Below the pieces are notes generated by a model that made no database searches, had not been told where the DNA came from, and worked only from the letters and a program-made list of their open reading frames with translations. This document shows, piece after piece, positions 1-64,000 of a stretch of 64,000 nucleotides of DNA; the first letter of the stretch is position 1; each line of letters starts with the position of its first letter. Location of the stretch: positions 165,197,406 through 165,261,405 of the forward strand of contig OY757011.1 in assembly GCA_963580285.1 (NCBI GenBank), written 5' to 3'. This DNA is from Lucinisca nassula. Its lineage: Eukaryota > Mollusca > Bivalvia > Lucinida > Lucinidae. The position numbers and the translations under genes were made by a program.

Positions 1-17
1 GCCTCATCAGTGACCTT
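1..17 (-). ncRNA. Hammerhead ribozyme, partial at window edge
   Basis: The first 17 bases contain the complement of the stem I strand, CTGATGA and the first half of stem II, identical to 242-258. The rest lies outside the window. Confidence 0.55.
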
Positions 18-211
18 CCAAAACCCCAAAATGGAATCAATGATCCAAAAGGATAATAAAATGTATACTATACCATGATGAAGGGCATGGTCACCTTTTA
101 CGGCCTTAACACCAGCTGTAGTGAAGGTAAACATGTTCTATAAAAGGGTTATCCTTTGAAAACAAGGAATACACCGTACAACTGAAATGTATAGAGTTTT
201 CAAGTTTTTCT

Positions 212-257
212 GGGTCAGACTAGCTAGTTTCGGCAAACTGGGCCTCATCAGTGACCT
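212..257 (-). ncRNA. Type I hammerhead ribozyme
   Basis: On the minus strand, in order: stem I strand AGGTCA, catalytic CTGATGA, stem II GGC/GCC with loop CCAGTTT, GAAA, a very short palindromic stem III (CTAGCTAG), cleavage triplet GTC, then stem I strand TGACCC. All invariant core positions are present. Predicted cleavage is between + positions 218 and 217. The tiny stem III is usual for retroelement hammerheads and favours activity as a dimer, which the tandem layout provides. Confidence 0.85.
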
Positions 258-452
258 TCCAAAACCCCAAAATGGAATCAATGATCCAAAAGGATAATAA
301 AATGTATACTATACCATGATGAAGGGCATGGTCACCTTTTACGGCCTTAACACCAGCTGTAGTGAAGGTAAACATGTTCTATAAAAGGGTTATCCTTTGA
401 AAACAAGGAATACACCGTACAACTGAAATGTATAGAGGGTTCAAGATTTTCT

Positions 453-498
453 TGGCCAGGCTGGCTAGTTTCAGCCAATAAGGCCTCGTAAGTGACCC
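453..498 (-). ncRNA. Degenerate hammerhead ribozyme
   Basis: Same position in the third unit, but the core reads CTTACGA in place of CTGATGA and the cleavage-side stem has changed. GAAAC and the stem II arms remain recognisable. Probably inactive. Confidence 0.55.
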
Positions 499-661
499 TC
501 CAAAACTCGACAATGGAATCAATAATCCCAAAGGACAAGAAAAAATGTAAACTACACTATGATGAAGTGCGGGACGAGACCACTTTTGAACAGTTTTATA
601 GGTTGTCTTTGACTGGAGGACATTAGATGTAGGAAGAGAGAAATATTAACTGAAACTTTTT

Positions 662-940
662 CATCTCGAAAACATTCCTATATAATTCTGACCCCATTGA
701 ACCCACTTGTTTACAGTAAAACTGGGGTTTACAGGGGTATAACTTTTTTTTTCTTATTTCTGCTCTAAAATATAGATTGTGGGTACACGTTAGAACCGCC
801 TCGATGAGGCGGTTCTAACGTGTACCCACAATTTATATTTTGAGCAGAAATAAGAAAAATACACAATTTTTCATCTGAAAATTGTCGTTTTTTCGGCGGT
901 AAAATTTACAATGTATTTATATAGCTGTGTTTTCGTAATG
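662..940 (+). mobile_element. Palindrome-centred MITE (family P, type A)
   Basis: Reference copy for the commonest repeat here. Ends are a TIR close to CATYACGAAAACACGCCTAT. Inside are a pair of CCCC/GGGG-rich short segments and TTCTTATTTCTGCTC with its inverse. The centre is an almost loopless palindrome (771-834) whose arms contain GTTAGAACCGCCTC and GAGGCGGTTCTAAC. No ORF. About 25 copies or fragments occur in this window in both orientations. Superfamily not assigned. Confidence 0.8.
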
Positions 941-1462
941 AGATATGATTTTCAAGAATAGAATCCTTCTGTACTTGGTTGCATACTTTCTGCACCGCTG
1001 CACTGGAACATACATCACATCGCTCAATGCTTTCATCAGAAAGCTCGTCTCTGGTGCTGACAGCGCAGGAATTAGCATCCTGCAATAGCTATTCTTTTAT
1101 GTTTTCCTAGAAATAAGTGAAAACGATAGCATCTTAGCATGTACACGACATCGTTTTGTTCTCCTTGTCAGTGATTGATGACTTGGAATCACTTTTAGAT
1201 CATGATAGATGGCCGGGAGGTGGCGCTATGATTTTTTCTTGTCATCATGAAAAGGATTCAATTATGGGGATGTTTTAGCTTTCCTCTCAAGTACTGAAGA
1301 TTCCAATTAAATTGTTAGAGTTTGCAAATTTAGTGACAAAATGTTGATTATAGCTTTTTTCTTTCTTTTTGTTTTTTAGATGGATGGCTTGTTTATGAGA
1401 ATTTGTTATTTTGTTGGGAAGATTCTTTCAGATGATAAGAACGAACATCAAACTATGTAAAT
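941..1462. other. No recognisable feature
   Basis: AT-rich sequence with no convincing ORF, repeat match or RNA structure. Confidence 0.5.
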
Positions 1463-1741
1463 CATTACGATAACTCACCCGTGCGACACAGTGCATTTTT
1501 CACATCTCCAAAATGGCTACTTTTCTGATGAAAATCCATGACATTTTTCCTATTTATACTGCAAACATAGGTTGTGGGTACTCGTTAGAACCGCCTCATT
1601 GAGGCGGTTCTAACGAGTACCCACAACCTATGTCTTGGAGTGAAAATAAGATAAATAGTGTTTACCCCCTTAAACCCCAGTTTTCTCTATACAAAGTGGG
1701 GTGTAAGGGGGTGTTCATTTCACGGACTTGTTCACGTGATG
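1463..1741 (+). mobile_element. Palindrome-centred MITE (family P, type B)
   Basis: Reference copy of the second end-type: it starts CATTACGATAACWCACCCG and ends CACGGACTTGTTCACGTGATG minus one base at each flank. The centre is the same GAACCGCCTC palindrome as type A, so the two types share a core but differ in their outer ~100 bp. Confidence 0.8.
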
Positions 1742-1984
1742 ATGGTGAATGTGGAGTCTACCGATCTAGCCATTTGGAAGCCACAGCTAACTGAAGCAGG
1801 TTCCGTGAAAGTGCTGTTTTTTTTTTTATTATTTTTCTTTCTTCAGATCAGTCACATTCTGAGAAACCCTGTTTTATAGCATTCGCGAAAAACAAGGGTG
1901 CAGGTCAGCCTGCGCGTCCGTGCAGTCTGATCAGCGACTTTCTGATCACTGCTAGGAGGATAGAGCCTTAAGTTTCTCCACCAA

Positions 1985-2069
1985 TCGGGGCTTGGAGAAT
2001 AGACTGTGCTGCATTGTGCTTCCTCGCAGAGCTGAAACCCGACCGAACTTTTGAGTACTGGTAAACCGC
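1985..2069 (-). repeat. Fragment of the GTTTAACGTCC SINE-like repeat (family V)
   Basis: The GGGGCTT...CGCAGAGCTGAAAC...GAGTACTGGTAAACCG run matches the inverse of the copy near 46.4 kb and parallels 39.55 kb. It abuts the next MITE. Confidence 0.5.
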
Positions 2070-2338
2070 TCACGAAAACACACCAGTATAATTTTGACCC
2101 CTTTGAACCCCACTCATAGCTGGGGTCCACAGGGGTATACCTTATGTTTCTTATTTCTCCTCGAAAATATAGATTGTTGGTATTCGTTAGAGCCGCTTCG
2201 ATGAGGCGGTTCTAACGAGTACCCACAATCTATATTCTTAGCAGAAATAAGAAAAAGATCACAATTTTTTATCTGAAATTTTTCGTTTTTTCGGCGTTTA
2301 AGTTAACAATGTATTTGTATAGGCATGTTTTCGTAATG
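2070..2338 (+). mobile_element. Family P type A MITE
   Basis: Ends CACGAAAACACACC and GGCATGTTTTCGTAATG; central palindrome 2173-2232 with several asymmetric mutations. Confidence 0.75.
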
Positions 2339-2559
2339 GTAACCTGATCTGGGTCATCACTGTGAAACCGGATGCAGTGGCTGACAGAGTGTTGGAACCA
2401 TTGTTATAAACCTGGGGACGGAATTATTTAATTTTCGAATAGGTCTGTACAGAGGTTTTCTCTTAAAATAAAGAAGTGGATCCCATTTTTTTTTTCAGAA
2501 ATACTCGGTTAACATTATAACCATTTTAACCAGTATTACCTGGGAACCCGTAAAAGGAA

Positions 2560-2765
2560 CATATGTAAATAGTGCAGACCCTGATCAACTGATGCAGCGT
2601 CTGATCAGGATCTATGCTGGTAGCTAACGGAATGTTCCATCAGAAATAGACACCTTAAATAGACCGACACCCATTAAATGACAAATGGTCTTATCCAACA
2701 TATAGCAATAAAACCGTCCACCAGTATACATTTTACATAACATAGCGGAACCATTCCACTTAATC
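2560..2765. repeat. Fragment of a TTAA-type MITE with GATCAG palindrome
   Basis: Contains GCGTCTGATCAGGATCTATG and a body (GACAAATGG, CATATAGCAATAAAA, CCAGTATACA) that matches the element at 25171-25361. Its ends are not clear. Confidence 0.5.
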
Positions 2766-3304
2766 ATACGTTTCTCTTTGCTTTTTTAGCCAAGATTTTG
2801 TCACGAGACTATTTCGCAATTTCAGTAACAGCCAGGAATCTCCGCCAATTATGAGATCACACGACACTTCTGGAAATGCCATCAGGCACTGGGGTCAAGT
2901 ATTGCTGGCAGTTTGATCTCAACAAACAATTCTCTATTCTCCCAGTTCCAGAGATGTGACAAAAGTCTTTCAATCAAATGCTAGCCCGAGACATTGTTGG
3001 CAACGGAAACAAACGTATCTCTCAAAACAATTTATTGAAATCTTGATTGAGTGTCATACTGTCAAACAATATTAACGAGTTCTATGGATGAAAATTTCGG
3101 GTCGCCAGTCACATGGCGCTGCGTTAGCGAAATTGTCGTCCAGTATGAAAAGATTACGATGACACATAGCCACAAACCTGGTAGTATAGTCCAAAACGTC
3201 CATTCAATATTTGTATGCTTTTTCAACCTTTCAACACATAATTGGCATATGGGTACAAAAATGGTGGACTTGCAAATAAGCTGGAAGAGCTATAGGAATT
3301 TGTA
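2766..3304. other. No recognisable feature
   Basis: Unique-looking sequence; the short open frame at 3051-3305 has no recognisable domain. Confidence 0.4.
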
Positions 3305-3375
3305 GGGGTATTCATTATTTTTCTAATTTTTGTTCAAAAACATACAGTGTGGATACTGGTTAGAACCCCCAATAT
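3305..3375 (+). repeat. Family P fragment
   Basis: Degraded CTGGTTAGAACCCCCA arm preceded by TTCTAATTTTTGTTCAAAA; the other half is gone. Confidence 0.5.
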
Positions 3376-3790
3376 CAGAATTTTCTTGGGCGATTTTTTT
3401 TTTTCGAAGATTTACTAACAGTATTTACTATGAAACATATACCTCGTGTGCCCAGTTAAAACTAGCTTTCTGTCAATCATTGTTACGTAATTGCCTAGTG
3501 GATCCGTAATTATTGGTAGGTGGACATTTAGTAGGCGTGGTTTAGAATGCATTTAAGTTAGTAAGCATATTTCCTATAGTAGTTATATGAGTATATTGTG
3601 GATTTAAACTATGTTACTAACAGTTGAATTCGAATACATTTGTATTAAATTAATGTTACTGTATCATTTATTTAACAGCAATCTGATAATTGTCTATATA
3701 GCCAAAATTAGGTTGCAATTTGAGTGTCTTCCCTTAGACATACTAGTTTACAAGTAAAAGCTTTGGTAAAGATTTTCATTCACTTTTTAA
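3376..3790. other. No recognisable feature
   Basis: AT-rich unique-looking sequence. Confidence 0.4.
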
Positions 3791-3799
3791 GGTCTTTTG

Positions 3800-4060
3800 T
3801 CAACCCAGTTTTTTGTTTGCTTATAGGTTTAACGTTCTAGTCAGTACTGTAAAGGTCATTTTGCAGACGTTGTTTCCAGTATTGTGTGACTTTTACCTGA
3901 CTTTAAGATGAAATAACATCTCAAGCCCTGCCGCCCAATTGAAACCAGTATGGTTTATATGCACAGACGGCCCGACTTGCAGCACTTTTCCAAGGTAGGC
4001 TAGGAACCTCTATGCAGTTTACCAGTACTCCGTGGACCCCGTGGGTAAATTACTAAGCAT
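3800..4060 (+). repeat. Family V SINE-like repeat
   Basis: Starts near GGTTTAACGTTCTAGTCA and contains CTGTAAAGGTCATTTTG, GATGAAATAACATCTCAAGC and a GGCCCGACTTGCAGCA segment. Other copies are near 12.6, 39.6, 46.3 and 59.1 kb. The 3' form CCTCAAATCAAACAAACAAAC (39.85 kb, inverted) looks like a retroposon tail. No tRNA boxes are obvious, so the class is inferred. Confidence 0.5.
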
Positions 4061-4174
4061 AAATTATTTTTCAGCGCTAAAGTCCACAGGGCTATCACTG
4101 ATAATTATGTTGGTTTCTCCGTGAGGATCAGCCTGTTATGTAATAGGGTTAGCTGAAGAATCTGGGCTTGAATC

Positions 4175-4453
4175 CATTACGAAAACACACCTATTCAAAT
4201 ATGTTGTAAATTTACCGCCGAAACAACGAACATTTTAAGATGAAAAATTGTGATTTTTTTCTTATTTCTGCTCAAAATATAGATTGTGGGTACTAGTTAG
4301 AACCGCCTCATCGAGGCGGTTCTAACGAGTACCCACAATCTATACTTTAGAGCAGAAATAAGAAAAATAAGGTTTACCCCTGTAAACCCCAGTTTTGCTA
4401 CATAAAAGTGGGTTTCAAGGGGATCAAAATTATATAGGTGTGTTTTCGTGATG
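4175..4453 (-). mobile_element. Family P type A MITE
   Basis: Reverse orientation; ends CATTACGAAAACACACCTAT and ATAGGTGTGTTTTCGTGATG. The left arm of the central palindrome has CTAGTT where the right arm implies CTCGTT. Confidence 0.8.
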
Positions 4454-4715
4454 CATGCATGGGTTGTGTTTGGCAAACATTTAGTTCCAGAATAGACGCC
4501 ACAGAACGCGGCGTCCGGAGAGGGTCTTTACTGTTTGTGTAGATGACAATAAAACAGAATGTGCTTCGAATTGCACGTGTTACAAAACATGTACACCAGA
4601 TACATTCAATAAGTACGACTTTAATTTCTTTCAAATTCCACATCATTCTTGATACCGCTCACTATAACATGTTAGAAAACATGTTATACTTTTCTTGTTT
4701 ATCTTATAATTCTTG

Positions 4716-4768
4716 TTTTTCCGGCGTTAAAGTTTACAATGTATTTGTATAGGCGTGTTTTCGTAATG
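4716..4768 (+). repeat. Family P end fragment
   Basis: Only the right-hand ~50 bp of a type A element (CGGCGTTAAAGTTTACAATG ... GTTTTCGTAATG), immediately before the satellite array. Confidence 0.7.
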
Positions 4769-4785
4769 CACGGGTATGTTATCAT

Positions 4786-5812
4786 AATGTTTCAAGTTCT
4801 AGGCATTGTATGGCGATGTATGAGTGCCCGCACAATTCTGAGCATGTTCAGTCTAATCTGCGCAATGTTTCAAGTCATTGTAAGGCGATATGTGAATGCC
4901 CACACAATTCTGAGCATGCTCAGTCTCATCTGCGCAATATTTCAAGTCATTGTAAGGCGATATGTGAATGCCCACACAATTCTGAGCATACTCAGTCTCA
5001 TCTGCGCAATATTTCAAGTCATTGTAAGGCGATATGTGAATGCCCACACAATTCTGAGCATGCTCAGTCTCATCTGCGCAATATTTCAAGTCATTGTAAG
5101 GCGATATGTGAATGCCCACACAATTCTGAGCATGCTCAGTCTCATCTGCGCAATGTTTCAAGTCATTGTAAGGCGATATGTGAATGCCCACACAATTCTG
5201 AGCATGCTCAGTCTAATCTGCGCAATATTTCAAGTCATTGTAAGGCGATGTGTGAATGCCCACACAATTCTGAGCATGCTCAGTCTAATCTGAGCAATGT
5301 TTCAAGTCAGTGTAAGGCGATGTGTGAATGCCAACACAATTCTGAGCATGCTAAGTCTAATCTGCGCAATATTTCAAGTCATTATAAGGCGATGTGTTAA
5401 TGCCCACACAATTCTGAGCATGCTCAGTCTAATCTGCGCAATGTTCCAAGTCATTGTAAGGCGATTTGCTAATACCCACACAATTCTGAGCATGCTCGGT
5501 CTAATCTGCGCAATGTTTCAAGTCATTGTAAGGCGATGTGTGAATGCCCACATAATTCTGAGCATGCTCAGTCTAATCTGCGCAATGTTTCAAGTCATAG
5601 TAAGGCGATGTGTGAATGCCAACACAATTCTGAGCATGCTCAGTCTAATCTGCGCAATGTTCCAAGTCATTGTAAGGCGATGTGTGAATGCCCACACAAT
5701 TCTGAGCATGCACCGTCTAATCTGTGCAATGTTTCAAGTCATTGTAAGGCGATGTGTGAATGCCCACACAATTCTGAGCATGCTCAATCTAATCTGCGCA
5801 TGTTCGGTCAGA
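4786..5812. repeat. 72-bp satellite array, about 14 copies
   Basis: Exact 72-bp spacing (for example CACAATTCTG at 4831, 4903, 4975). The unit carries TTTCAAGTCATTGTAAGGCG, TGTGAATGCCCACACAATTC and a 14-bp perfect palindrome CTGAGCATGCTCAG. Because 72 is divisible by 3, several frames stay open across many units on both strands. These long frames are a property of the repeat, with no domain and no coding signature. Units from 4850 to 5200 are more alike than the later ones. Confidence 0.9.
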
Positions 5813-5819
5813 ATTTAAA

Positions 5820-6729
5820 CAAAACGATACGGCGCACAAATAGATTAACGAAAGCCAGGAAGACAATGAGTCTTGCAATCACTCTCTGTTGTCATGGTGA
5901 AGAATCAACAACAGTTAGCTGAATAAATTGGAAGAAATAGTTAGGCTCTTATGTGGCTTTGAGAAATGATTTAGTAGATGAATGAAATATGAAAGAAATA
6001 TGAGATCTTCTGGGAAATAAATGTCACTCAGAAAATGAGAGGAACTAAGGTATCATTTTTACTGGAAATATTAATAGCGCCAACAATAGGTCGCCTAAAG
6101 GAACATTTAATTTTCTAAGGAAGAGAGAACTATTGACATTGAAATACTAGATAATATTGCTCATAATAAATATTGGGTGTTCAGAATCTGAGTGCAATAT
6201 GAATTTATAGTATTGTACTATAAAAGGAGTCCAGTGATCTTTTATTATGGTTTTCAAAAACAATTTTACATAGTAGCTGCATTGTTTGTATCATTATTAT
6301 GTTTTCGCTACAGGCACACAGCATTTACTCAAAGTTGAAGCGACATTGGGCCCAACATTGAATGCCTTCTTGGTTCTTTCTTTTTCTTCTTTTCGCTCAT
6401 ATATCATGTGACCTGAATTTGTCTTAATGAAGGTATATTGTGTTCTGTATAAGTGTCTGTGTATGAGCCTTACTGCAAGACTTAGTATGGCGACAGAGGG
6501 ATATTTTGCTTTGAAGAGCATGTACAGTCCGTGAGTGAGTGGGAATACCTGTTAATGCACAGAATATAAAGGCAGAATGATCAGTTTTGACACATCCGAT
6601 CGACTTTGTTTTCATTTTTTGACTTAAATTATTGGTACATACATTTATGTATTGACATAATTTGTATCTTGTATATCAGGAGGATGCCCCTGTGTGCTTA
6701 AAGATACCACATCACGCCAATATTATTAT
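5820..6729. other. No recognisable feature
   Basis: AT-rich sequence without a supported gene or repeat. Confidence 0.4.
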
Positions 6730-6962
6730 ATTCCGCTATTAAGGCCACCTAAAATTAAGACTAATTCTGCTATAAAAGGTTATTTAGTATGTTGCAGTAA
6801 TTCTTCCTTTTTATTTTCTGCATACAGTGTCCTCTGGTCAGACACCTATGGGACTGTTCAAAAGTGGTCTTAAAGACCACTTTTGAACAGTCCCAAAGGT
6901 GGTTTAAGACCACTTTTGAACAGTCCCAAAGGTGGTCTTAGTATAGGAATTTTACTGTAGGT
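6730..6962. mobile_element. MITE with GGTCTTAA palindromes (family U)
   Basis: Ends resemble CAGTAAAATTCCTATACTAA and its inverse (TTCCGCTATTAAGGCCACCT on the left). Inside are three alternating copies of GGACTGTTCAAAAGTGGTCT and its inverse, making strong hairpins. Relatives are at 13163-13376, 16631-16739, 26290-26425, 41570-41680 and 47766-47993. Confidence 0.65.
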
Positions 6963-7314
6963 GATTCGATCAAACATTCTGTTCTATTTTGTTCTCATTG
7001 TTCAAAGGCGCCACGAACCACATCGGACTGGAATTAAATCAAAGTACGTACAGCGCTGATGAGTCTATTGTCTCTTATTGCAAGCTGTAAAAGTGGTTCT
7101 GAGTGTGGGACTTTATCCTTCAAGTCTCGTAACTTAAGCAAATGGTGTAGGTCATGATCAGACGCCAATTTTTGCGGTTCTGACCTCGATCTAGAATGTT
7201 TGCCATTGTCCCACCATATGGCCACAGTCCATGTTTCACAGACAACCCGCTTTACACTGTACTCGATAAGAGAACCGTGGCTGTAAATAAGCGTAATCTG
7301 GATTTAACTTTTCA
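6963..7314. other. No recognisable feature
   Basis: No gene or repeat recognised. Confidence 0.35.
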
Positions 7315-8390
7315 CATTTTCGACATCTCCTCCCGAACCAGAAATCAGATTATGCTGATAACTGTGTGTGTGTGTGGGGGGGGATGCATCCTGGTGACAT
7401 AGAGTGTCAGATTTGGTAAAATTGTTCTACTCCTATGTCCAAGATAGCCGCCATGTCGGTCATCTTGAAATTCTTCAATCGACATCTCCTCCCAAACCAG
7501 ATGTTTGATCAAGTTGAAACTAGATGAGAGGCGTCGGGGTTACATGAGGATTCAGATTTGCTCAAATCATTCCATTCCGATATCCAGATGACCGCCATGG
7601 TGGCCATCTTGAAATTCTTGAAACGACATCTTTCGAAGGTTAGATCAAGTTGAAACTTCATGGAAGACATCGGGGCGAAATGTGCTAAAGTGTTCTGTTC
7701 CGATATCCAAGATGGCCACTATTGTGTCCATCCTGAAATTCTTCAAATGACATCTCTTCCCGAACCAAGGGTTGGATTAAGCTGAAAGTTGATGGGAGGC
7801 ATTGGGGCGATATGGAGATTCAGATTTGCTAAAGATTATCTGTCCGATATCCAAGATGGCTGCGCACGAAGGCCATATAGAAATTCTTCAAAAGACATCT
7901 CCCGAACCTGAGGTCAGATCAAGCTGAAACTTGATGGGAGGCATTGGGGCGACATGGAAATTTGGATTTACTAAACTCTTTCCATTCCGATATACAAGAT
8001 GGCCACAAAAGGTCGGATGGAGCTGTAACTTGATTAGAGGCATGCGGGCATATTGGAGAGTCTGAATTGCTGAAATTATTCTGTTCTGTTAACCGAGATG
8101 GCTTCCATGTTGGCCATCTTGAAAATCTTCAAACCACATCAGGTTGACTGATGGGAGGCATTGGGGTGACATGGAGATTCAGACTTCTTTTAACGATTCT
8201 GTTATAATATCTCAGATGGCTGCCACATTGGCAATCTTGAAAATCTTCAAACCACATCTGTTGCATTGTGTTGAAATTGGTGGGAGGCATTTGGGTGGCA
8301 TGGAGATTCAGAATTGCTAAAGTTGTTGCATTCTGATACCCCAGTTGGCGGCCATCTTGAAATTCTTCAAAGCACCTGTATAACAATTGC
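7315..8390. repeat. Degenerate ~145-bp tandem array with AAGATGGCC motifs
   Basis: About seven diverged copies of a unit containing CCGATATCCAAGATGGC, GGCCATCTTGAAATTCTTC, CGACATCTCCTCCC, AAGCTGAAACTTGATGGGAG and CATTGGGGCGACATGGAGAT. Each unit holds facing AAGATGGC and GCCATCTT motifs. No coding potential. Confidence 0.8.
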
Positions 8391-8459
8391 ATATATGATT
8401 TACAGGGACGGGCAGCGGAAGTGTTGTCAGTATATGTCAAACTCGCTTAGTCCACAAGA

Positions 8460-9240
8460 AGATTCGGTATACGACAGACTGCATGCATGGTAGATAACCC
8501 AATCACGCTAGACAACTTTGCTTTCCTCTCTAATTGCACGCCGGTGGGTCAGGCCTCAGATTCTATGACGGTTCCAGCGTAAAGGCTTACTGAGAATTAG
8601 AGAGTATCTAATTTTATGTAATGTTGGTTGTTGACTGATGCTCTGTCTCTGGTTGGGCCCTTTGGATTCTAACTGTTGGTCTCCTTTTGCTCCAGCATTT
8701 CAGTAGTTTCTTGCTGTCGAGTCCTCACCATGGTTTCATCTCTGTGGTTGTTTGATTTTTGTGTTCACGGAGATGTTGAAATGATGATTTGGGAAGCCTT
8801 CATGCGGACTGAACAAATTATTTGTCTAAATCGCGACGGAAATAAGGGCGCGGATTGTGACTACGTAAAATCAAATAAAGCCCCCCCCCCCACCCACATA
8901 CACCAACAGTGGAATTCGTCGCTGATCGTTCGAAGGCGGTTATTCTGTCGCGGTTTAATTTTGTTATGGTTTGTCTTTGAGTGTGTGAATCGCTTATATT
9001 ATTTTGTTTTGGATAGCTTATTGGCCATTTTGTGGGAAACTAACTTTCCTTTTGGGTTTCCGCTATTGATGTTTCCAATAGGGTCTGTTGTTTCGTGTTT
9101 GAGTTTCTCTCCCTCTGATGGGATTATGGGTTAATTGTATCGATTCCTGATCATTGCCTCCACTTCTAGTTTTATAAATATTCCCGTTAGCAGCATAATT
9201 TCTTTTCTTTTCTCTCCTTTAAGTTTCATTATCTGAGAAG
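8460..9240 (+). repeat. Interspersed ~0.7-kb repeat of unknown class (R0.7)
   Basis: Matches 27025-27740 over its length: GCATGCATGGTAG, ATTGCACGCCGGTGGGTCAG, CTCCAGCATTTCAGT, TTCATGCGGACTGAACAAAT, a poly-C run, CAAGGCGGTT and a GGGAAACTAAC...CCTTTTGG segment. Inverted or partial copies are at 9280-9520, 10340-10660, 17637-18060 and 34190-34330. No protein domain and no clear termini. Confidence 0.65.
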
Positions 9241-9279
9241 ATTATCAAAAAAAAAAAACAAAAAAAAAAAAAACTTTGT

Positions 9280-9520
9280 GAAGGCAATGTTCAGGACTAA
9301 CACCATTCAAGACACCAAAGGGAAAGATACAAAAACATCAAAGAACTTGACCGTTTTCAAAACATCGCAAGCAGAAAGACAAAAAGGGCAGTTTCTTTCC
9401 CCAGAAATGGCTAAACGGTTACCCAAATTGAAATATATACCAGAAGTACATACAGTAAAATATTGACTAGGGGGGCTTTAATCAATTTTAGGTTGCCACA
9501 ATACCTCGTCCTTGGTTCAA
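9280..9520 (-). repeat. R0.7 fragment, inverted
   Basis: GACACCAAAGGGAAAG, AAAGGGCAGTTTCTTTCC and GGGGGGCTTTAATC match the reverse of the neighbouring copy, forming an inverted pair around a poly-A stretch at 9248-9274. Confidence 0.55.
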
Positions 9521-9524
9521 AGTA

Positions 9525-10020
9525 TATATCAACGTAGTTTATGCAAATCTTACAGTCGAAAATGTTCAAAACTCCTTTAAGATACCAAGCGCATATTTCC
9601 ATTTGTCTGTTCCATACTTCGCCAAAGAATCATACATCTCTGTCAACTGAAGACGGAAAAGCTAACAATATAGACGATCTTATAAGCGCCAAGTCAGTGG
9701 ATGTCACCTCAATCTTATTACCATGGCCGTATTTGACCGATAACTTGATTGTATTGTCAAGTTCCACCGTCAATTGCTGCTATAATTTTGTCACACGCGA
9801 AGATATCATCTTTTATGTCAGTTTCCGAATTGAATCTTGTTTATCAACAATGACATATGCGACCCTTGCCTCAGATGGTCATACACTATCTCAAATATCA
9901 TTAGATTTGATATATAATTTTCATTCTCTTCTTTAGAAGATTTATGAAGGAAACTTTCTGATTGCCTAGAAAGTCATTGTATCAGAATTGCCGGTTTATC
10001 ATCGAGTCTATATTTCATTT
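9525..10020. other. No recognisable feature
   Basis: An open frame of 131 codons (9541-9936) has no recognisable domain and is AT-rich; not supported as a gene. Confidence 0.4.
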
Positions 10021-10021
10021 T

Positions 10022-10355
10022 AGACGATATTCTCCCCGAATTACTTTCTTGTTGTTATTCAATCACGTTTCTTACCTCCATACAGCCATGTAAGAAGAGG
10101 ACCAAGATGGCCTTCATTCGCTCACCTGATTTCTAGCTGTCACATAGAAGTGAAAGCAATGATCAGGAATCAATATAATATATCTCACATCACGATATTC
10201 TCCCCGAATTACTTTCTTGTTGTTATTCAGTCATGTTTCTTACCTCCATACAACCATGTAACAAGAGGACCAAGATGGCCTTGAATCGCTCACCTGATCT
10301 CTAGCTGTCACATAGAAATGCAAGCAACGATCAGGAATAAATATAATATACCTCA
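10022..10355. repeat. Direct duplication of ~165 bp
   Basis: GATATTCTCCCCGAATTACT through AGGAATMAATATAATATA occurs twice in tandem (about 10026-10190 and 10193-10355) with about 10% differences. Confidence 0.75.
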
Positions 10356-10660
10356 CACTTCCAATCGAAGACACCAAAGAGAAAGAAACACAAACACAAA
10401 ACAACCCCACCGTATTAAATAAAAACGTTACAGGCAGAAAGCCAAAAGGACAGTTACTTTCCCACAAAATTACCAAACGGCTATCAAAAGTATAAAGATA
10501 TTAGCAATACATTCATGCAAGACGAAATATTTATTTCAATAACATACCACAACAGAAGGACCACCCATTGACGGTCAGTAAAACGTATTTTACTGGGATG
10601 GGGGCTTTAATCGATTTTACGTGTCCACAATCCTCGCCCTTCGTTCTGTCGTTGTTTAGA
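10340..10660 (-). repeat. R0.7 copy, inverted
   Basis: Contains GACACCAAAGAGAAAG, GGACAGTTACTTTCCCAC, ACCCATTGACGGTCAGT and GGGGGCTTTAATCGATTTTA, the inverse of the unit at 27.4-27.7 kb. Confidence 0.55.
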
Positions 10661-10665
10661 CAAAT

Positions 10666-10900
10666 GAGCCCCGCCAAGCGAATTTGTGTCTTCGAGCATT
10701 CCGTCAAGACAAATTTTAACTGCGCATGCCCAGCCATTCAGACGGGCCAGGGAAATGACTTTCTGTCTGAAGGTTCCTCTTGATTCACTGCTTGTATAAG
10801 CGAGCAGCGAAGGTTCTGGCGAGACTGCGCGGATGCGCAGGCTCGCCTGAACCTTCGCTGCTCGCATAGGCGATAAGTACCAAAATCGCTTGCGGGGCCC
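10666..10900 (-). mobile_element. MITE with GGGCCCCG ends and 4-bp target duplication (family G)
   Basis: Termini GAGCCCCGCCAAGCGAATTT and AAAATCGCTTGCGGGGCCC are imperfect inverted repeats. The flanks are AAAT at 10662-10665 and 10901-10904. Inside lies a long hairpin (GCAGCGAAGGTTCTGGCGAG and its inverse). No ORF. Five other copies here also show 4-bp duplications (see findings). Confidence 0.85.
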
Positions 10901-11059
10901 AAATAATCTGATCAGTTCTCACTCATCAGTGTAACATTAGATCGAACGAAAACAGAGATGAAACAACGATGATGACACGACAGCATGAAATAACTGAAAT
11001 AATGGAGCAAAGGAAAAACAAAAGTTGGACTACGGTGGGTCCGACTAGAGACAGATAAC

Positions 11060-11522
11060 TGACCTGACAGCCATCTTATACCATGAAGTATAACTGTTGC
11101 ACAAAGATAGTTGATCTGCTGGGCAACATTTTTGCGAAATTTGAATGAAACTGGCTTAAGAGTCAAATTTGTGTACTTTTAAGCCAGACATTTTCTTCAC
11201 TTGAGCTAACCCATTTTGGTAGAAGGTCACCTAAGCAAACATTCACTGAAGTTTGAATGGAACTGAAATAAAGATATAGGAGGAGTTGTCTTTTAAAGCT
11301 ATTTCTATTTTAAGTTCTGGCAGCCATCTTGTTCATTCTAGCAGAACTGTTTAGCTATTTCTGTAGAAAGTCACATAAGCAACATGCCTATGAAGTTGGA
11401 ATGAGACTGGAAGCATAGGAGGGGTTGTCGTTTAAAGATTTTTCTGTCTTAAGCCCTGATAGTCATCTTGTTTATTGGAGCGGAACCGTTTTAGCTAATT
11501 TTAGAGGGCCATCTAAGCAACC
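11060..11522. repeat. Degenerate ~150-bp array (family H), first block
   Basis: Diverged units with AGCTCTGGCAGCCATTTTG, GGAGCAGAACCGATTTAGCT, GGTAGAGGGTCACCTAAGCA and GAAGTTTGAATGAAATTGGC. The array continues at 11802-11931, 16937-17636 and 18110-18360, so one old array has been split by later insertions. Confidence 0.75.
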
Positions 11523-11801
11523 TATCACGAAAACACGCCTATGTAATTTTGACCCCCTTGGACCCCAATTGTATTTAGTAAAACAGGGTTTACAGGGTTA
11601 GTCCTAATTTTTCTTATTTCTGCTCTAAAATATTGATTGTGGGTAATCGTTAGAATCGCCTCGATGAGGAGGTTCTAACGAGTGGCCACAACCTATATTT
11701 TGAGCAGAAATAAGAAAAATATCACACTTTTTCAGCTTAAAATTTTCCTTTTTTCGGCGGTAAAGTTTACAATGTATTTGTAAAGGCGTTTTTTCGTAAT
11801 G
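11523..11801 (+). mobile_element. Family P type A MITE inside array H
   Basis: Begins TATCACGAAAACACGCCTAT and ends GGCGTTTTTTCGTAATG; both flanks are array H sequence. Confidence 0.8.
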
Positions 11802-11931
11802 TGAATGAAATTGGACCAAACGTAAGGAGAAATTAAGGAGTTTAAAGGTTTTTGCTTTTTTTCTAGTTTTAGCTCTGTCGGCCATTTTGTCTGTCAGAGC
11901 ATAACAGATTTAGCTATTCTGGTAGAGGGTC
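11802..11931. repeat. Array H, second block
   Basis: GAATGAAATTGGACC to GGTAGAGGGTC; ends exactly at the AGGGTC target duplication of the 5-kb insertion. Confidence 0.75.
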
Positions 11932-12032
11932 TGTTACAACGCATAATGAAGTAATGTAGTAATTTTTTCATTTTGAAATTTTTACTTCATTATGCGTTGG
12001 CATAGTCGATGCGAAATGAAATAAAATGTAGT
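11932..12032 (+). repeat. Left TIR of the 5-kb insertion
   Basis: TGTTACAACGCATAATGAAG, then TAATGTAGTAATTTTTTCAT, an inverse CATTATGCGTTGG and a GTCGATGCGAAATGAAATAA segment. Confidence 0.7.
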
Positions 12033-12383
12033 TTTTATTAACCCAAATGAGTATCACAAATACATTTAAAATATCAATATCACCCCTTAGGTTACACTCT
12101 GCTTCTTCTGTACGGATTCCCCATTCTATTAAGAACTTTAATACTATGTTGCCTTCGGTATTGGTTAGACCCTTAAATTTGTCTTCTGTAACTTCAGTTA
12201 ATCTCAAAGGAGCAGGCAATACCAATGTTTTTGGGAGTAGTCTTCGTATAAGACTATCTCCTCTCAAATCGCCAATCCTTCGAAAATATACTAATCCGTG
12301 AAAAAGAAGTGGAATATATCCTAGTATTTCTAAGTGCAATGCCAAGAGGTGCAGATGTTGTTCGCATTTAAGCACTGCGTTGT
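12033..12383. other. Spacer between two direct TIR copies
   Basis: About 350 bp unique in this window. It is open on the minus strand (about 150 codons, 11968-12420, partly running into the flanking repeats). I recognise no domain and do not call it a gene. Confidence 0.35.
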
Positions 12384-12500
12384 TACAACGCATAATGTAG
12401 TAATGTAGTAATTTCTTCATTTTGAAATTTTTACTACATTATGCGTTGGCATAGTCGACGCGAAATGAAATAAAATGTCGTTTTTACTTCATTATGCGTC
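12384..12500 (+). repeat. Internal TIR copy, left type
   Basis: Nearly identical to 11932-12032; pairs as an inverted repeat with 13420-13559, suggesting a nested 1.2-kb member of the same family (12384-13559). Confidence 0.65.
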
Positions 12501-12591
12501 GATACTAAGAGGTTTGAGCAAAATGAAAGAATTATTACATTTTGCGGCGATGGGTGGCATACTTAATTTTACTTCATTATGCGTCAACAGT

Positions 12592-12785
12592 TTGTTTGTT
12601 TGATTTGAGGTTTAACGTTCCCGTTAAGACTATTTAGGTCATTTTGGAGACATTGCTTCAAATTTTATGGGACTTTTACCCGATATTGAGATGAAATGAC
12701 ATCTCAATCGCTGCCGTCCAATTAAAAGCAATAGGGTTTATATGCATGGATGGGCCGACTCGCAGCAGTTTTCCTGGACTCTGTG
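12592..12785 (+). repeat. Family V SINE-like repeat
   Basis: TTGAGGTTTAACGTTCCCGT, GATGAAATGACATCTCAATC and GGATGGGCCGACTCGCAGCA. Confidence 0.55.
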
Positions 12786-13162
12786 GTGTAGTAGTTATGC
12801 TATAGCTACTAGCCTGACAAACCGGGGTAGCTGGATCGATCCCCGGCTTTTTCCAGCCTTTCGGATTCAACCGAGATCCCGTCTCCGTATGAATGAGTCT
12901 TGAAACCAAGTTCGCTACTTCGTATGACCTAAGCTGTTGGTGGGACGGTAACTGAAACACACTCGCAATCCTTTTAACATGCAAAGATGGACAAACAACT
13001 GGGCTATGGACAGGTACAAGCCGATAGGATCCCCCGTCCCAACTTTTGTGTGCACTACACGATCATGTGTTGAGCCTTAAAACACAAATGAGGGAAAGAC
13101 ATCAGGCATGAGACCAAAATAGCGCAAGGCGTACGATTTTAATTCTACTGGCTTAATCAAAT
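12786..13162. other. No recognisable feature
   Basis: Interior of the composite insertion; no gene or known repeat recognised. Confidence 0.35.
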
Positions 13163-13376
13163 ACAATGAAATTCCACTATTAAGACCACCTAAAATTAAT
13201 ACAAATTTTGTTTTTAAAGCATATTTGGAAGGTTAAAGCTACATTTTCTTTGTGATTTTGACCTTCAGTGTGCTTTTGTGGAAGACCGTCTTTTGGACTG
13301 TTCAACTGTGGTCTTAAAGACCACTTTTGAACCGTCTCAAATGTGGTCTAAATTGTAGGAATTTAACTGTATTGCT
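13163..13376. mobile_element. Family U MITE
   Basis: Complete copy: AATGAAATTCCACTATTAAG at the left and GTAGGAATTTAACTGTATT at the right, with the GTGGTCTTAAAGACCACTTT palindrome. Confidence 0.65.
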
Positions 13377-13559
13377 TCCTAAGTCTTTTCGAAGACAGCT
13401 ATGTTCTACCATCATTACTTCATTATGCGTCGATATGGTGCATATCAACGCGAAATGAAATAATTTTTTTACTTCATTTCGCGTCGACTATGCCAACGCA
13501 TAATGTAGTAAAAAAAATCAAAATGAAGAAATTACTACATTACTACATTATGCGTTGTA
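13264..13559 (+). repeat. Direct repeat upstream of the Naiad element
   Basis: Right half of a family U MITE, then TTCCTAAGTCTTT...GATAGCTATGTTCT-like sequence and the right-type TIR. It matches 16631-16933 over ~300 bp with roughly 10% differences. The pair flanks the Naiad coding region, as pseudo-LTRs would, but could also be a segmental duplication. Confidence 0.7.
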
Positions 13560-14635
13560 TCACTGCGTCTACCGTTACTTCATCTGTAAACGGTAGACGC
13601 TTCTCTGTAGTTAACATGTCTGATTTGACATGACAGTCTACAGATTTAATTTATCTAATTACTTGACGTGCTGCAAACTGTAATATGCAGTACGTCGGTC
13701 AAACTAACCGCATGCTTAAAACTAGATTGAACGAGCATTATCGTAGAATGAGTAAGCCTAAGAAAACTGACACTTTCTTGTACCGTCACTTTCGACGTAC
13801 AGGTCATTCTGTAAATAACATTGTTATACAACCAATGGAAAAACTTTATTACGATGCAAATTCTACATCTAGATTCAAAATAATCAAAAGACATGAAGCT
13901 GAACTGAAATGGATTAAATTTTTACAGACCCCTTTTCCACTGGGATTTAATGACAACATTTATCATGAGGGTAATATTTCCAGAATGCCGGACTTTGATA
14001 TTTTCTCACTCCTGGAATGTCGAAAACGCAGAACTAGATCTCACGGCACCAGGAAAAATGGTAACTTTAAACGTAAATCACGTGCGTTTAAACGAAACAA
14101 TACTAGACTGAAGTGACTGTCAATTATATTATTAAATCATGGACGCCATTCTATGCTTTCATTTTTAAGTTCATTACCCGTTTCTGTTTTACGTCTTCTG
14201 GACACCGAGGCGAATAAATTCTACGATAGTTCTCATCAGTTATATGATGCGGCTCTCTTAACTAGAGGCTATACTCAGCATACTCTCCGTCCTTACATTG
14301 ATTTTGAAATTAATCATAAACGCCATTTCTTCAAAATATCCTTCATAAATGAGGGTATGGATTTTATAGATTTGCCCAGTATCTTCCGTGAGTGATCGGT
14401 GCTTTCTTCCATTCCTGCTTATTTTCAAAATACTGAAACACCTATAATTTGCTATAAATATAACAAACCTGTTAGATCTATCATTTTTAATTTCAATAAA
14501 CTTGTTTCAGATCTTGATATTGATACTAATACTCCTGATTCATGTGATTGTAAAATCTCAAAGTATTGCTATCCTGTTGCTGGTCATGTAATTACTGGCA
14601 ATTTGAAAATTATTCCTGATTCTAGGATAAGGAAT
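13550..14635 (+). CDS. GIY-YIG endonuclease and CxC linker (Naiad N-terminal half), with in-frame TGAs
   Basis: The frame opens at ATG 13550 (inside a repeat, so the true start is uncertain). It reads STVTSSVNGRRFSVVNMS, T-TGA-QS, then LIYLIT-TGA as the GIY half and NMQYVGQT as the YIG half. The catalytic Arg is in KTRLNEHY. Two downstream His (RHFRRTGHS) fit the zinc-binding CCHH of Penelope endonucleases. ELKWI and PLGFNDN supply the Glu and Asn positions. A basic stretch (KRRTRSHGTRKNGNFKRK) leads into the linker with SCDC at about 14540-14551. TGA codons are at 13631, 13664, 14114 and 14393, all in one frame. The frame slips at about 14630, probably with loss of a few conserved codons. 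It would nick DNA for target-primed reverse transcription. As read by the standard code it is a pseudogene. Confidence 0.8.
13565..13600 (+). other. Hairpin overlapping the Naiad 5' coding region
   Basis: GCGTCTACCGTT and AACGGTAGACGC form a perfect 12-bp stem around a 12-base loop, 30 bases upstream of the first TGA. Confidence 0.6.
13631..13666 (+). other. Two in-frame TGA codons in the endonuclease (13631-13633, 13664-13666)
   Basis: They read LT-TGA-QS and LIT-TGA-R. By family pattern both sites are expected to be Cys; the second is the first ligand of the C-x(2-5)-C pair beside the GIY strand. Candidate selenocysteines. Confidence 0.55.
14114..14395 (+). other. Two in-frame TGA codons in the linker (14114-14116, 14393-14395)
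   Basis: They read TRLK-TGA-LS and FRE-TGA-SVLSS, with the same frame open and conserved on both sides. I am unsure that relatives have Cys here; a CGA to TGA mutation is an alternative for the second. Confidence 0.45.
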
Positions 14636-16428
14636 ATCGGTTTCCTTCTAAAATTGATTTCAGTAAATGTAGAGATGAAATCGCTGCTTCCTTGAATGAA
14701 TTCGGTAATCGATGGTGTAAACGAGAGTATGTTGAGCATAAAGCCCTTAAGGACTGGAAACTTAGCATTTTAAAACTAGTGAATAAACGCATTTCTTTCT
14801 ATTCTCAAAATACTAACTTATTACCTCCTAAGCCCAAGACGTCTTTACGTCATCTTAAACTAGGTATTCAAGAATTTCATAAGAAGTTTGTTTTGGCCCC
14901 TGCAGACAAGGCCGCTAACAACGTCGTCGTTCTGTGACGGCTCCACTATGTTAACACGCTTAAGCAGGAGCTTGGTGGTACTAAGGCCTATGAACTTCAG
15001 CCTTTAGCTGAAGAGAGAGCTATAGTAGATAAACATGTTTGTCTTTCAGCCACCAAGTTTGCTGTGTGTGTTAACGAAGGCCAAGACAAGCTTCCGACGC
15101 TATACTGGTTACCAAAACTTCATAAAAGACCTTACAAAGCACGGTTTATGGCAAATTCTAGCTCTTGCACTACCACTGAACTTTCTAAATTATTAACTTC
15201 CTGTCTTACTGCTATTAAAACGCATGTAATTAAATATTGTGATAAAGTCTTTGAAAGATCAGGAAGGAATCTGTTTTGGTCTGTAATAAATTCGAATGAG
15301 GTTTTAAATAAATTGAAATCCAGACATTTTCGTGCTTCTAGTCTGTCTACTTACGATTTTTCCACTCTTTACACTACACTTCCTCATAATCTTATAAAAG
15401 AAAAGCTTAATGGTTTAATTGAATGGGCTTTTCACAGAGAAGATTCTCTCTATCTTGCATGTAATGTCAGAAATGCATTTTTCACTTCTAAAGAGCGTAA
15501 GAATTATACACTTTGGTCATGTCAGAAAGTGTGTGATGCCCTCACCTTTCTACTTGACAATATTTGTATTAGATTCGGTACTAAGTTATTTAGACAAATG
15601 GTGGGTATTCCGATGGGTACTAATTGCGCACCACTTGTGGCGGATCTGTTCTTGTATTGTTATGAAAGAGACTTCATTTTGTCGCTTTCCATTGATAACC
15701 AATCTGAAATTATTGAAGCTTTTAGTTCCACTTCTAGATATTTAGATGATTTATTAAATATTGATAATACCTATTTTGATGGTTTGATCAGTCAGATTTA
15801 CCCCCAAGAACTTCAGTTAAATAAAGCAAATTCTTCTGATACCGAGGCCCCGTTTTTGGATTTACATCTATCTATTGTAGATGGATTTGTTTCGTGCAAA
15901 ATTTATGATAAACGCGATGACTTTGATTTTGAGATTGTAAATTTTCCTTTTTTGGATGGTGATGTTCCTCGTGCGCCATCCTATGGCGTTTATATTTCGC
16001 AATTAATTCGATTTGCTAGAGTGTGTAGTCATGTAACTGACTTCAACACTCGTAATAAATTATTAACGGCTAAACTCTTTAATCAGGGTTATCGGTACCA
16101 TAAACTACGCAAAGCCTTTTCAAAATTTTATATACGCCATTCTGATTTAATTTCAAAATTCAATATTGGACTTAAATCTCTTCTGCAACAAGATCTATCG
16201 GAACCCGAATTTTATGGTGACTTAGTATATAAATTCAGAAAAATATATAACCGCAATGACTTCAGCACCCAATTTCGTAAAATCATTCTTCGATATTCTT
16301 CAAGCCCCGATGGGCGGGGGCGAATATGCGTCGACAGTATGAGGTCGGTTCTAAATGAAAAAAAAATGCACATATATTTTGCTTTAAGAGATGGCACACT
16401 TTTTCAAACATCACAGAAACAAAAGTAA
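14635..16428 (+). CDS. Naiad reverse transcriptase
   Basis: A frame from Y-R-F-P-S (14635) runs through one TGA (14935) to TAA 16426-16428. Motifs in order: YWLPKLHKRPYKARF (15106-15150), catalytic motif A TYDFSTLY with Asp at 15355-15357, GIPMGTNCAPLVADLF (motif B), SRYLDDLL with the paired catalytic Asp at 15745-15750, then LQLNKANSSDTEAPFLDL and KIYDKRDD. The region between motifs 2 and 3 has room for the insertion-in-fingers domain reported for Naiads. All three catalytic Asp are present. The last ~30 residues look unlike the family and may come from a 3' rearrangement. The TGA at 14935 follows VVVL and precedes R, where relatives usually have Cys. Confidence 0.85.
14935..14937 (+). other. 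In-frame TGA before the RT fingers
   Basis: VVVL-TGA-RLHYVNTLKQEL; Cys is the usual residue in Penelope-like elements after the valine run (from memory of the family). Candidate selenocysteine. Confidence 0.55.
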
Positions 16429-16584
16429 CCCAAATATTTAAGGCTAAAACATGCATGTGGAGACTTTTATAAGTAGAATGATGGTGCATTATCAACAGAA
16501 AAGGAGCGAGGAAGGTCGAAAACATGTGGTGAGAAGTTTATATAAAAGTATGCAGTTCAAGAAGCCAGTCGTTATGACGTAGGC
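16429..16584 (+). other. Putative 3' UTR of the Naiad element
   Basis: Sequence between the TAA stop and the hairpin; no convincing SECIS or polyadenylation signal seen. Confidence 0.4.
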
Positions 16585-16625
16585 CAAGAGCTCATGTGAT
16601 GAGCTTTTGCGCACATGAGCTCTTG
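16585..16625 (+). other. Perfect 14-bp hairpin in the Naiad 3' region
   Basis: CAAGAGCTCATGTG pairs with CACATGAGCTCTTG across a 13-base loop. ATGAC lies 8 bases upstream and CGAC directly downstream, loosely like a SECIS quartet, but spacing and apical AA are wrong. Function unknown. Confidence 0.6.
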
Positions 16626-16630
16626 CGACA

Positions 16631-16933
16631 TTCAGTGTGCTCTTGTGGAAGACCATCTTTGGGACTGTTCAAATGTGGTCTTAAAGACAACTTTTGAACT
16701 GTCTAAAATGTGGTCTTTATATTGGAATTTACCTGTATTACTTCCTAAGTCTTTGGTCTCCTTTCGGAGATAGCTATGTTCTTCCATCTTTACTTCATTT
16801 TGCGTCGATATGGTGCATATCAACGCGAAATGAATTCTTTTTTTACTTCATTCCGCGTCGACTACGCCAACGCATAATGAAATAAAAAAAATCAAAATGA
16901 AGAAATTACTACATTACTTCATTATGCGTTGTA
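16631..16933 (+). repeat. Direct repeat downstream of the Naiad element
   Basis: Partner of 13264-13559. It starts abruptly inside a family U MITE (TTCAGTGTGCTCTTGTGG) and includes the right TIR of the 5-kb insertion (about 16790-16936). Confidence 0.7.
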
Positions 16934-16936
16934 ACA

Positions 16937-17636
16937 AGGGTCACCTAAGCAACTTTCGCATGACGTGGGAATGAAATTGGCCCGGGGGAGATATCATTCA
17001 AAGATTTTTTCTGTCTTAAGCTCTAAAGCCGAATGATTTTAGCCGTTTTGGTAGGATGCCACCTAGGCAAAATCCCTGCAAGTTTGAATCAAATTGGTCG
17101 TATGGTTTAGGATGAGTTGGCATCTATAGCAAACTGTTGACATTTTTCATTTTTTTTACTTCCGGCAGCCATTTTGCTCATCGGAGCAGAACCGATTTAG
17201 CTATTTTGGTAGAGGGTCAACTAAGCATTTAGATGAAGTTTCAACAATATTGGCCCAAAGGGTATAGGCGGAGTTGCTATTTATTCTTTTTCTATTTTTC
17301 AGCTCTGGTAGCCATTTTGTCCATTGTATCGAAACCACTTTGGCTGTTTGAACAGAGGGTCGCCTAAGCAACATTCCAATGATGGTTCATTGAAATTAGC
17401 AAAGGGTGGTCTTGATGTTTAAAGAATTTTCTATTTTTAGCTCTGACGGCCATCCTGTTCATCGGGACTGAATCATTTATGCTATTTTGGTAGAGAGTCA
17501 TCTATGCAACATTCCTGTTAAGTTTGAATGAAATTGACCCAAGGGTTTAGGAGGAGTTGGCATTTAAATCAGAGTTTTGAAGTTTTTTTTTCTAGTTTTA
17601 AGTTCCGGTGGTCATTTTGATCATCGGAGCTAAAAT
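16937..17636. repeat. Array H, third block
   Basis: About four ~150-bp units; begins with the second AGGGTC, then CACCTAAGCAAC. Confidence 0.75.
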
Positions 17637-18060
17637 AGAAGTGAAGGCAATGATCAGGTATCGATACAATTAACCCACACCTTCCATCAGCGACACCAAA
17701 GGGAAGAAACACAAACATAAAATAACTAGACCCTAATGGAATCATCAATAACGGAAAACCAAAAGGACAGTTACTTTCCCACAAATGGCCTATTGGCTAT
17801 CCAAAACAAAAAGAAACAAGCGATACACACACTCAAAGACAAACCATAACAAAAATAAACCGCGACAGAAGAACCGCCTTGGAACGGTCAGTGAAAAGAA
17901 TTTCACTGGAGGGCTTTAATCGATTTTAAGCGGCCGAATCCTCGCCCTCATTTAGATAAATTATTTGTTCAGTCCGCATGAAGGCTTCCTAACTCATCAG
18001 TGCAACATCACCGAGAACACAAGAATCAAACAACCACATCCGCCCGGATGAACGAGATCG
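17637..18060 (-). repeat. R0.7 copy, inverted
   Basis: GAAGTGAAGGCAATGATCAG, GGACAGTTACTTTCCCAC, AACCGCCTTGGAACGGTCAG and AACTCATCAGTGCAACATC. Inserted in array H at GGAGCTAAAA, which recurs near 18077. Confidence 0.6.
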
Positions 18061-18360
18061 CTGCCGGAGCTAAAATACAAAAATCTTTAAACGACAACAC
18101 CGCCTATATCCCTAGGCCAATTTCATTTAAACTTCACAAGAATGTTGCTTAGTAGACCGTCTATAAAATTCACTAAAATATTTAGCAACGATGATCAAAA
18201 TGGCCGTCAAAGTTAAAAATATAAAAACGTCAAGAACTTGGCTCTGGCAGCGATCTCATTTTAGAAACTTTGGTAGGGAGCCATCTAGGCAACACTCCTT
18301 TGAAGTTTGAATCCAATTTGCCCAAGGGCTTATGAGGCGTTGGCATTTCTCGTAAAACCT
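18061..18360. repeat. Array H, fourth block with an inverted segment
   Basis: 18075-18230 reads as the reverse of the array (GGCCAATTTCATTTAAACTT), then 18240-18345 resumes forward (GAGCCATCTAGGCAACACTC). Confidence 0.6.
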
Positions 18361-18362
18361 CG

Positions 18363-18610
18363 AATCAAACCTACGAGGCCTAATTGGTCGAAACCAGAAG
18401 TCCCGCACAAATTCCAGTGCTTCAGAATTCTTAATGATATGGTGTATTCCTTGCTTCCAAAGCATAACCATTTTTATGGAACGTGTTTTACTTCACTACA
18501 ATGGGTGTTAATGAAATGTGTGGCGGCCGTAAAAAGTCTGTCTCCCTGCCCTTTATCACGGTGTCTGTTGCCTGTAGTCTGGACCCAGCAGTCATGTAGT
18601 CATGACGTTG
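18363..18610 (+). mobile_element. Retrozyme relic with degenerate hammerhead
   Basis: CCTACGA-GGCCTAATTGGTC-GAAAC-CAGAAGTC keeps the hammerhead layout with a damaged core. The body (GGTGTATTCCTTG, CTTCACTACAATGGGTGTTA, GGCCGTAAAA) aligns with the reverse of 60-180 and with 33780-33830. Confidence 0.6.
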
Positions 18611-18639
18611 CACCGGCGTTGATTTGACATTGCCATTGC

Positions 18640-20190
18640 GACGTGTGCCTGCTGGGTAGTCTATTTTCTGTCAGCAATTTCAAACATCTTCTATAAACCA
18701 CTTTGCCGATTGAAGTCGATTTTAATGTGGAGCATCCATGGGATGCAGGGACCAAATTTGGTTAAAGCGTTCAGGTCACATGGCCAAGATTGCTTGTTAA
18801 AAATCCTTCAAAAACGTTCTTCTCCGAACCAATGGGCCAGTTGTCATGAATATTGGCATGTAACATTAGGGACTCGAGCCAATCATAGTTTGTTCAAATG
18901 ATGACCTTGGCCTTATTTAGGCCAAGGTCAAATTTGGTCACATAGGCTCTTGTATGGGAAAAAGTCAAAACTATGTATGCTTCGGATTTTAGATGCAGTT
19001 AGCTAAATGATTAAATTAAACTACATGTGTATCGAAGGTCAAGGTTATTCATTGATCTTGGCCAAAGGTTATTCAGATATTAAAACTTATTTTCCTCAGA
19101 GACCACTTGGCCATTTGTAGCTAAATTTCATATGAAAGCGTCAAGAAACAAGGACGTATACGTTTGGCCACTTGACAAATATGGCCATCATGCCCATATA
19201 AGGTAAAAAACATTCATAAATCTTCTTCTCCGGAACCAGTGTGCCGATTATCACGAAACTTGGTATGTAGCTTCGGGGACTAGAGCCAATCATAATTTGT
19301 TCAAATTATGACCCCTGAATGACCTATTTTAGGCCAAGATCAACTTTGGTTGCATAGACTTTTTGTATGAAAGTCAAAACCGTACTTTTGCAGCCTGTGA
19401 TCTGAAAATTTGAAGATGCAGTAAGCTAAATGAGTAAATGAACATTTATGGGTATTCACGATCAAGGTCAATACCTGACCGTGTTCCATAGTCATTAGAA
19501 CTGAAAATCAAAAACTGTTGTTATTTTTTGTGTGTTTGTGTGTTTTTGGTTTTGTAAGGTCGTTGTTGTTGTTGTTGTTCAGAAAGCACTGTGCCATTTG
19601 TACATGTAACCATATTTCTTATGAGAGCTTTTAGGAACAAAGAAATGAAAATTTGAATAATATGAGTCACGTCACACGATCAATATGGCTGTCATGCTCA
19701 TATAAGGTAAAAACGCTTGGGCCAATTGCCTTGAAACTTGGTATGTAATATTGGCGTCTAGGGATCATCATAACTTGTTCAAATGATCACTCTATCTTGA
19801 CTTTGATCCAGTTTACATCAAGGTCAAATTTGGTTGCATATGCTTTTAAATGGGAACAGTGGGCACTGTTTATTTTTCGACAATATTGTTGCATGTGAAC
19901 TTTAACTTTGCATTAAAAATCGACTAAATGAGTACACGAGTATCAGAGATCAAGGCTACTCATTGACCTTGAGCCAAGGTTATTCAGATATTAAAAGTAG
20001 AACTTAATAGTAGTTAAAAACTGCACTGTAAATTGAAGTCAAATTTCATAATAAGTTTTAATGGGGTGAAAGCAATACATATTGTTCAATTGGTCCCGGT
20101 CATATAAACAAGATGACCGTCATGACCATATATGGTGAAAACTCTTCAAACAAATCTCTTTCTCGCCATTGAACCGATTTGCCAGATGCC
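18640..20190. repeat. Degenerate ~0.4-0.5-kb tandem array
   Basis: Four diverged copies of a unit with CTTCTCCGGAACCAGTGTGCC, GGTATGTAGC, CCAATCATAATTTGTTCAAA, GGCCAAGGTCAAATTTGGT and GTTATTCAGATATTAAAA. No coding signal. Confidence 0.7.
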
Positions 20191-21720
20191 TTCAAACGAT
20201 GCGCCCGGACAGCGCATGTGAAATATGAAAGCCCTATCACTAACTAACACATCAAAAGGTATGGCTGATGATCAAGTTTTTAACAAGTAGGTCAAGGTCA
20301 GGGTAACAAGGTAAAATATTGTACCACCGGAAAAGTCTTGTCACAAGAAAGGCACACGTGAAATATGAAAGCCCTATCACTTATGGCCAATGTTATAGTA
20401 TTTAAAAAGTTAGTCAAACTTAGTCAAGGTCACAAATTGTGGTATCACCGGAAAGGTATCGCGTCAAGGAATGCACTTGCGAAATACGAAAGCACTTCCA
20501 CTTTACAATCGAAAGTTACGGTCAATATTTAAGCTTTTAAAAAGGTCAATGTCACAAGGTCAGTAATTATGGTGCCACTGGAAAGTTCTTGTGACATGGA
20601 ATGCATATATGAAATATGAAAGCACTTTCACTAACCAACCAAGTTATGGGCAATGTAAGGGTTTTTAAAAAGTAGGTCAAACATCAAGGTCAAAGTCAGA
20701 AGGTCATAAAGTATTGTACCACTGGAAAGGAATTGTGACAAGGAATGCACACGTGAAATATGAAAGTCCTGTCACTAACCAATCAAAGGTTATGGTCAAT
20801 GTTAAGGTTTTAAAAAGTAGGTTAAAGATGTCAAAGTCAAGATCACAATGTCAAAAATTATGGTATGCTGGAAAAATCTTGTGGCAGTCAAGGTCAAAAG
20901 GTAAAAATTTAAGTACCACTGGAAAGGTCTTGTGACAACGAATGCACCTGTGCAATATGAGATCCTATCAGTTATGTGAAATATGAAAGTCCTATCATTA
21001 ATGCCCAATTTTGCCAATGTTAAAAATATTAAAAAGTAGGTCAAAGGTCAAGGTCACGAGATCAAAAATTATGGTACCACTGGGAAGATCTTGTGACAAG
21101 GAATGCACAGGTTTAATATGAAAGCCCTATCAGTTACCATTCAAAAGTCATGCCAAGTGTTAAGGTTTTTGTGGACAGACAAACAGAAGTAGGTCCATAA
21201 CAAGGTCAAGGTAACATGGTACCACTGGAAAGGTCTTGTGACATGGAATACACATGTGAAATATAAAGGCCCTATCATTTACCATTCAAACGTAATGCCC
21301 AATGCTGCCAATGTTAAAATTAAAAAAATAGGCCAAAGGTCAAAGTCAATGTCACAAGATCAAAACTTATAGTACCACTGGAAAGGTCTTGTGACAAAGG
21401 AATGCATATGTGAAAGATGAAAGCCCAGGCGCTTACCACTCATAATTGAAATGCTGCCATTATTAAAATTAAAAAAAAAAGTATGACAACGGTCAATGTC
21501 AAGGTCACGAGATAAAAAAAAATGGTACCCCTGGAAAGGTATTGCGACAAGGAATGCACATGTGAAATATCAAAACCCTATCAGTTATGCCCAATGTTAA
21601 GATTTTGCGGACAGACAAACAGACAACCAGACGGACAGACAGACCAAAAACTATATGCCCCCGAACCTTTGATTCTCGGGGCATACAATTCCCCCGAATC
21701 TTTGATTCCGGGGGCCTAAA
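20190..21720. repeat. Degenerate ~125-195-bp array rich in AAGGTCA
   Basis: About ten units containing GCACATGTGAAATATGAAAG, CCCTATCA, AAAAAGTAGGTCAAAGGTCA, ATGGTACCACTGGAAAGGTC and TTGTGACAAGGAATG. The array ends with GACAGACAAACAGACAACCA-type runs and a CCCCCGAA...TTCGGGGG hairpin. Confidence 0.8.
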
Positions 21721-21724
21721 AAAG

Positions 21725-22101
21725 TAGTCTAGGCGCATACTGTAAAAATAACATGGTCATGTTGTTTTTCACAATGTGAAAATGTATTTCTTCACATTGT
21801 GAAACTATTATTTATTCGCTGTAGATATGCAAAGTCTATGTATAAGATAGAACTAATTTCTGGCTCAACACACTTGAGCATACAATGTATCCTACTCATA
21901 AATTGTAAAATGCCAACAATATCTATGAGCAGTACAAATATCAATTTCTCATAGGTTGGTATTTTATTGATAAGCAGTACAAATTCCATGCACAATGGGC
22001 TTGAGCATGAAAAATGGTTTTACACATCGCAGCCAGGATGATTGTGAAACAACCAAATATGACGTATGTGACTGATATGCCTACCAAAAAAAGTCACAAA
22101 G
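21725..22101. other. No recognisable feature
   Basis: A short inverted repeat TTCACAATGTGAA at about 21767-21779 and 21791-21801 only. Confidence 0.35.
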
Positions 22102-22350
22102 TATTACGATAACACACCCGAACGAATTGGTGCATTTTACCCATATCCTAAATACCAATTTTTCTGATAAATAACATAGGTTGTGGGTGCTCGTTAGAAC
22201 CGCCTCATTGAGGCGGTTCTAACGAGTACCCACAACCTATGTCTTGGAGCATGAATAAGAAAAAATATGTATACCCTCGTAAACCCCAGTTTTCTCTATA
22301 TAAAGTTGGGTACAGGGGGGTCTTCATTTCACGGACTTGTTCTCGTGATG
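22102..22350 (+). mobile_element. Family P type B MITE
   Basis: TATTACGATAACACACCCG to CACGGACTTGTTCTCGTGATG minus edges; central palindrome intact. Confidence 0.8.
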
Positions 22351-22398
22351 GGGTTTTGGGAACCTCATCAGTATTAAAATTCTCTGTAGGCTTTCAGT

Positions 22399-22441
22399 CT
22401 TTTCTTCTTCTTCTTCTTCTTCTTCTTCTTCTTCTTCTTCT
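22399..22441 (+). repeat. (TTC)n microsatellite
   Basis: About 14 TTC units. Confidence 0.95.
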
Positions 22442-22744
22442 AGTTTCTGTTCTAGTTCTACAAGCGTTTAAACATAACTCGGAATGTTTATGTTTATGAT
22501 CAAATACATGTATTTCCATTAGCGATTTCACATTAACTTCTCATATTGTGATCTCATATATCAGATCCTTCTCAATTTATACATTTTGATAAATGTCCTA
22601 TGGACCTGTTCTTAGGCAATGTATCATATTTTTAATTCATTGTATCAAAATAAAATTTAATGATTAATGTTTCGGATTATAGTTATTGACAAAACATTAG
22701 CTTTGCCGTGACAGGTGTCAACATGAAAATATAAGGTATGATTA

Positions 22745-22962
22745 TTAATCATTTTGTACCAGAAATCCCAAAACGGGTACTCTGGCAAACATGCAAACAG
22801 TGCAGGCGCAGATCAGACGCCGCCAGGGCCTCCACTGTTTGCTAAAAGATCTGTCATTTTCCAAATAAGTTTTGATGAAAACACAACCTCTTACCCCTAA
22901 ATTTTGAAATGGACTCCTCTTATATATAAGGAGGAAGATTCCATTTGGTACAAAAGGGTTAA
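22745..22962 (-). mobile_element. piggyBac-like MITE with TTAA ends (family T)
   Basis: TTAA at both ends with inverted termini TTAATCATTTTGTACCA and TACAAAAGGGTTAA. Inside is a GCAAACAGTGCAGG...CCTCCACTGTTTGC hairpin around GATCAGACG. TTAA plus a CCC start fits the piggyBac superfamily, by inference. It ends 1 bp before the next MITE. Confidence 0.65.
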
Positions 22963-22963
22963 T

Positions 22964-23311
22964 CATACTCGTATGACACAAAGCATTCTTTTTTCATAAC
23001 CAAAAACGATCACTTTTCCGATGAAAAATATTATTCTGAGTGATACTCAAAACGTAGGTTGTAGGGGCACGTTAGAACCGCCTCAATGAGTACCCACAAC
23101 CTATATCCCAGCCAGCAAAGAAGACCGGGCCAACGTCGGGCCGATAGCGGTACGACGTTACCGCTATCGGCCCGACGTTGGCCCGTGGTTTGTGCTGGCA
23201 GGGATATTGGAGCAGAAATAAGAATAATAATGTTTACCCCTTAAAACCCTATTTTTGTCTATAAAATAGCGTTTACTTGGGTGTTCACTGCTCGGACTCG
23301 TTCACATGATG
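22964..23311 (+). mobile_element. Family P type B MITE carrying a nested hairpin element
   Basis: The GAACCGCCTCAATGAGTACC centre has lost one palindrome arm, and a 97-bp element is inserted downstream at 23107-23203. Confidence 0.75.
23107..23203. mobile_element. 97-bp hairpin MITE with ATAT target duplication
   Basis: CCCAGCCAGCA...TGCTGGCAGGG ends enclose CGGGCCAACGTCGGGCCGAT and its inverse. ATAT flanks at 23103-23106 and 23204-23207. Nearly the whole element folds on itself. Confidence 0.8.
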
Positions 23312-23369
23312 CAGAGGTACGGATCAGCCTGTGTATCATTCGCAGTCTGGATCGCTGCAAGGATCATAT

Positions 23370-23578
23370 GAGCCCCGCCAAGCGAATTTGTGTCTTCGAG
23401 CATTCCGTCATGACAAATTTAACTGCGCATGCCCAGCCATTCAGAGGGGCCAGGGATATGGCTTTCTGTCTGAAGGTCCCTCTTGATTCACTGCTTGTAT
23501 GAGCGAGCAGCGAAGGTTCTGGCCAGAACCTTCGCTGCTCGCATAGACGATAAGTACCAAAATCGCTTGACGGGGCCC
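23370..23578 (-). mobile_element. Family G MITE, shortened
   Basis: Same ends as 10666-10900; ATAT duplicated at 23366-23369 and 23579-23582. The internal hairpin has lost its tip, about 26 bp. Confidence 0.85.
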
Positions 23579-23679
23579 ATATAGTAGTGAATACCCGTTT
23601 TTCTTAAAATGTCGAGCTGAGCAGGCCGCGCGCTTTGTGACGCGTCTCATAGTAAGCTTTATGCTAGTATGACTCATTC

Positions 23680-23908
23680 TTAACCCTTTTGTACCAAATG
23701 GAATCTTCCTCCTTATATATAGCAGGAGTCCATTTCAAAATTATGGGATGACAGGTTGTGTTTTGCTTCAAAATTTATTTGGAAAATGGCTCAACATTTG
23801 GCAAACAGTGGAGGCCCTGATCAGACCCCGCTTTCTGCGGCGTCTGATCGGTGCCTGCACTGTTTGCCAGGGTACCCGTTTGGGGGTTTCTGAAACTAAA
23901 CGGGTTAA
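23680..23908 (+). mobile_element. Family T piggyBac-like MITE
   Basis: TTAACCCTTTTGTACCAAAT at the left, GGGTTAA at the right; hairpin GGCAAACAGTGGAGGCCCTG around GATCAGAC. It is the opposite orientation of 22745-22962, about 700 bp away. Confidence 0.7.
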
Positions 23909-23974
23909 AGTTCACATCAGCGTACCAGTCCATTTCTAGTATATAGTGTGTCTTTACACCCACCTAAAGTGTGG

Positions 23975-24050
23975 TTTGAGCCTCCCTCGGGCCACATGTG
24001 AGACGCCAAGTTCTGCACGGAAGGTCAGGTGGTTTTCTCCATGTACTCCG
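23975..24050 (+). repeat. tRNA-derived SINE fragment
   Basis: CCTCGGGCCACATGTGAGAC, GCCAAGTTCTGCACGGAAGG and TGTACTCCGG match the SINE at 49197-49437; the tRNA head is missing. Confidence 0.65.
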
Positions 24051-24080
24051 GTAAAACTATATAGGCGTGTTTTCGTGATG
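24051..24080 (+). repeat. Family P end fragment
   Basis: TATATAGGCGTGTTTTCGTG end only. Confidence 0.6.
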
Positions 24081-25170
24081 TCACTGTAATTGTCAGTGAC
24101 TCAAGTTGGAAACATCTTGAGCGCTTTCCTTTTAGGCCGTATTACTTCATTCCTGATAACTGATACATTTCTCTCAGACATCGTAAAAACAATATCCGCT
24201 AAGTCTTGCCTCTTAAATTCATTGTGACAAAGCCGTGCTAACAATGATAAATAGTTAGTCCATTGATGAATACATTCGGAAAACTTAATTGACAGTTTTG
24301 CCTTTCAATAAAATTGTAATGCCATTTCCCGTCCGCTCCAAGGGAAATTTCTGATATTGATGACTTTCCACTGTCTATATCCACACGAAAGACGACCATT
24401 ATTAATGCCAGACTAAAACAATTCTTTCCAGATTGTGTATGGTGTCTTGTAGCAGTCAGAGAGGATGCAACGGGTATGAGTATGGCGAAGAGGCGCGTTA
24501 ACATCGGCGATGGATGCACAGCAGATCTGGGTCTTCGCTGGTTGGCCATGTTTCCTGTACAGTCCAGGCATCTAAGGGATAACCATTATGTTTTTGCTTT
24601 AAGACAGGTGCTTGCTTATTACAGGCAAATTATAATGCATTTGCCTTTTGGGGGAACCAAGTGCATGTTTGCTTTAGACAGGTTGCTTGCTTAATAGAGG
24701 TGGCCACTACGACCGGTTTTGCTGTACACATGGTCATTTTCAATGCCGTCGAATAAAGAAAACAGGGGAATATTCTTTCCAGTAACATTAAGCTAAATTG
24801 ATTTTTATTGACAGCTTGTATACATCAAAAAGCTGGGAGGTAAACTGATATGACAATTCGAGGAAAATGAACGATGTACATTCAGCTTAACTATGGCTTA
24901 AAGTAATAGACACATGGCGTGGATTTATTGACGGACAGGTCTTTGGGCTAATCAAAATGGATGTTAGTCTTCTTACACTAAAGGCAAGCTGAAGGGTCCA
25001 AAAAAAGCTCATACATAGGCACTAAAAGCGAATTTGAGCATGAAGTTGGCAGTGGAACTAAAACAGAAAGGTTGTAGGTTGTAGTAGTGGTGAAATGTAA
25101 AACTTCTGGTGCTTGACCCCTATCAGCCGAACGTCCCAAAAATTGGACATTGGTCTACATGATTGTGTTG
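24081..25170. other. No recognisable feature
   Basis: About 1.1 kb of unique-looking sequence; short open frames (for example minus 24238-24549) have no recognisable domain. Confidence 0.4.
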
Positions 25171-25361
25171 TTAACCCATTGTATGCAGGGGTGCCTTGGC
25201 AAACCGTGCAGGCCAAGATCAGACGCCTGCACTGTTTGCTAACAGAATTTTCCATCAAAAATATAATAAAAACGGAAAAATAAGCCTGACACCCCTTATA
25301 TGACAAATGGACGTGTCCAGCATATAGCAATGGAAGAGTTCACTAGTATACAATGGGTTAA
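25171..25361. mobile_element. TTAA-type MITE, second subfamily
   Basis: TTAACCCATTGTATGCAGG and CTAGTATACAATGGGTTAA ends; GATCAGACGCC hairpin near the left end. Related to the relic at 2560-2765. Confidence 0.65.
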
Positions 25362-25418
25362 CGACACATCACGTCAACCTTTGTATGTCATTTTGTATCG
25401 TCTTCAAAGGGTTAGAAC

Positions 25419-25422
<4 letters not shown>

Positions 25423-25471
<49 letters not shown>
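25423..25471 (+). repeat. (AAT)n microsatellite
   Basis: About 16 AAT units. Confidence 0.95.
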
Positions 25472-25472
<1 letters not shown>

Positions 25473-25842
25473 AATAGAACTTCAATGGCTCGAACTCCGA
25501 TGGCTCGGTTACGATCGAGGAGTCGAACCCGTTTTTGAGTCCGCAGGAAATTCCTCCAAATACGATATAGGTGTAATTTAGGAAGATTTTCTTCATTTAT
25601 CTTGCAGATGTATACTGTGTGTACTCATTAGAATCGCCTCTATGACTCATTAGAATCGCCTCTATGAGGCAATTCTAATGAGTACACACAGAATATATTT
25701 ATAATACAGAACATCGAAAAGATATCCATTATGCCTCCTGGTATAGCACTAACATTAACCCTCTGTGGCTCGAACAACCGCAGTCTCGAACAAATTTCCA
25801 TGGTCCCAAAGGGGTTCGAGCCTTCGAAGTTTGACTGTAATC
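25472..25842. mobile_element. pogo/Tigger-like MITE
   Basis: Inverted ends ACAATAGAACTTCAATGGCT and the inverse of ACAGTCAAACTTCGAAGGCT, each followed by CGAAC, with TA at the edges. CAGTNAAACTTCGA-type ends fit the pogo group, by inference. The centre carries a GAATCGCCTC palindrome. Confidence 0.6.
25598..25700. repeat. Variant GAATCGCCTC palindrome
   Basis: ACTCATTAGAATCGCCTC is duplicated on the left arm, then GAGGCAATTCTAATGAGT. Related to the family P centre but with G to A and C to T changes mirrored in the other arm. Confidence 0.7.
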
Positions 25843-25844
25843 GC

Positions 25845-26052
25845 CTTTACTTATAGAGGGTAACACATTTAGTAGACTAGTAGTAATCTTCCATGTGGCC
25901 CTCCTTTCTTCCTCTTCCTGGGTAGAAACCAGTACTAAGCAATGTTGATTAAGTCTCTTGTTCAAGGAAACTACACTTGGCGCCTGCTGGAATTGAACCG
26001 GCTACTTCTCGATCTCAAATCGGATGCTTTATCACTGCACCACAGCGCTGTA
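25845..26052 (-). repeat. tRNA-derived SINE with (TTA)n-type tail
   Basis: Inverse of 26692-26947: CTATTTATAG-like tail side, GTGGCCCTC, GAACCAGTACTAAGCAATG and a tRNA-like head with ATTGAACCGGCTAC (B box) and CACTGCACCACAGCGC (A box). Confidence 0.7.
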
Positions 26053-26216
26053 AGGAGATGGGGACAGAGCAGAAAGAGGAAAATGAATGGAAGTGTAGAA
26101 ACAGAAGAAATAACATCTAACCGTACTTGCTGCAAGGACAGCAGGCAATGCCCAACATAAGCAAATATGAGTTTGGCGCGCCTATGATGCAATATACACG
26201 ATACCTTCACCTTCCT

Positions 26217-26252
26217 CCCCCCCCCCCCCCCCACACACACACACATACACAC
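26217..26252. repeat. Poly-C and (CA)n run
   Basis: About 16 C followed by ACACACACACACAT. Confidence 0.9.
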
Positions 26253-26289
26253 CTCTGATTAGAATTTAAACTGTTAGCTCAAGTTTAAG

Positions 26290-26425
26290 TACACTTTGAA
26301 CAGTCCAAACTTGGTATCCCACTGGAGCACAATGGAAAGAAAATGTAACTAAAACCTTCTAATATGCTTTAAAAGCACAATTTGTCTTACGTTTAGGTGG
26401 TCTTAATAGCGGAATTTCACTTTAT
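26290..26425. repeat. Family U MITE remnant
   Basis: TTTGAACAGTCCAAACTTGG at the left and TTTAGGTGGTCTTAATAGCG...TTTCACT at the right end. Confidence 0.55.
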
Positions 26426-26691
26426 GGGTTAGTTCATAACAAACATCAGTAACTAGTCCATGCATATATGTACGAAACACATTCATCAAAAATTATTTCT
26501 GTCAGACTTATAAATAGGGATCAATCCAAGCTTAAAAGGAGCGACTGTGTATGTCCCTTTTTAGAGGGAGTCCAATATATGGGTTTTGTGGGTCATTTTG
26601 TGTCGTCTCCCAGAGGAAAAGAGAATAGAGATAGAAGAGATAGTAGAGGAGATGAAGTGAGGGGCAGTGGCGAAAGAGGAAGAGGCAAATG

Positions 26692-26895
26692 AATGGAGCG
26701 CTGTGGTGCAGTAGTAAAGTATCGGACTCGGGATCGAGAGGTACCGGGTTCGAACCCCACGAGCGGCAAGTATTGTTTCCTTGAGCAAGAGACCTTATCC
26801 ACATTGCTTAGTACTGGTTCCTGTCCAGGAAAAGAGGGCCACATGGAAGATTAGTACTAGTATACTAAATGTGTTAACTTCTATAAATAAGGTCG

Positions 26896-26945
<50 letters not shown>

Positions 26946-26947
26946 TG
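26692..26947 (+). repeat. tRNA-derived SINE with (ATT)n tail
   Basis: A box TGGTGCAGTAG (26704-26714) and B box GGTTCGAACCCC (26747-26758) spaced as in a tRNA, a unique body (CTTGAGCAAGAGACCTTATC, GGGCCACATGGAAGATTAG) and an (ATT)n tail of about 16 units. Confidence 0.8.
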
Positions 26948-27024
26948 GAAGTATAAAAACAGAAGAATTTGCTGTATTCTTTGCTGCGAAAGGATCAAAC
27001 TATTCAGAACATATTTAGACAGCA

Positions 27025-27740
27025 TAATAACTTAGACTGCATGCATGGTAGTTAACCCAATCACGGTTGGCAACTTTGCTTCCCTCTTTAATTGCACGCC
27101 GGTGGGTCAGGCCTCAGATTCTATGACGGCTCCAACGTAAAGGCTTATTGAGAATTAGAGAGATCTAATTCAAGGTAATGTTGGTTGGTGCCTGATGCTC
27201 TGTCTCTGGTCGGACCCATCGGAGTCTAACTGTTGGTTTTCTTTTGCTCCAGCATTTCAGTGGTTTCTTGCTGTGTAGTCCCCACCGTTGTCTCACCTCT
27301 GTGGTTCTTTGATTTTTTGTGTTCACGGAGATGTTGCACTGATGAGTTAGGAGGCCTTCATGCGGACTGAACAAATTATTTGTCTAAATCGCGACGGAAG
27401 TAAGGGCGAGGATAGTGGCCACGTAAAATCGATTTAAGCCCCCCCCCCCCCCCCCCCCCCCCGGTGGAAACCTTTCCACTGACCATTCCAAGGCGGTTCT
27501 TCTGTGGCGGTTTATTTATGGTGTTGTTTTTTACTTACTGTGTGTATCACTTGTGTCTTTTTATTTTGGATGGTCATATGGCCATTTTGTGGGAAAGTAA
27601 CTGTCCTTATGGCCTTCCTTTGTTTAGGTTTCCATTATGGTCTGGTCGCTTAATGTTTGTGTTTCTTTCCCTTTGGTGTCTTTGATGGGTGGAGTAAGTT
27701 AATTGTATCGGTTCCTGACCTTTGTTTTACTTCTACTTTC
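27025..27740 (+). repeat. R0.7 interspersed repeat, best copy
   Basis: Full-length match to 8460-9240. The internal poly-C run is 24 C here (27439-27462) against 10 in the other copy. Confidence 0.7.
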
Positions 27741-27758
27741 CATTCAACCTACCAAATA

Positions 27759-29000
27759 CGAGGGCTGATTGATATGGTGTGAGCCTCGTATTAGAGGAGG
27801 TACGCAGGGATGTTCTTTTTAAGTCCCACTTTTCTCTGATTATATAGGGCCGTGTACCCAAGGACTGGTCTCATTTGGTCAGTTTATATCGACGCGGTAG
27901 AACTGTAAAGTAAACAAGACAAGCAGCTTTTGCAAAATCGGTGAAAGAGCAGTGATACAATATTTGCATAAACATAGTTTAACACTTATGGATATCCATA
28001 ACGATATGGTAGCAACATTAGGGAAAGATGCCCCTTCATATGCTACAGTCAAAGGGTGGTTGGTGGAATTTAAGCGCGGCAGACCCCCGTCCTTGATGAT
28101 GACCCCCGTCCTGGAAGGTCTGTTAATGTTGCAACCCCAGAAATGGTCAATAAAGTCCATAATATTGTTATGACGGACAGATGAGTCACAGAAAGATATA
28201 TGGCCAGTAGAGTTTGCATTTCACAGGAAAGAGTACATTCCATTCTGACAGAGGATATGCAATGAGAAAGCTTTCGGCCCGATGGGTAGGTACCAAGACT
28301 TCTGACAGTTGATCATTATCGCTCACATTATGGCGAGTTAATCTTAACCTTTTTGAGGGAGATCCTGCCAACTTTTTTCAGAGATTTGTCACTATGGATG
28401 AAACATGGGTCCCTCATTTAACCCAATAGGCCAAACAGCAATCGAAACAACGGAAGCACCCTGGCTCACCCCCGCCAAAGAAGGCAAAGACTGTTCCATC
28501 GGCTGGGAAGGTTATGGCCTCGGTGTACTTGGATGCAGAGGGTATTCTGCTGATAGATTATCTACAAAACGGTCAAAGAATCAATGGCACATACTATGCT
28601 TCACTTCAGACGCAGTTACGGGGAAATATTAAACATAGGCGCCGCGGAAAGCTCACTCAAGGTGTGTTGTTCCATTAGGACAATGCTCCTGTTCACAAGT
28701 ATGTCATTGCTATGGCTGCCATTTACGATTATGGCTCCATCAGACTTTCATCTATTTCCAAAACTGAAAACGGCTATTTCAGGCACCAACTTTCAGTCCG
28801 ATGATGACGTCATATATGCCATGGATGACTTTCTAAACGGCCAAGAAAAGGAGTTCTATAAAAGTGACATTGAGGCCCTAAAACACTGCGGGCAAAAGTG
28901 TATAGATACTGAATGGGATTATGTTGAAAAATAATACATTATGTCCGAGAAAAAATTACATCCTTTAATATGAGACTCACAACATATCAATCAGCCCTCG
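27759..29000 (+). mobile_element. mariner transposon, 1,242 bp, intact TIRs
   Basis: Left TIR CGAGGGCTGATTGATATGGT and right inverse ACATATCAATCAGCCCTCG, ~30 bp each, flanked by TA at 27757-27758 and 29001-29002. Length and duplication fit mariner. Confidence 0.9.
27930..28934 (+). pseudogene. Inactivated mariner transposase
   Basis: The N-terminal DNA-binding part is readable (YLHKHSLTLMDIHNDM, APSYATVKGWLVEFKRG). The first catalytic Asp is in VTMDETW (near 28395). The second sits in DNAPVH, but the preceding codon is TAG (28676-28678). The C-terminus FHLFPKLKTAIS to WDYVEK ends at TAA 28934. A deletion near 28727 removes the segment between the second Asp and APSDF, including the third Asp of the D,D34D triad. 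Several frameshifts lie between 28080 and 28600. The encoded enzyme would cut and paste between TA sites; this copy cannot. Confidence 0.85.
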
Positions 29001-29013
29001 TATCGAAGGTACA

Positions 29014-29241
29014 CATTACGTTAACACCATACTCTACAAAATGGCTACTATTCTTATGAAAACAAGGGATATTTTTCTTATGTTTACTGCAAACAAAGGT
29101 TGTGGGTGCTCGTTAGAACCGCCTAATTAAGGCGAAATAAGCAGAAATTAGATCAATAATGTATATCCTCGCAAACTCCAGTTTTCTGTATATAAAGTGG
29201 GGTTTAAAGGGGTATTCATTTCACGGGCTTGTTCACTGATA
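29014..29241 (+). mobile_element. Family P type B MITE, partly deleted
   Basis: CATTACGTTAACACCATACT start; central palindrome cut to GAACCGCCTAATTAAGGCG. It starts 12 bp after the mariner. Confidence 0.65.
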
Positions 29242-29254
29242 AGATCCTAGTTCT

Positions 29255-29372
29255 TTCATCCCATGTAAATAGATACAGGTCCCTACGCGAACAATGTGGA
29301 TCCCAATGAGACGGCTCATAACGACTCTGAGCACATTATGAGTCGTCTCATCTGATCTGCACTGTTTGTCAG
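29255..29372. repeat. Palindrome with GATCTG arms
   Basis: CGAACAATGTGGATCCCAAT, GAGACGGCTCATAA and inverse, then CATCTGATCTGCACTGTTTG: same hairpin module as the family T centres. Confidence 0.5.
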
Positions 29373-29385
29373 GATTATTTTGATT

Positions 29386-29665
29386 CATCACGAAAATACG
29401 CCTATATAATTTTGACCCCCTCTAACCCCACTTTTATATTGTAAAACGGGGGTTTGCAGGGGTAAACCTTATTTTTCTTATTCTGCTCTGAGATATGGAT
29501 TGTTGGTACTCGTTAGAACCGCCTCAATGAGGCGGTTCTAACGAGTACCCACAATCTATATTTTGAGCAAAAATAAGAAAAAATATCACAATTTTTCATC
29601 TGAAAATTTTCATTTTTTCGGCGATAAATGTGTCAATGTATTTGTATAGGCGTGTTTTCGTAATG
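29386..29665 (+). mobile_element. Family P type A MITE
   Basis: CATCACGAAAATACGCCTAT to ATAGGCGTGTTTTCGTAATG; near-consensus copy. Confidence 0.85.
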
Positions 29666-29669
29666 TGGT

Positions 29670-30095
29670 TGATTATTATATTTGATAATTTGGAGTAAAA
29701 TCCAAATTAACGACAATGGCCATGTTCAAGAGTCTCTTTCTATTTCAGAATGTCGTGGGTGTAAGGGTAAATTAGTTCCTATATACCTTTGCGTGTTATT
29801 TCCAGCCCTTTAAAAATCCTAGCCCCATCATTCAAGCTAATGCAAGTAATAAAATAAAATAAATGAAGCTGCGATGAGGGACTAATCGTTTACGATAGGC
29901 AATTTGCTATCCAGCAATTTTATTTAGACCTAATCGAAAAACTGTCAGTATGAATTGCATGAGAATTTCTCGTGCGCGGAAAACAAAGAATCCGGACGTC
30001 AACCAAGTAAAATGGTAACAATCAACAAGTTGAACCCGTATAACTTAACCCATATATTACAATGGGGTGTTCCACCTAAAGTTTGGAATAGTACA
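29670..30095. other. No recognisable feature
   Basis: Unique-looking; a TTAACCCATATATTACAAT segment near 30047 may be a family T end. Confidence 0.35.
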
Positions 30096-30229
30096 TTTCT
30101 ATATATAGGAATGCCAGGTTAATTTTGTTTGTGGTGACTGTGAGTTTTGCAAAACAGAAAGTAAGCAGCGTTCTGAAGCGCCTAACGAAACAAAACAGTT
30201 TGAACTACTATTTAATTTTTCATCTATGA

Positions 30230-30493
30230 TCATGAAACAGTAGCTCCTCCAAGATAAAGCAAAAGGCAGTAAATTGGTCTCCAAAACGTCCTTGATGAAT
30301 AAGGTGTCATTACAACCCTCCCAGTAGTTTCACAGGAGTTATGACAACACGTCTTTCCATTGGAGTAACTCTCTGCGCTTGGTCTGTCTTGGCTGTCAGC
30401 TGGCTTTTCAAGCTCCTCTTTCTTAACTTTTCCTTCTGTTTCCTGATTCATCATGTCAGATGTATCTGAAAAATTTAATGTGTTTTGAGACAC
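30230..30493 (-). CDS. Possible terminal exon of an unknown gene
   Basis: Reading leftwards, a TTTTTCAG acceptor-like site near 30472 precedes an open frame with DTSDMMNQETEG, KVKKEELEKPADSQDRPSAE and a hydrophobic end FWRPIYCLLLYLGGATVS before the stop. Composition is protein-like (acidic/basic charged tract, then a possible tail anchor), it is not repeated in this window, and ATTAAA follows about 25 bases after the stop. No domain recognised; it may equally be chance. Confidence 0.25.
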   Translation of the reverse strand: MSQNTLNFSDTSDMMNQETEGKVKKEELEKPADSQDRPSAESYSNGKTCCHNSCETTGRVVMTPYSSRTFWRPIYCLLLYLGGATVS

Positions 30494-30599
30494 TACTTGT
30501 CATACTAAATACTGACAAACCGAGTCTCAAAGCATATACTGTGAAACTTTAATAGTTCGAACACCTTTGCAACCTTGAAAACTTGTTGGAGACAGGGGG

Positions 30600-30875
30600 T
30601 AGTTCGAGCCATAGTCTAGGTCCTAGACCTTGATGCCATATTGACCGATGACCTATGACCAATCTTCCACTCTCTCTCTCTCTCTCTGCGTGCGTGCGTG
30701 CGTGCGTGTGTGTGTGTGTGTGTGTGTTGAAATATGGAACCTTGTAAGACTTTAATCTTGTCCCAGACATCTTCCCAAGACAAACACGTTGCCATCAGAG
30801 AGGGAAAATGATGTGAAAAAATTAATGTAGAAAACTTTAAAATATGAAATCCCGACTAGTAGCTAGTCTATTCGA
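30600..30875. repeat. Interspersed repeat with CTAGACC/CTAGTAGCTAGT ends
   Basis: GTCCTAGACCTTGATGCCAT, GACTTTAATCTTGTCCCAGA, ATCAGAGAGGGAAAA and CCCGACTAGTAGCTAGTCT match 50060-50282. It contains a (TC)n, (TGCG)n, (TG)n run at 30668-30727. Confidence 0.65.
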
Positions 30876-30904
30876 GCCACTAAGAGCATGTCGGAAGACA
30901 TAAT

Positions 30905-30985
30905 GCTTATATACAACAAAGGTAAACTTAGTGTACCCATCAGAATCGCATAATTGAGGCGATTCTAATGAGCACATACAACGAA
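30905..30985. repeat. Variant GAATCGC palindrome
   Basis: ATCAGAATCGCATAATTGAG and GCGATTCTAATGAGCACA; closest to the centre of the element at 25472-25842. Confidence 0.55.
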
Positions 30986-31054
30986 CCTTTTAAGACTACA
31001 ACGCAATGTTTTGAAAAGGTTCCCAATCACTGTCAGGCTCTAATATACACGTCT

Positions 31055-31303
31055 CACGTCTCCAAAAATGTTGGGTATGAGGATTGTTTAATTTCAAGCA
31101 AACTCACCTCTCCACAACAAATAGACACAAGGATTGAACTGAATTCGTTTATCAAATCAGTAAATTGTTTATATCACAAAAGCATATTTTAGGAAAATAC
31201 ACATTCAGGTATCACCTTTTCATAAACGTTGGGCATGAGGATTGTCTAATTTCGGGCAAACTCACCTCTCCGCAACAAATAGACATGAGGATAGACTGAA
31301 TTT
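31055..31303. repeat. Direct duplication, period ~162 bp
   Basis: ATGAGGATTGTTTAATTTC plus AAACTCACCTCTCCACAAC recurs at 31230-31300 with a few changes. Confidence 0.7.
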
Positions 31304-31358
31304 CGACACGGGATTGTTAAAAATGTCTCCGGTCTAATGGACTATATTTTTATAATAT

Positions 31359-31594
31359 GGGTCCCGTCAAGCGATTTTGGTACTTATCGCCTATGCGAGT
31401 AGCGAAGGTTCAGGCGAGCCTGCGCATCCGCGCAGTCTCGCAAGAACCTTCGCTGCTCGCTCATACAAGCAGTGAATTAAGAGGAACCTTCAGACAGAAA
31501 GCCATATACTTGGCCCCTCTGAATGGCTGGGCATGCGCAGTTAAAATCTGTCATGACGGAATGCTCGAAGACACAAATTCGCTTGGCGGGGCTC
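31359..31594 (+). mobile_element. Family G MITE
   Basis: GGGTCCCGTCAAGCGATTTT to CGCTTGGCGGGGCTC; ATAT duplicated at 31355-31358 and 31595-31598. Confidence 0.85.
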
Positions 31595-31687
31595 ATATGT
31601 GTTTTTTCATAAGGGATGAGATGCAATAACAAATACTGGCCAATCCCCGTCGCATGAGTTTTCCAGGACCTAATGGTTAAGAATAGC

Positions 31688-31900
31688 TTAACCCTTGTTC
31701 TGCTGAATATTCATATATGCCAAACCCACTACCGATTATCAACCAATCAGATTACTTGATGCAAATCATTGCAACATATTCACAATCTGAAAGACAAACA
31801 ATGTAGATCCTGATAAGATGGCTTCTTCAGAAGCCATCTGATCTGGATCTTCATTGTTTGGAAAATAAGGCATATCCGGGCTCAGCAGGACAAGGGTTAA
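31688..31900. mobile_element. Family T piggyBac-like MITE, third subfamily
   Basis: TTAACCCTTGTTCTGCTGAA and CAGCAGGACAAGGGTTAA are near-perfect TIRs. Hairpin ACAATGTAGATCCTG, GGCTTCTTCAGAAGCC, CTGGATCTTCATTGTTT. Sister to 58876-59074. Confidence 0.75.
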
Positions 31901-32226
31901 AACTTATAAATTACAAATATACATGAGCGACACATGTTTAATACCACGTGGTTCATATCCCCGGATTCACACCCCATTGTTTCTAAACCTGCTTAGTGGC
32001 AGATCTTTTACACAGCTTTTACCAAGAACTTATCCCATGCATTTCTATAGTCCCTTTATATCAAATCAGCCAGAAAACAGTGTAGGCTATCCACTTATTA
32101 CTGACAGAAGATAAGCTGTGAGTCGCGAAAATTAATTACTTCAGAACTTTGTCAGCTAAACAGAACTATTTCCAAGAAGTCAACAGGTTGTGATCATGCA
32201 ACAATTTTTCCACTATACGTGTGTCT
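31901..32226. other. No recognisable feature
   Basis: No gene or repeat recognised. Confidence 0.35.
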
Positions 32227-32230
32227 AATC

Positions 32231-32304
<74 letters not shown>
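32227..32304 (-). repeat. (CTAT)n microsatellite, 3' tail of a non-LTR element
   Basis: About 19 TCTA units; on the minus strand this (TAGA)n run follows the 3' UTR of the RT fragment to its right. Confidence 0.8.
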
Positions 32305-33005
32305 ATATAATCCTCAACCCTCTTCCGAGTGTTATTAGGATGGCTGCGCATGGTGTGTTAGTAAGAGAAGTAAAGTGTGATAGTGCAGATTTAAAAGAAT
32401 AAAAGAAAGGTGAGCATAGCTGAAAGATTTTGGGTGTTAGTAAGGAGAGTTTAAAAGCAGGATAAAAACAGTATTACCTTAAGGGAGGCTGTGGTTTATC
32501 GAACTGACCCTTAACTTGAAAGAGTCAAGATCAGAAACCAGGACGAGATCAGCTGGTAGCCTGTTCCAAAGAACAACCGACATAGGGAAAACTGAATAAT
32601 AATAATACGAGATAGAGGTGTGTATCTGCCTGTAAGCCAGAGAGTGGTGACGCGTGTTTGTCGTTAGGCGTTCGAACTGTGACGGAACTGGTATAGCGAC
32701 CAAACCGTAAACGATTTTATAAAACATTGTAAGGCGCGTATCATAGCGTCTGAGCTCAAGTGACCGCCTTCCAAGCTCACCCATCATGTCTGTAACACTG
32801 CTGTAGGGGGAGAAATCATTTGTGACCCAACGGGCTGCCCTACGCTGCAACATTTCAATCGTGTTGATATTTTCTTTTGCATAGGGGCTCCAAACGGCCG
32901 AGGCATATTCTACCTGTGGCCTAACCAAGGTGTTATATGCCAACGTTTTTATTTCCTGACTTTTTGTTTTAACATTTCTATTTACGATTCAGCATCCATA
33001 TGCAA
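32305..33005 (-). pseudogene. 5'-truncated non-LTR retrotransposon, C-terminal RT region
   Basis: The minus frame from about 33005 (one TGA near 32990) to TAA 32479 contains RNVKTKSQEIKTLAYNTLVRP, then EYASAVWSPYAKENINTIEM, QRRAARWVTNDF, YDTRLTMFYKIVYGLV and the end LWNRLPADLV...DSFKLRVS. This is the thumb/C-terminal part found after the RT core in CR1/Jockey/RTE-like elements of aquatic invertebrates. The RT core is absent, typical 5' truncation. 32305-32478 is its 3' UTR. Confidence 0.85.
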
Positions 33006-33009
33006 ATAT

Positions 33010-33440
33010 ATAATGCTAACATTTACTTTTTGTCGAAACAATGGTCTTTGTTTCGTTCTTGCACCAAAAAGGAAGATATCGATGTTGTGAGACGCGTTAG
33101 GCAATGAAGCACGCTTGGTTGTAGGACAGCATCAAAACGGCAAAACGAAGAACAATTTTAGAATGTGACACTCTCCTTAATATATTTAGCTGTGAACATG
33201 TATTAAATGCGTGAAATTTCTATACACTATTTTTCTTGTGTGACAATTGAAAATTAAAGAGTGAATCGATCAGGAACTGATATAGTCAGATCCCTAATTC
33301 TTCCCACAATATCACTAGGGAAAGAAGTAGAGGCGTGGAGGGAAACTGACGACACGTAAACTGAGTCAGCAGCTCTTTCCAAAACAAGTGGTGACTCAGA
33401 CTATCCAAAACTAATTAAATAGGAGCAATATAAATAATGA
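33010..33440. other. No recognisable feature
   Basis: Unique-looking sequence. Confidence 0.35.
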
Positions 33441-33441
33441 T

Positions 33442-33482
33442 TATGTGTGTGTGTGTGTGTGTGTGTGGGGGGGGGGGGGGAG
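33442..33482. repeat. (GT)n followed by poly-G
   Basis: About 13 GT units then about 14 G with one A. Confidence 0.9.
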
Positions 33483-33667
33483 GGCAGGATCACCAGCATG
33501 ACAACCATAAAACTGGAAGGACAAGCATAACTAAAAATGAACAACCAAAAACGGGAAGAAAGAATCGTAATCATCAACGTAACAACATTTATGATTAGGG
33601 AAAGAATCAGAAACACCAACACAAAACAAGAAGGAACCACAGCGAAAGCACAGCACGGATCATTACA

Positions 33668-33713
33668 GGGTCACTGATGAGGCTTTATTAGCCGAAACTA
33701 CGTTGTATGACCC
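33668..33713 (+). ncRNA. Type I hammerhead ribozyme
   Basis: GGGTCA-CTGATGA-GGC/TTTATTA/GCC-GAAA-CTACGTTG-TA-TGACCC. Stem I is a perfect 6 bp, all core bases are present, and predicted cleavage is after A33707. Stem III is minimal. Confidence 0.85.
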
Positions 33714-34051
33714 ATCTTCTTTCTTATGAATGTTTTCATTGCTCTTAAAGGAACTCATTTTTTTATTTTTATTTGCCTTCATTGCAGCTGGTGTTGTGCC
33801 GTGTGGCGGCCGTAAAACGTCTCCCCGTACATCAACCATAGTGCAGTTTATATTTTACTTTTGGTCCTTTGAGATCAGTGTGAATTTTCTGAGAAATCGG
33901 AAATATATTATTGGTTTAGACTCATATTCTAGACAGGTTTTTAATTATTTCGACCCCATTTTGATTTATATCAGTCTTTGAATCGACTGCCTATTCGAAA
34001 TTCGCAAAATTGCAGTATGTTTCCTCTGGCTTTCTTTGCCGGATCATTACA

Positions 34052-34097
34052 GGGTCACTGATGAGGCTTTATTAGCCGAAACTACGTAGTATGACCC
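34052..34097 (+). ncRNA. Type I hammerhead ribozyme
   Basis: Same as the upstream one except stem III is the palindrome CTACGTAG; predicted cleavage after A34091. Confidence 0.85.
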
Positions 34098-34189
34098 ATC
34101 TTCTTTCTTATGAATGTTTTCATTGCTCTTAAAGGAACTCATTTTTTGATTTTTATTGGTATGGTCAGTAAAAATACTGGTGGGTTTAA

Positions 34190-34330
34190 GTTAATATTAC
34201 GGGATTCCATCCCTCACCCTCACTTTCACTGTGGTTCAAACAAGTATTTGTTTGGAACGCGTGAAGGCTTTCCAACTCATCAGTGAATCAACTCGGTAAA
34301 CAAAGAAATCACAATTAAAGCCACGAGGAC
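34190..34330 (-). repeat. R0.7 fragment
   Basis: GCGTGAAGGCTTTCCAACTC, ATCAGTGAATCAA and ACTTTCACTGTGGTTC resemble the inverse of R0.7. Confidence 0.4.
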
Positions 34331-34353
34331 TCGACAGTAAAATGCGCTGAGCA

Positions 34354-35250
34354 AATAATGCGTACCTATACAAATTTAGTGACACAGAGGCCTTTCTGAT
34401 ATTTAATCTTCATCAGTGTGTCTAAACCCCAAAGTTTTGAAACCGAAATGGATGACGGACAAGACCCGACAAACACAGAACATCCCCCTCCGAGCACACA
34501 CCGATCGACGTAGCTCATGAGACAAGACAGGTCAACTGGAGGCATCAGGCAAGAGACGCCTACCAGGGAAATTATAGGCGTCCCCTACCGAGCCAACATA
34601 AGCAATCATGGCCCACACTCCACGGAAGTCTCGGGCATCAGGAAGGAGATGCCCAAAGTAGCGAGACTTGCAAAATGTATAATATTACAGAAAAGTGGCA
34701 ACCGAATCCGCTAAGATACATGTCTCACCTGACAAGTCAGTCTTAGTTTTAGAAAAATAAGAAATTTATACTGCAAAAATTAAAAATGTAAATATAGTTA
34801 TTTAAATCAGTACTTGAGTACTGACGTCAACACCGAAGTATCAACCTCAGCACTGAGGAACTGATACTGAGCTGATGATAACCTCGGGGACGAACGAATC
34901 ATCCACCAGCAGAGATACCGACCCAGTGGTTGCAATTAATGCGTAACTATACCAAATTTAGTGACACAGAGGCCTTTCTGATATTTAATCTTCGTCAGTG
35001 TGTCTAAACCCCAAAGTTTTGAAACCGAAACGGATGACGGACAAGACCCGGCAAACACAGCACATCCCCCTCCGAGCACACACCGACCGACGTAGCTCAT
35101 GAGACAGGTCAACTGGAGGCATCATGCAAGAGACGCCTACCAGGGAACTTATAGGCGTCCCCACCGAGCCAACATCAGCACACATGGCCCACACTCCACG
35201 GAAGGCCCGGGCATCAGGCAGGAGATGCCCAAAGTAGCGAGACTTACCTA
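34354..35250. repeat. LTR-like direct repeats (~320 and ~315 bp) with hammerhead-like core
   Basis: 34354-34680 and 34935-35250 are ~95% alike (AATTTAGTGACACAGAGGCC ... GCCCAAAGTAGCGAGACTT) and separated by ~255 bp. Each carries on the minus strand a GACACA-CTGANGA-...-GAAA-...-TGTGTC arrangement. No coding capacity. Confidence 0.65.
34381..34422 (-). ncRNA. Hammerhead-like motif (candidate)
   Basis: GACACA-CTGATGA-AGATTAAATATCA-GAAA-GGCCTC-TGTGTC: 6-bp stem I, full CUGANGA and GAAA boxes and a CUC cleavage site. But the first stem II pair is A-A and stem III (GGCC) has no loop. A second copy at 34963-35004 reads CTGACGA, allowed at the variable position. Confidence 0.35.
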
Positions 35251-35443
35251 ACTAAAAAAGGAGCAACACACACAATGGGGGAAAGAATCTGAATCTTCAA
35301 CATGACACACATTAAACTGGAAGGACTAATATAACTAAAAATGAAGGTTGCGCATATGAGTCTCAGTTCGCTGATCGCGTCACAGAGAAAGGCAATAACT
35401 CTTGTCGTCTCTTGTTGTTTTGTAAGCTTTGTCATGCGCTGGC

Positions 35444-35586
<143 letters not shown>

Positions 35587-35589
35587 TCT

Positions 35590-35992
35590 AATTTTGAAGA
35601 CGTACTTAAGTTATGATAGATGACAGAATGATTTTTCATAAGGTGTAGTAGTTTGTGTTTAAATGGAACATTATTTTGATTAATTGAATTAACCTTTATG
35701 TACAAGCAAAACCACAAGAAGAAACGAATAAAATAGTATTTACTACAGAGATATATTTAATGTATAACCTTTATTTAACCACATTATTTTTCACATCAAA
35801 TGCATTGAGTGATAGATATTGTCTAGGAAATGCTTAACGTTGAATAATCACCCTGTCTCCGCGAATTGGTCAGAGACAATTGATAGCATTTCACTCCATC
35901 AATTTCAATATTTCTTACATACAGACTACCTACCATGGCCAAGTGCAGTGAAAATTCTTAGTTCCTCGTTTGTAAGACGGATTCGTTGAACA
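35590..35992. other. No recognisable feature
   Basis: AT-rich unique-looking sequence. Confidence 0.35.
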
Positions 35993-36190
35993 GATGAAAA
36001 CACGCCTATTCCAATACAGTGTAAATTTGACGACCGAGAAGACGATTATTTCGGATGAAAAATTGTGATTTTTGTTCTTATTTCTGCTCAAAATATAGAT
36101 TGAGGGTACACAGATAAGGCGGTTCTAACAAGTAACCAACAGTTTATATTTTAGAGCAGAAATAAGAAAAATAAGGTTTTCCCAGTTAAA
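35993..36190 (-). repeat. Family P type A MITE, truncated
   Basis: GATGAAAACACGCCTATTCC start; most of one palindrome arm deleted (GGTACACAGATAAGGCGGTT). Confidence 0.65.
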
Positions 36191-36447
36191 AATTACAAAT
36201 ACAAGCGACTCTCGTTGTCTCAAACTTCAAGGGACTGGAATTGTTTAGGCATAGAGAGAAAATTAGTTTAAATCTAACAAATAGCAAAACTGAAATATTG
36301 TTCAAAATTAGTTTGAGATATCAGTATCTGGGATAACGATAGAAAACTGTACTTTAGAAGAAAGTTCACAGCATTTTAAACCAGAGAAAACGATCGTTAG
36401 GGTTAGGGTATAAACCCCTATAAATGCCTATCGAACCAGAACCAGAA

Positions 36448-36560
36448 CATTATTTTACTTATTTCTGTTTACAAGACGCATGGTAGGACCCCAATGAGGC
36501 GGTCCTAACGAAGACCCATAATCTATGTTTGGTGTATAAATAAGAAAAATATATCGCAAA
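36448..36560. repeat. Family P core fragment
   Basis: TAGGACCCCAATGAGGCGGTCCTAAC is the divergent centre (first 20 bases shown as TAGGACCCCAATGAGGCGGT). Confidence 0.55.
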
Positions 36561-36573
36561 TGTTCATCACTAT

Positions 36574-37385
36574 CTTGCACACCAGACAAGGAAATCCGCG
36601 ATTTTACCCTAGGATAGAAATTACAGTGTTCGACCCCAAATCGAATATAATCGCTTGTTTGATAAATGCAATATTTGATTACGACCTTGTGTGCGCCGTC
36701 GTTAAGGTTGACGTCATGCATGATCCGTGACGTCATTTTACATTGCTGCAGTGTCAACACAATATGGCGGACGTTGGTAACCTAAGTGACTGCAGCATTG
36801 AAATTCTGCGCTAAGAAATGGAAGATATGCAAGTAAAAGAAACCAATATGGATTTGAGGGGTGGACAGAAAAATCCAAGCCTCGTGATGCCGGACAGTGA
36901 CCCTTGGGACGGATTTTTCCATCCACCCCTCACACCCATATAAGATTCTTAAATTCTTGCACACCAGACAAGGTAATCCATGATTTTATCCTGGGATAGA
37001 ATTTATGTTCTGACCCTGGTGTTCCGACCCAAAATCGAATATAATCGCGAGTTTGATAAATGCACTGGTTGATTACGACCTCGTATGTGTTGTCGTAAAG
37101 GTTGACGTCACAGCACGTTACGTGACGTCAGTAAACATTTCTACAGTGTCATCACAATATGGCGGATGTCGGTACTCAAAGTGACTGCAGCATTAATAAT
37201 CCGCGGAAAGAAACGGTATGCAAAAAAAAAAAGAATCCTATATGGGTGTGAAGGGTGGATAGAAAAATCCGTCCTTCGGGATCACTGTCCGGCATCACTC
37301 GGCAAGCCTCGTGATGCCGGACAGTGACCCTTGGGACGGCTTTTTCCTTCCACCCCTCACACCAATACAAGATTCTTATAGTGTC
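36574..37385. repeat. Tandem duplication (382 bp) with paired CRE palindromes
   Basis: CTTGCACACCAGACAAGG starts both copies (36574, 36956). Each has two TGACGTCA palindromes (36709-36716 and 36728-36735; 37103-37110 and 37123-37130), then AATATGGCGG (36761; 37156), then an inverted repeat with ATGCCGGACAGTGACCCTTG. Copies differ by about 15%, yet the TGACGTCA sites are intact in both. Confidence 0.75.
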
Positions 37386-37389
37386 ACAT

Positions 37390-38120
37390 GGATTGTGTTG
37401 GCACAAAACTAAGGACATCCCAAGCATTCCTGTAACTATAAAATGACATAATATTACATGGGTGTGCTATTCTTGAAATAATGCAGCTGCTGCATTGCGA
37501 TCGCAAACATAATTTTCATTCCATTCTAACAAATTGTATCTGCGGGGTTCCAGGATATGAGTTATTTTAGTATCCAACGCGGGCGACAGCGAACTCTGCG
37601 GGGAAAATATAACAACACAGAAATGCCAAAAACAAATAATGGCACAATTATAATACAGTATATTATAATACAAATGCCAAATTCTTCATTCAACCCCTGT
37701 AATTTGTAGGAAAATGCTTTATTATAGAGTTATATAATTATAAGTACTAATCATAAGTCGCCATGTTGCTTGTTTTTAAAGAACTGTTTTGTTTAGCGGA
37801 GAATAATGACTTCCTCATCATTGTTCAATAAAAGGTCAATAATAGCAGTTGTTAGAGATACGGTGTCGCCACAGTGACAGAAATTGAATTTCTCTGGCAG
37901 AAATTACCAAACAGATAGATGGATACACGACTTCCTTCGTTATAAGGATGCATTTATCTTCTTGGAAGAATTTGACTTCTTCTATGGAGGACGTATTGAG
38001 CCAAATGTGTAATTCCAGCCTTAACGTATATTTGTCAAGACCTTGGGCGACAGAAAAAAAACATGTTCTGGGTGCGGCTGAGCAATGTATTGCAAGCTTA
38101 ACGAACCCGTTAGTGGTTAG
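37390..38120. other. No recognisable feature
   Basis: Short open frames only; none with a domain. Confidence 0.35.
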
Positions 38121-38124
38121 AACA

Positions 38125-38373
38125 TTAACCCATAAAACGCCAATCACGACAATTGTCGTCTGCTTTGACGTCTGCCGGTTACTTGAAAAGTCATTTTTTT
38201 TGGCAAACAGTGAGGACCCAGATCAGACTGCTCCTTGAGGAGCAGTCTGATCTGGGACCACACAGTTTGCCTGTATGCAAAAATATCTTTAAAACGTTTG
38301 CAAGAAATCTCAGCAAGCGACATAAGCAGACGACATTTTCAGATGGCGTTTTTCTCGGCGTCATAAGGGTTAA
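38125..38373. mobile_element. Family T piggyBac-like MITE, fourth subfamily
   Basis: TTAACCCATAAAACGCCAA / GGCGTCATAAGGGTTAA ends; hairpin GGCAAACAGTGAGGACCCAG, ATCAGACTGCTCC and inverse. Confidence 0.75.
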
Positions 38374-38379
38374 ATGTTC

Positions 38380-39185
38380 TAACAAATGCAAAAAGGTGAA
38401 GACAATGATCAGAAATAGATACAATTACCTTACACAATATATTATACAATGCTATATTTGCTAAATAAATGTGAACTGCTTCTGCATTGCATAAGCTAAC
38501 TTTTGTTTTCTTCAAAAATATTTACCATAATATCATATACTAATGGAATCTTCCGCCTAGTAAGATTGTAGTGGTAAATTGTCAGGTCTGTTTTGTTTGT
38601 GATAAGTTTAACAAAAACGTATATCCTTTAAGTAAACAGTTTAGAACCAGGGCGTGGCGACTGATCTGGTTCTAGGACGCTAGGCAAATCCCCCATGAGT
38701 TTTTTTTTTTTTTTACAAGATTGCGGTAAAAACGGATAGAAACAACAACCAAAATAGACGTACGGCAAAAACAATGCACCCATTTCTGTGTGAATACCAT
38801 CGGCTACTGCAAGTTACACAGCGGAAAAAGTTTTCCTTTATACGGGCGCGTGATATAGGATAGGTTGTAGATTGGGCTGCGCTTTACAGTCAGGCAAATG
38901 AATATGCCGGAATACCCCATTACATTCATGACCGAAAGAAATGACACGCAATGTGAAAACATAGAACGTTTTTGCATTTTCATATCCTGCCGATTACTGT
39001 CACTTTCAGATCATATGGCGTGTTTTCAAATTCCATGCTGTACGAACTTTGGCAAAGAGTATGTAACAAAATTTAGCAGAGGTTGGTTTGCCAGTGACCT
39101 TTTGCCATCATATCGAATTTAACTATGATTACTTCATCCTAGACATATACTTTCTCTTCTCTACCTTTCTTTTTACACTCTAAAT
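38380..39185. other. No recognisable feature
   Basis: Includes a T13 run at 38700; no gene recognised. Confidence 0.35.
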
Positions 39186-39421
39186 GGGCCCCGTCAAGCG
39201 ATTTTGGTACTTATCGCCTATGCGAGCAGTGAAGGTTCAGGCGAGCCTGCGCTTCCGCGCAAGCTCGCCAGGACCTTCGCTGCTCGCTCATACAAGCAGT
39301 GAATCAAAAGGAACCTTCAGACAGAAAGCCATATCCTCGGCCCCTCTGAATGGCTGGGCATGCGCAGTTAAAATTTGTCATGACGGAATGCTCGAAGACA
39401 CAAATTCGCTTGGCGGTGCTC
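39186..39421 (+). mobile_element. Family G MITE
   Basis: AAAT duplicated at 39182-39185 and 39422-39425. Confidence 0.85.
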
Positions 39422-39518
39422 AAATGTAAATCAAGTTTAGTTTTGCCTGAAAAAGGTTAAGCTACAGTAAAAATACCCGGTGGACTTACAGACTTGTCTA
39501 TTAGTCTGTTAAAATACG

Positions 39519-39860
39519 ATGAAAAGGTTTACTGGTGCTCATCGGGGCTTTGTGAAATGGATTGGGCTGCATGGTGCTTCCACGCAGAGCTAAAACCGAC
39601 CACACATGAGTACTGGTAAACCGCATAGGGGGTCTAAGAGCCAGTCCTGACAGAGTGGTGTGATCGGACTGTCCATGCATATGAACCCTATTCGTTTTAT
39701 TGGGCAACATGGCTTGAGATGTATATATATATATATATATCTATAGTGTGTCGACGGTAACGTTTAACCTCAAATAAACATGTTTACTTGTATAATGAAT
39801 ATGCCTACTTCACCCAGTATTTGTACCTATACAGTGTTGACTGGGACATTAAACCTCAAA
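39519..39860 (-). repeat. Family V SINE-like repeat and tails
   Basis: GGTTTACTGGTGCTCATCGG, CCACGCAGAGCTAAAACCGA and TGAGTACTGGTAAACCGC. It is followed by two tail-like pieces (AACGTTTAACCTCAAATAAA near 39760, and TTAAACCTCAAATCAAAC near 39850) and a short (AT)n. Confidence 0.5.
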
Positions 39861-39869
39861 TCAAACAAA

Positions 39870-40270
39870 CAAACACAATCTTGAGAATTTCGACTCACCC
39901 GTAAATAACGGGTACAAGGATAAACCGTTCGTATTCGCCCATCGAAGTTTGCTTGAGTTTCTGAAAAACAAAACAAAAAAATCAAAAATGTATTTTTGTA
40001 TTTATTTAACATTTCTAGGTAGAATTGGTCAAAAAAAATGCAAAATTATAAACTTTGATTTTTTTTGCTTTAAGCATATCAGTCAGCACCCTCTGTGGGA
40101 ACATTGATATGTTCAGGTAAAAACATCAATATTTTAATTATCAGTGGACTCATTTTTTCTTTATACAAAAAATGTCTCCTTCTAGCCATATTTTTTAACA
40201 GAGCCATCAGATATTAAAGGACTAGCCAACAGAATATGAATCAGACTTGTACAAAGACATATGATTAAAA
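39870..40270. other. No recognisable feature
   Basis: AT-rich unique-looking sequence. Confidence 0.35.
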
Positions 40271-40273
40271 TTA

Positions 40274-40275
<2 letters not shown>

Positions 40276-40310
<35 letters not shown>

Positions 40311-40311
40311 G
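40276..40311 (+). repeat. (AAT)n microsatellite
   Basis: About 12 units. Confidence 0.95.
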
Positions 40312-40397
40312 TAATGTTTAAAGGTCTGGGGCCAGTCAAGAGCAACACCCATACCATAGGAGTATCCATCGAAATCCAGGTTTGGTGTGGAACTGTG

Positions 40398-40550
40398 TGT
40401 GTGAATTCGGGTTTAACGTCGCTTTCAACAATTTTTCAGTCATATCACGACGGTGTCTGGTTGCGACAGCCGACAATGTGAAAAAGCTTCCGATGTTTTG
40501 TGCCAAAGCGGTCTTTCCTTGGCAGTTGCTTATATGTTGACTGGATCTAT
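40398..40550 (+). repeat. Mollusc-type GTTTAACGTCGCTTTC repeat
   Basis: GGGTTTAACGTCGCTTTCAA, TTTTTCAGTCATATCACGAC and GGTGTCTGG form a relative of family V. Confidence 0.5.
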
Positions 40551-40680
40551 GAATAGAATAGAATAGAATATAATTTTATTCACAATCATGGGCCACAACA
40601 TGGCAGCATATTAATCACAATTAATTTTAGAATAATAATAATAATAATATTAATAACAATAATAATAATAATATAACAAC
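40551..40680 (-). repeat. Probable non-LTR 3' tail
   Basis: (GAATA)n at 40551-40575 and ATAATTTTATTCACAATCAT...GGCCACAACATGG read in reverse as a 3' UTR ending in a pentamer repeat; no coding part remains. Confidence 0.4.
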
Positions 40681-40840
40681 TCTAAAATAAACTCTGCAAA
40701 CATTGTAGAACAACTAAAGCTTGGTTCTGATTTGCCAAAAACAATTAAATAAAGCACAAGTTAAGTACAGCATCTAACCACTGGGATACGAGCAGGCAAA
40801 CAATGCTAACCACGACAATTGACAACACAATGTGGCAACT

Positions 40841-41076
40841 GAGCCCCGCCAAGCGAATTTGTGTCTTCGAGCATTCCGCCATGACAAATTTTAACTGCGC
40901 ATGCCCAGCCATTCAGAGGGGCCAGGGATATGGCTTTCTGTCTGAAGGTTCCTCTTGATTCACTGCTTGTATGAGCGAGCAGCGAAGGTTCTGGCGAGAC
41001 TGCGCGGATGCGCAGGCTCGCCTGAACCTTCGCTGCACGCATAGGCGATAAGTACTAAAATCGCTTGACGGGGCCC
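40841..41076 (-). mobile_element. Family G MITE
   Basis: AACT duplicated at 40837-40840 and 41077-41080. Confidence 0.88.
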
Positions 41077-41088
41077 AACTAATCATGA

Positions 41089-41116
41089 CCCCCCCCCCCC
41101 CCCCCCCCCCCCCCCC
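41089..41116. repeat. Poly-C run of 28
   Basis: Uninterrupted C. Confidence 0.95.
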
Positions 41117-41276
41117 TGTGTTGTTGTACATCCTGTTTTGTTTGTGTGTGCTCCTGACAAAAAATTTATTCCCTTCATACGAGATGACTGTTTTCACTGT
41201 TCATGGCCCTTTCTGATTAACATTTTCTTTCATTTTTGGTCTATTGTTTGTCCAAGTTCACATCCAAATGACTTTA

Positions 41277-41555
41277 CATTACGATAACACACCCGTACGA
41301 CATAGTGCATTTTTCACATCTCCAAAATGGATACTTTTCTGATAAAAATCTGTCATATTTTTCTTATAAATGCTCATAACATAGGTTGTGTGTGCTCGTT
41401 AGAACCGCCTCATTGAGGCGGTTCTAACGAGTACCCACAACATATGTATTGGAGCAGAAATGAGAAAAATAATGAAGATCCCCGTAAACCCCAGTTTTCT
41501 CTATATAAAGTGGGGTTTATGGGGGTCTTTATTTCACGGACTTGTTCACGTGATG
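41277..41555 (+). mobile_element. Family P type B MITE
   Basis: CATTACGATAACACACCCGT to CGGACTTGTTCACGTGATG; near-consensus. Confidence 0.85.
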
Positions 41556-41569
41556 TTACATACAGTGAA

Positions 41570-41680
41570 CTTCCTATGAGGAATGTTCAAAAGTGGTGTT
41601 TTAGTGAATAGGACTCCTTTAGGACTGTTCAAACGTAGTCTTTTAGACCACTTTTGAACAGACGCAAAGGTGGCCCTTTA
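41570..41680. repeat. Family U MITE fragment
   Basis: TGTTCAAAAGTGGTG, GACTGTTCAAACGTAGTC and AGACCACTTTTGAACAGACG. Confidence 0.55.
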
Positions 41681-41689
41681 CAAGAGGAC

Positions 41690-43950
41690 ACTTGGTGTAG
41701 AAGTTAAATTCAATACAGTTTTCCACAAACATCATCAAACTGTCAGTTTAGATATTCGATCTATCGAATTCAACAAAAAAGAAACAAAACAGGATAGATC
41801 GGTCTTGTTGAAATTGATACTGATAATTCGGAGTTCATGTCGACATAGTCAAGTATTTCTAGTTTAGCCCGTTCCTTTTCAAAACAGTACGATGCAATCC
41901 AAATCGAGTCAATTGTTGTTGTTGTTGTTTTTGTTGTTGTTGTTGTAAATACATGTTTCTTTTAATGTATACATGTACTGGTTAACCATGATGAGACTCA
42001 AATAAACTAAACAAACTGTAATCTCTAGTAAATATTTTTCGCTGCAATTATGCTCTTACGCCACCTGTGCATAGCCTACGGTATAATTGAATTAAGTTTC
42101 TGTTCTGTTCTGCTCTGTATAAACGAGCCAATGTACAGTAAAACCTACAATAAGAACAGTGAGACCAGCAAAGACTCTGATCAAATTGCATTCTTTGCGG
42201 TTTGGTCAGAATCTTTGCTGATCGCTTGGACTTTCTTAACGTCTGGACTATCTAAAGAGTGGTAAGCTAAGACCCTGAACAGACTTGGTAAATACGCAGG
42301 CCAGTCTTAGTTTTCAATGGTCGCATAAGTTATCGTGTAGGATTTTGCTGTGCTCCGGCTCAAATGATAATAAACGTATACACGGAGGATTCACCCGCAG
42401 CCTCGCAGTTAATAGTCAACATATATCATATAAGAAAAATCCCCATGTCTATTATAAACAAGCTTTTTGATTGAATGGCAATTACGTACAGAAATTGAAC
42501 AATTAATAAAAGCCTGGATCAGACATTTTAGGCAGATTATTACCTTCCTGGCTCCAACCAAAGCGAGGAAGATCTTCTAAAATACTAAAAACACAATAAA
42601 ACATGCTTTGTAAGATTTGATATTCGACTTATGAAGAGAAACCGTGCGAACATCACACATTCGAGAAACCCACTGAGGCTAATGCACAAAAATTGCTTTC
42701 AATCAATTTTAGTTATCATAAACCAGTAAATTGTTCGTGAAATTTGATGGAATAAATGCAGATATCGCACTAAATCAGCCGCTGTCAGTTTATTAGTGGG
42801 ATTCAGATATGTTTATGGAGTTGTAATAATGTTGAGGGTAGTCATTTGTGGAAAATTACTCATTTTCGACTTATAATTATATCTTGTTTTCGTGTATATT
42901 CTAGATATGTCTAGAATATCAGAAAATTACTTCGATTCTTTAATGTCCCTTTGATATTTTCAAAAGTACCATAAAGGAAAGTGTATGAATAAAGTTATTA
43001 TTAACTCATAAAAGTTGTTCTTCTCTCACAAGCCTTAATTGAATCTGCCGACCCGTAAACCATTTTATGAATAATAATAATAGTAATAATAGAAAACCTT
43101 TGAGCCCGTCAAACAGTCAAACAACACGTATATGTAATCAGACTTACCGATTGGGAAAGAAACTGTACATTTAACTTTCCATTTGTAAACGTAGTTTTGC
43201 CTTCGGGGCGTGTGCCGTGAAATGTAAAAGAAGCAAGTAAATGTAGTGTTCAGTGTTAGTATTGTTGTATATAGTTATTGCTAATAATTTATGTCTTGCA
43301 TATAACATCTTTTGTGTGCCTTACCCCACAGTTGCCCGTTCACCTTCAGAGATCACCCTCGGTCGTCTTGTCAGCATGCGGGTTTGCGGGACACCTTAAA
43401 CCCACATGTAACAGTATGTGTCCATCTTTTCCATTGATGCCCCGGATGTAAGGTGTAAGGTAAATATACAAATTCTCCCACTACTTCACAACTGCGACAG
43501 AATTAAGGGGAGGTAACTCCTGCAAAAGTATTTTTGTCTCCCATGTGAATAGTTGACGCTCTTTTCCGTGGGACAGAGCTTATAAAAAGCCAACAAGAAG
43601 TTCTGATAGTTGTCTCCTTTTGAAAACTGGCTGAAAAATCTGCCTGGTGTTCCCATTCCCCTTAAGTAGATAGGCATATATAGCCAAAGTGAAATAATAT
43701 GCGGAGAAACGGGTGTTTCGTCGAGTCACTGATATGTATATCGTATTTGTAATATTAACTCTCGTGTATAAACTCATGCGCATGAATTTGAAATGCCGGT
43801 ATGCCCTTCAAATTTGAGGATATCGCCAGTGGAGTGCGAGAAGGGAACAATTAGAAGAAGAATCGAAAAAGATGAATTAGAGCTGTAAGGAAATGTAAAG
43901 ACAGAAAGCAGGAAACAAGAGGAAGACAAAGAAAAAAGAAGAAATGTTTT
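41690..43950. other. No recognisable gene
   Basis: 2.3 kb, the longest stretch with few repeats: (TTG)n at 41912-41946 and a short (AAT)n at 43070. A TACAGTAAAACCTACAATAA start near 42132 resembles a pogo-type end. No coding region recognised. Confidence 0.4.
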
Positions 43951-45570
43951 AGACTAATTGAGTCTGGATTGCTCGATCTTTGCAACCTGAGTCTTGAAGG
44001 TATTGAGCTGTTCTACCAGACAGATTTGACTTGGAAGCTGGTTCCACTGTATTGCTGCCCTGGAAAAGAAGGAAAAGCGTATGCAATCCTTGTCAGCTCT
44101 CAACTGGAGAAACTGGTGTTCTTATCTTCCACAATCTCTTTGTAAATACTGATCCTCATCAGTGGCAACTCTTAAAGAGTATGGTTAGTCTAGAGTCCGC
44201 TCATCTTTGTTCAAGGGAGTGCCAGTCCGGACTGCGAAACATTTCAGATACGCTGGATGTATTATGGTTCCTTCCAGTTACCCATCTTCCCGCTCTCCTC
44301 TGTACCAGCTCGAGTTGATCTACCAGCCTGTGAATAGTTTTATCGCCTTCTTTGGATGCATTTTGAGTCCCATACTGTGTTACAGTATTCAATTTTAGGA
44401 CGGACAATAGATTTGTATTTTTTTTTTTTTCTTATAAGTGCTCGAGATGATTTTAAGTTGCGTTTCAGACAACCTAGAGTCTAATTTGCCTTAGTGGAGA
44501 TGGAGTTGATGTGTGAATTCCACCTAAGACCGTGGGAGATGTGAACGCCAAGGTATTTAATTTTTGGTACATAAGACAAATTATGGCCATGCAGGGTGTA
44601 GTTATACTAAATAGGTTTCTTCTTTGAGGTGATGTATATGACCTCACATTTCTCTGGGTGAAAGGACATCTGCCAATCGAACTCCCATCTTTCTAGGTTG
44701 TTGAGGTCTTCCTGGAGTTTAATGCAATCTGAAGAGTTGTGAACTGTCAAGTACATAAGGGTACCATCGGCAAAAAGTTTGAGGCGTATTCTCGGGGGTC
44801 ATTTATTCACATGAGAAAGAGGACATGGCCCAAAACTGAGCACTGTGGGACGCCTGAAAGCATTGGAAAAGAAGAAGCCGATTTACCATCAAGGGAAACT
44901 TTCTGAGATCTTCCAGGCAGGAAAGAACATATCCAGCCCAGAGTGTTTCCCTTTACCACATAACCTGACCATTTGTATAGCAACCTGTTGTGATCACCGT
45001 TATCAAATGCTGGACTGATATCGGCCCTAGATGTTAATGGGTGTGTCCATGCTTGTCACATTTTATCTTATGCCATCATGCCAGGCCAGCTTTATTTTAT
45101 GCTGTCTCAACATCTAGATGTTAGAGTCAGGATAAAATAAAATCTGGCCTTGCACGATTGCATAAAATTAAATATGGAATGCATGAACATAACTATTAAC
45201 ATCTACTAGGGCTTATATAAGTCTAACCAAATAACTACGGCATCATTTTGGATATCTTTCTGCATATTAAATGCTATATGTCTTGAACAAATTTGTGTTT
45301 CGCATCTTCGCTTTACCCAAAAACCGTGTGGTAAGGGACATAGAAGACTGTTCTTATTGAGCTGTTTCCTGAGGCTACTACAGATAATAAACTCTTAAGA
45401 GCTTACATGAAGTACAGGTCAGGGACACGGGTCGACAGTTGGATGGGTTTGTCTTGTCGCCTTTCTTGTTGATTGGGTTCATATTGGCATGCTTCAGAAT
45501 GTCAGAGAGAGATTGATGGTGTAGGCAAAGTAGCTTAACTATATAGCAAGTTACAGAATTAAAAATCTCC
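43950..45570 (-). pseudogene. Decayed non-LTR retrotransposon reverse transcriptase
   Basis: Read leftwards: INKKGDKTNPSNCRPVSLTC (about 45500-45400), CETQICSRHIAFNMQKDIQN, the start of motif A (WLDLYK) interrupted by an insertion, then AFDNGDHNRLLYKWSGY, GWICSFLPGRSQKVSLDGKS, GVPQCSVLGHVLFL and motif C as FADG (44763-44774) instead of FADD. Next come KLQEDLNNLERWEFDWQMSF, TLHGHNLSYVPKIKYLGVHI and LELVQRRAGRWVTGRN (44201-44407). Many stops and frameshifts. CR1/Jockey/RTE-like family; dead copy. Confidence 0.85.
45024..45211. mobile_element. 188-bp element inserted in RT motif A
   Basis: Inverted ends GCCCTAGATGTTAAT and ATTAACATCTACTAGGGC; the RT reading is continuous on either side (LDLYK before, SPAFDNGDH after). 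Confidence 0.65.
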
Positions 45571-45574
45571 GGCT

Positions 45575-46030
45575 CGGCATTTTTGGTTTGGCGGCTCTGC
45601 TCGGGCTTGGCTTTTTATACGCGACCGTGGAATATGCGAAGATGCGAAAGTACCTGCAAAGTTTCAGATTTGAGACAATATTTTTGTTTCACCGGATCTA
45701 CTTTCTTAATGTGAATTTATTGCACATAGTTGATATGGAAGAAATGAATTATCTAACATCATTTAAATATATATCAACTTTCTCTGACACGATTCAAAGC
45801 TAAACAAGCTGTATTAATTGTGATTTAAGATGAAATATTTGCAATCGAAGAAAACGCAATTTATCTAAATGTCTTGATATCAATGACTAATGTTTTGCAT
45901 CAAGCTTTCAAAGCAATTTAAACACTATTTTAATGTGGAAAATCACCATGACATACTATATTACATGTTTAGGGGAATAGTTGTACATTCAGAAAGAAAG
46001 GGGGTTTGCTTTCATAAATGCTAATGGGAT
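45575..46030. other. No recognisable feature
   Basis: No gene or repeat recognised. Confidence 0.35.
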
Positions 46031-46033
46031 CAT

Positions 46034-46267
46034 CATTACGAATAACCCATTGTAAATTTTATCGGCGAAATAAAACGAAGATTTTAAGATGAAAAAAAAG
46101 TGATATTTTTTCATATTCTACTATAAATATAGATTGTGGATACACGTTAGAACCGCCTCACCGAGGCGGTTCTAACGAGTACCCACAATCTATATTTTAG
46201 ATCAGAAATAAGAAAAATATGGTTTATATAAAAGTCAGGTTCAAGGAGGTCAGAATTATATAGGCGT
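46034..46267 (-). mobile_element. Family P type A MITE
   Basis: CATTACGAATAACCCATTG start is eroded; GAACCGCCTCACCGAGGCGG centre intact. Confidence 0.7.
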
Positions 46268-46525
46268 GTTTTTTGTTTGATTTTAGGTTTACGTCCCCGT
46301 CAACACTGTAAAGGTCATTTCGGAGACGTTGCATGAAATGACATCTCAAGCCCTGCTACCCAATGAAACCAATAAGGTTTATAAGCATGGACGGGCCGAC
46401 TCGCCCCGCTTTTTCTGGGCAAGCTTATCCTCTAAACGGTTTACCAATACTCGTGTGCGGGTCGGTTTCAGCTCTGCGTGGAAGCATCATGCAGCCCACC
46501 TATTTCATCAAGCCCCGATGGGAGG
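46268..46525 (+). repeat. Family V SINE-like repeat
   Basis: TTAGGTTTACGTCCCCGTCA, GAAATGACATCTCAAGCCCT, CATGGACGGGCCGACTCG, CGTGGAAGCATCATGCAG, AGCCCCGATGGGAGG: the longest copy here. Confidence 0.55.
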
Positions 46526-46640
46526 GGGGGGGGGGGGGGGGCAGATTATATAGGCGTGTATTCGCGATGATGATTTTCCTCCCTCCTCAGGGTGAAGTGA
46601 CCTTTGAAAGTTTTTTTTTTGCGGCGGGGGGGGGGGGGGT
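46524..46640. repeat. Two poly-G runs
   Basis: G18 at 46524-46541 and G14 at 46626-46639, with a stray MITE end TATAGGCGTGTATTCGCGAT between them. Confidence 0.85.
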
Positions 46641-46804
46641 GGGGAGGGGGTCGATCTCAAAGTAACAAACTAGAGAAGCTTCCCGCCTGCTTTTGTCCAC
46701 GTGACTATCGCTGAAAATTTTCAAAATCGAGGAAATTGTTATTTATAGCAGCGCATCTCTTCTCACTATATGATGTCAGAGCACTTAAAATTGTAAAATC
46801 TGGA

Positions 46805-46910
46805 CTGGGCTCGTGTACTAGGACCTTGGCAAACAGTGAACTCCTAGATAAGATGCCACAGAGCGCGGTGTCTGATCAGGGTCTACACAACTTGCTTGAA
46901 ATACTGAACT
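46805..46910. repeat. GCAAACAGTG/GATCAG hairpin relic
   Basis: TTGGCAAACAGTGAACTCCT and GTCTGATCAGGGTCTACACA flank a decayed loop. Confidence 0.5.
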
Positions 46911-47049
46911 ACTTACACTTAAGGTTAAATGAAACAGTTAACGTCTCAGTTCAGGACTATTTTTCACAGCCTACACTCAAAGACAATCGATCCGAATCAG
47001 TGCTGTCAGTGCTTTGATTTTTGTCCGCTTTGGAGTTCAACGGATCAGA

Positions 47050-47322
47050 ACAGAAAACACGCCTATACAAATACAGAGAGAATTTTACTGTGGACAAAAA
47101 AACAATAACAATTTAATAATTGCGATATGTTTCTTATTTCTGCTCAAAACATAGATCTTGGGTACTCGTTAGAACCGCCTCATCGAGGCGGTTCCAATGA
47201 GTAACAACAATCTATGTTTTAGAGCAGTAAGAAAAATGAGGTTTACCTCTGTAAACCCCAGTGTTACTGTATAAAAGCGGGGTTCAATTGGGTCACAATT
47301 ATAAAGGCGTGTTTTCGTGATG
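47050..47322 (-). mobile_element. Family P type A MITE
   Basis: AGAAAACACGCCTATACAAA start, GGCGTGTTTTCGTGATG end; right palindrome arm has asymmetric changes (GGTTCCAATGAGTAAC). Confidence 0.8.
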
Positions 47323-47324
47323 AA

Positions 47325-47765
47325 AAACTTAATTCGACATATACCGGTTGTTGAAAACCGAACACTTTGACATAGGAAGAAGATAGGTTGTAAACCCCTT
47401 AGATGATATGCCCTTATATGAAGTGTATCATGCGCAGCGTACTAAATAGGGCAACGCATATGTGTACCGGATTGTGATTTGCATAGACATGTTAGCGTAA
47501 TGATTTAGATTTCAGGTGAAGACCTATTTATGAAATAGTATTGTATAGTTTCTCACGTTTTGAATATCATGTACTTTACCATAATATTATATTTCGCATA
47601 AGTCAATCTTCTTATGATAAATGGGAAGTAAATATATCATTTAAGCCTTTAAATTATTAAGTTTTTTCTGATTAGTTATAATAAGGGTATCATATTTACT
47701 CGACAAGGATTATTAACTCGTAGAAATATTCTGTTGTCGAGCTGTAGATCAAAAACAAAGTGTAA
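47325..47765. other. No recognisable feature
   Basis: AT-rich unique-looking sequence. Confidence 0.35.
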
Positions 47766-47993
47766 ATCCAGTAAAATTCCTATATTAAGACCACCTAAGA
47801 CCACCTTTGGGACTGTTCAAAAGTGGTCTTTAAGACCACTTTTGAACAGTCCCAAAGATGATCTCTGACCAGAGGACACTATAAGCAGAAAACACAAAGG
47901 AAGAACAATTGCAACTTACTAAATAAGCTTTTTAAAGCAGAATCAGTCTTAATTTTAGGTGGTCTTAATAGCGGAATTTCTCTGTTTATGAAA
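47766..47993. mobile_element. Family U MITE
   Basis: CCAGTAAAATTCCTATATTA at the left and TAATAGCGGAATTTCTCTGT at the right; central GACTGTTCAAAAGTGGTCTT palindrome. Confidence 0.7.
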
Positions 47994-48135
47994 AACGATG
48001 TCAAAACATTGGAGGCCTTGGCATGACATAGTATTGCACTGTCATAAGTATGATGCACACATATGAATTTTCGTTCATGACCATAAATGACATAAACCAA
48101 ATAGACTTCGTACATTAACATTTTTGGATGCTCGT

Positions 48136-48430
48136 CATCACGAAAACACGCCTATATAATTTTGACCCCCTTGAACCCCACTTTTGTATAGTAAACCTGG
48201 GGTTTAAAGGGGTAAACATTATTTTGTCTTATTTCTGCTCAAAATATAGATTGCGGGTACTCGTTAGAACCGCTTCATTTTTTATTTTTTCTGCTCTAAA
48301 AGATAGATTGTGGGTCCTCGTTAGAACCGCCTCAATGAGGCGGTTCTAACGAGTACCCGCCATCTATATTTTGAGCAGAAATAAGAAAAATATCACAATT
48401 TTTCATCTGTATAGGCGTGTTTTCGTAATG
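48136..48430 (+). mobile_element. Family P type A MITE with internal duplication
   Basis: A truncated first arm (ATAGATTGCGGGTACTCGTT, 48245-48275) is followed by a complete palindrome at 48300-48367, so half the centre is duplicated. Confidence 0.75.
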
Positions 48431-48580
48431 TGAGAACCGTCTCGTTGATACGGTTCTTAAGAGTACCCACAGACTATGGTTTTGCGCATAAATTATGCAA
48501 GACATGTGGATACTCGTAAAGAGGCAGTTCAAACGAGCACCCACAACCTATGCTTGGAGTATTAAAAGTAAAATTTAATA
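48431..48580. repeat. Family P core fragments
   Basis: GAGAACCGTCTCGTTGATAC and GGTTCTTAAGAGTACCCACA, then CGAGCACCCACAACCTATG. Confidence 0.55.
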
Positions 48581-49196
48581 ATTTGTCATAAGAATATTAA
48601 AGATGTCACACGGGTATGTTGGGGCATAATGTGAAATATCCATTTAATAGTGCAGTCTATGATAGAGGCTTCCTAAATATCGTAATGTTTGGAAATGTGG
48701 ATGCTTTATTTCGGGCCCTTACGGGTACATGCGTCTGTTACGCGCAATATTACATGCAATTATCAAATTAAATCAGCGGGCTATATGTAAATTAGCTCGT
48801 CATTCTGGTGATCACCCAGGACTTGATGGTTCTTTTTGTCGTTAAGATCAGAAAACAAGATAACTGCTATAGACGACCCATAAATCAAGAACTTGTATTA
48901 AGGGCTTTATTTCCCCACCCGGAGATTGCTAACCCTTGGCTGACCTACTTCATTATATATTCAATATTTCTCAAGTTATTATCCCATGTTGAAGGCTCTT
49001 ATTATTCTGTCTTGTAACTTATAGTTTGATAGCCGAACATAAATTTTCATGCTTAATAACCAAAATGATCTCTACCAGTATCAGTTTACCCGTCTAATGT
49101 TTGAAACCCTCCCCAAATATTTGCCCTTTGCGAAACCTAACGTGCTGCCATTGTTCAAGTTTGTTCAAATTTTATCCAAAGGTATTCATTTACTGA
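48581..49196. other. No recognisable feature
   Basis: Unique-looking sequence. Confidence 0.35.
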
Positions 49197-49437
49197 ACGG
49201 GCCTCCGTGGCCTAGTGGATAAGAGCGCTGACTCTTAGTCATTAGGTCTCTCACCGCCGTAGGTTCGAGCCTCGCTCGGGCCACGTGTGAGACGCCAAGT
49301 TCTGCAACGGAAGGTCAGGTGGTTTTTCTCCGGGTACTCCGGTTTTCGCCCACCTCTGATTAACGATCGGCTCGATATGAGTGAAATAATCTTGAAAGGG
49401 CCGTAAAACCCAAACCAAAAAAAAAAAAAAAAAAAAT
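49197..49437 (+). repeat. tRNA-derived SINE (best copy)
   Basis: tRNA-like head with A box TGGCCTAGTGG (49208-49218) and B box GGTTCGAGCCT (49262-49272). The body has GAGACGCCAAGTTCTGC, GGTGGTTTTTCTCCGGGTAC and TGAAATAATCTTGAAAGGGC, and a poly-A tail follows. The body segment before the tail resembles the conserved domain of the MetaSINE superfamily (family knowledge; not verified). Other copies: 57783-57991, 60641-60790, 23975-24050. Confidence 0.85.
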
Positions 49438-49439
49438 TC

Positions 49440-50055
49440 ATTTACTGCCTTTGATGTTTTGTGTGCCTATCCGTAAGTGATAAAAATTAGCTTCTAAATG
49501 GCAGGGAGCAATTGACAAAAGATCAATAGGGCCATAAATTACCATCTTTATCTGCGGGATTTGTCTCCGTGAATACGATGTACCTTTGGTCCCTTTCTTG
49601 AGCGTGCACGGGGCAATGCTGTCGCCGGAGAACGATTTCGAAAAATCTCAGACGCGATTATCAGTTTGTCCCGTCACTTAAAATATTTAAACACGGTTGG
49701 CATGCTCAAAACGCGTATTATGTCAATTAATATCATACATATACATTTCAACAAAAATTAAGCACCAACCATCACATTTTACATGTAATACTTGTAGTTA
49801 GTTCTTCAGCAGTCTGTACAAACACACTGGTTGTTGGTTGTTAAGAAGTTTAACAATAAATATATAATGCTTCCTTTTGAAAAGAAACCTTACTTTTTAT
49901 TGGTATTTTTTTTTTCATTTGAAATATATGCTTTCTTGTGTTGTTGTTATTGTTTGTTTGTTTTTTAAACTCCCAACTCTTCTGATAAACGAAAATTAAT
50001 AATCTTGCCTGACCCCTTTCAAAACATGTTTCATACAAGGTGCAAGCCATACGTA
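49440..50055. other. No recognisable feature
   Basis: No gene or repeat recognised. Confidence 0.35.
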
Positions 50056-50059
50056 GCAT

Positions 50060-50282
50060 CCTAGTCTAGCTCCTAGACCTTGATGTCATATTGGCCAATG
50101 ACCAACCTTCCTGTGTGTTTTTATCAAATATGAAACCTTGTTTGACTTTAATCTTGTCTCAGACATAACTTCCCAAGATAAAACAAGCTGCTGTCAGAGA
50201 GGGAAAAAGAAGAAAAAAATATAGAATAATATTACTTAACTTTAAAAAATGATATCCGACTAGTAGCTAGTCTAGTAGCATC
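50060..50282. repeat. Interspersed repeat, second copy of 30600-30875
   Basis: CTCCTAGACCTTGATGTCAT to ATCCGACTAGTAGCTAGTCT. Confidence 0.65.
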
Positions 50283-50289
50283 CTACAAC

Positions 50290-50735
50290 GTTTGTCGACT
50301 CGTCCACGATCTAAAGCATTGCCCACGAACGAGACGGGAAACAGTCCATTCATTTAATCATTTCATTTATAAGAATATGCTTATTAATTTTAACCCAGCA
50401 CAAAAGCAATGACTTCCATCCCATAGCACCAAAAGTTTTGGAGATCAGAAAGTATTATATAGAGGAGAATAATATAAATTCATTGCTAATACAAATGAGA
50501 AGATATTGCTTAAACTTTTGGACTGATTCCAGTCTACCCACGAACTCGAGCATTGCGATATACACCGCAACCTCAGCAATCCCACATGCAATGGCTTCAG
50601 GTAACATTACTTACATTCCCTACAAGGGCCAACTACTCTAGCTACATCGCCATAATCAAAGCACTGATAGCACTGGCTGTCGACTGTCTCTGAGTAATGG
50701 TCCTGAACTGGGACTAAGACCGTTTCGATTAACCC
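50290..50735. other. No recognisable feature
   Basis: No gene or repeat recognised. Confidence 0.35.
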
Positions 50736-50940
50736 TTAACCCTTTTTGTACCAAATGGAATCTTCCTACTTATATATAGCATGAGTCCATTTCAAAATTT
50801 AGGGGTGTCAGGTTAAGTTTTCTTCAAAATTAATTAGGAAATGGCTGAACATTTTGCAAACAGTGTAGGCCCTGATCAGACGCCGCGTTTTCATCTGGGC
50901 CTGCACTGTTCGTCTGGGTACCTGTTTTGGGGTGGGTTAA
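50736..50940 (+). mobile_element. Family T piggyBac-like MITE
   Basis: TTAACCCTTTTTGTACCAAA and GGGGTGGGTTAA ends; same subfamily as 23680-23908. Confidence 0.7.
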
Positions 50941-50946
50941 ATTCCT

Positions 50947-51032
50947 GTACTGTAAGCAAACAGTGTATATCTTGATCAGACGTCGCGTTTGCTGCCTCTG
51001 ATCTGGATCTACACTGTTTGCCAATGTCCCAG
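50947..51032. repeat. GCAAACAGTGTA/GATCAGACG hairpin
   Basis: GTAAGCAAACAGTGTATATC and GGATCTACACTGTTTGCCAA arms around GATCAGACGTCGCG. Confidence 0.6.
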
Positions 51033-51320
51033 CACACGGGCCAAGTCCAGATTTTTATTTTTATACAGCGCTCTGACGTCACAAGGAGGAGACTAGCGCT
51101 TCTATAATTACCGGTACCTGGACTTTGTACATGGCCAGCGATAGTCACGTGGGCAAGAGCAGGTGAGAAGCTTCTGTAGTTAATAACTTTGAGTCGATTG
51201 ATAAACAATCGACCCCAAAATCGGTATCTAAACCCAACAAGGTTGTTGAGAAGAGGTATACCGCGTTCGCCGTAATAATTGCACTATAGGCTTGGAAATT
51301 TCATTATATTTTCGAAAGTC

Positions 51321-51571
51321 CAATTACGATAACACACCCGTGCGACATCTCCAAAATGGCTACTTTTTCCGATAAAAGCCCGTGATATTTTTCTTATTTA
51401 TACTGCAAATTTATGTTGTGGGAGCTCGTCAGAACCGCCTTATTGAGGGGTTCTAACGGATACCCGCAACCTATGTCTTGGAGCAGAAATAAGAAAAATG
51501 ATGTTTAACGACTTAAACCCATTCTACTCTATATAAAGTGGGGTTTGGTGGGTGTTCATGTTATCATGATG
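51321..51571 (+). mobile_element. Family P type B MITE
   Basis: CAATTACGATAACACACCCG to ATGTTATCATGATG; centre partly decayed. Confidence 0.75.
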
Positions 51572-51917
51572 TCAGGATCACGATGAGACGCATGTCATAA
51601 TCTGAAACAGTTATTTGGAACATTTTACAAGAATTTGAACTCAACATTCAAATGTAATACGTTTTAAAATATATGTTATAATGTTTGATAGTGTAAATTT
51701 TGATTGTTAGCATGTTTACGAAAACTTCTAATGCATGTTTTGTTTAAATGGGCTTCAAGGAAAAGTAGCTTGTAGCCATTTTGTTATCAATACATATAAA
51801 TACTTTATTATTATTGTTATTATTATTTTTATTATTATCATTATTATTATTACCAAGGACACCAACAGTTCACTAAGGGATGGTCGAACCTACGCACACA
51901 TTCATGGGTCACCATTC

Positions 51918-52191
51918 CATAACGTGAACAAGTCCGTGAATTGAACACCCCCTAAACCCGACTTTATACAGAGAAAACTGGGTTTAACGTGGGTATGCAT
52001 CATTTTTTCTTATTTCTGCTCTACGACATAGGTTGTGGGATCTCATTAGGACCGCCTGGCGGTTCTAACGAGAACCCGCAAGCTATGTTTGCAGTATAAA
52101 TAAGGACAATACCGTGGATTTTCACCAGAAAAGTAGCCGTTTTGGAGATGTGAAAAAATGCACTATGTCGCACGGGTGTGTTGTCGTAATG
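51918..52191 (-). mobile_element. Family P type B MITE
   Basis: CATAACGTGAACAAGTCCGT to GTCGCACGGGTGTGTTGTCG, inverted relative to the copy 350 bp upstream. Confidence 0.78.
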
Positions 52192-52295
52192 CTTTGTATT
52201 CCCGACCCTCGACTGTAGCAGAAGCCCAGTTGTCCACCAAGTAAAGAGTCATTACCAGCCGTCCAGGAACTTACTCCATGTGTCAACGCGCAGTC

Positions 52296-52445
52296 TTTCA
52301 TATCTCCAAAAATTAATAACTGCGATATTTTTTTATTCAGTAGCAAACATACTGTCGGTGCCCACTAGAACCGCCTCAATATGAGCTGGTTCTAACGGTT
52401 ACCAACAATCGATGTCTTAGAGCAGAAATGGGCAGAATACTGTAT
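52296..52445. repeat. Family P fragment
   Basis: CACTAGAACCGCCTCAATAT and GAGCTGGTTCTAACGGTTAC. Confidence 0.55.
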
Positions 52446-52449
52446 ACTT

Positions 52450-52735
52450 CAGACGGCTGGGCGGGGTTACTCTTTCAAAAATAGGTTGTTTGGGCAGACA
52501 ATTCACAGGCAATGTCAAACCTTATTTTCTCTAAAATGAATAAACCGATTACCGTCTGTTATGAAATTCTCCTTAGCGCTTTAAGTGTAACTTTTGGATT
52601 ACATGCAGCCAAATTCACAGAATTCCACTTTCTCATAAAATGGGTTTTGCCGTTGACAAGTTAATACAGTAGACATGCATTGTTGTTAAAGTATTTAATA
52701 TTACCCCGTCCATTTTATCTAAACCCATCATAATT
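52450..52735. other. No recognisable feature
   Basis: No gene or repeat recognised. Confidence 0.3.
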
Positions 52736-52737
52736 TA

Positions 52738-52963
52738 GCCAGCGCATGCCAAAACCTACAATCAGCTGAGACGCAGATCAGCCTGCGCATCCACCGAGTA
52801 TGGCAAGCGTTTTGGCTTATCACTTGATAATCTCGAGTCTGTTGAAGACTCATGCGATCAGTGAAGACTCTGATCAGACTGCGCGAATGCGCTTCGCGCC
52901 GTCTGATCAGAGTCATCGCTGTTCGCGCAAACCTTGCTACAGGTTTTGGCGTACGCTGGCGCA
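52738..52963. mobile_element. MITE with GCCAGCGCATG ends (family W)
   Basis: Left AGCCAGCGCATGCCAAAACC pairs with right GGTTTTGGCGTACGCTGGCG. Inside: GACGCAGATCAGCCTGCGCA and a GACTCTGATCAGACTGCGCG / inverse hairpin. Partial relatives at 55140-55315 and 60310-60607. Confidence 0.7.
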
Positions 52964-52969
52964 ATTTAT

Positions 52970-53637
52970 GACGTCGTTTTCCATATCAAACATGGCGTGC
53001 GGAATAAATTCCGGTCCTATTCTATTGTCTTCCGTCAATCCTAATGACCCCTCGGAGAGTCTGGCCATCACATACACTGTATAAAATTTCCATTTTGATT
53101 TATCATGATGATGTATTAATTGTTATATATGACACATCAACGCCATAAATTTCTTTACAATTATGAAAAGTGGTATCGCTTACAAGACAAACACAATAAA
53201 TTATCTGAAATTAGCTATTTTCTATTAAAACAGAAGCTGAAATGCATGAGGGATAAAAATCATAATCCTTGAAAGACATAAATTTATAAACAGACGGTAC
53301 CATGTAATTATAACTGACAGGTTTTTAGACTGTTTGGAACCGGCCTACTGGTGTTCATTCCATTTTCAAAATTTACAGCAACAATAATATATAATTAAAA
53401 AGGCATGTTGTCTAAAGAGTGGTTTGATTGTCAGTCGACCCCTTTCCAGCGTGAGTGTGAATCCTGCCACAGCCCAGTTTGTACTTTCTTATTTCTTCAC
53501 TTTGCAATTTTTCCAGAAGTGCTAGTATCAGAAATGATTCAGGGCCGGATGTCTGTTGAAGTTTGATAAATCTAAATTAAAAATATAATAATTGCAAAGT
53601 GGCTTTAGTACCCATAGGATCCATGCATGCATCATTT
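52970..53637. other. No recognisable feature
   Basis: No gene or repeat recognised. Confidence 0.35.
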
Positions 53638-53873
53638 GGGCCCCGTAAGCGATTTTGGTACTTATCGCCTATGCGAGCAGCGAAGGTTCAGGCGAGCCTG
53701 CGCATCCGCGCAGTCTCGCCAGAACCATCGCTGCTCGCTCATACAAGCAGTGAATCACGAGGAACCTTCAGACAAAAAGGCCATATCCCTGGCCCCTCTG
53801 AATGGTTGGGCATGCGCAGTTAAAATTTGTCATGACGGAATGCTCGAAGACACAAATTCGCTTGGCGGGGCTC
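53638..53873 (+). mobile_element. Family G MITE
   Basis: Flanked by ATTT and AATT (one mismatch in the 4-bp duplication). Confidence 0.82.
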
Positions 53874-53879
53874 AATTAT

Positions 53880-55139
53880 AAATTCATTACTGCAAACGCA
53901 CAACGATACCCAGTAACTCTATCTGACGGGGCAAGCAGGAAAAATGAGACGAAAACTCTGTTTTTTGAGGAGATTACTGGCGCAGTCGGTTAGACCATTT
54001 TTCCTGTATGGCTAGGCGCGGCAGTCATTGCCAGTGTGATTTCGAATCCTGCCAAAGTCCAGTCTCTCAGTTTGCGAATTTTAATGAATATACAATATAA
54101 AGTGATTTTATTGGTTGCTAATCAGAAACGAATGAGACAAATTGATATATTCAGCATGATAAGGGTTATACCACGCGCAAATTAAACAGAGCTCAGTGAA
54201 AAATAATGGTCCCGCATGTACCGGAAAGTGTCAAGTTCATTTTCATTTTTATTCTTTTGTTTCTTTCCGATCTCATTAAAAATTTTCCAGTAGTCTTTTG
54301 GGTTTGAAGATTTTTACATTTCTTTCCTCAACCAAGTTTTTTTTTTTTGCTATTTTCCCCACCTAGAGTTACTGCACATGGGAATGCAAGAATCTACAGC
54401 ATTACCAGGAATTCTCGTACTACAGGAACTGTCACTCAGATTACCGATAGCCCATATTTGATTGACATCAGTTAATTCCCTTAGACCGTAGTCGAGATAG
54501 TGTCTTTTACCTGTGTTAATAGTGTGTAATACCAGTTTCACACCTCCCGGTTTGAGTTACAATACACAACCAATCTGTGTTCTATCCAGTGCCCTAATAA
54601 AATTAGTATGGATTTCCATTGTAAATTTTGCCACCGAAAATTTCAAGATGGAAAATTCTGATATTTTATATAAAAAGTCATGTTTTGCTAACGGATGACC
54701 AAGTGTTTTGTCCTCGATATAGATTAAATATTCGTGGCCGGGCCGTTAATCCAAAATTATAGGGAAATAAAAATAGATCACGTTTATACATGTATAAATA
54801 TATTATTTCTTTTTTTATATATTTCATGGGTATATTCATGTAATTTTGTTCCTTTCTGTATTGTGGCCCTTGGTAAACAATAAAAGAAACGTTGTGATGA
54901 CAATGTATAAAAGAATTTATTTAATTAATGGAATTCAGCGTATAGTGGTGGGCGGACGATTTGGCCAGCGGACGATTTGGCCCGGATGTCATTTATAAAG
55001 TAATGCCATTTATAAAGCTCTGGCCTCTAGTGAGGACTGTTACGCCGTAAAGCAATTATGTATCCGAACATAGGCCGTAGTAGACACGGTGGCGTATGTT
55101 TGGAATTCAGCTTCGACACAGGATTTCAAATAATGTGGT
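53880..55139. other. No recognisable feature
   Basis: 1.25 kb of unique-looking AT-rich sequence. Confidence 0.35.
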
Positions 55140-55315
55140 AGTTTTTAAGGTGAAGACAAGATCAGCCTGCATGTTTACTGATTCAATAACGGTTCCATGA
55201 ATTGCATTGCTTCCGCGTACCAAAGTCTCTGATCAGACTGCACTTGCTTAAGCGCAGTCTGATCTGAGTCTATGCTAGTCGCCAATGCCACATTGTTTAA
55301 AATCACGTCGCGGCT
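55140..55315. repeat. Family W partial copy
   Basis: AAGACAAGATCAGCCTGCAT and CTCTGATCAGACTGCACTTG / AAGCGCAGTCTGATCTGAGT hairpin. Confidence 0.55.
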
Positions 55316-55394
55316 TTTTTTTTTGTTATGGAAAATTCATTTTAAATAACCATATATGAAGACCTAATTTTACATGGGTGTTGACTTATTTCTG

Positions 55395-55482
55395 AAGCCG
55401 GCCTCGGTAGCTCAGTCGCATGCGCGAATGATTGGTCATCAGGAGGATGCGGGTTCGATACCTGCCGGAGACGGCTATATTC
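55395..55482 (+). repeat. tRNA-like SINE head
   Basis: GGCCTCGGTAGCTCAGTCGC (A box TAGCTCAGTCG) and GCGGGTTCGATACCTGCCGG (B box). The anticodon arm does not fold well, so I treat it as a SINE-derived fragment, not a tRNA gene. Confidence 0.55.
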
Positions 55483-55597
55483 TTTCGTGGAAACTGATCA
55501 TGAAATCTTCTTTACATTCATTCTCTTTCTTCCACTGTTTCAAAAGGGCAGCTGTCAGTTTCAAACCAAAGAATTAGCGCCATACTGGTTAATCGCT

Positions 55598-57175
55598 TAC
55601 GTATGTTGCATCCCTAAACGTCCGACATCCCTAAGTGTCCGACAAAATTTTAATTTCTCGCAAAATTGTTGGAAACGGTGGGGAATGTTCAATTATGACA
55701 TTTTAAGGGAAAATTTCGAAAAAATTTTTTTTGGAAATATTCGAAATTTAAATTCAATTTTTTTCTTGTCGGACATTTCGGGGTGCCCCATGCATCCCTA
55801 AGTGTCCGCCATCCCTAAATGTCCGACAACATGAAAATTGACTAAGAAAGCATTTTTATTGTTAATAATCAATCAATAATAAATATAAAGACAAATTTAA
55901 CGTTAAACCTATGTTAAAAATGTTCACCTTTGGAAATAAGCATTGCAATATATGGATCCGAATATACCGTCATCCTTAGATGTCCGCCAGCATGACAAGA
56001 TCTTATTTTCTCGGGAAAATGTCCGAAACGGTGGAGAATGATCAATTGTGAGATTTTAAGTGAAAACTTCGCTTTTTTTCTCGAAAACATTCGAAATTTA
56101 ATTTCATATTTTTCTTGTCGGACACTTAGGGATGACCCATGCATCCCTAAGTGTCCGCCATCCCTAAATGTCCGACAACATGAAAATTGACTAAGAAAGC
56201 GTTTTTATTGTTAATAATCAATCAATTATAAATAAAAAGACAAATTCAACGTTAAACCTATGTTAAAAATGTTCACCTTTGGAAATAAGCATTGCAATAT
56301 ATGGATCCGAATATACCGTCATCCTTAGATGTCCGCCAGCATGACAAGATCTTATTTTCTCGGGAAGATGTCCGAAACGGTGGAGAATGATCAATTGTAA
56401 GATTTTAAGTGAAAACTTCGCTTTTTTTCTCGAAAATATTCGAAATTTAATTTCATATTTTTCTTGTCGGACACTTAGGGATGACCCATGCATCCCTAAG
56501 TGTCCGCCATCCCTAAATGTCCGACAACATGAAAATTGACTAAGAAAGCGTTTTTATTGTTAATAATCAATCAATGATAAATAAAAAGACAAATTCAACG
56601 TTAAACCTATGTTAAAAATGTTCACCTTTGGAAATAAGCACTGCAATATATGGATCCGAATATACCGGCATCCTTAGATGTCCGCCAGCATGACACAATC
56701 TTAGTTTCTCGGGAAAATGTCCGAAACGGTGGAGAATGATCAATTGTGACATTTTAAGTGAAAACTTCGTTGTTTTTTTTCTCGAAAATATTCGAAATTT
56801 AACTTCATTTTTTTTTCTTGTCGGACACTTAGGGATGACCCATGCATCCCTAAGTGTCCGCCATCCCTAAATGTCCGACAACATGAAAATTGACTAAGAA
56901 AGCATTTTTATTTTTAATAATCAATCAATGATAAATAAAAAGACAAATTCAACGTTAAACCTGTGTTAAAAATGTTCACCTTTGGAAATAAGCATTGCAA
57001 TATCTGGATCCGAATATGTCCGCAATCTCTAGATGTCCACCAGCATGACAAGTAACTTGGAAAATAGTTCTTACCGCTAATAATGAATAATGATTTATAA
57101 AGAAAAAGGTGAAGTAATTAAACCTATGCTAAAAAAGAATACGTTCGGACATATGCATCTTGATTGATATACACC
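55598..57175 (+). repeat. Left arm: ~350-bp subrepeats
   Basis: CATCCCTAAGTGTCCGCCAT begins units at 55793, 56142, 56491 and 56845 (spacing 349, 349, 354). Units contain TAAATGTCCGACAACATGAA, GTTCACCTTTGGAAATAAGC, GATGTCCGCCAGCATGACA and CCGAAACGGTGGAGAATGAT. A terminal half-unit at 55598-55792 is a distinct variant. Open frames of 76 codons recur on the minus strand but carry no domain. Confidence 0.85.
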
Positions 57176-57221
57176 TAAGTGGCCGTTAACATGAAAAACG
57201 GCTGATAAAGTAATTTTATCA

Positions 57222-57544
57222 TTAAAGGCATTTATTCTTGTAAGGTAGAACACACCGTGTGTTCATAATTGTTTTATTGCCCCCTGTGATATACTCTCTG
57301 TGGCAGATCAAAGGCAGCCCCTAATATGGTGATTAGTAGCTCTTGTTGAATCCCTGAATGAGGCACTTAAGGGGAAAATCACTAAGGTAAACTCTAGTCA
57401 GCAGTTAGCAAACTATTGATTTTTCCCCCAAGTAGGCCCCTTACCTGTTGAAGTCAGAGACCTTCTCTTCAGCCAGCACTGAGAGCTATATAATATTATG
57501 TAATGCAATGATGGTCCTCAATAAACAAGAATAAATGCCTTTAA
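57222..57544. mobile_element. 323-bp TTAA-flanked MITE
   Basis: TTAAAGGCATTTATTCTTGT and ACAAGAATAAATGCCTTTAA are a perfect 20-bp inverted pair including TTAA. Interior has no ORF. Confidence 0.75.
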
Positions 57545-57549
57545 TAATC

Positions 57550-57780
57550 AAATATTATTAATTTGAAAAGTCAAATTAAAACGTGAAACCTATAATTTAT
57601 AACTGGAGTTCCATGTGGCATACATAGAGAATCTAACGAGTGCTCATGTATTACTGAATTTATCAAACGAGTTTAGGAACAAGTAAAACATGCGAGGCTT
57701 TGCCGAGCATTTTATGCCTTTCCCCGCAACGAGCCTAATAAATTCAACAATACACGATCACGAATGCAAGAATAAATTTA
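57550..57780. other. No recognisable feature
   Basis: AT-rich filler inside the foldback element. Confidence 0.3.
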
Positions 57781-57782
57781 TT

Positions 57783-57991
57783 TTCGGTTTTGGATTTTAC
57801 GGCCCTTTCAAGATTATTTCACTCATATCGAGCCAATCGTTAATCAGAGGTGGGCGAAAAACCGGAGTACCCGGGAAACACCACCTGACCTTCCGTCACT
57901 CGTGACCCGAACGAGGCTCGAACCTAGGGCGGTGAGAGACCTAATGACTAAGAGTCAGCTCTCTTATCCACTCGGCCACGGAGGCCCGTCT
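57783..57991 (-). repeat. tRNA-derived SINE, full length
   Basis: Inverse of 49197-49437; B box inverse AGGCTCGAACCT and A box inverse CCACTCGGCCA. Confidence 0.82.
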
Positions 57992-58237
57992 CAAGAGTCT
58001 ATATATCATATGACTTATAAAACGTACTTTATTCAAAATCTGTATGCAAAAATGTCAATATTTCCGCAGTAAGTAAACGCGACGTCGTTAAGGACGTTGT
58101 ACGTGTATCGTTATGGGCGTATCTAACTAATTTGCATATTTAATCCATTAGTGGATTACGGAATTTATTGCATGACGTTATTACACTCTCAGACGCGACG
58201 CCATATGTAAATTAGTTTTCTTACCTCTTCACAGATA

Positions 58238-58381
58238 TCCGTTATAGCCGTACCCCTGACGCGGGTTCTAACGGATACCCACAATCCATGCTTTGGGTTA
58301 TAATCTTTTTTTTTTTTTCTTTTTTTTTTTTCGATTTTTAGGGGTGGGGGATCTTACGCATATGATTGAATAGGCGTGATG
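58238..58381. repeat. Family P remnant
   Basis: GCGGGTTCTAACGGATACCC, CACAATCCATGCTTTGG, T-rich run, then GAATAGGCGTGATG. Confidence 0.5.
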
Positions 58382-58875
58382 TCAAACTTGACTCAGTACC
58401 TTGGTTGGACCAAAACTGGTTTAAAGTCGTATGCCCGTATTCATCAGCATTAAAATTATGATACACATATATTTTATATAGTCGCGTAAACTATTTGAAC
58501 GACAAAAAGGTTGATACCAAATTAGTGAGATCATAAAACGCCCCAAAAAATGAATCCGCTAGCATGAGTCCGCTATCAGTTTATGGGTCAAATGCAGCGG
58601 TAGTTCAGATTCAGAATAACTTCGTATTGTGTAAAATTAGAAGTGTATATTGCTTGGAAACTGAAGTTCGGTGTCATACCGGCATCACAGGTAAAGGTGT
58701 GAAAATTGCTACAGAAGTAAATGTGACAGTAAACGCAATGACAATATGCAGGTTGTATATCATTTTCACACTATCACCCCCGTCCCCAGCCCCACGCCCC
58801 CGCCCCCGGCCTGCAATTCACCAAGATTGAATAATGGATACGAGACTATGGTGGGGTATGTATTTGATTTGAGGT
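58382..58875. other. No recognisable feature
   Basis: A C-rich stretch at 58770-58810; no gene recognised. Confidence 0.3.
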
Positions 58876-59074
58876 TTAACCTTTAGCCTGCTGTTTCTTT
58901 GCAAACAGTATAGATCCAGATCAGATGGCTTCTGAAGAAGCCATCTGATCAGGGTCTACACTGTTTGACATTCAGTTTATGAATATGTAGAAATACATTG
59001 CATCAAGTAATCTGATTGGTTCAAAGTCAGAAATGGGTGTTGCTTAATTGAATATTCAGCAGGTTAAAGGTTAA
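58876..59074. mobile_element. Family T piggyBac-like MITE
   Basis: TTAACCTTTAGCCTGCTG and CAGCAGGTTAAAGGTTAA TIRs; hairpin GCAAACAGTATAGATCCAGA, GGCTTCTGAAGAAGCC. The first bases after TTAA (CCTTTAGCCTGC) resemble the usual piggyBac CCYTTTGCCTGC start. Confidence 0.78.
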
Positions 59075-59340
59075 CGTCCTCGTCAACACGGTATTGGTCA
59101 TTTTTGGAAACGTTACTTGCGATTTTGTAGGGCTTCCCACCGAAGATGAAATGAAATGACTTCTCAAGCCCTGTAGTCCAATTATACCAATAGGGTAAAT
59201 CAGCATAGACGGTACGACTCGAGCCGCTTTGCCTTTGCAGGCGGAAACCCTTCAAGCGGTTTAGTTTGACGCTTATGACCCACATATAGGGTTGCCGCGC
59301 CGTTAAACACAAACTCATCAGGTTTACCTGTACTAGTGCG
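59075..59340 (+). repeat. Family V SINE-like repeat
   Basis: GTCCTCGTCAACACGGTATT, GAAATGACTTCTCAAGCCCT and AGACGGTACGACTCGAGCC; starts where the MITE ends. Confidence 0.55.
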
Positions 59341-59364
59341 CGGTCAGTTTCAGCATGAAAGGCA

Positions 59365-59440
59365 TATACAGTTCAGCGTGCATACAAATAGATGAAGAAC
59401 AGCATGAAAGGCATATACAGTTCAGCGTGCATACAAATAG
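59365..59440 (+). repeat. Short tandem duplication, ~46 bp
   Basis: GAAAGGCATATACAGTTCAG through TACAAATAG occurs twice. Confidence 0.8.
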
Positions 59441-59699
59441 GTGAAGAATAGCATGCAAGTGAACATTGTCTTTCACAATATAAGTTTTCATGCTACCTAC
59501 AAATAACATACACCCTTAATTTTGTGCGATCTACATGTAGGATCACAGACCAGTTTGGTTGTAAAATTTTAACTTTACTCCAACGTTGATATAACACTGC
59601 AAAAGTTGGTGTCTCCAAAACAAGAGTGTTTGTCCGATTGTCTTTGAGTGCAGGATGGGAAATGGGTCGGACTATTTTATATAATCATTAAAATCTTCC

Positions 59700-60065
59700 A
59701 TCTTATGCAAACAGTATACACCCTGATAAGACTACGCGTTCTTCGGCGTCTGATCTGGGTCTACACTGTCTGCCAAGCCCAACAGTTGTTTACTTATGAC
59801 TCTCTTCGGACATCAGGGTAGTGACAATAACATGGCTCTGTTTGGGTCGATTGTCCATTAGTACGAAAAGCAATATTGCTTTTTAAAGTCAACGTGAATA
59901 TCACAGAGTAACTCTTTTTATAGAAAATAGCCGGTGATGTCAGAGTGTTTCGTAAGACTTAAAAGGGTTATCATGGAATGACAGGATGAGCAAACAGTGT
60001 AGACCCAGATCAGACGATGCTGAACGTGGCGTCTAATCAAGATATACACTATTTGTTTGAAACAG
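59700..60065. repeat. Two GCAAACAGT/GATCAGAC hairpin elements
   Basis: 59703-59783 (GCAAACAGTATACACCCTGA / GATCTGGGTCTACACTGTCT) and 59990-60060 (GCAAACAGTGTAGACCCAGA / AATCAAGATATACACTATTT). Confidence 0.6.
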
Positions 60066-60309
60066 AAATGTTATAGTTACACCAGACCTGAACAAACGCA
60101 TTGACGCCATCTGCGAGAATTTTTTTTTTGCTGTTTATTCGGGTCCAGGTGACACATTTCAGTCTGAATTTCATGTAGGGTAAGATGATGTCTATTAGCA
60201 AATAAGCTACTGATATTACACACAACAAACCAATACGAGGATCTTACATAGGAATTGCGAGATGTCTCTCATCCATGACAACGTATAATTTAAACTTTGT
60301 CAGTTGTGT

Positions 60310-60607
60310 CTCTTGAACGTGGAAGATGCAGTAAACCCTAAAAAATGTCTGTTCTGAGTCTTCGCTGGTCGCTCAAACCTTCTTGTAGACTTTTTCATGC
60401 GCGGGCTCATATAATAAAATGGTAACGTTATTTCGTCTATTACATATGAGCCAGCGCATGACGAAACCTAATAGGAAGTCTTAAACGACCAGCGAAGATT
60501 CAGATCAGCATGCGCATCCCATTGTCACCCCCTATTGTAATAGAGGATGATTGCACAGGTTGATTTGGTCGCACCGGTCTAATTGTAGAGTTTGTCATGC
60601 GCCGGCT
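60310..60607. mobile_element. Family W elements, inverted pair
   Basis: 60448-60607 has ends GAGCCAGCGCATGACGAAAC and GTTTGTCATGCGCCGGCTC. A half copy at 60345-60399 lies in opposite orientation. Confidence 0.6.
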
Positions 60608-60640
60608 CTTATATCGTATGTGTTATGATTGTTAACGATA

Positions 60641-60790
60641 AAAAGGTTTTTTTTCTTTGGTTTTGGGTTTTTCGGCCCATTCAAGATTATTTCACTCATA
60701 TCGAGCCGATCGTTAATCAGAGATTGGTGAAAACCGGAGTACCTGGAGAAAAACCACATGGTTTTCCGTTGCAGAACTTGGCATCTCACA
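60641..60790 (-). repeat. tRNA-derived SINE, truncated
   Basis: Body and poly-T only; tRNA head missing. Confidence 0.7.
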
Positions 60791-60807
60791 AATGTTTCTC
60801 ATTTTTT

Positions 60808-61205
60808 TTAATGTTATCAGACATTTTGGGTTGGCAGACATTTTGGGTGACCATATTTATTGGGACCCGCTATTAAGATGCTTATTTTCCATCACATAAA
60901 ACACGCCTAAATTTTTTACCCTTAAACCCCACATTTAAAAGAGTAAAAGTGGGGTTCGCTGGGTTATACATTATTTTCTTAACTCCTGCTCTACGACATA
61001 GATCGTTGGTACTAGTTAGTACAGTCTCGGCGAGGCGTTTCGAACAAGTGCCCGCGACATCTGTTTAGAGCAGAAATAAAAACAAATCCTTTTTTTTTTT
61101 TCAACAGAAATTTTTCATTTTTTTTTTGTTTTTTGTTTCAGGTAAATTTTTTAATGTGTTTAAGTAGGCGTTTGTGTAATTTAAGGTAAAGTTTTTAGCA
61201 CAGGT
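60808..61205 (-). repeat. Foldback subrepeat split by a family P element
   Basis: GGCAGACATTTTGGGTGACC to AAGATGCTTATTTTCC (60808-60889) continues at TTTTTAGCACAGGTATAACA (61186-61205), comparable to 62020-62095. 60890-61181 is a diverged type A MITE (CATCACATAAAACACGCCTA). Confidence 0.6.
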
Positions 61206-61214
61206 ATAACATAT

Positions 61215-61725
61215 TTTTGTCTTTATCCCTCGACCGAAAAGGTTCGGGGGATAAAGCGATCAGCATGGCGTCCGTCCGTATACGCAATCTTGTGATGGCC
61301 ATAACTTAAATACCCTTTGAGATATATTGGTGATACTTGGCATACTTGTACACAAGGTTGAGACGGCGTGTCATGCGTACGAATGGTTTTTGAGTTATCT
61401 TCCCTTTCAATAAAATAGAATGACTATCTTGTGATCGCCATAACTCCTATACCCTGCAAGGTATATTTATGATAATTGGCATAATTGTAGACAAGGTTGA
61501 GATGGCGTGTCATGCACAAGAACCACACTCTTGGTACCATGGTTTTAGAGTTATATCCCCTTCCAATAAAATACTATGACTATCTCGTGATCACCATAAC
61601 TCCAAAACCCTTCAAAATCTATTGACAATACTTGGCATAATTGTTCACATGGTTGAGAATGTGTGTAATGCGCTTTCTATTTGTGAAAAATTTTCTGAAG
61701 GCAATATTGCCTTTTGGTCGGGGGA
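61215..61725. repeat. Degenerate ~140-bp array
   Basis: TTGTGATGGCCATAACT-type motif at 61292, 61428 and 61577, with CATACTTGTACACAAGGTTG and GAGATGGCGTGTCATGC. Bounded by TTTATCCCTCGACCGAAAA and TTTTGGTCGGGGGATTTG, an inverted pair. Confidence 0.7.
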
Positions 61726-61799
61726 TTTGCCAACCACTCTGATGTCTATTTTTTTTTATAATCATAATTGATAATTAGCGAAAAAAAAAAAAGAAGAAA

Positions 61800-62907
61800 A
61801 AAAAAAAGATCTTAGTTACTTGTCATGCTGGCGGACTTCTAGAGATTGCGGACATACTCGAATCCATATATTCTAATGCTTATTTCGGAAGGTGAAAATT
61901 TTTAACATGGATTTAACGTCTTTTTATTCAATATTATTTGAAAATTAATAAACAAAAAAAAAACATGCGTTCTCGTCCAATTTTTACGTTGTTGGACATT
62001 TAGGGATGGCGGACACTTAGGGATGACCATATTGGGATCCCTTATCAAGATGCTTATTTCCGAAGGTATTCTTTTTTAGCATAGGTTTAATTACTTCACC
62101 TTTTTCTTTATAAATCATTATTCATTATTAGCGGTAAGAACTATTTTCCAAGTTACTTGTCATGCTGGTGGACATCTAGAGATTGCGGACATATTCGGAT
62201 CCAGATATTGCAATGCTTATTTCCAAAGGTGAACATTTTTAACATAGGTTTAACGTTGAATTTGTCTTTTTATTTATCATTGATTGATTATTAACAATAA
62301 AAATGCTTTCTTAGTCAATTTTCATGTTGTCGGACATTTAGGGATGGCGGACACTTAGGGATGCATGGGTCATCCCTAAGTGTCCGACAAGAAAAAAAAT
62401 GAAGTTAAATTTCGAATATTTTCGAGAAAAAAAGCGAAGTTTTCACTTAAAATGTCACAATTGATCATTCCCCACCGTTTCGGACATCTTCCCGGGAAAC
62501 TAAGATTTTGTCATGCTGGCGGACATCTAAGGATGCCGGTATATTCGGATCCATATATTGCAATGCTTATTTCCAAAGGTGAACATTTTTAACATAGGTT
62601 TAACGTTAAATTTGTCTTTTTATTTATCATTGATTGATTATTAACAATAAAAATGCTTTCTTAGTCAATTTTCATGTTGTCGGACATTTAGGGATGGCGG
62701 ACACTTAGGGATGCATGGGGCACCCCGAAATGTCCGACAAGAAAAAATTGAAGTTAAATTTCGAATATTTCCAAAAAATTTTTTTTCGAAATTTTCCCTT
62801 AAAATGTCATAATTGAACATTCCCCACCGTTTCCAACAATTTTGCGAGAAATTAAAATTTTGTCGGACACTTAGGGATGTCGGACGTTTAGGGATGCAAC
62901 ATACGTA
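61800..62907 (-). repeat. Right arm of the foldback-like element
   Basis: Inverse subrepeats: GTCATGCTGGCGGACATCTA, GGTGAACATTTTTAACATAG, TCATGTTGTCGGACATTTAG. 62040-62200 matches the inner end of the left arm (57010-57175) in inverse; 61800-62035 is a further diverged unit. Confidence 0.8.
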
Positions 62908-63052
62908 TACTCAGTAGAAAGGTGGGGATAGGTAAACTGACAAGCTCGATATGACACAAAAAGTGTTGAGAAGGCCTTTAAACTCCAGTCTAATTTCTGA
63001 TATGAAGAGCTCTACTGGGATGTGCAACTAAAGCTCTGTCGTCTATATCGGA

Positions 63053-63280
63053 TTAACCCATTTTGTACCGACCGGAATTTGTCAACCTTAAACATAGCAC
63101 AAGTCCATTTCAAAATTTGATGGTGTGAAGTGTTTTCTAAATATATTTAAAAATTAAAAAATGGCTGAACTTTTTTGCGAAAAGTAGTTCCTGAACAAAA
63201 GCCGAGCTCGGTGGCGTCTCATCTGGGCCTGCACTTTTTGCTATAACCCGTTTTGTGGGATTCGGTACAAAATGGGTTAA
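63053..63280. mobile_element. Family T piggyBac-like MITE, clean TIRs
   Basis: TTAACCCATTTTGTACCGA and TCGGTACAAAATGGGTTAA are a near-perfect inverted pair with TTAA at both edges. Confidence 0.82.
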
Positions 63281-63364
63281 TGCACAACACTCACAAACTT
63301 TGGATAAACATATCTCGGACGCCCTAGGCGAGCAACTCACGTTATTTCAATATACACCGATCCT

Positions 63365-63540
63365 GATAACACGTATCTTTGCACATAGTGTAGATCCAGA
63401 TCAGATGGCTTCTGAGTCTGATCAGGATCTACACTGTTTGAAATTAACTTTTTAAATTTGCAGGAATAAATTATATAAGTAATCTGATTGGTTCAAAGTC
63501 AGGAACGGGCGTGGTCAGATAAACAAAATAAAATAAATAA
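63365..63540. repeat. Family T relic with GATCAG hairpin
   Basis: GTGTAGATCCAGATCAGATG, GGCTTCTGAGTC, GATCAGGATCTACACTGTTT and ATCTGATTGGTTCAAAGTCA, as in 58876-59074, but without the terminal TTAACC. Confidence 0.6.
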
Positions 63541-63589
63541 TAATAGTAATAAACGATGAAATAATAAGTTGGTTACATGCAATGACAAC

Positions 63590-63765
63590 AGATTTACCCG
63601 TTGTTGTCCTCTGGTTTGTTTTTTGTTTTCGACTTTTGTCGAATCTCTTTATGTCAATGTGTCGCCATGAAACAGTATGTTTGCACAACGTTTTTGCTTC
63701 TCATGTTGTTATCATATTGTATGACCTGAGAGAAATAAATTTGATTTGATTTGATTTGATTTACA
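63590..63765 (+). repeat. Probable non-LTR 3' UTR with (TTTGA)n tail
   Basis: GTATGACCTGAGAGAAATAA then four to five ATTTG/TTTGA units; no coding part present. Confidence 0.4.
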
Positions 63766-63879
63766 TCCTCAGTTATTTCAGAATAAGGAAAGTGGGTTTG
63801 TGTCGTAATTTTCTTACTTTAAGATTTAAACAAGACACAACGAAAGGAGCCTATACTCACATTATATTATAATATAGTA

Positions 63880-64000
63880 AAACCTCTACCACCCTAAAAT
63901 TGAAATTTTCAGATTAAAAAATCCTGATAACTTTAATATTTCTGCACATGACATACATTGCGGATACTCGGTAGAAACGCCTCGACGAGGTTGTTCAAAC
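63880..64000 (-). repeat. Family P element cut by window end
   Basis: ATTGCGGATACTCGGTAGAA, CGCCTCGACGAGG centre; continues outside. Confidence 0.5.

Follow-up and report, generated by a model that had tools for sequence, protein, structure and literature searches.

The window (the whole 64,000-nucleotide stretch of Lucinisca nassula DNA analysed here) contains an incomplete copy of a Naiad-type retroelement, which is split into two segments by a DNA transposon with terminal inverted repeats (TIRs) and is itself enclosed in another one (Table 1). The preliminary description had placed the element at 13550..16428. Most of this span is indeed Naiad sequence (13561-16296), but a further 5' segment is found at 12035-12380, and the positions 16297-16428 do not belong to the element, since the last base of the copy is 16296, which leaves it about 46 codons short of the stop codon of its sister copies. 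The inserted transposon is flanked by a short target duplication of about 6-8 bp, with the Naiad sequence resuming at 13561 by repeating positions 1501-1508 of L002, the reference copy of the family. The outer transposon (11932-16936) and the inserted one (12381-13562) represent the same kind of TIR element. As the Naiad copy lies inside the outer transposon without its own 3' end, it may have been captured by a DNA transposon.

Table 1 Coordinates of the Naiad copy, its functional sites and the neighbouring elements in the window
Feature	Position	Strand	Evidence
Outer TIR DNA transposon enclosing the Naiad copy, left end	11932..12034		Inverted repeat arms 11932-11983 / 16885-16936
Naiad 5' segment (N-terminal part of the frame)	12035..12380	+	97.1% identity to L002 1163-1508
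TIR DNA transposon inside the Naiad copy	12381..13562		Inverted repeat arms 12381-12432 / 13511-13562
Naiad main segment (GIY-YIG endonuclease, CxC linker, reverse transcriptase), 3'-truncated	13561..16296	+	97.6% identity to L002 1501-4258
Site 1, predicted Sec	13631..13633	+	TGA in 17/17 covering loci; endonuclease Cys column
GIY-YIG core (LIYLIT ... QYVGQT)	13646..13705	+	Alignment with relatives; P0123 and P0134 pass PF01541
Site 2, predicted Sec	13664..13666	+	TGA in 17/17 covering loci; endonuclease Cys column
Site 3, predicted Sec	14114..14116	+	TGA in 24/24 covering loci; variable linker column
TGA private to the window copy (decay)	14393..14395	+	AGA in 29/30 loci
CxC motif (CDC) of the linker	14543..14551	+	Sequence; CxC columns nearly invariant in alignment A3
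Private 22-bp deletion shifting the frame	14630..14640 (junction near 14636)	+	Comparison with sister copies
Site 4, predicted Sec	14935..14937	+	TGA in 30/30 covering loci; Cys column upstream of the RT core
RT active-site motif RYLDD	15736..15750	+	Invariant in alignment A1
Outer TIR DNA transposon, right part	16297..16936		Inverted repeats and L002 comparison
Separate Naiad 3' end of the same kind	27034..27739	+	91% identity to L002 4293-4966
Older Naiad 3' end	8468..9172	+	79% identity to L002 4285-4966
Further Naiad 3'-end pieces	17631-18038 and 10322-10665	-	L002 comparison

The search of the 2.93-Gb host genome gave 42 matches, and 30 loci including the window copy were cut out with one match per locus. 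The frame had been described as interrupted by five TGA codons and one frameshift, with no TAA or TAG, and all of this proved to be real: reading of the frame over 13562-14623 and 14635-16294 finds TGA at 13631, 13664, 14114 and 14393 in one frame and at 14935 in the next one, with zero TAA and zero TAG, while TAA, TAG and TGA all occur in the other two forward frames of the copy, which contain dozens of stops. The deletion responsible for the shift is possessed by the window copy alone, although each of the 30 loci covers the spot. One additional TGA is located at 12299 in the 5' segment, where L002 has TGG and none of the loci covering that codon has TGA. Split by a transposon, frameshifted and truncated upstream of the SECIS-like hairpin described below, which it therefore lacks, the window copy is dead and cannot make the protein.

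The copies of the family share a fixed 3' end, have variable 5' starts and form head-to-tail junctions, with places about 4.15 kb apart; such ragged 5' ends, a fixed 3' end and head-to-tail arrays are consistent with a Penelope-like element that undergoes 3'-primed reverse transcription. The GIY-YIG domain is N-terminal to the reverse transcriptase (RT) in L002 and in the window copy, as it is in the relatives P0123 and P0134, where PF01541 is followed by RVT_1. Pfam did not detect GIY-YIG in L002 and P0001 themselves, and the RVT_1 match of P0002 (12.7 bits) is below the cut-off of 29.6. The frame aligns with endonuclease-bearing relatives. The structure model of the L002 endonuclease is nearest to the catalytic domain of I-TevI (1ln0, probability 1.00, E 0.016), with no structure reaching 0.001.

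Four of the five TGAs of the main segment, corresponding to L002 positions 1571, 1604, 2054 and 2897, are present in every covering locus (Table 1), with zero base changes in the twelve bases of these codons across the 30 loci. Leaving the terminal stop aside, the 30 loci contain 17 other stops, each found in a single locus, namely 11 TAA, 2 TAG and 4 TGA, one of the latter being 14393 of the window; one of the TAAs (in L014) lies no more than 10 bases from the end of its match. Out of the ten loci covering the whole frame, six have no extra stop or indel. Ten further loci (L033-L042) show TGA in 3/3, 3/3, 3/3 and 12/12 matching stretches at sites 1 to 4, respectively, and a few stops of their own. 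The full frames of L043, L044 and L045 carry TGA at the same four sites, and in L044 the open frame contains an extra TGA close to its 5' end, ahead of the L002 frame start. Since the copies share recent ancestry, fixation alone is a weak argument. Variants found in at least two loci include 17 silent and 19 replacement changes, a ratio of 1.1 versus 2.9 expected, and singleton variants include 107 silent and 214 replacement changes (ratio 2.0).

Protein searches of the host genome score the best candidates only and are thus biased toward intact copies, and with this reservation all 54 scored rows of the P0084 search contain two TGAs in the aligned part (sites 3 and 4), and 23 rows of the P0134 search at 39% identity were taken as the family of the window, 20 of them with four TGAs and three with three. 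There was no TAA or TAG in these 23 rows. The three-TGA copies are 98.7-99.3% identical to L002 and carry TGT at site 1 (L048), TGT at site 2 (L047) and TGG at site 4 (L046), so each of them is a natural loss of a single UGA site. The matches of the P0084 search were also considered as a second Sec family, which was rejected because the three loci fetched belong to the family of the window, and a second stretch of L009, in which L and P occupy sites 1 and 2, was discarded after being traced to a tandem junction.

The relatives comprise 142 database proteins (P0003-P0144, the best 120 per list, with many near-duplicates). Among the matches listed, site 1 is occupied by C in 18 and W in one of the 19 covering proteins, site 2 by C in 19 of 19, and site 4 by C in 48, W in 10 and R in one of 59, with P0035 poorly aligned nearby. 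Site 3 is variable among the matches listed (L in 10, D in two, C, S, N, K and G in one each, and one gap). Cys or TGA in relatives had been named as a check for the TGA columns, and three of the four fixed sites prove to be Cys columns, the exception being 14114. In the endonuclease alignment A3 site 1 is nearly invariant and site 2 invariant, and the C-terminal endonucleases of P0140, P0141, P0143 and P0144 have Cys at both sites too. Conservation of these columns suggests that Sec may have a function at the cysteines of the endonuclease, possibly of a metal-site type. Twenty-two of the best 120 relatives start at residue 106, two past the site-4 column, as is expected if an ORF caller met a stop there.

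A dead retroelement might simply have acquired its TGAs as premature stops by random decay, and the window copy, being truncated, frameshifted and interrupted, with its private 14393 and with 12299 replaced by TGG in L002, has the appearance of one. What decay looks like in this genome can be seen from the Cys-bearing Naiads retrieved in the same P0134 search. The other 27 rows of that search show 51-63% identity, and four of them are second segments of listed elements, leaving 23 rows which contain 15 TGA, 16 TAG and 30 TAA, with four rows free of any stop. The family of the window differs in having four TGAs fixed in the covering loci, and its other stops are singletons, mostly TAA. We therefore consider decay a very improbable source of the TGAs as a whole: it is contradicted for the four fixed sites, upheld for 14393 and likely for 12299. 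The TGA at 14393, which is followed by T, is ordinary decay and no fifth Sec, and the one at 12299 is likely decay as well. The multi-Sec reading initially proposed with five sites is thus supported for 13631, 13664, 14114 and 14935 and falls for 14393, where the 29 other loci have AGA. The comparison of sister copies had been set beforehand as a possible refutation and came out in favour for four of the five sites; the proposal of a Sec-using lineage with a frameshift gained later is likewise borne out, as the four TGAs are fixed in the family and the deletion is private.

Two Cys-bearing elements related to P0134 were fetched, and both share the order of GIY-YIG and RT with the family of the window. 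L049 possesses Cys at site 4 and L050 at sites 1, 2 and 4. The latter was examined as a five-TGA Sec copy and rejected, its TGAs lying elsewhere and being taken as decay. L049 (G000:C5:124072200-124077000) contains an 890-codon frame without TAA or TAG, and a search of it at E up to 10, which included about 1 kb of sequence following the frame, gave no SECIS match. No protein relatives were confirmed in viral contigs. Two Naiad-like fragments (L031 and L032) occur in a Bathymodiolus symbiont MAG, presumably as host DNA contamination, and L031 has Cys in the site-4 column.

A SECIS-like hairpin is located at the end of the ORF. RF00031 matches L002 at 4374-4453 with 25.5 bits (E 0.007 for all 4227 families in 351 bases), and no other Rfam match was found in those 351 bases at E up to 5. 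The match was obtained in all six loci tested (25.1-26.5 bits, E 0.32-0.77 over 31 kb, where a microsatellite mir-297 match ranks higher), twice in L043 (28.2 bits, E 0.045) and in L044 (24.1 bits). All these scores (24-28 bits) are under the Rfam gathering score of 35, with whole-locus E values of 0.05-0.8. The hairpin includes the AUGA, apical AAA and UGA features, and the ORF stop codon TAA at L002 4397 supplies the apical As; L003 has TGA as its stop and retains the apical As. A SECIS search had been suggested for the family, and the AUGA, AA and UGA elements are kept in 27 of the 30 loci, with L001 and L014 ending before the hairpin and L016 breaking inside it. Residues of the C-terminal tail are present in 58 of the 65 relatives reaching the end, and in 55 of these 58 they read M followed by M, T or I, so that AUGA stays possible. 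Within the window, the separate 3' end at 27034-27739 yields an RF00031 match at 27113-27204 (24.1 bits, E 0.017) with a longer apical loop, and none was found in 8468-9172. Compensatory changes in the stem were sought in a few diverged copies and gave a weak case, on which no claim is based.

The base following the UGA is C at all four sites, with a chance of about 0.001 calculated from the frame's own codons. UGA-C is the leakiest readthrough context, and the four codons might accordingly be read by near-cognate tRNAs in a programmed, SECIS-independent manner, the more so as 10 of 59 relatives have W at site 4, as does the copy L046. Against this stand the hairpin at the ORF end and the Cys found in 37 of the 38 residues of relatives at sites 1 and 2, and four leaky readthroughs in series would leave very little full-length protein, which makes such readthrough an improbable explanation. 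The UGAs might also be removed before translation by splicing or by A-to-I editing to UGG, with Trp in the site-4 column of some relatives as indirect support. Against this, the alignment of the frame to coding relatives shows gaps of a few residues at most around sites 1 and 2, at site 4 it is ungapped in the contexts compared, and editing to Trp is at odds with the Cys columns. We regard removal before translation as having almost no probability.

The preferred reading is that the copy in the window is dead and belongs to a young Naiad-type Penelope-like retroelement present in many copies, the functional kin of which very probably decode four UGAs as Sec by means of a SECIS. The host appears to be equipped for this, as seven exon stretches of SepSecS are found in order on one host contig (C1), and among the named matches the assembled SepSecS is closest to those of Mactra, Mya, Dreissena, Sinanodonta, Aplysia and Physella at 66-69%, which indicates a mollusc and probably a bivalve. 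Judging from sequence, the product of a functional member would be a single protein of about 1,000-1,100 residues with the N-terminal GIY-YIG endonuclease, the CxC linker and the reverse transcriptase. The putative SECIS would straddle the ORF end, its 5' arm coding for the last residues, UAA giving the apical As and the 3' arm lying in the 3' UTR, and the host machinery would insert Sec at the two endonuclease cysteines, at one linker position and at one cysteine ahead of the RT core. This protein would subsequently nick DNA and copy the element RNA from its 3' end. Translation of the UGAs as Sec, the function of the hairpin and the transposition mechanism are in this sense predictions from the sequence. 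A speculative and rather unlikely extension is that termination and recoding interfere with each other, a ribosome completing the protein melting the stop-spanning SECIS and transiently halting Sec insertion upstream. Such an overlap would account for the strongly conserved C-terminal tail of the relatives, and if true it would make the endonuclease-RT of the retroelement self-limiting and selenium-gated.

A mobile element's own nuclease and polymerase thus appear to rely on the host Sec system at four positions, and this in dozens of copies. The presence in one genome of four-UGA copies, of variants with a single UGA changed to Cys or Trp and of Cys Naiads makes the question of why Sec is kept directly testable. 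Caution is also needed with ORF callers, which can end such proteins prematurely at a UGA.

Craig, Yushenova, Rodriguez and Arkhipova reportedly described Naiad Penelope-like elements in 2021, among them multi-Sec Naiads from clams and spiders. Among the papers listed in our literature search, none was seen to describe selenocysteine in Naiads. The multi-Sec clam and spider Naiads, as reported, are alike in the N-terminal GIY-YIG, the CxC linker, the RT, the head-to-tail copies and several in-frame UGAs, so the family described here adds to a known phenomenon, and no tested feature sets it apart from the clam Naiads reported. What may be new in comparison with the latter is that the SECIS spans the stop codon and that copies of one genome naturally vary in having UGA or a Cys codon. 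Selenoprotein P is a plasma protein of the host with no known kinship to nucleases or polymerases, and it shares with the family of the window the presence of several UGAs in one mRNA. Its several Sec residues are stated in PMC8230778. The SECIS position has a parallel in GPX4 of fowlpox virus, which according to a review has its SECIS inside the ORF (PMC6769590, citing Mix et al. 2007); the same review states that genes with an in-frame SECIS could be expressed in cell lines of mammals. On this account the fowlpox SECIS and the putative one described here both overlap coding sequence, but the fowlpox protein is a poxvirus peroxidase, whereas the family described here is a retroelement with four UGAs and its stop codon in the apical loop.
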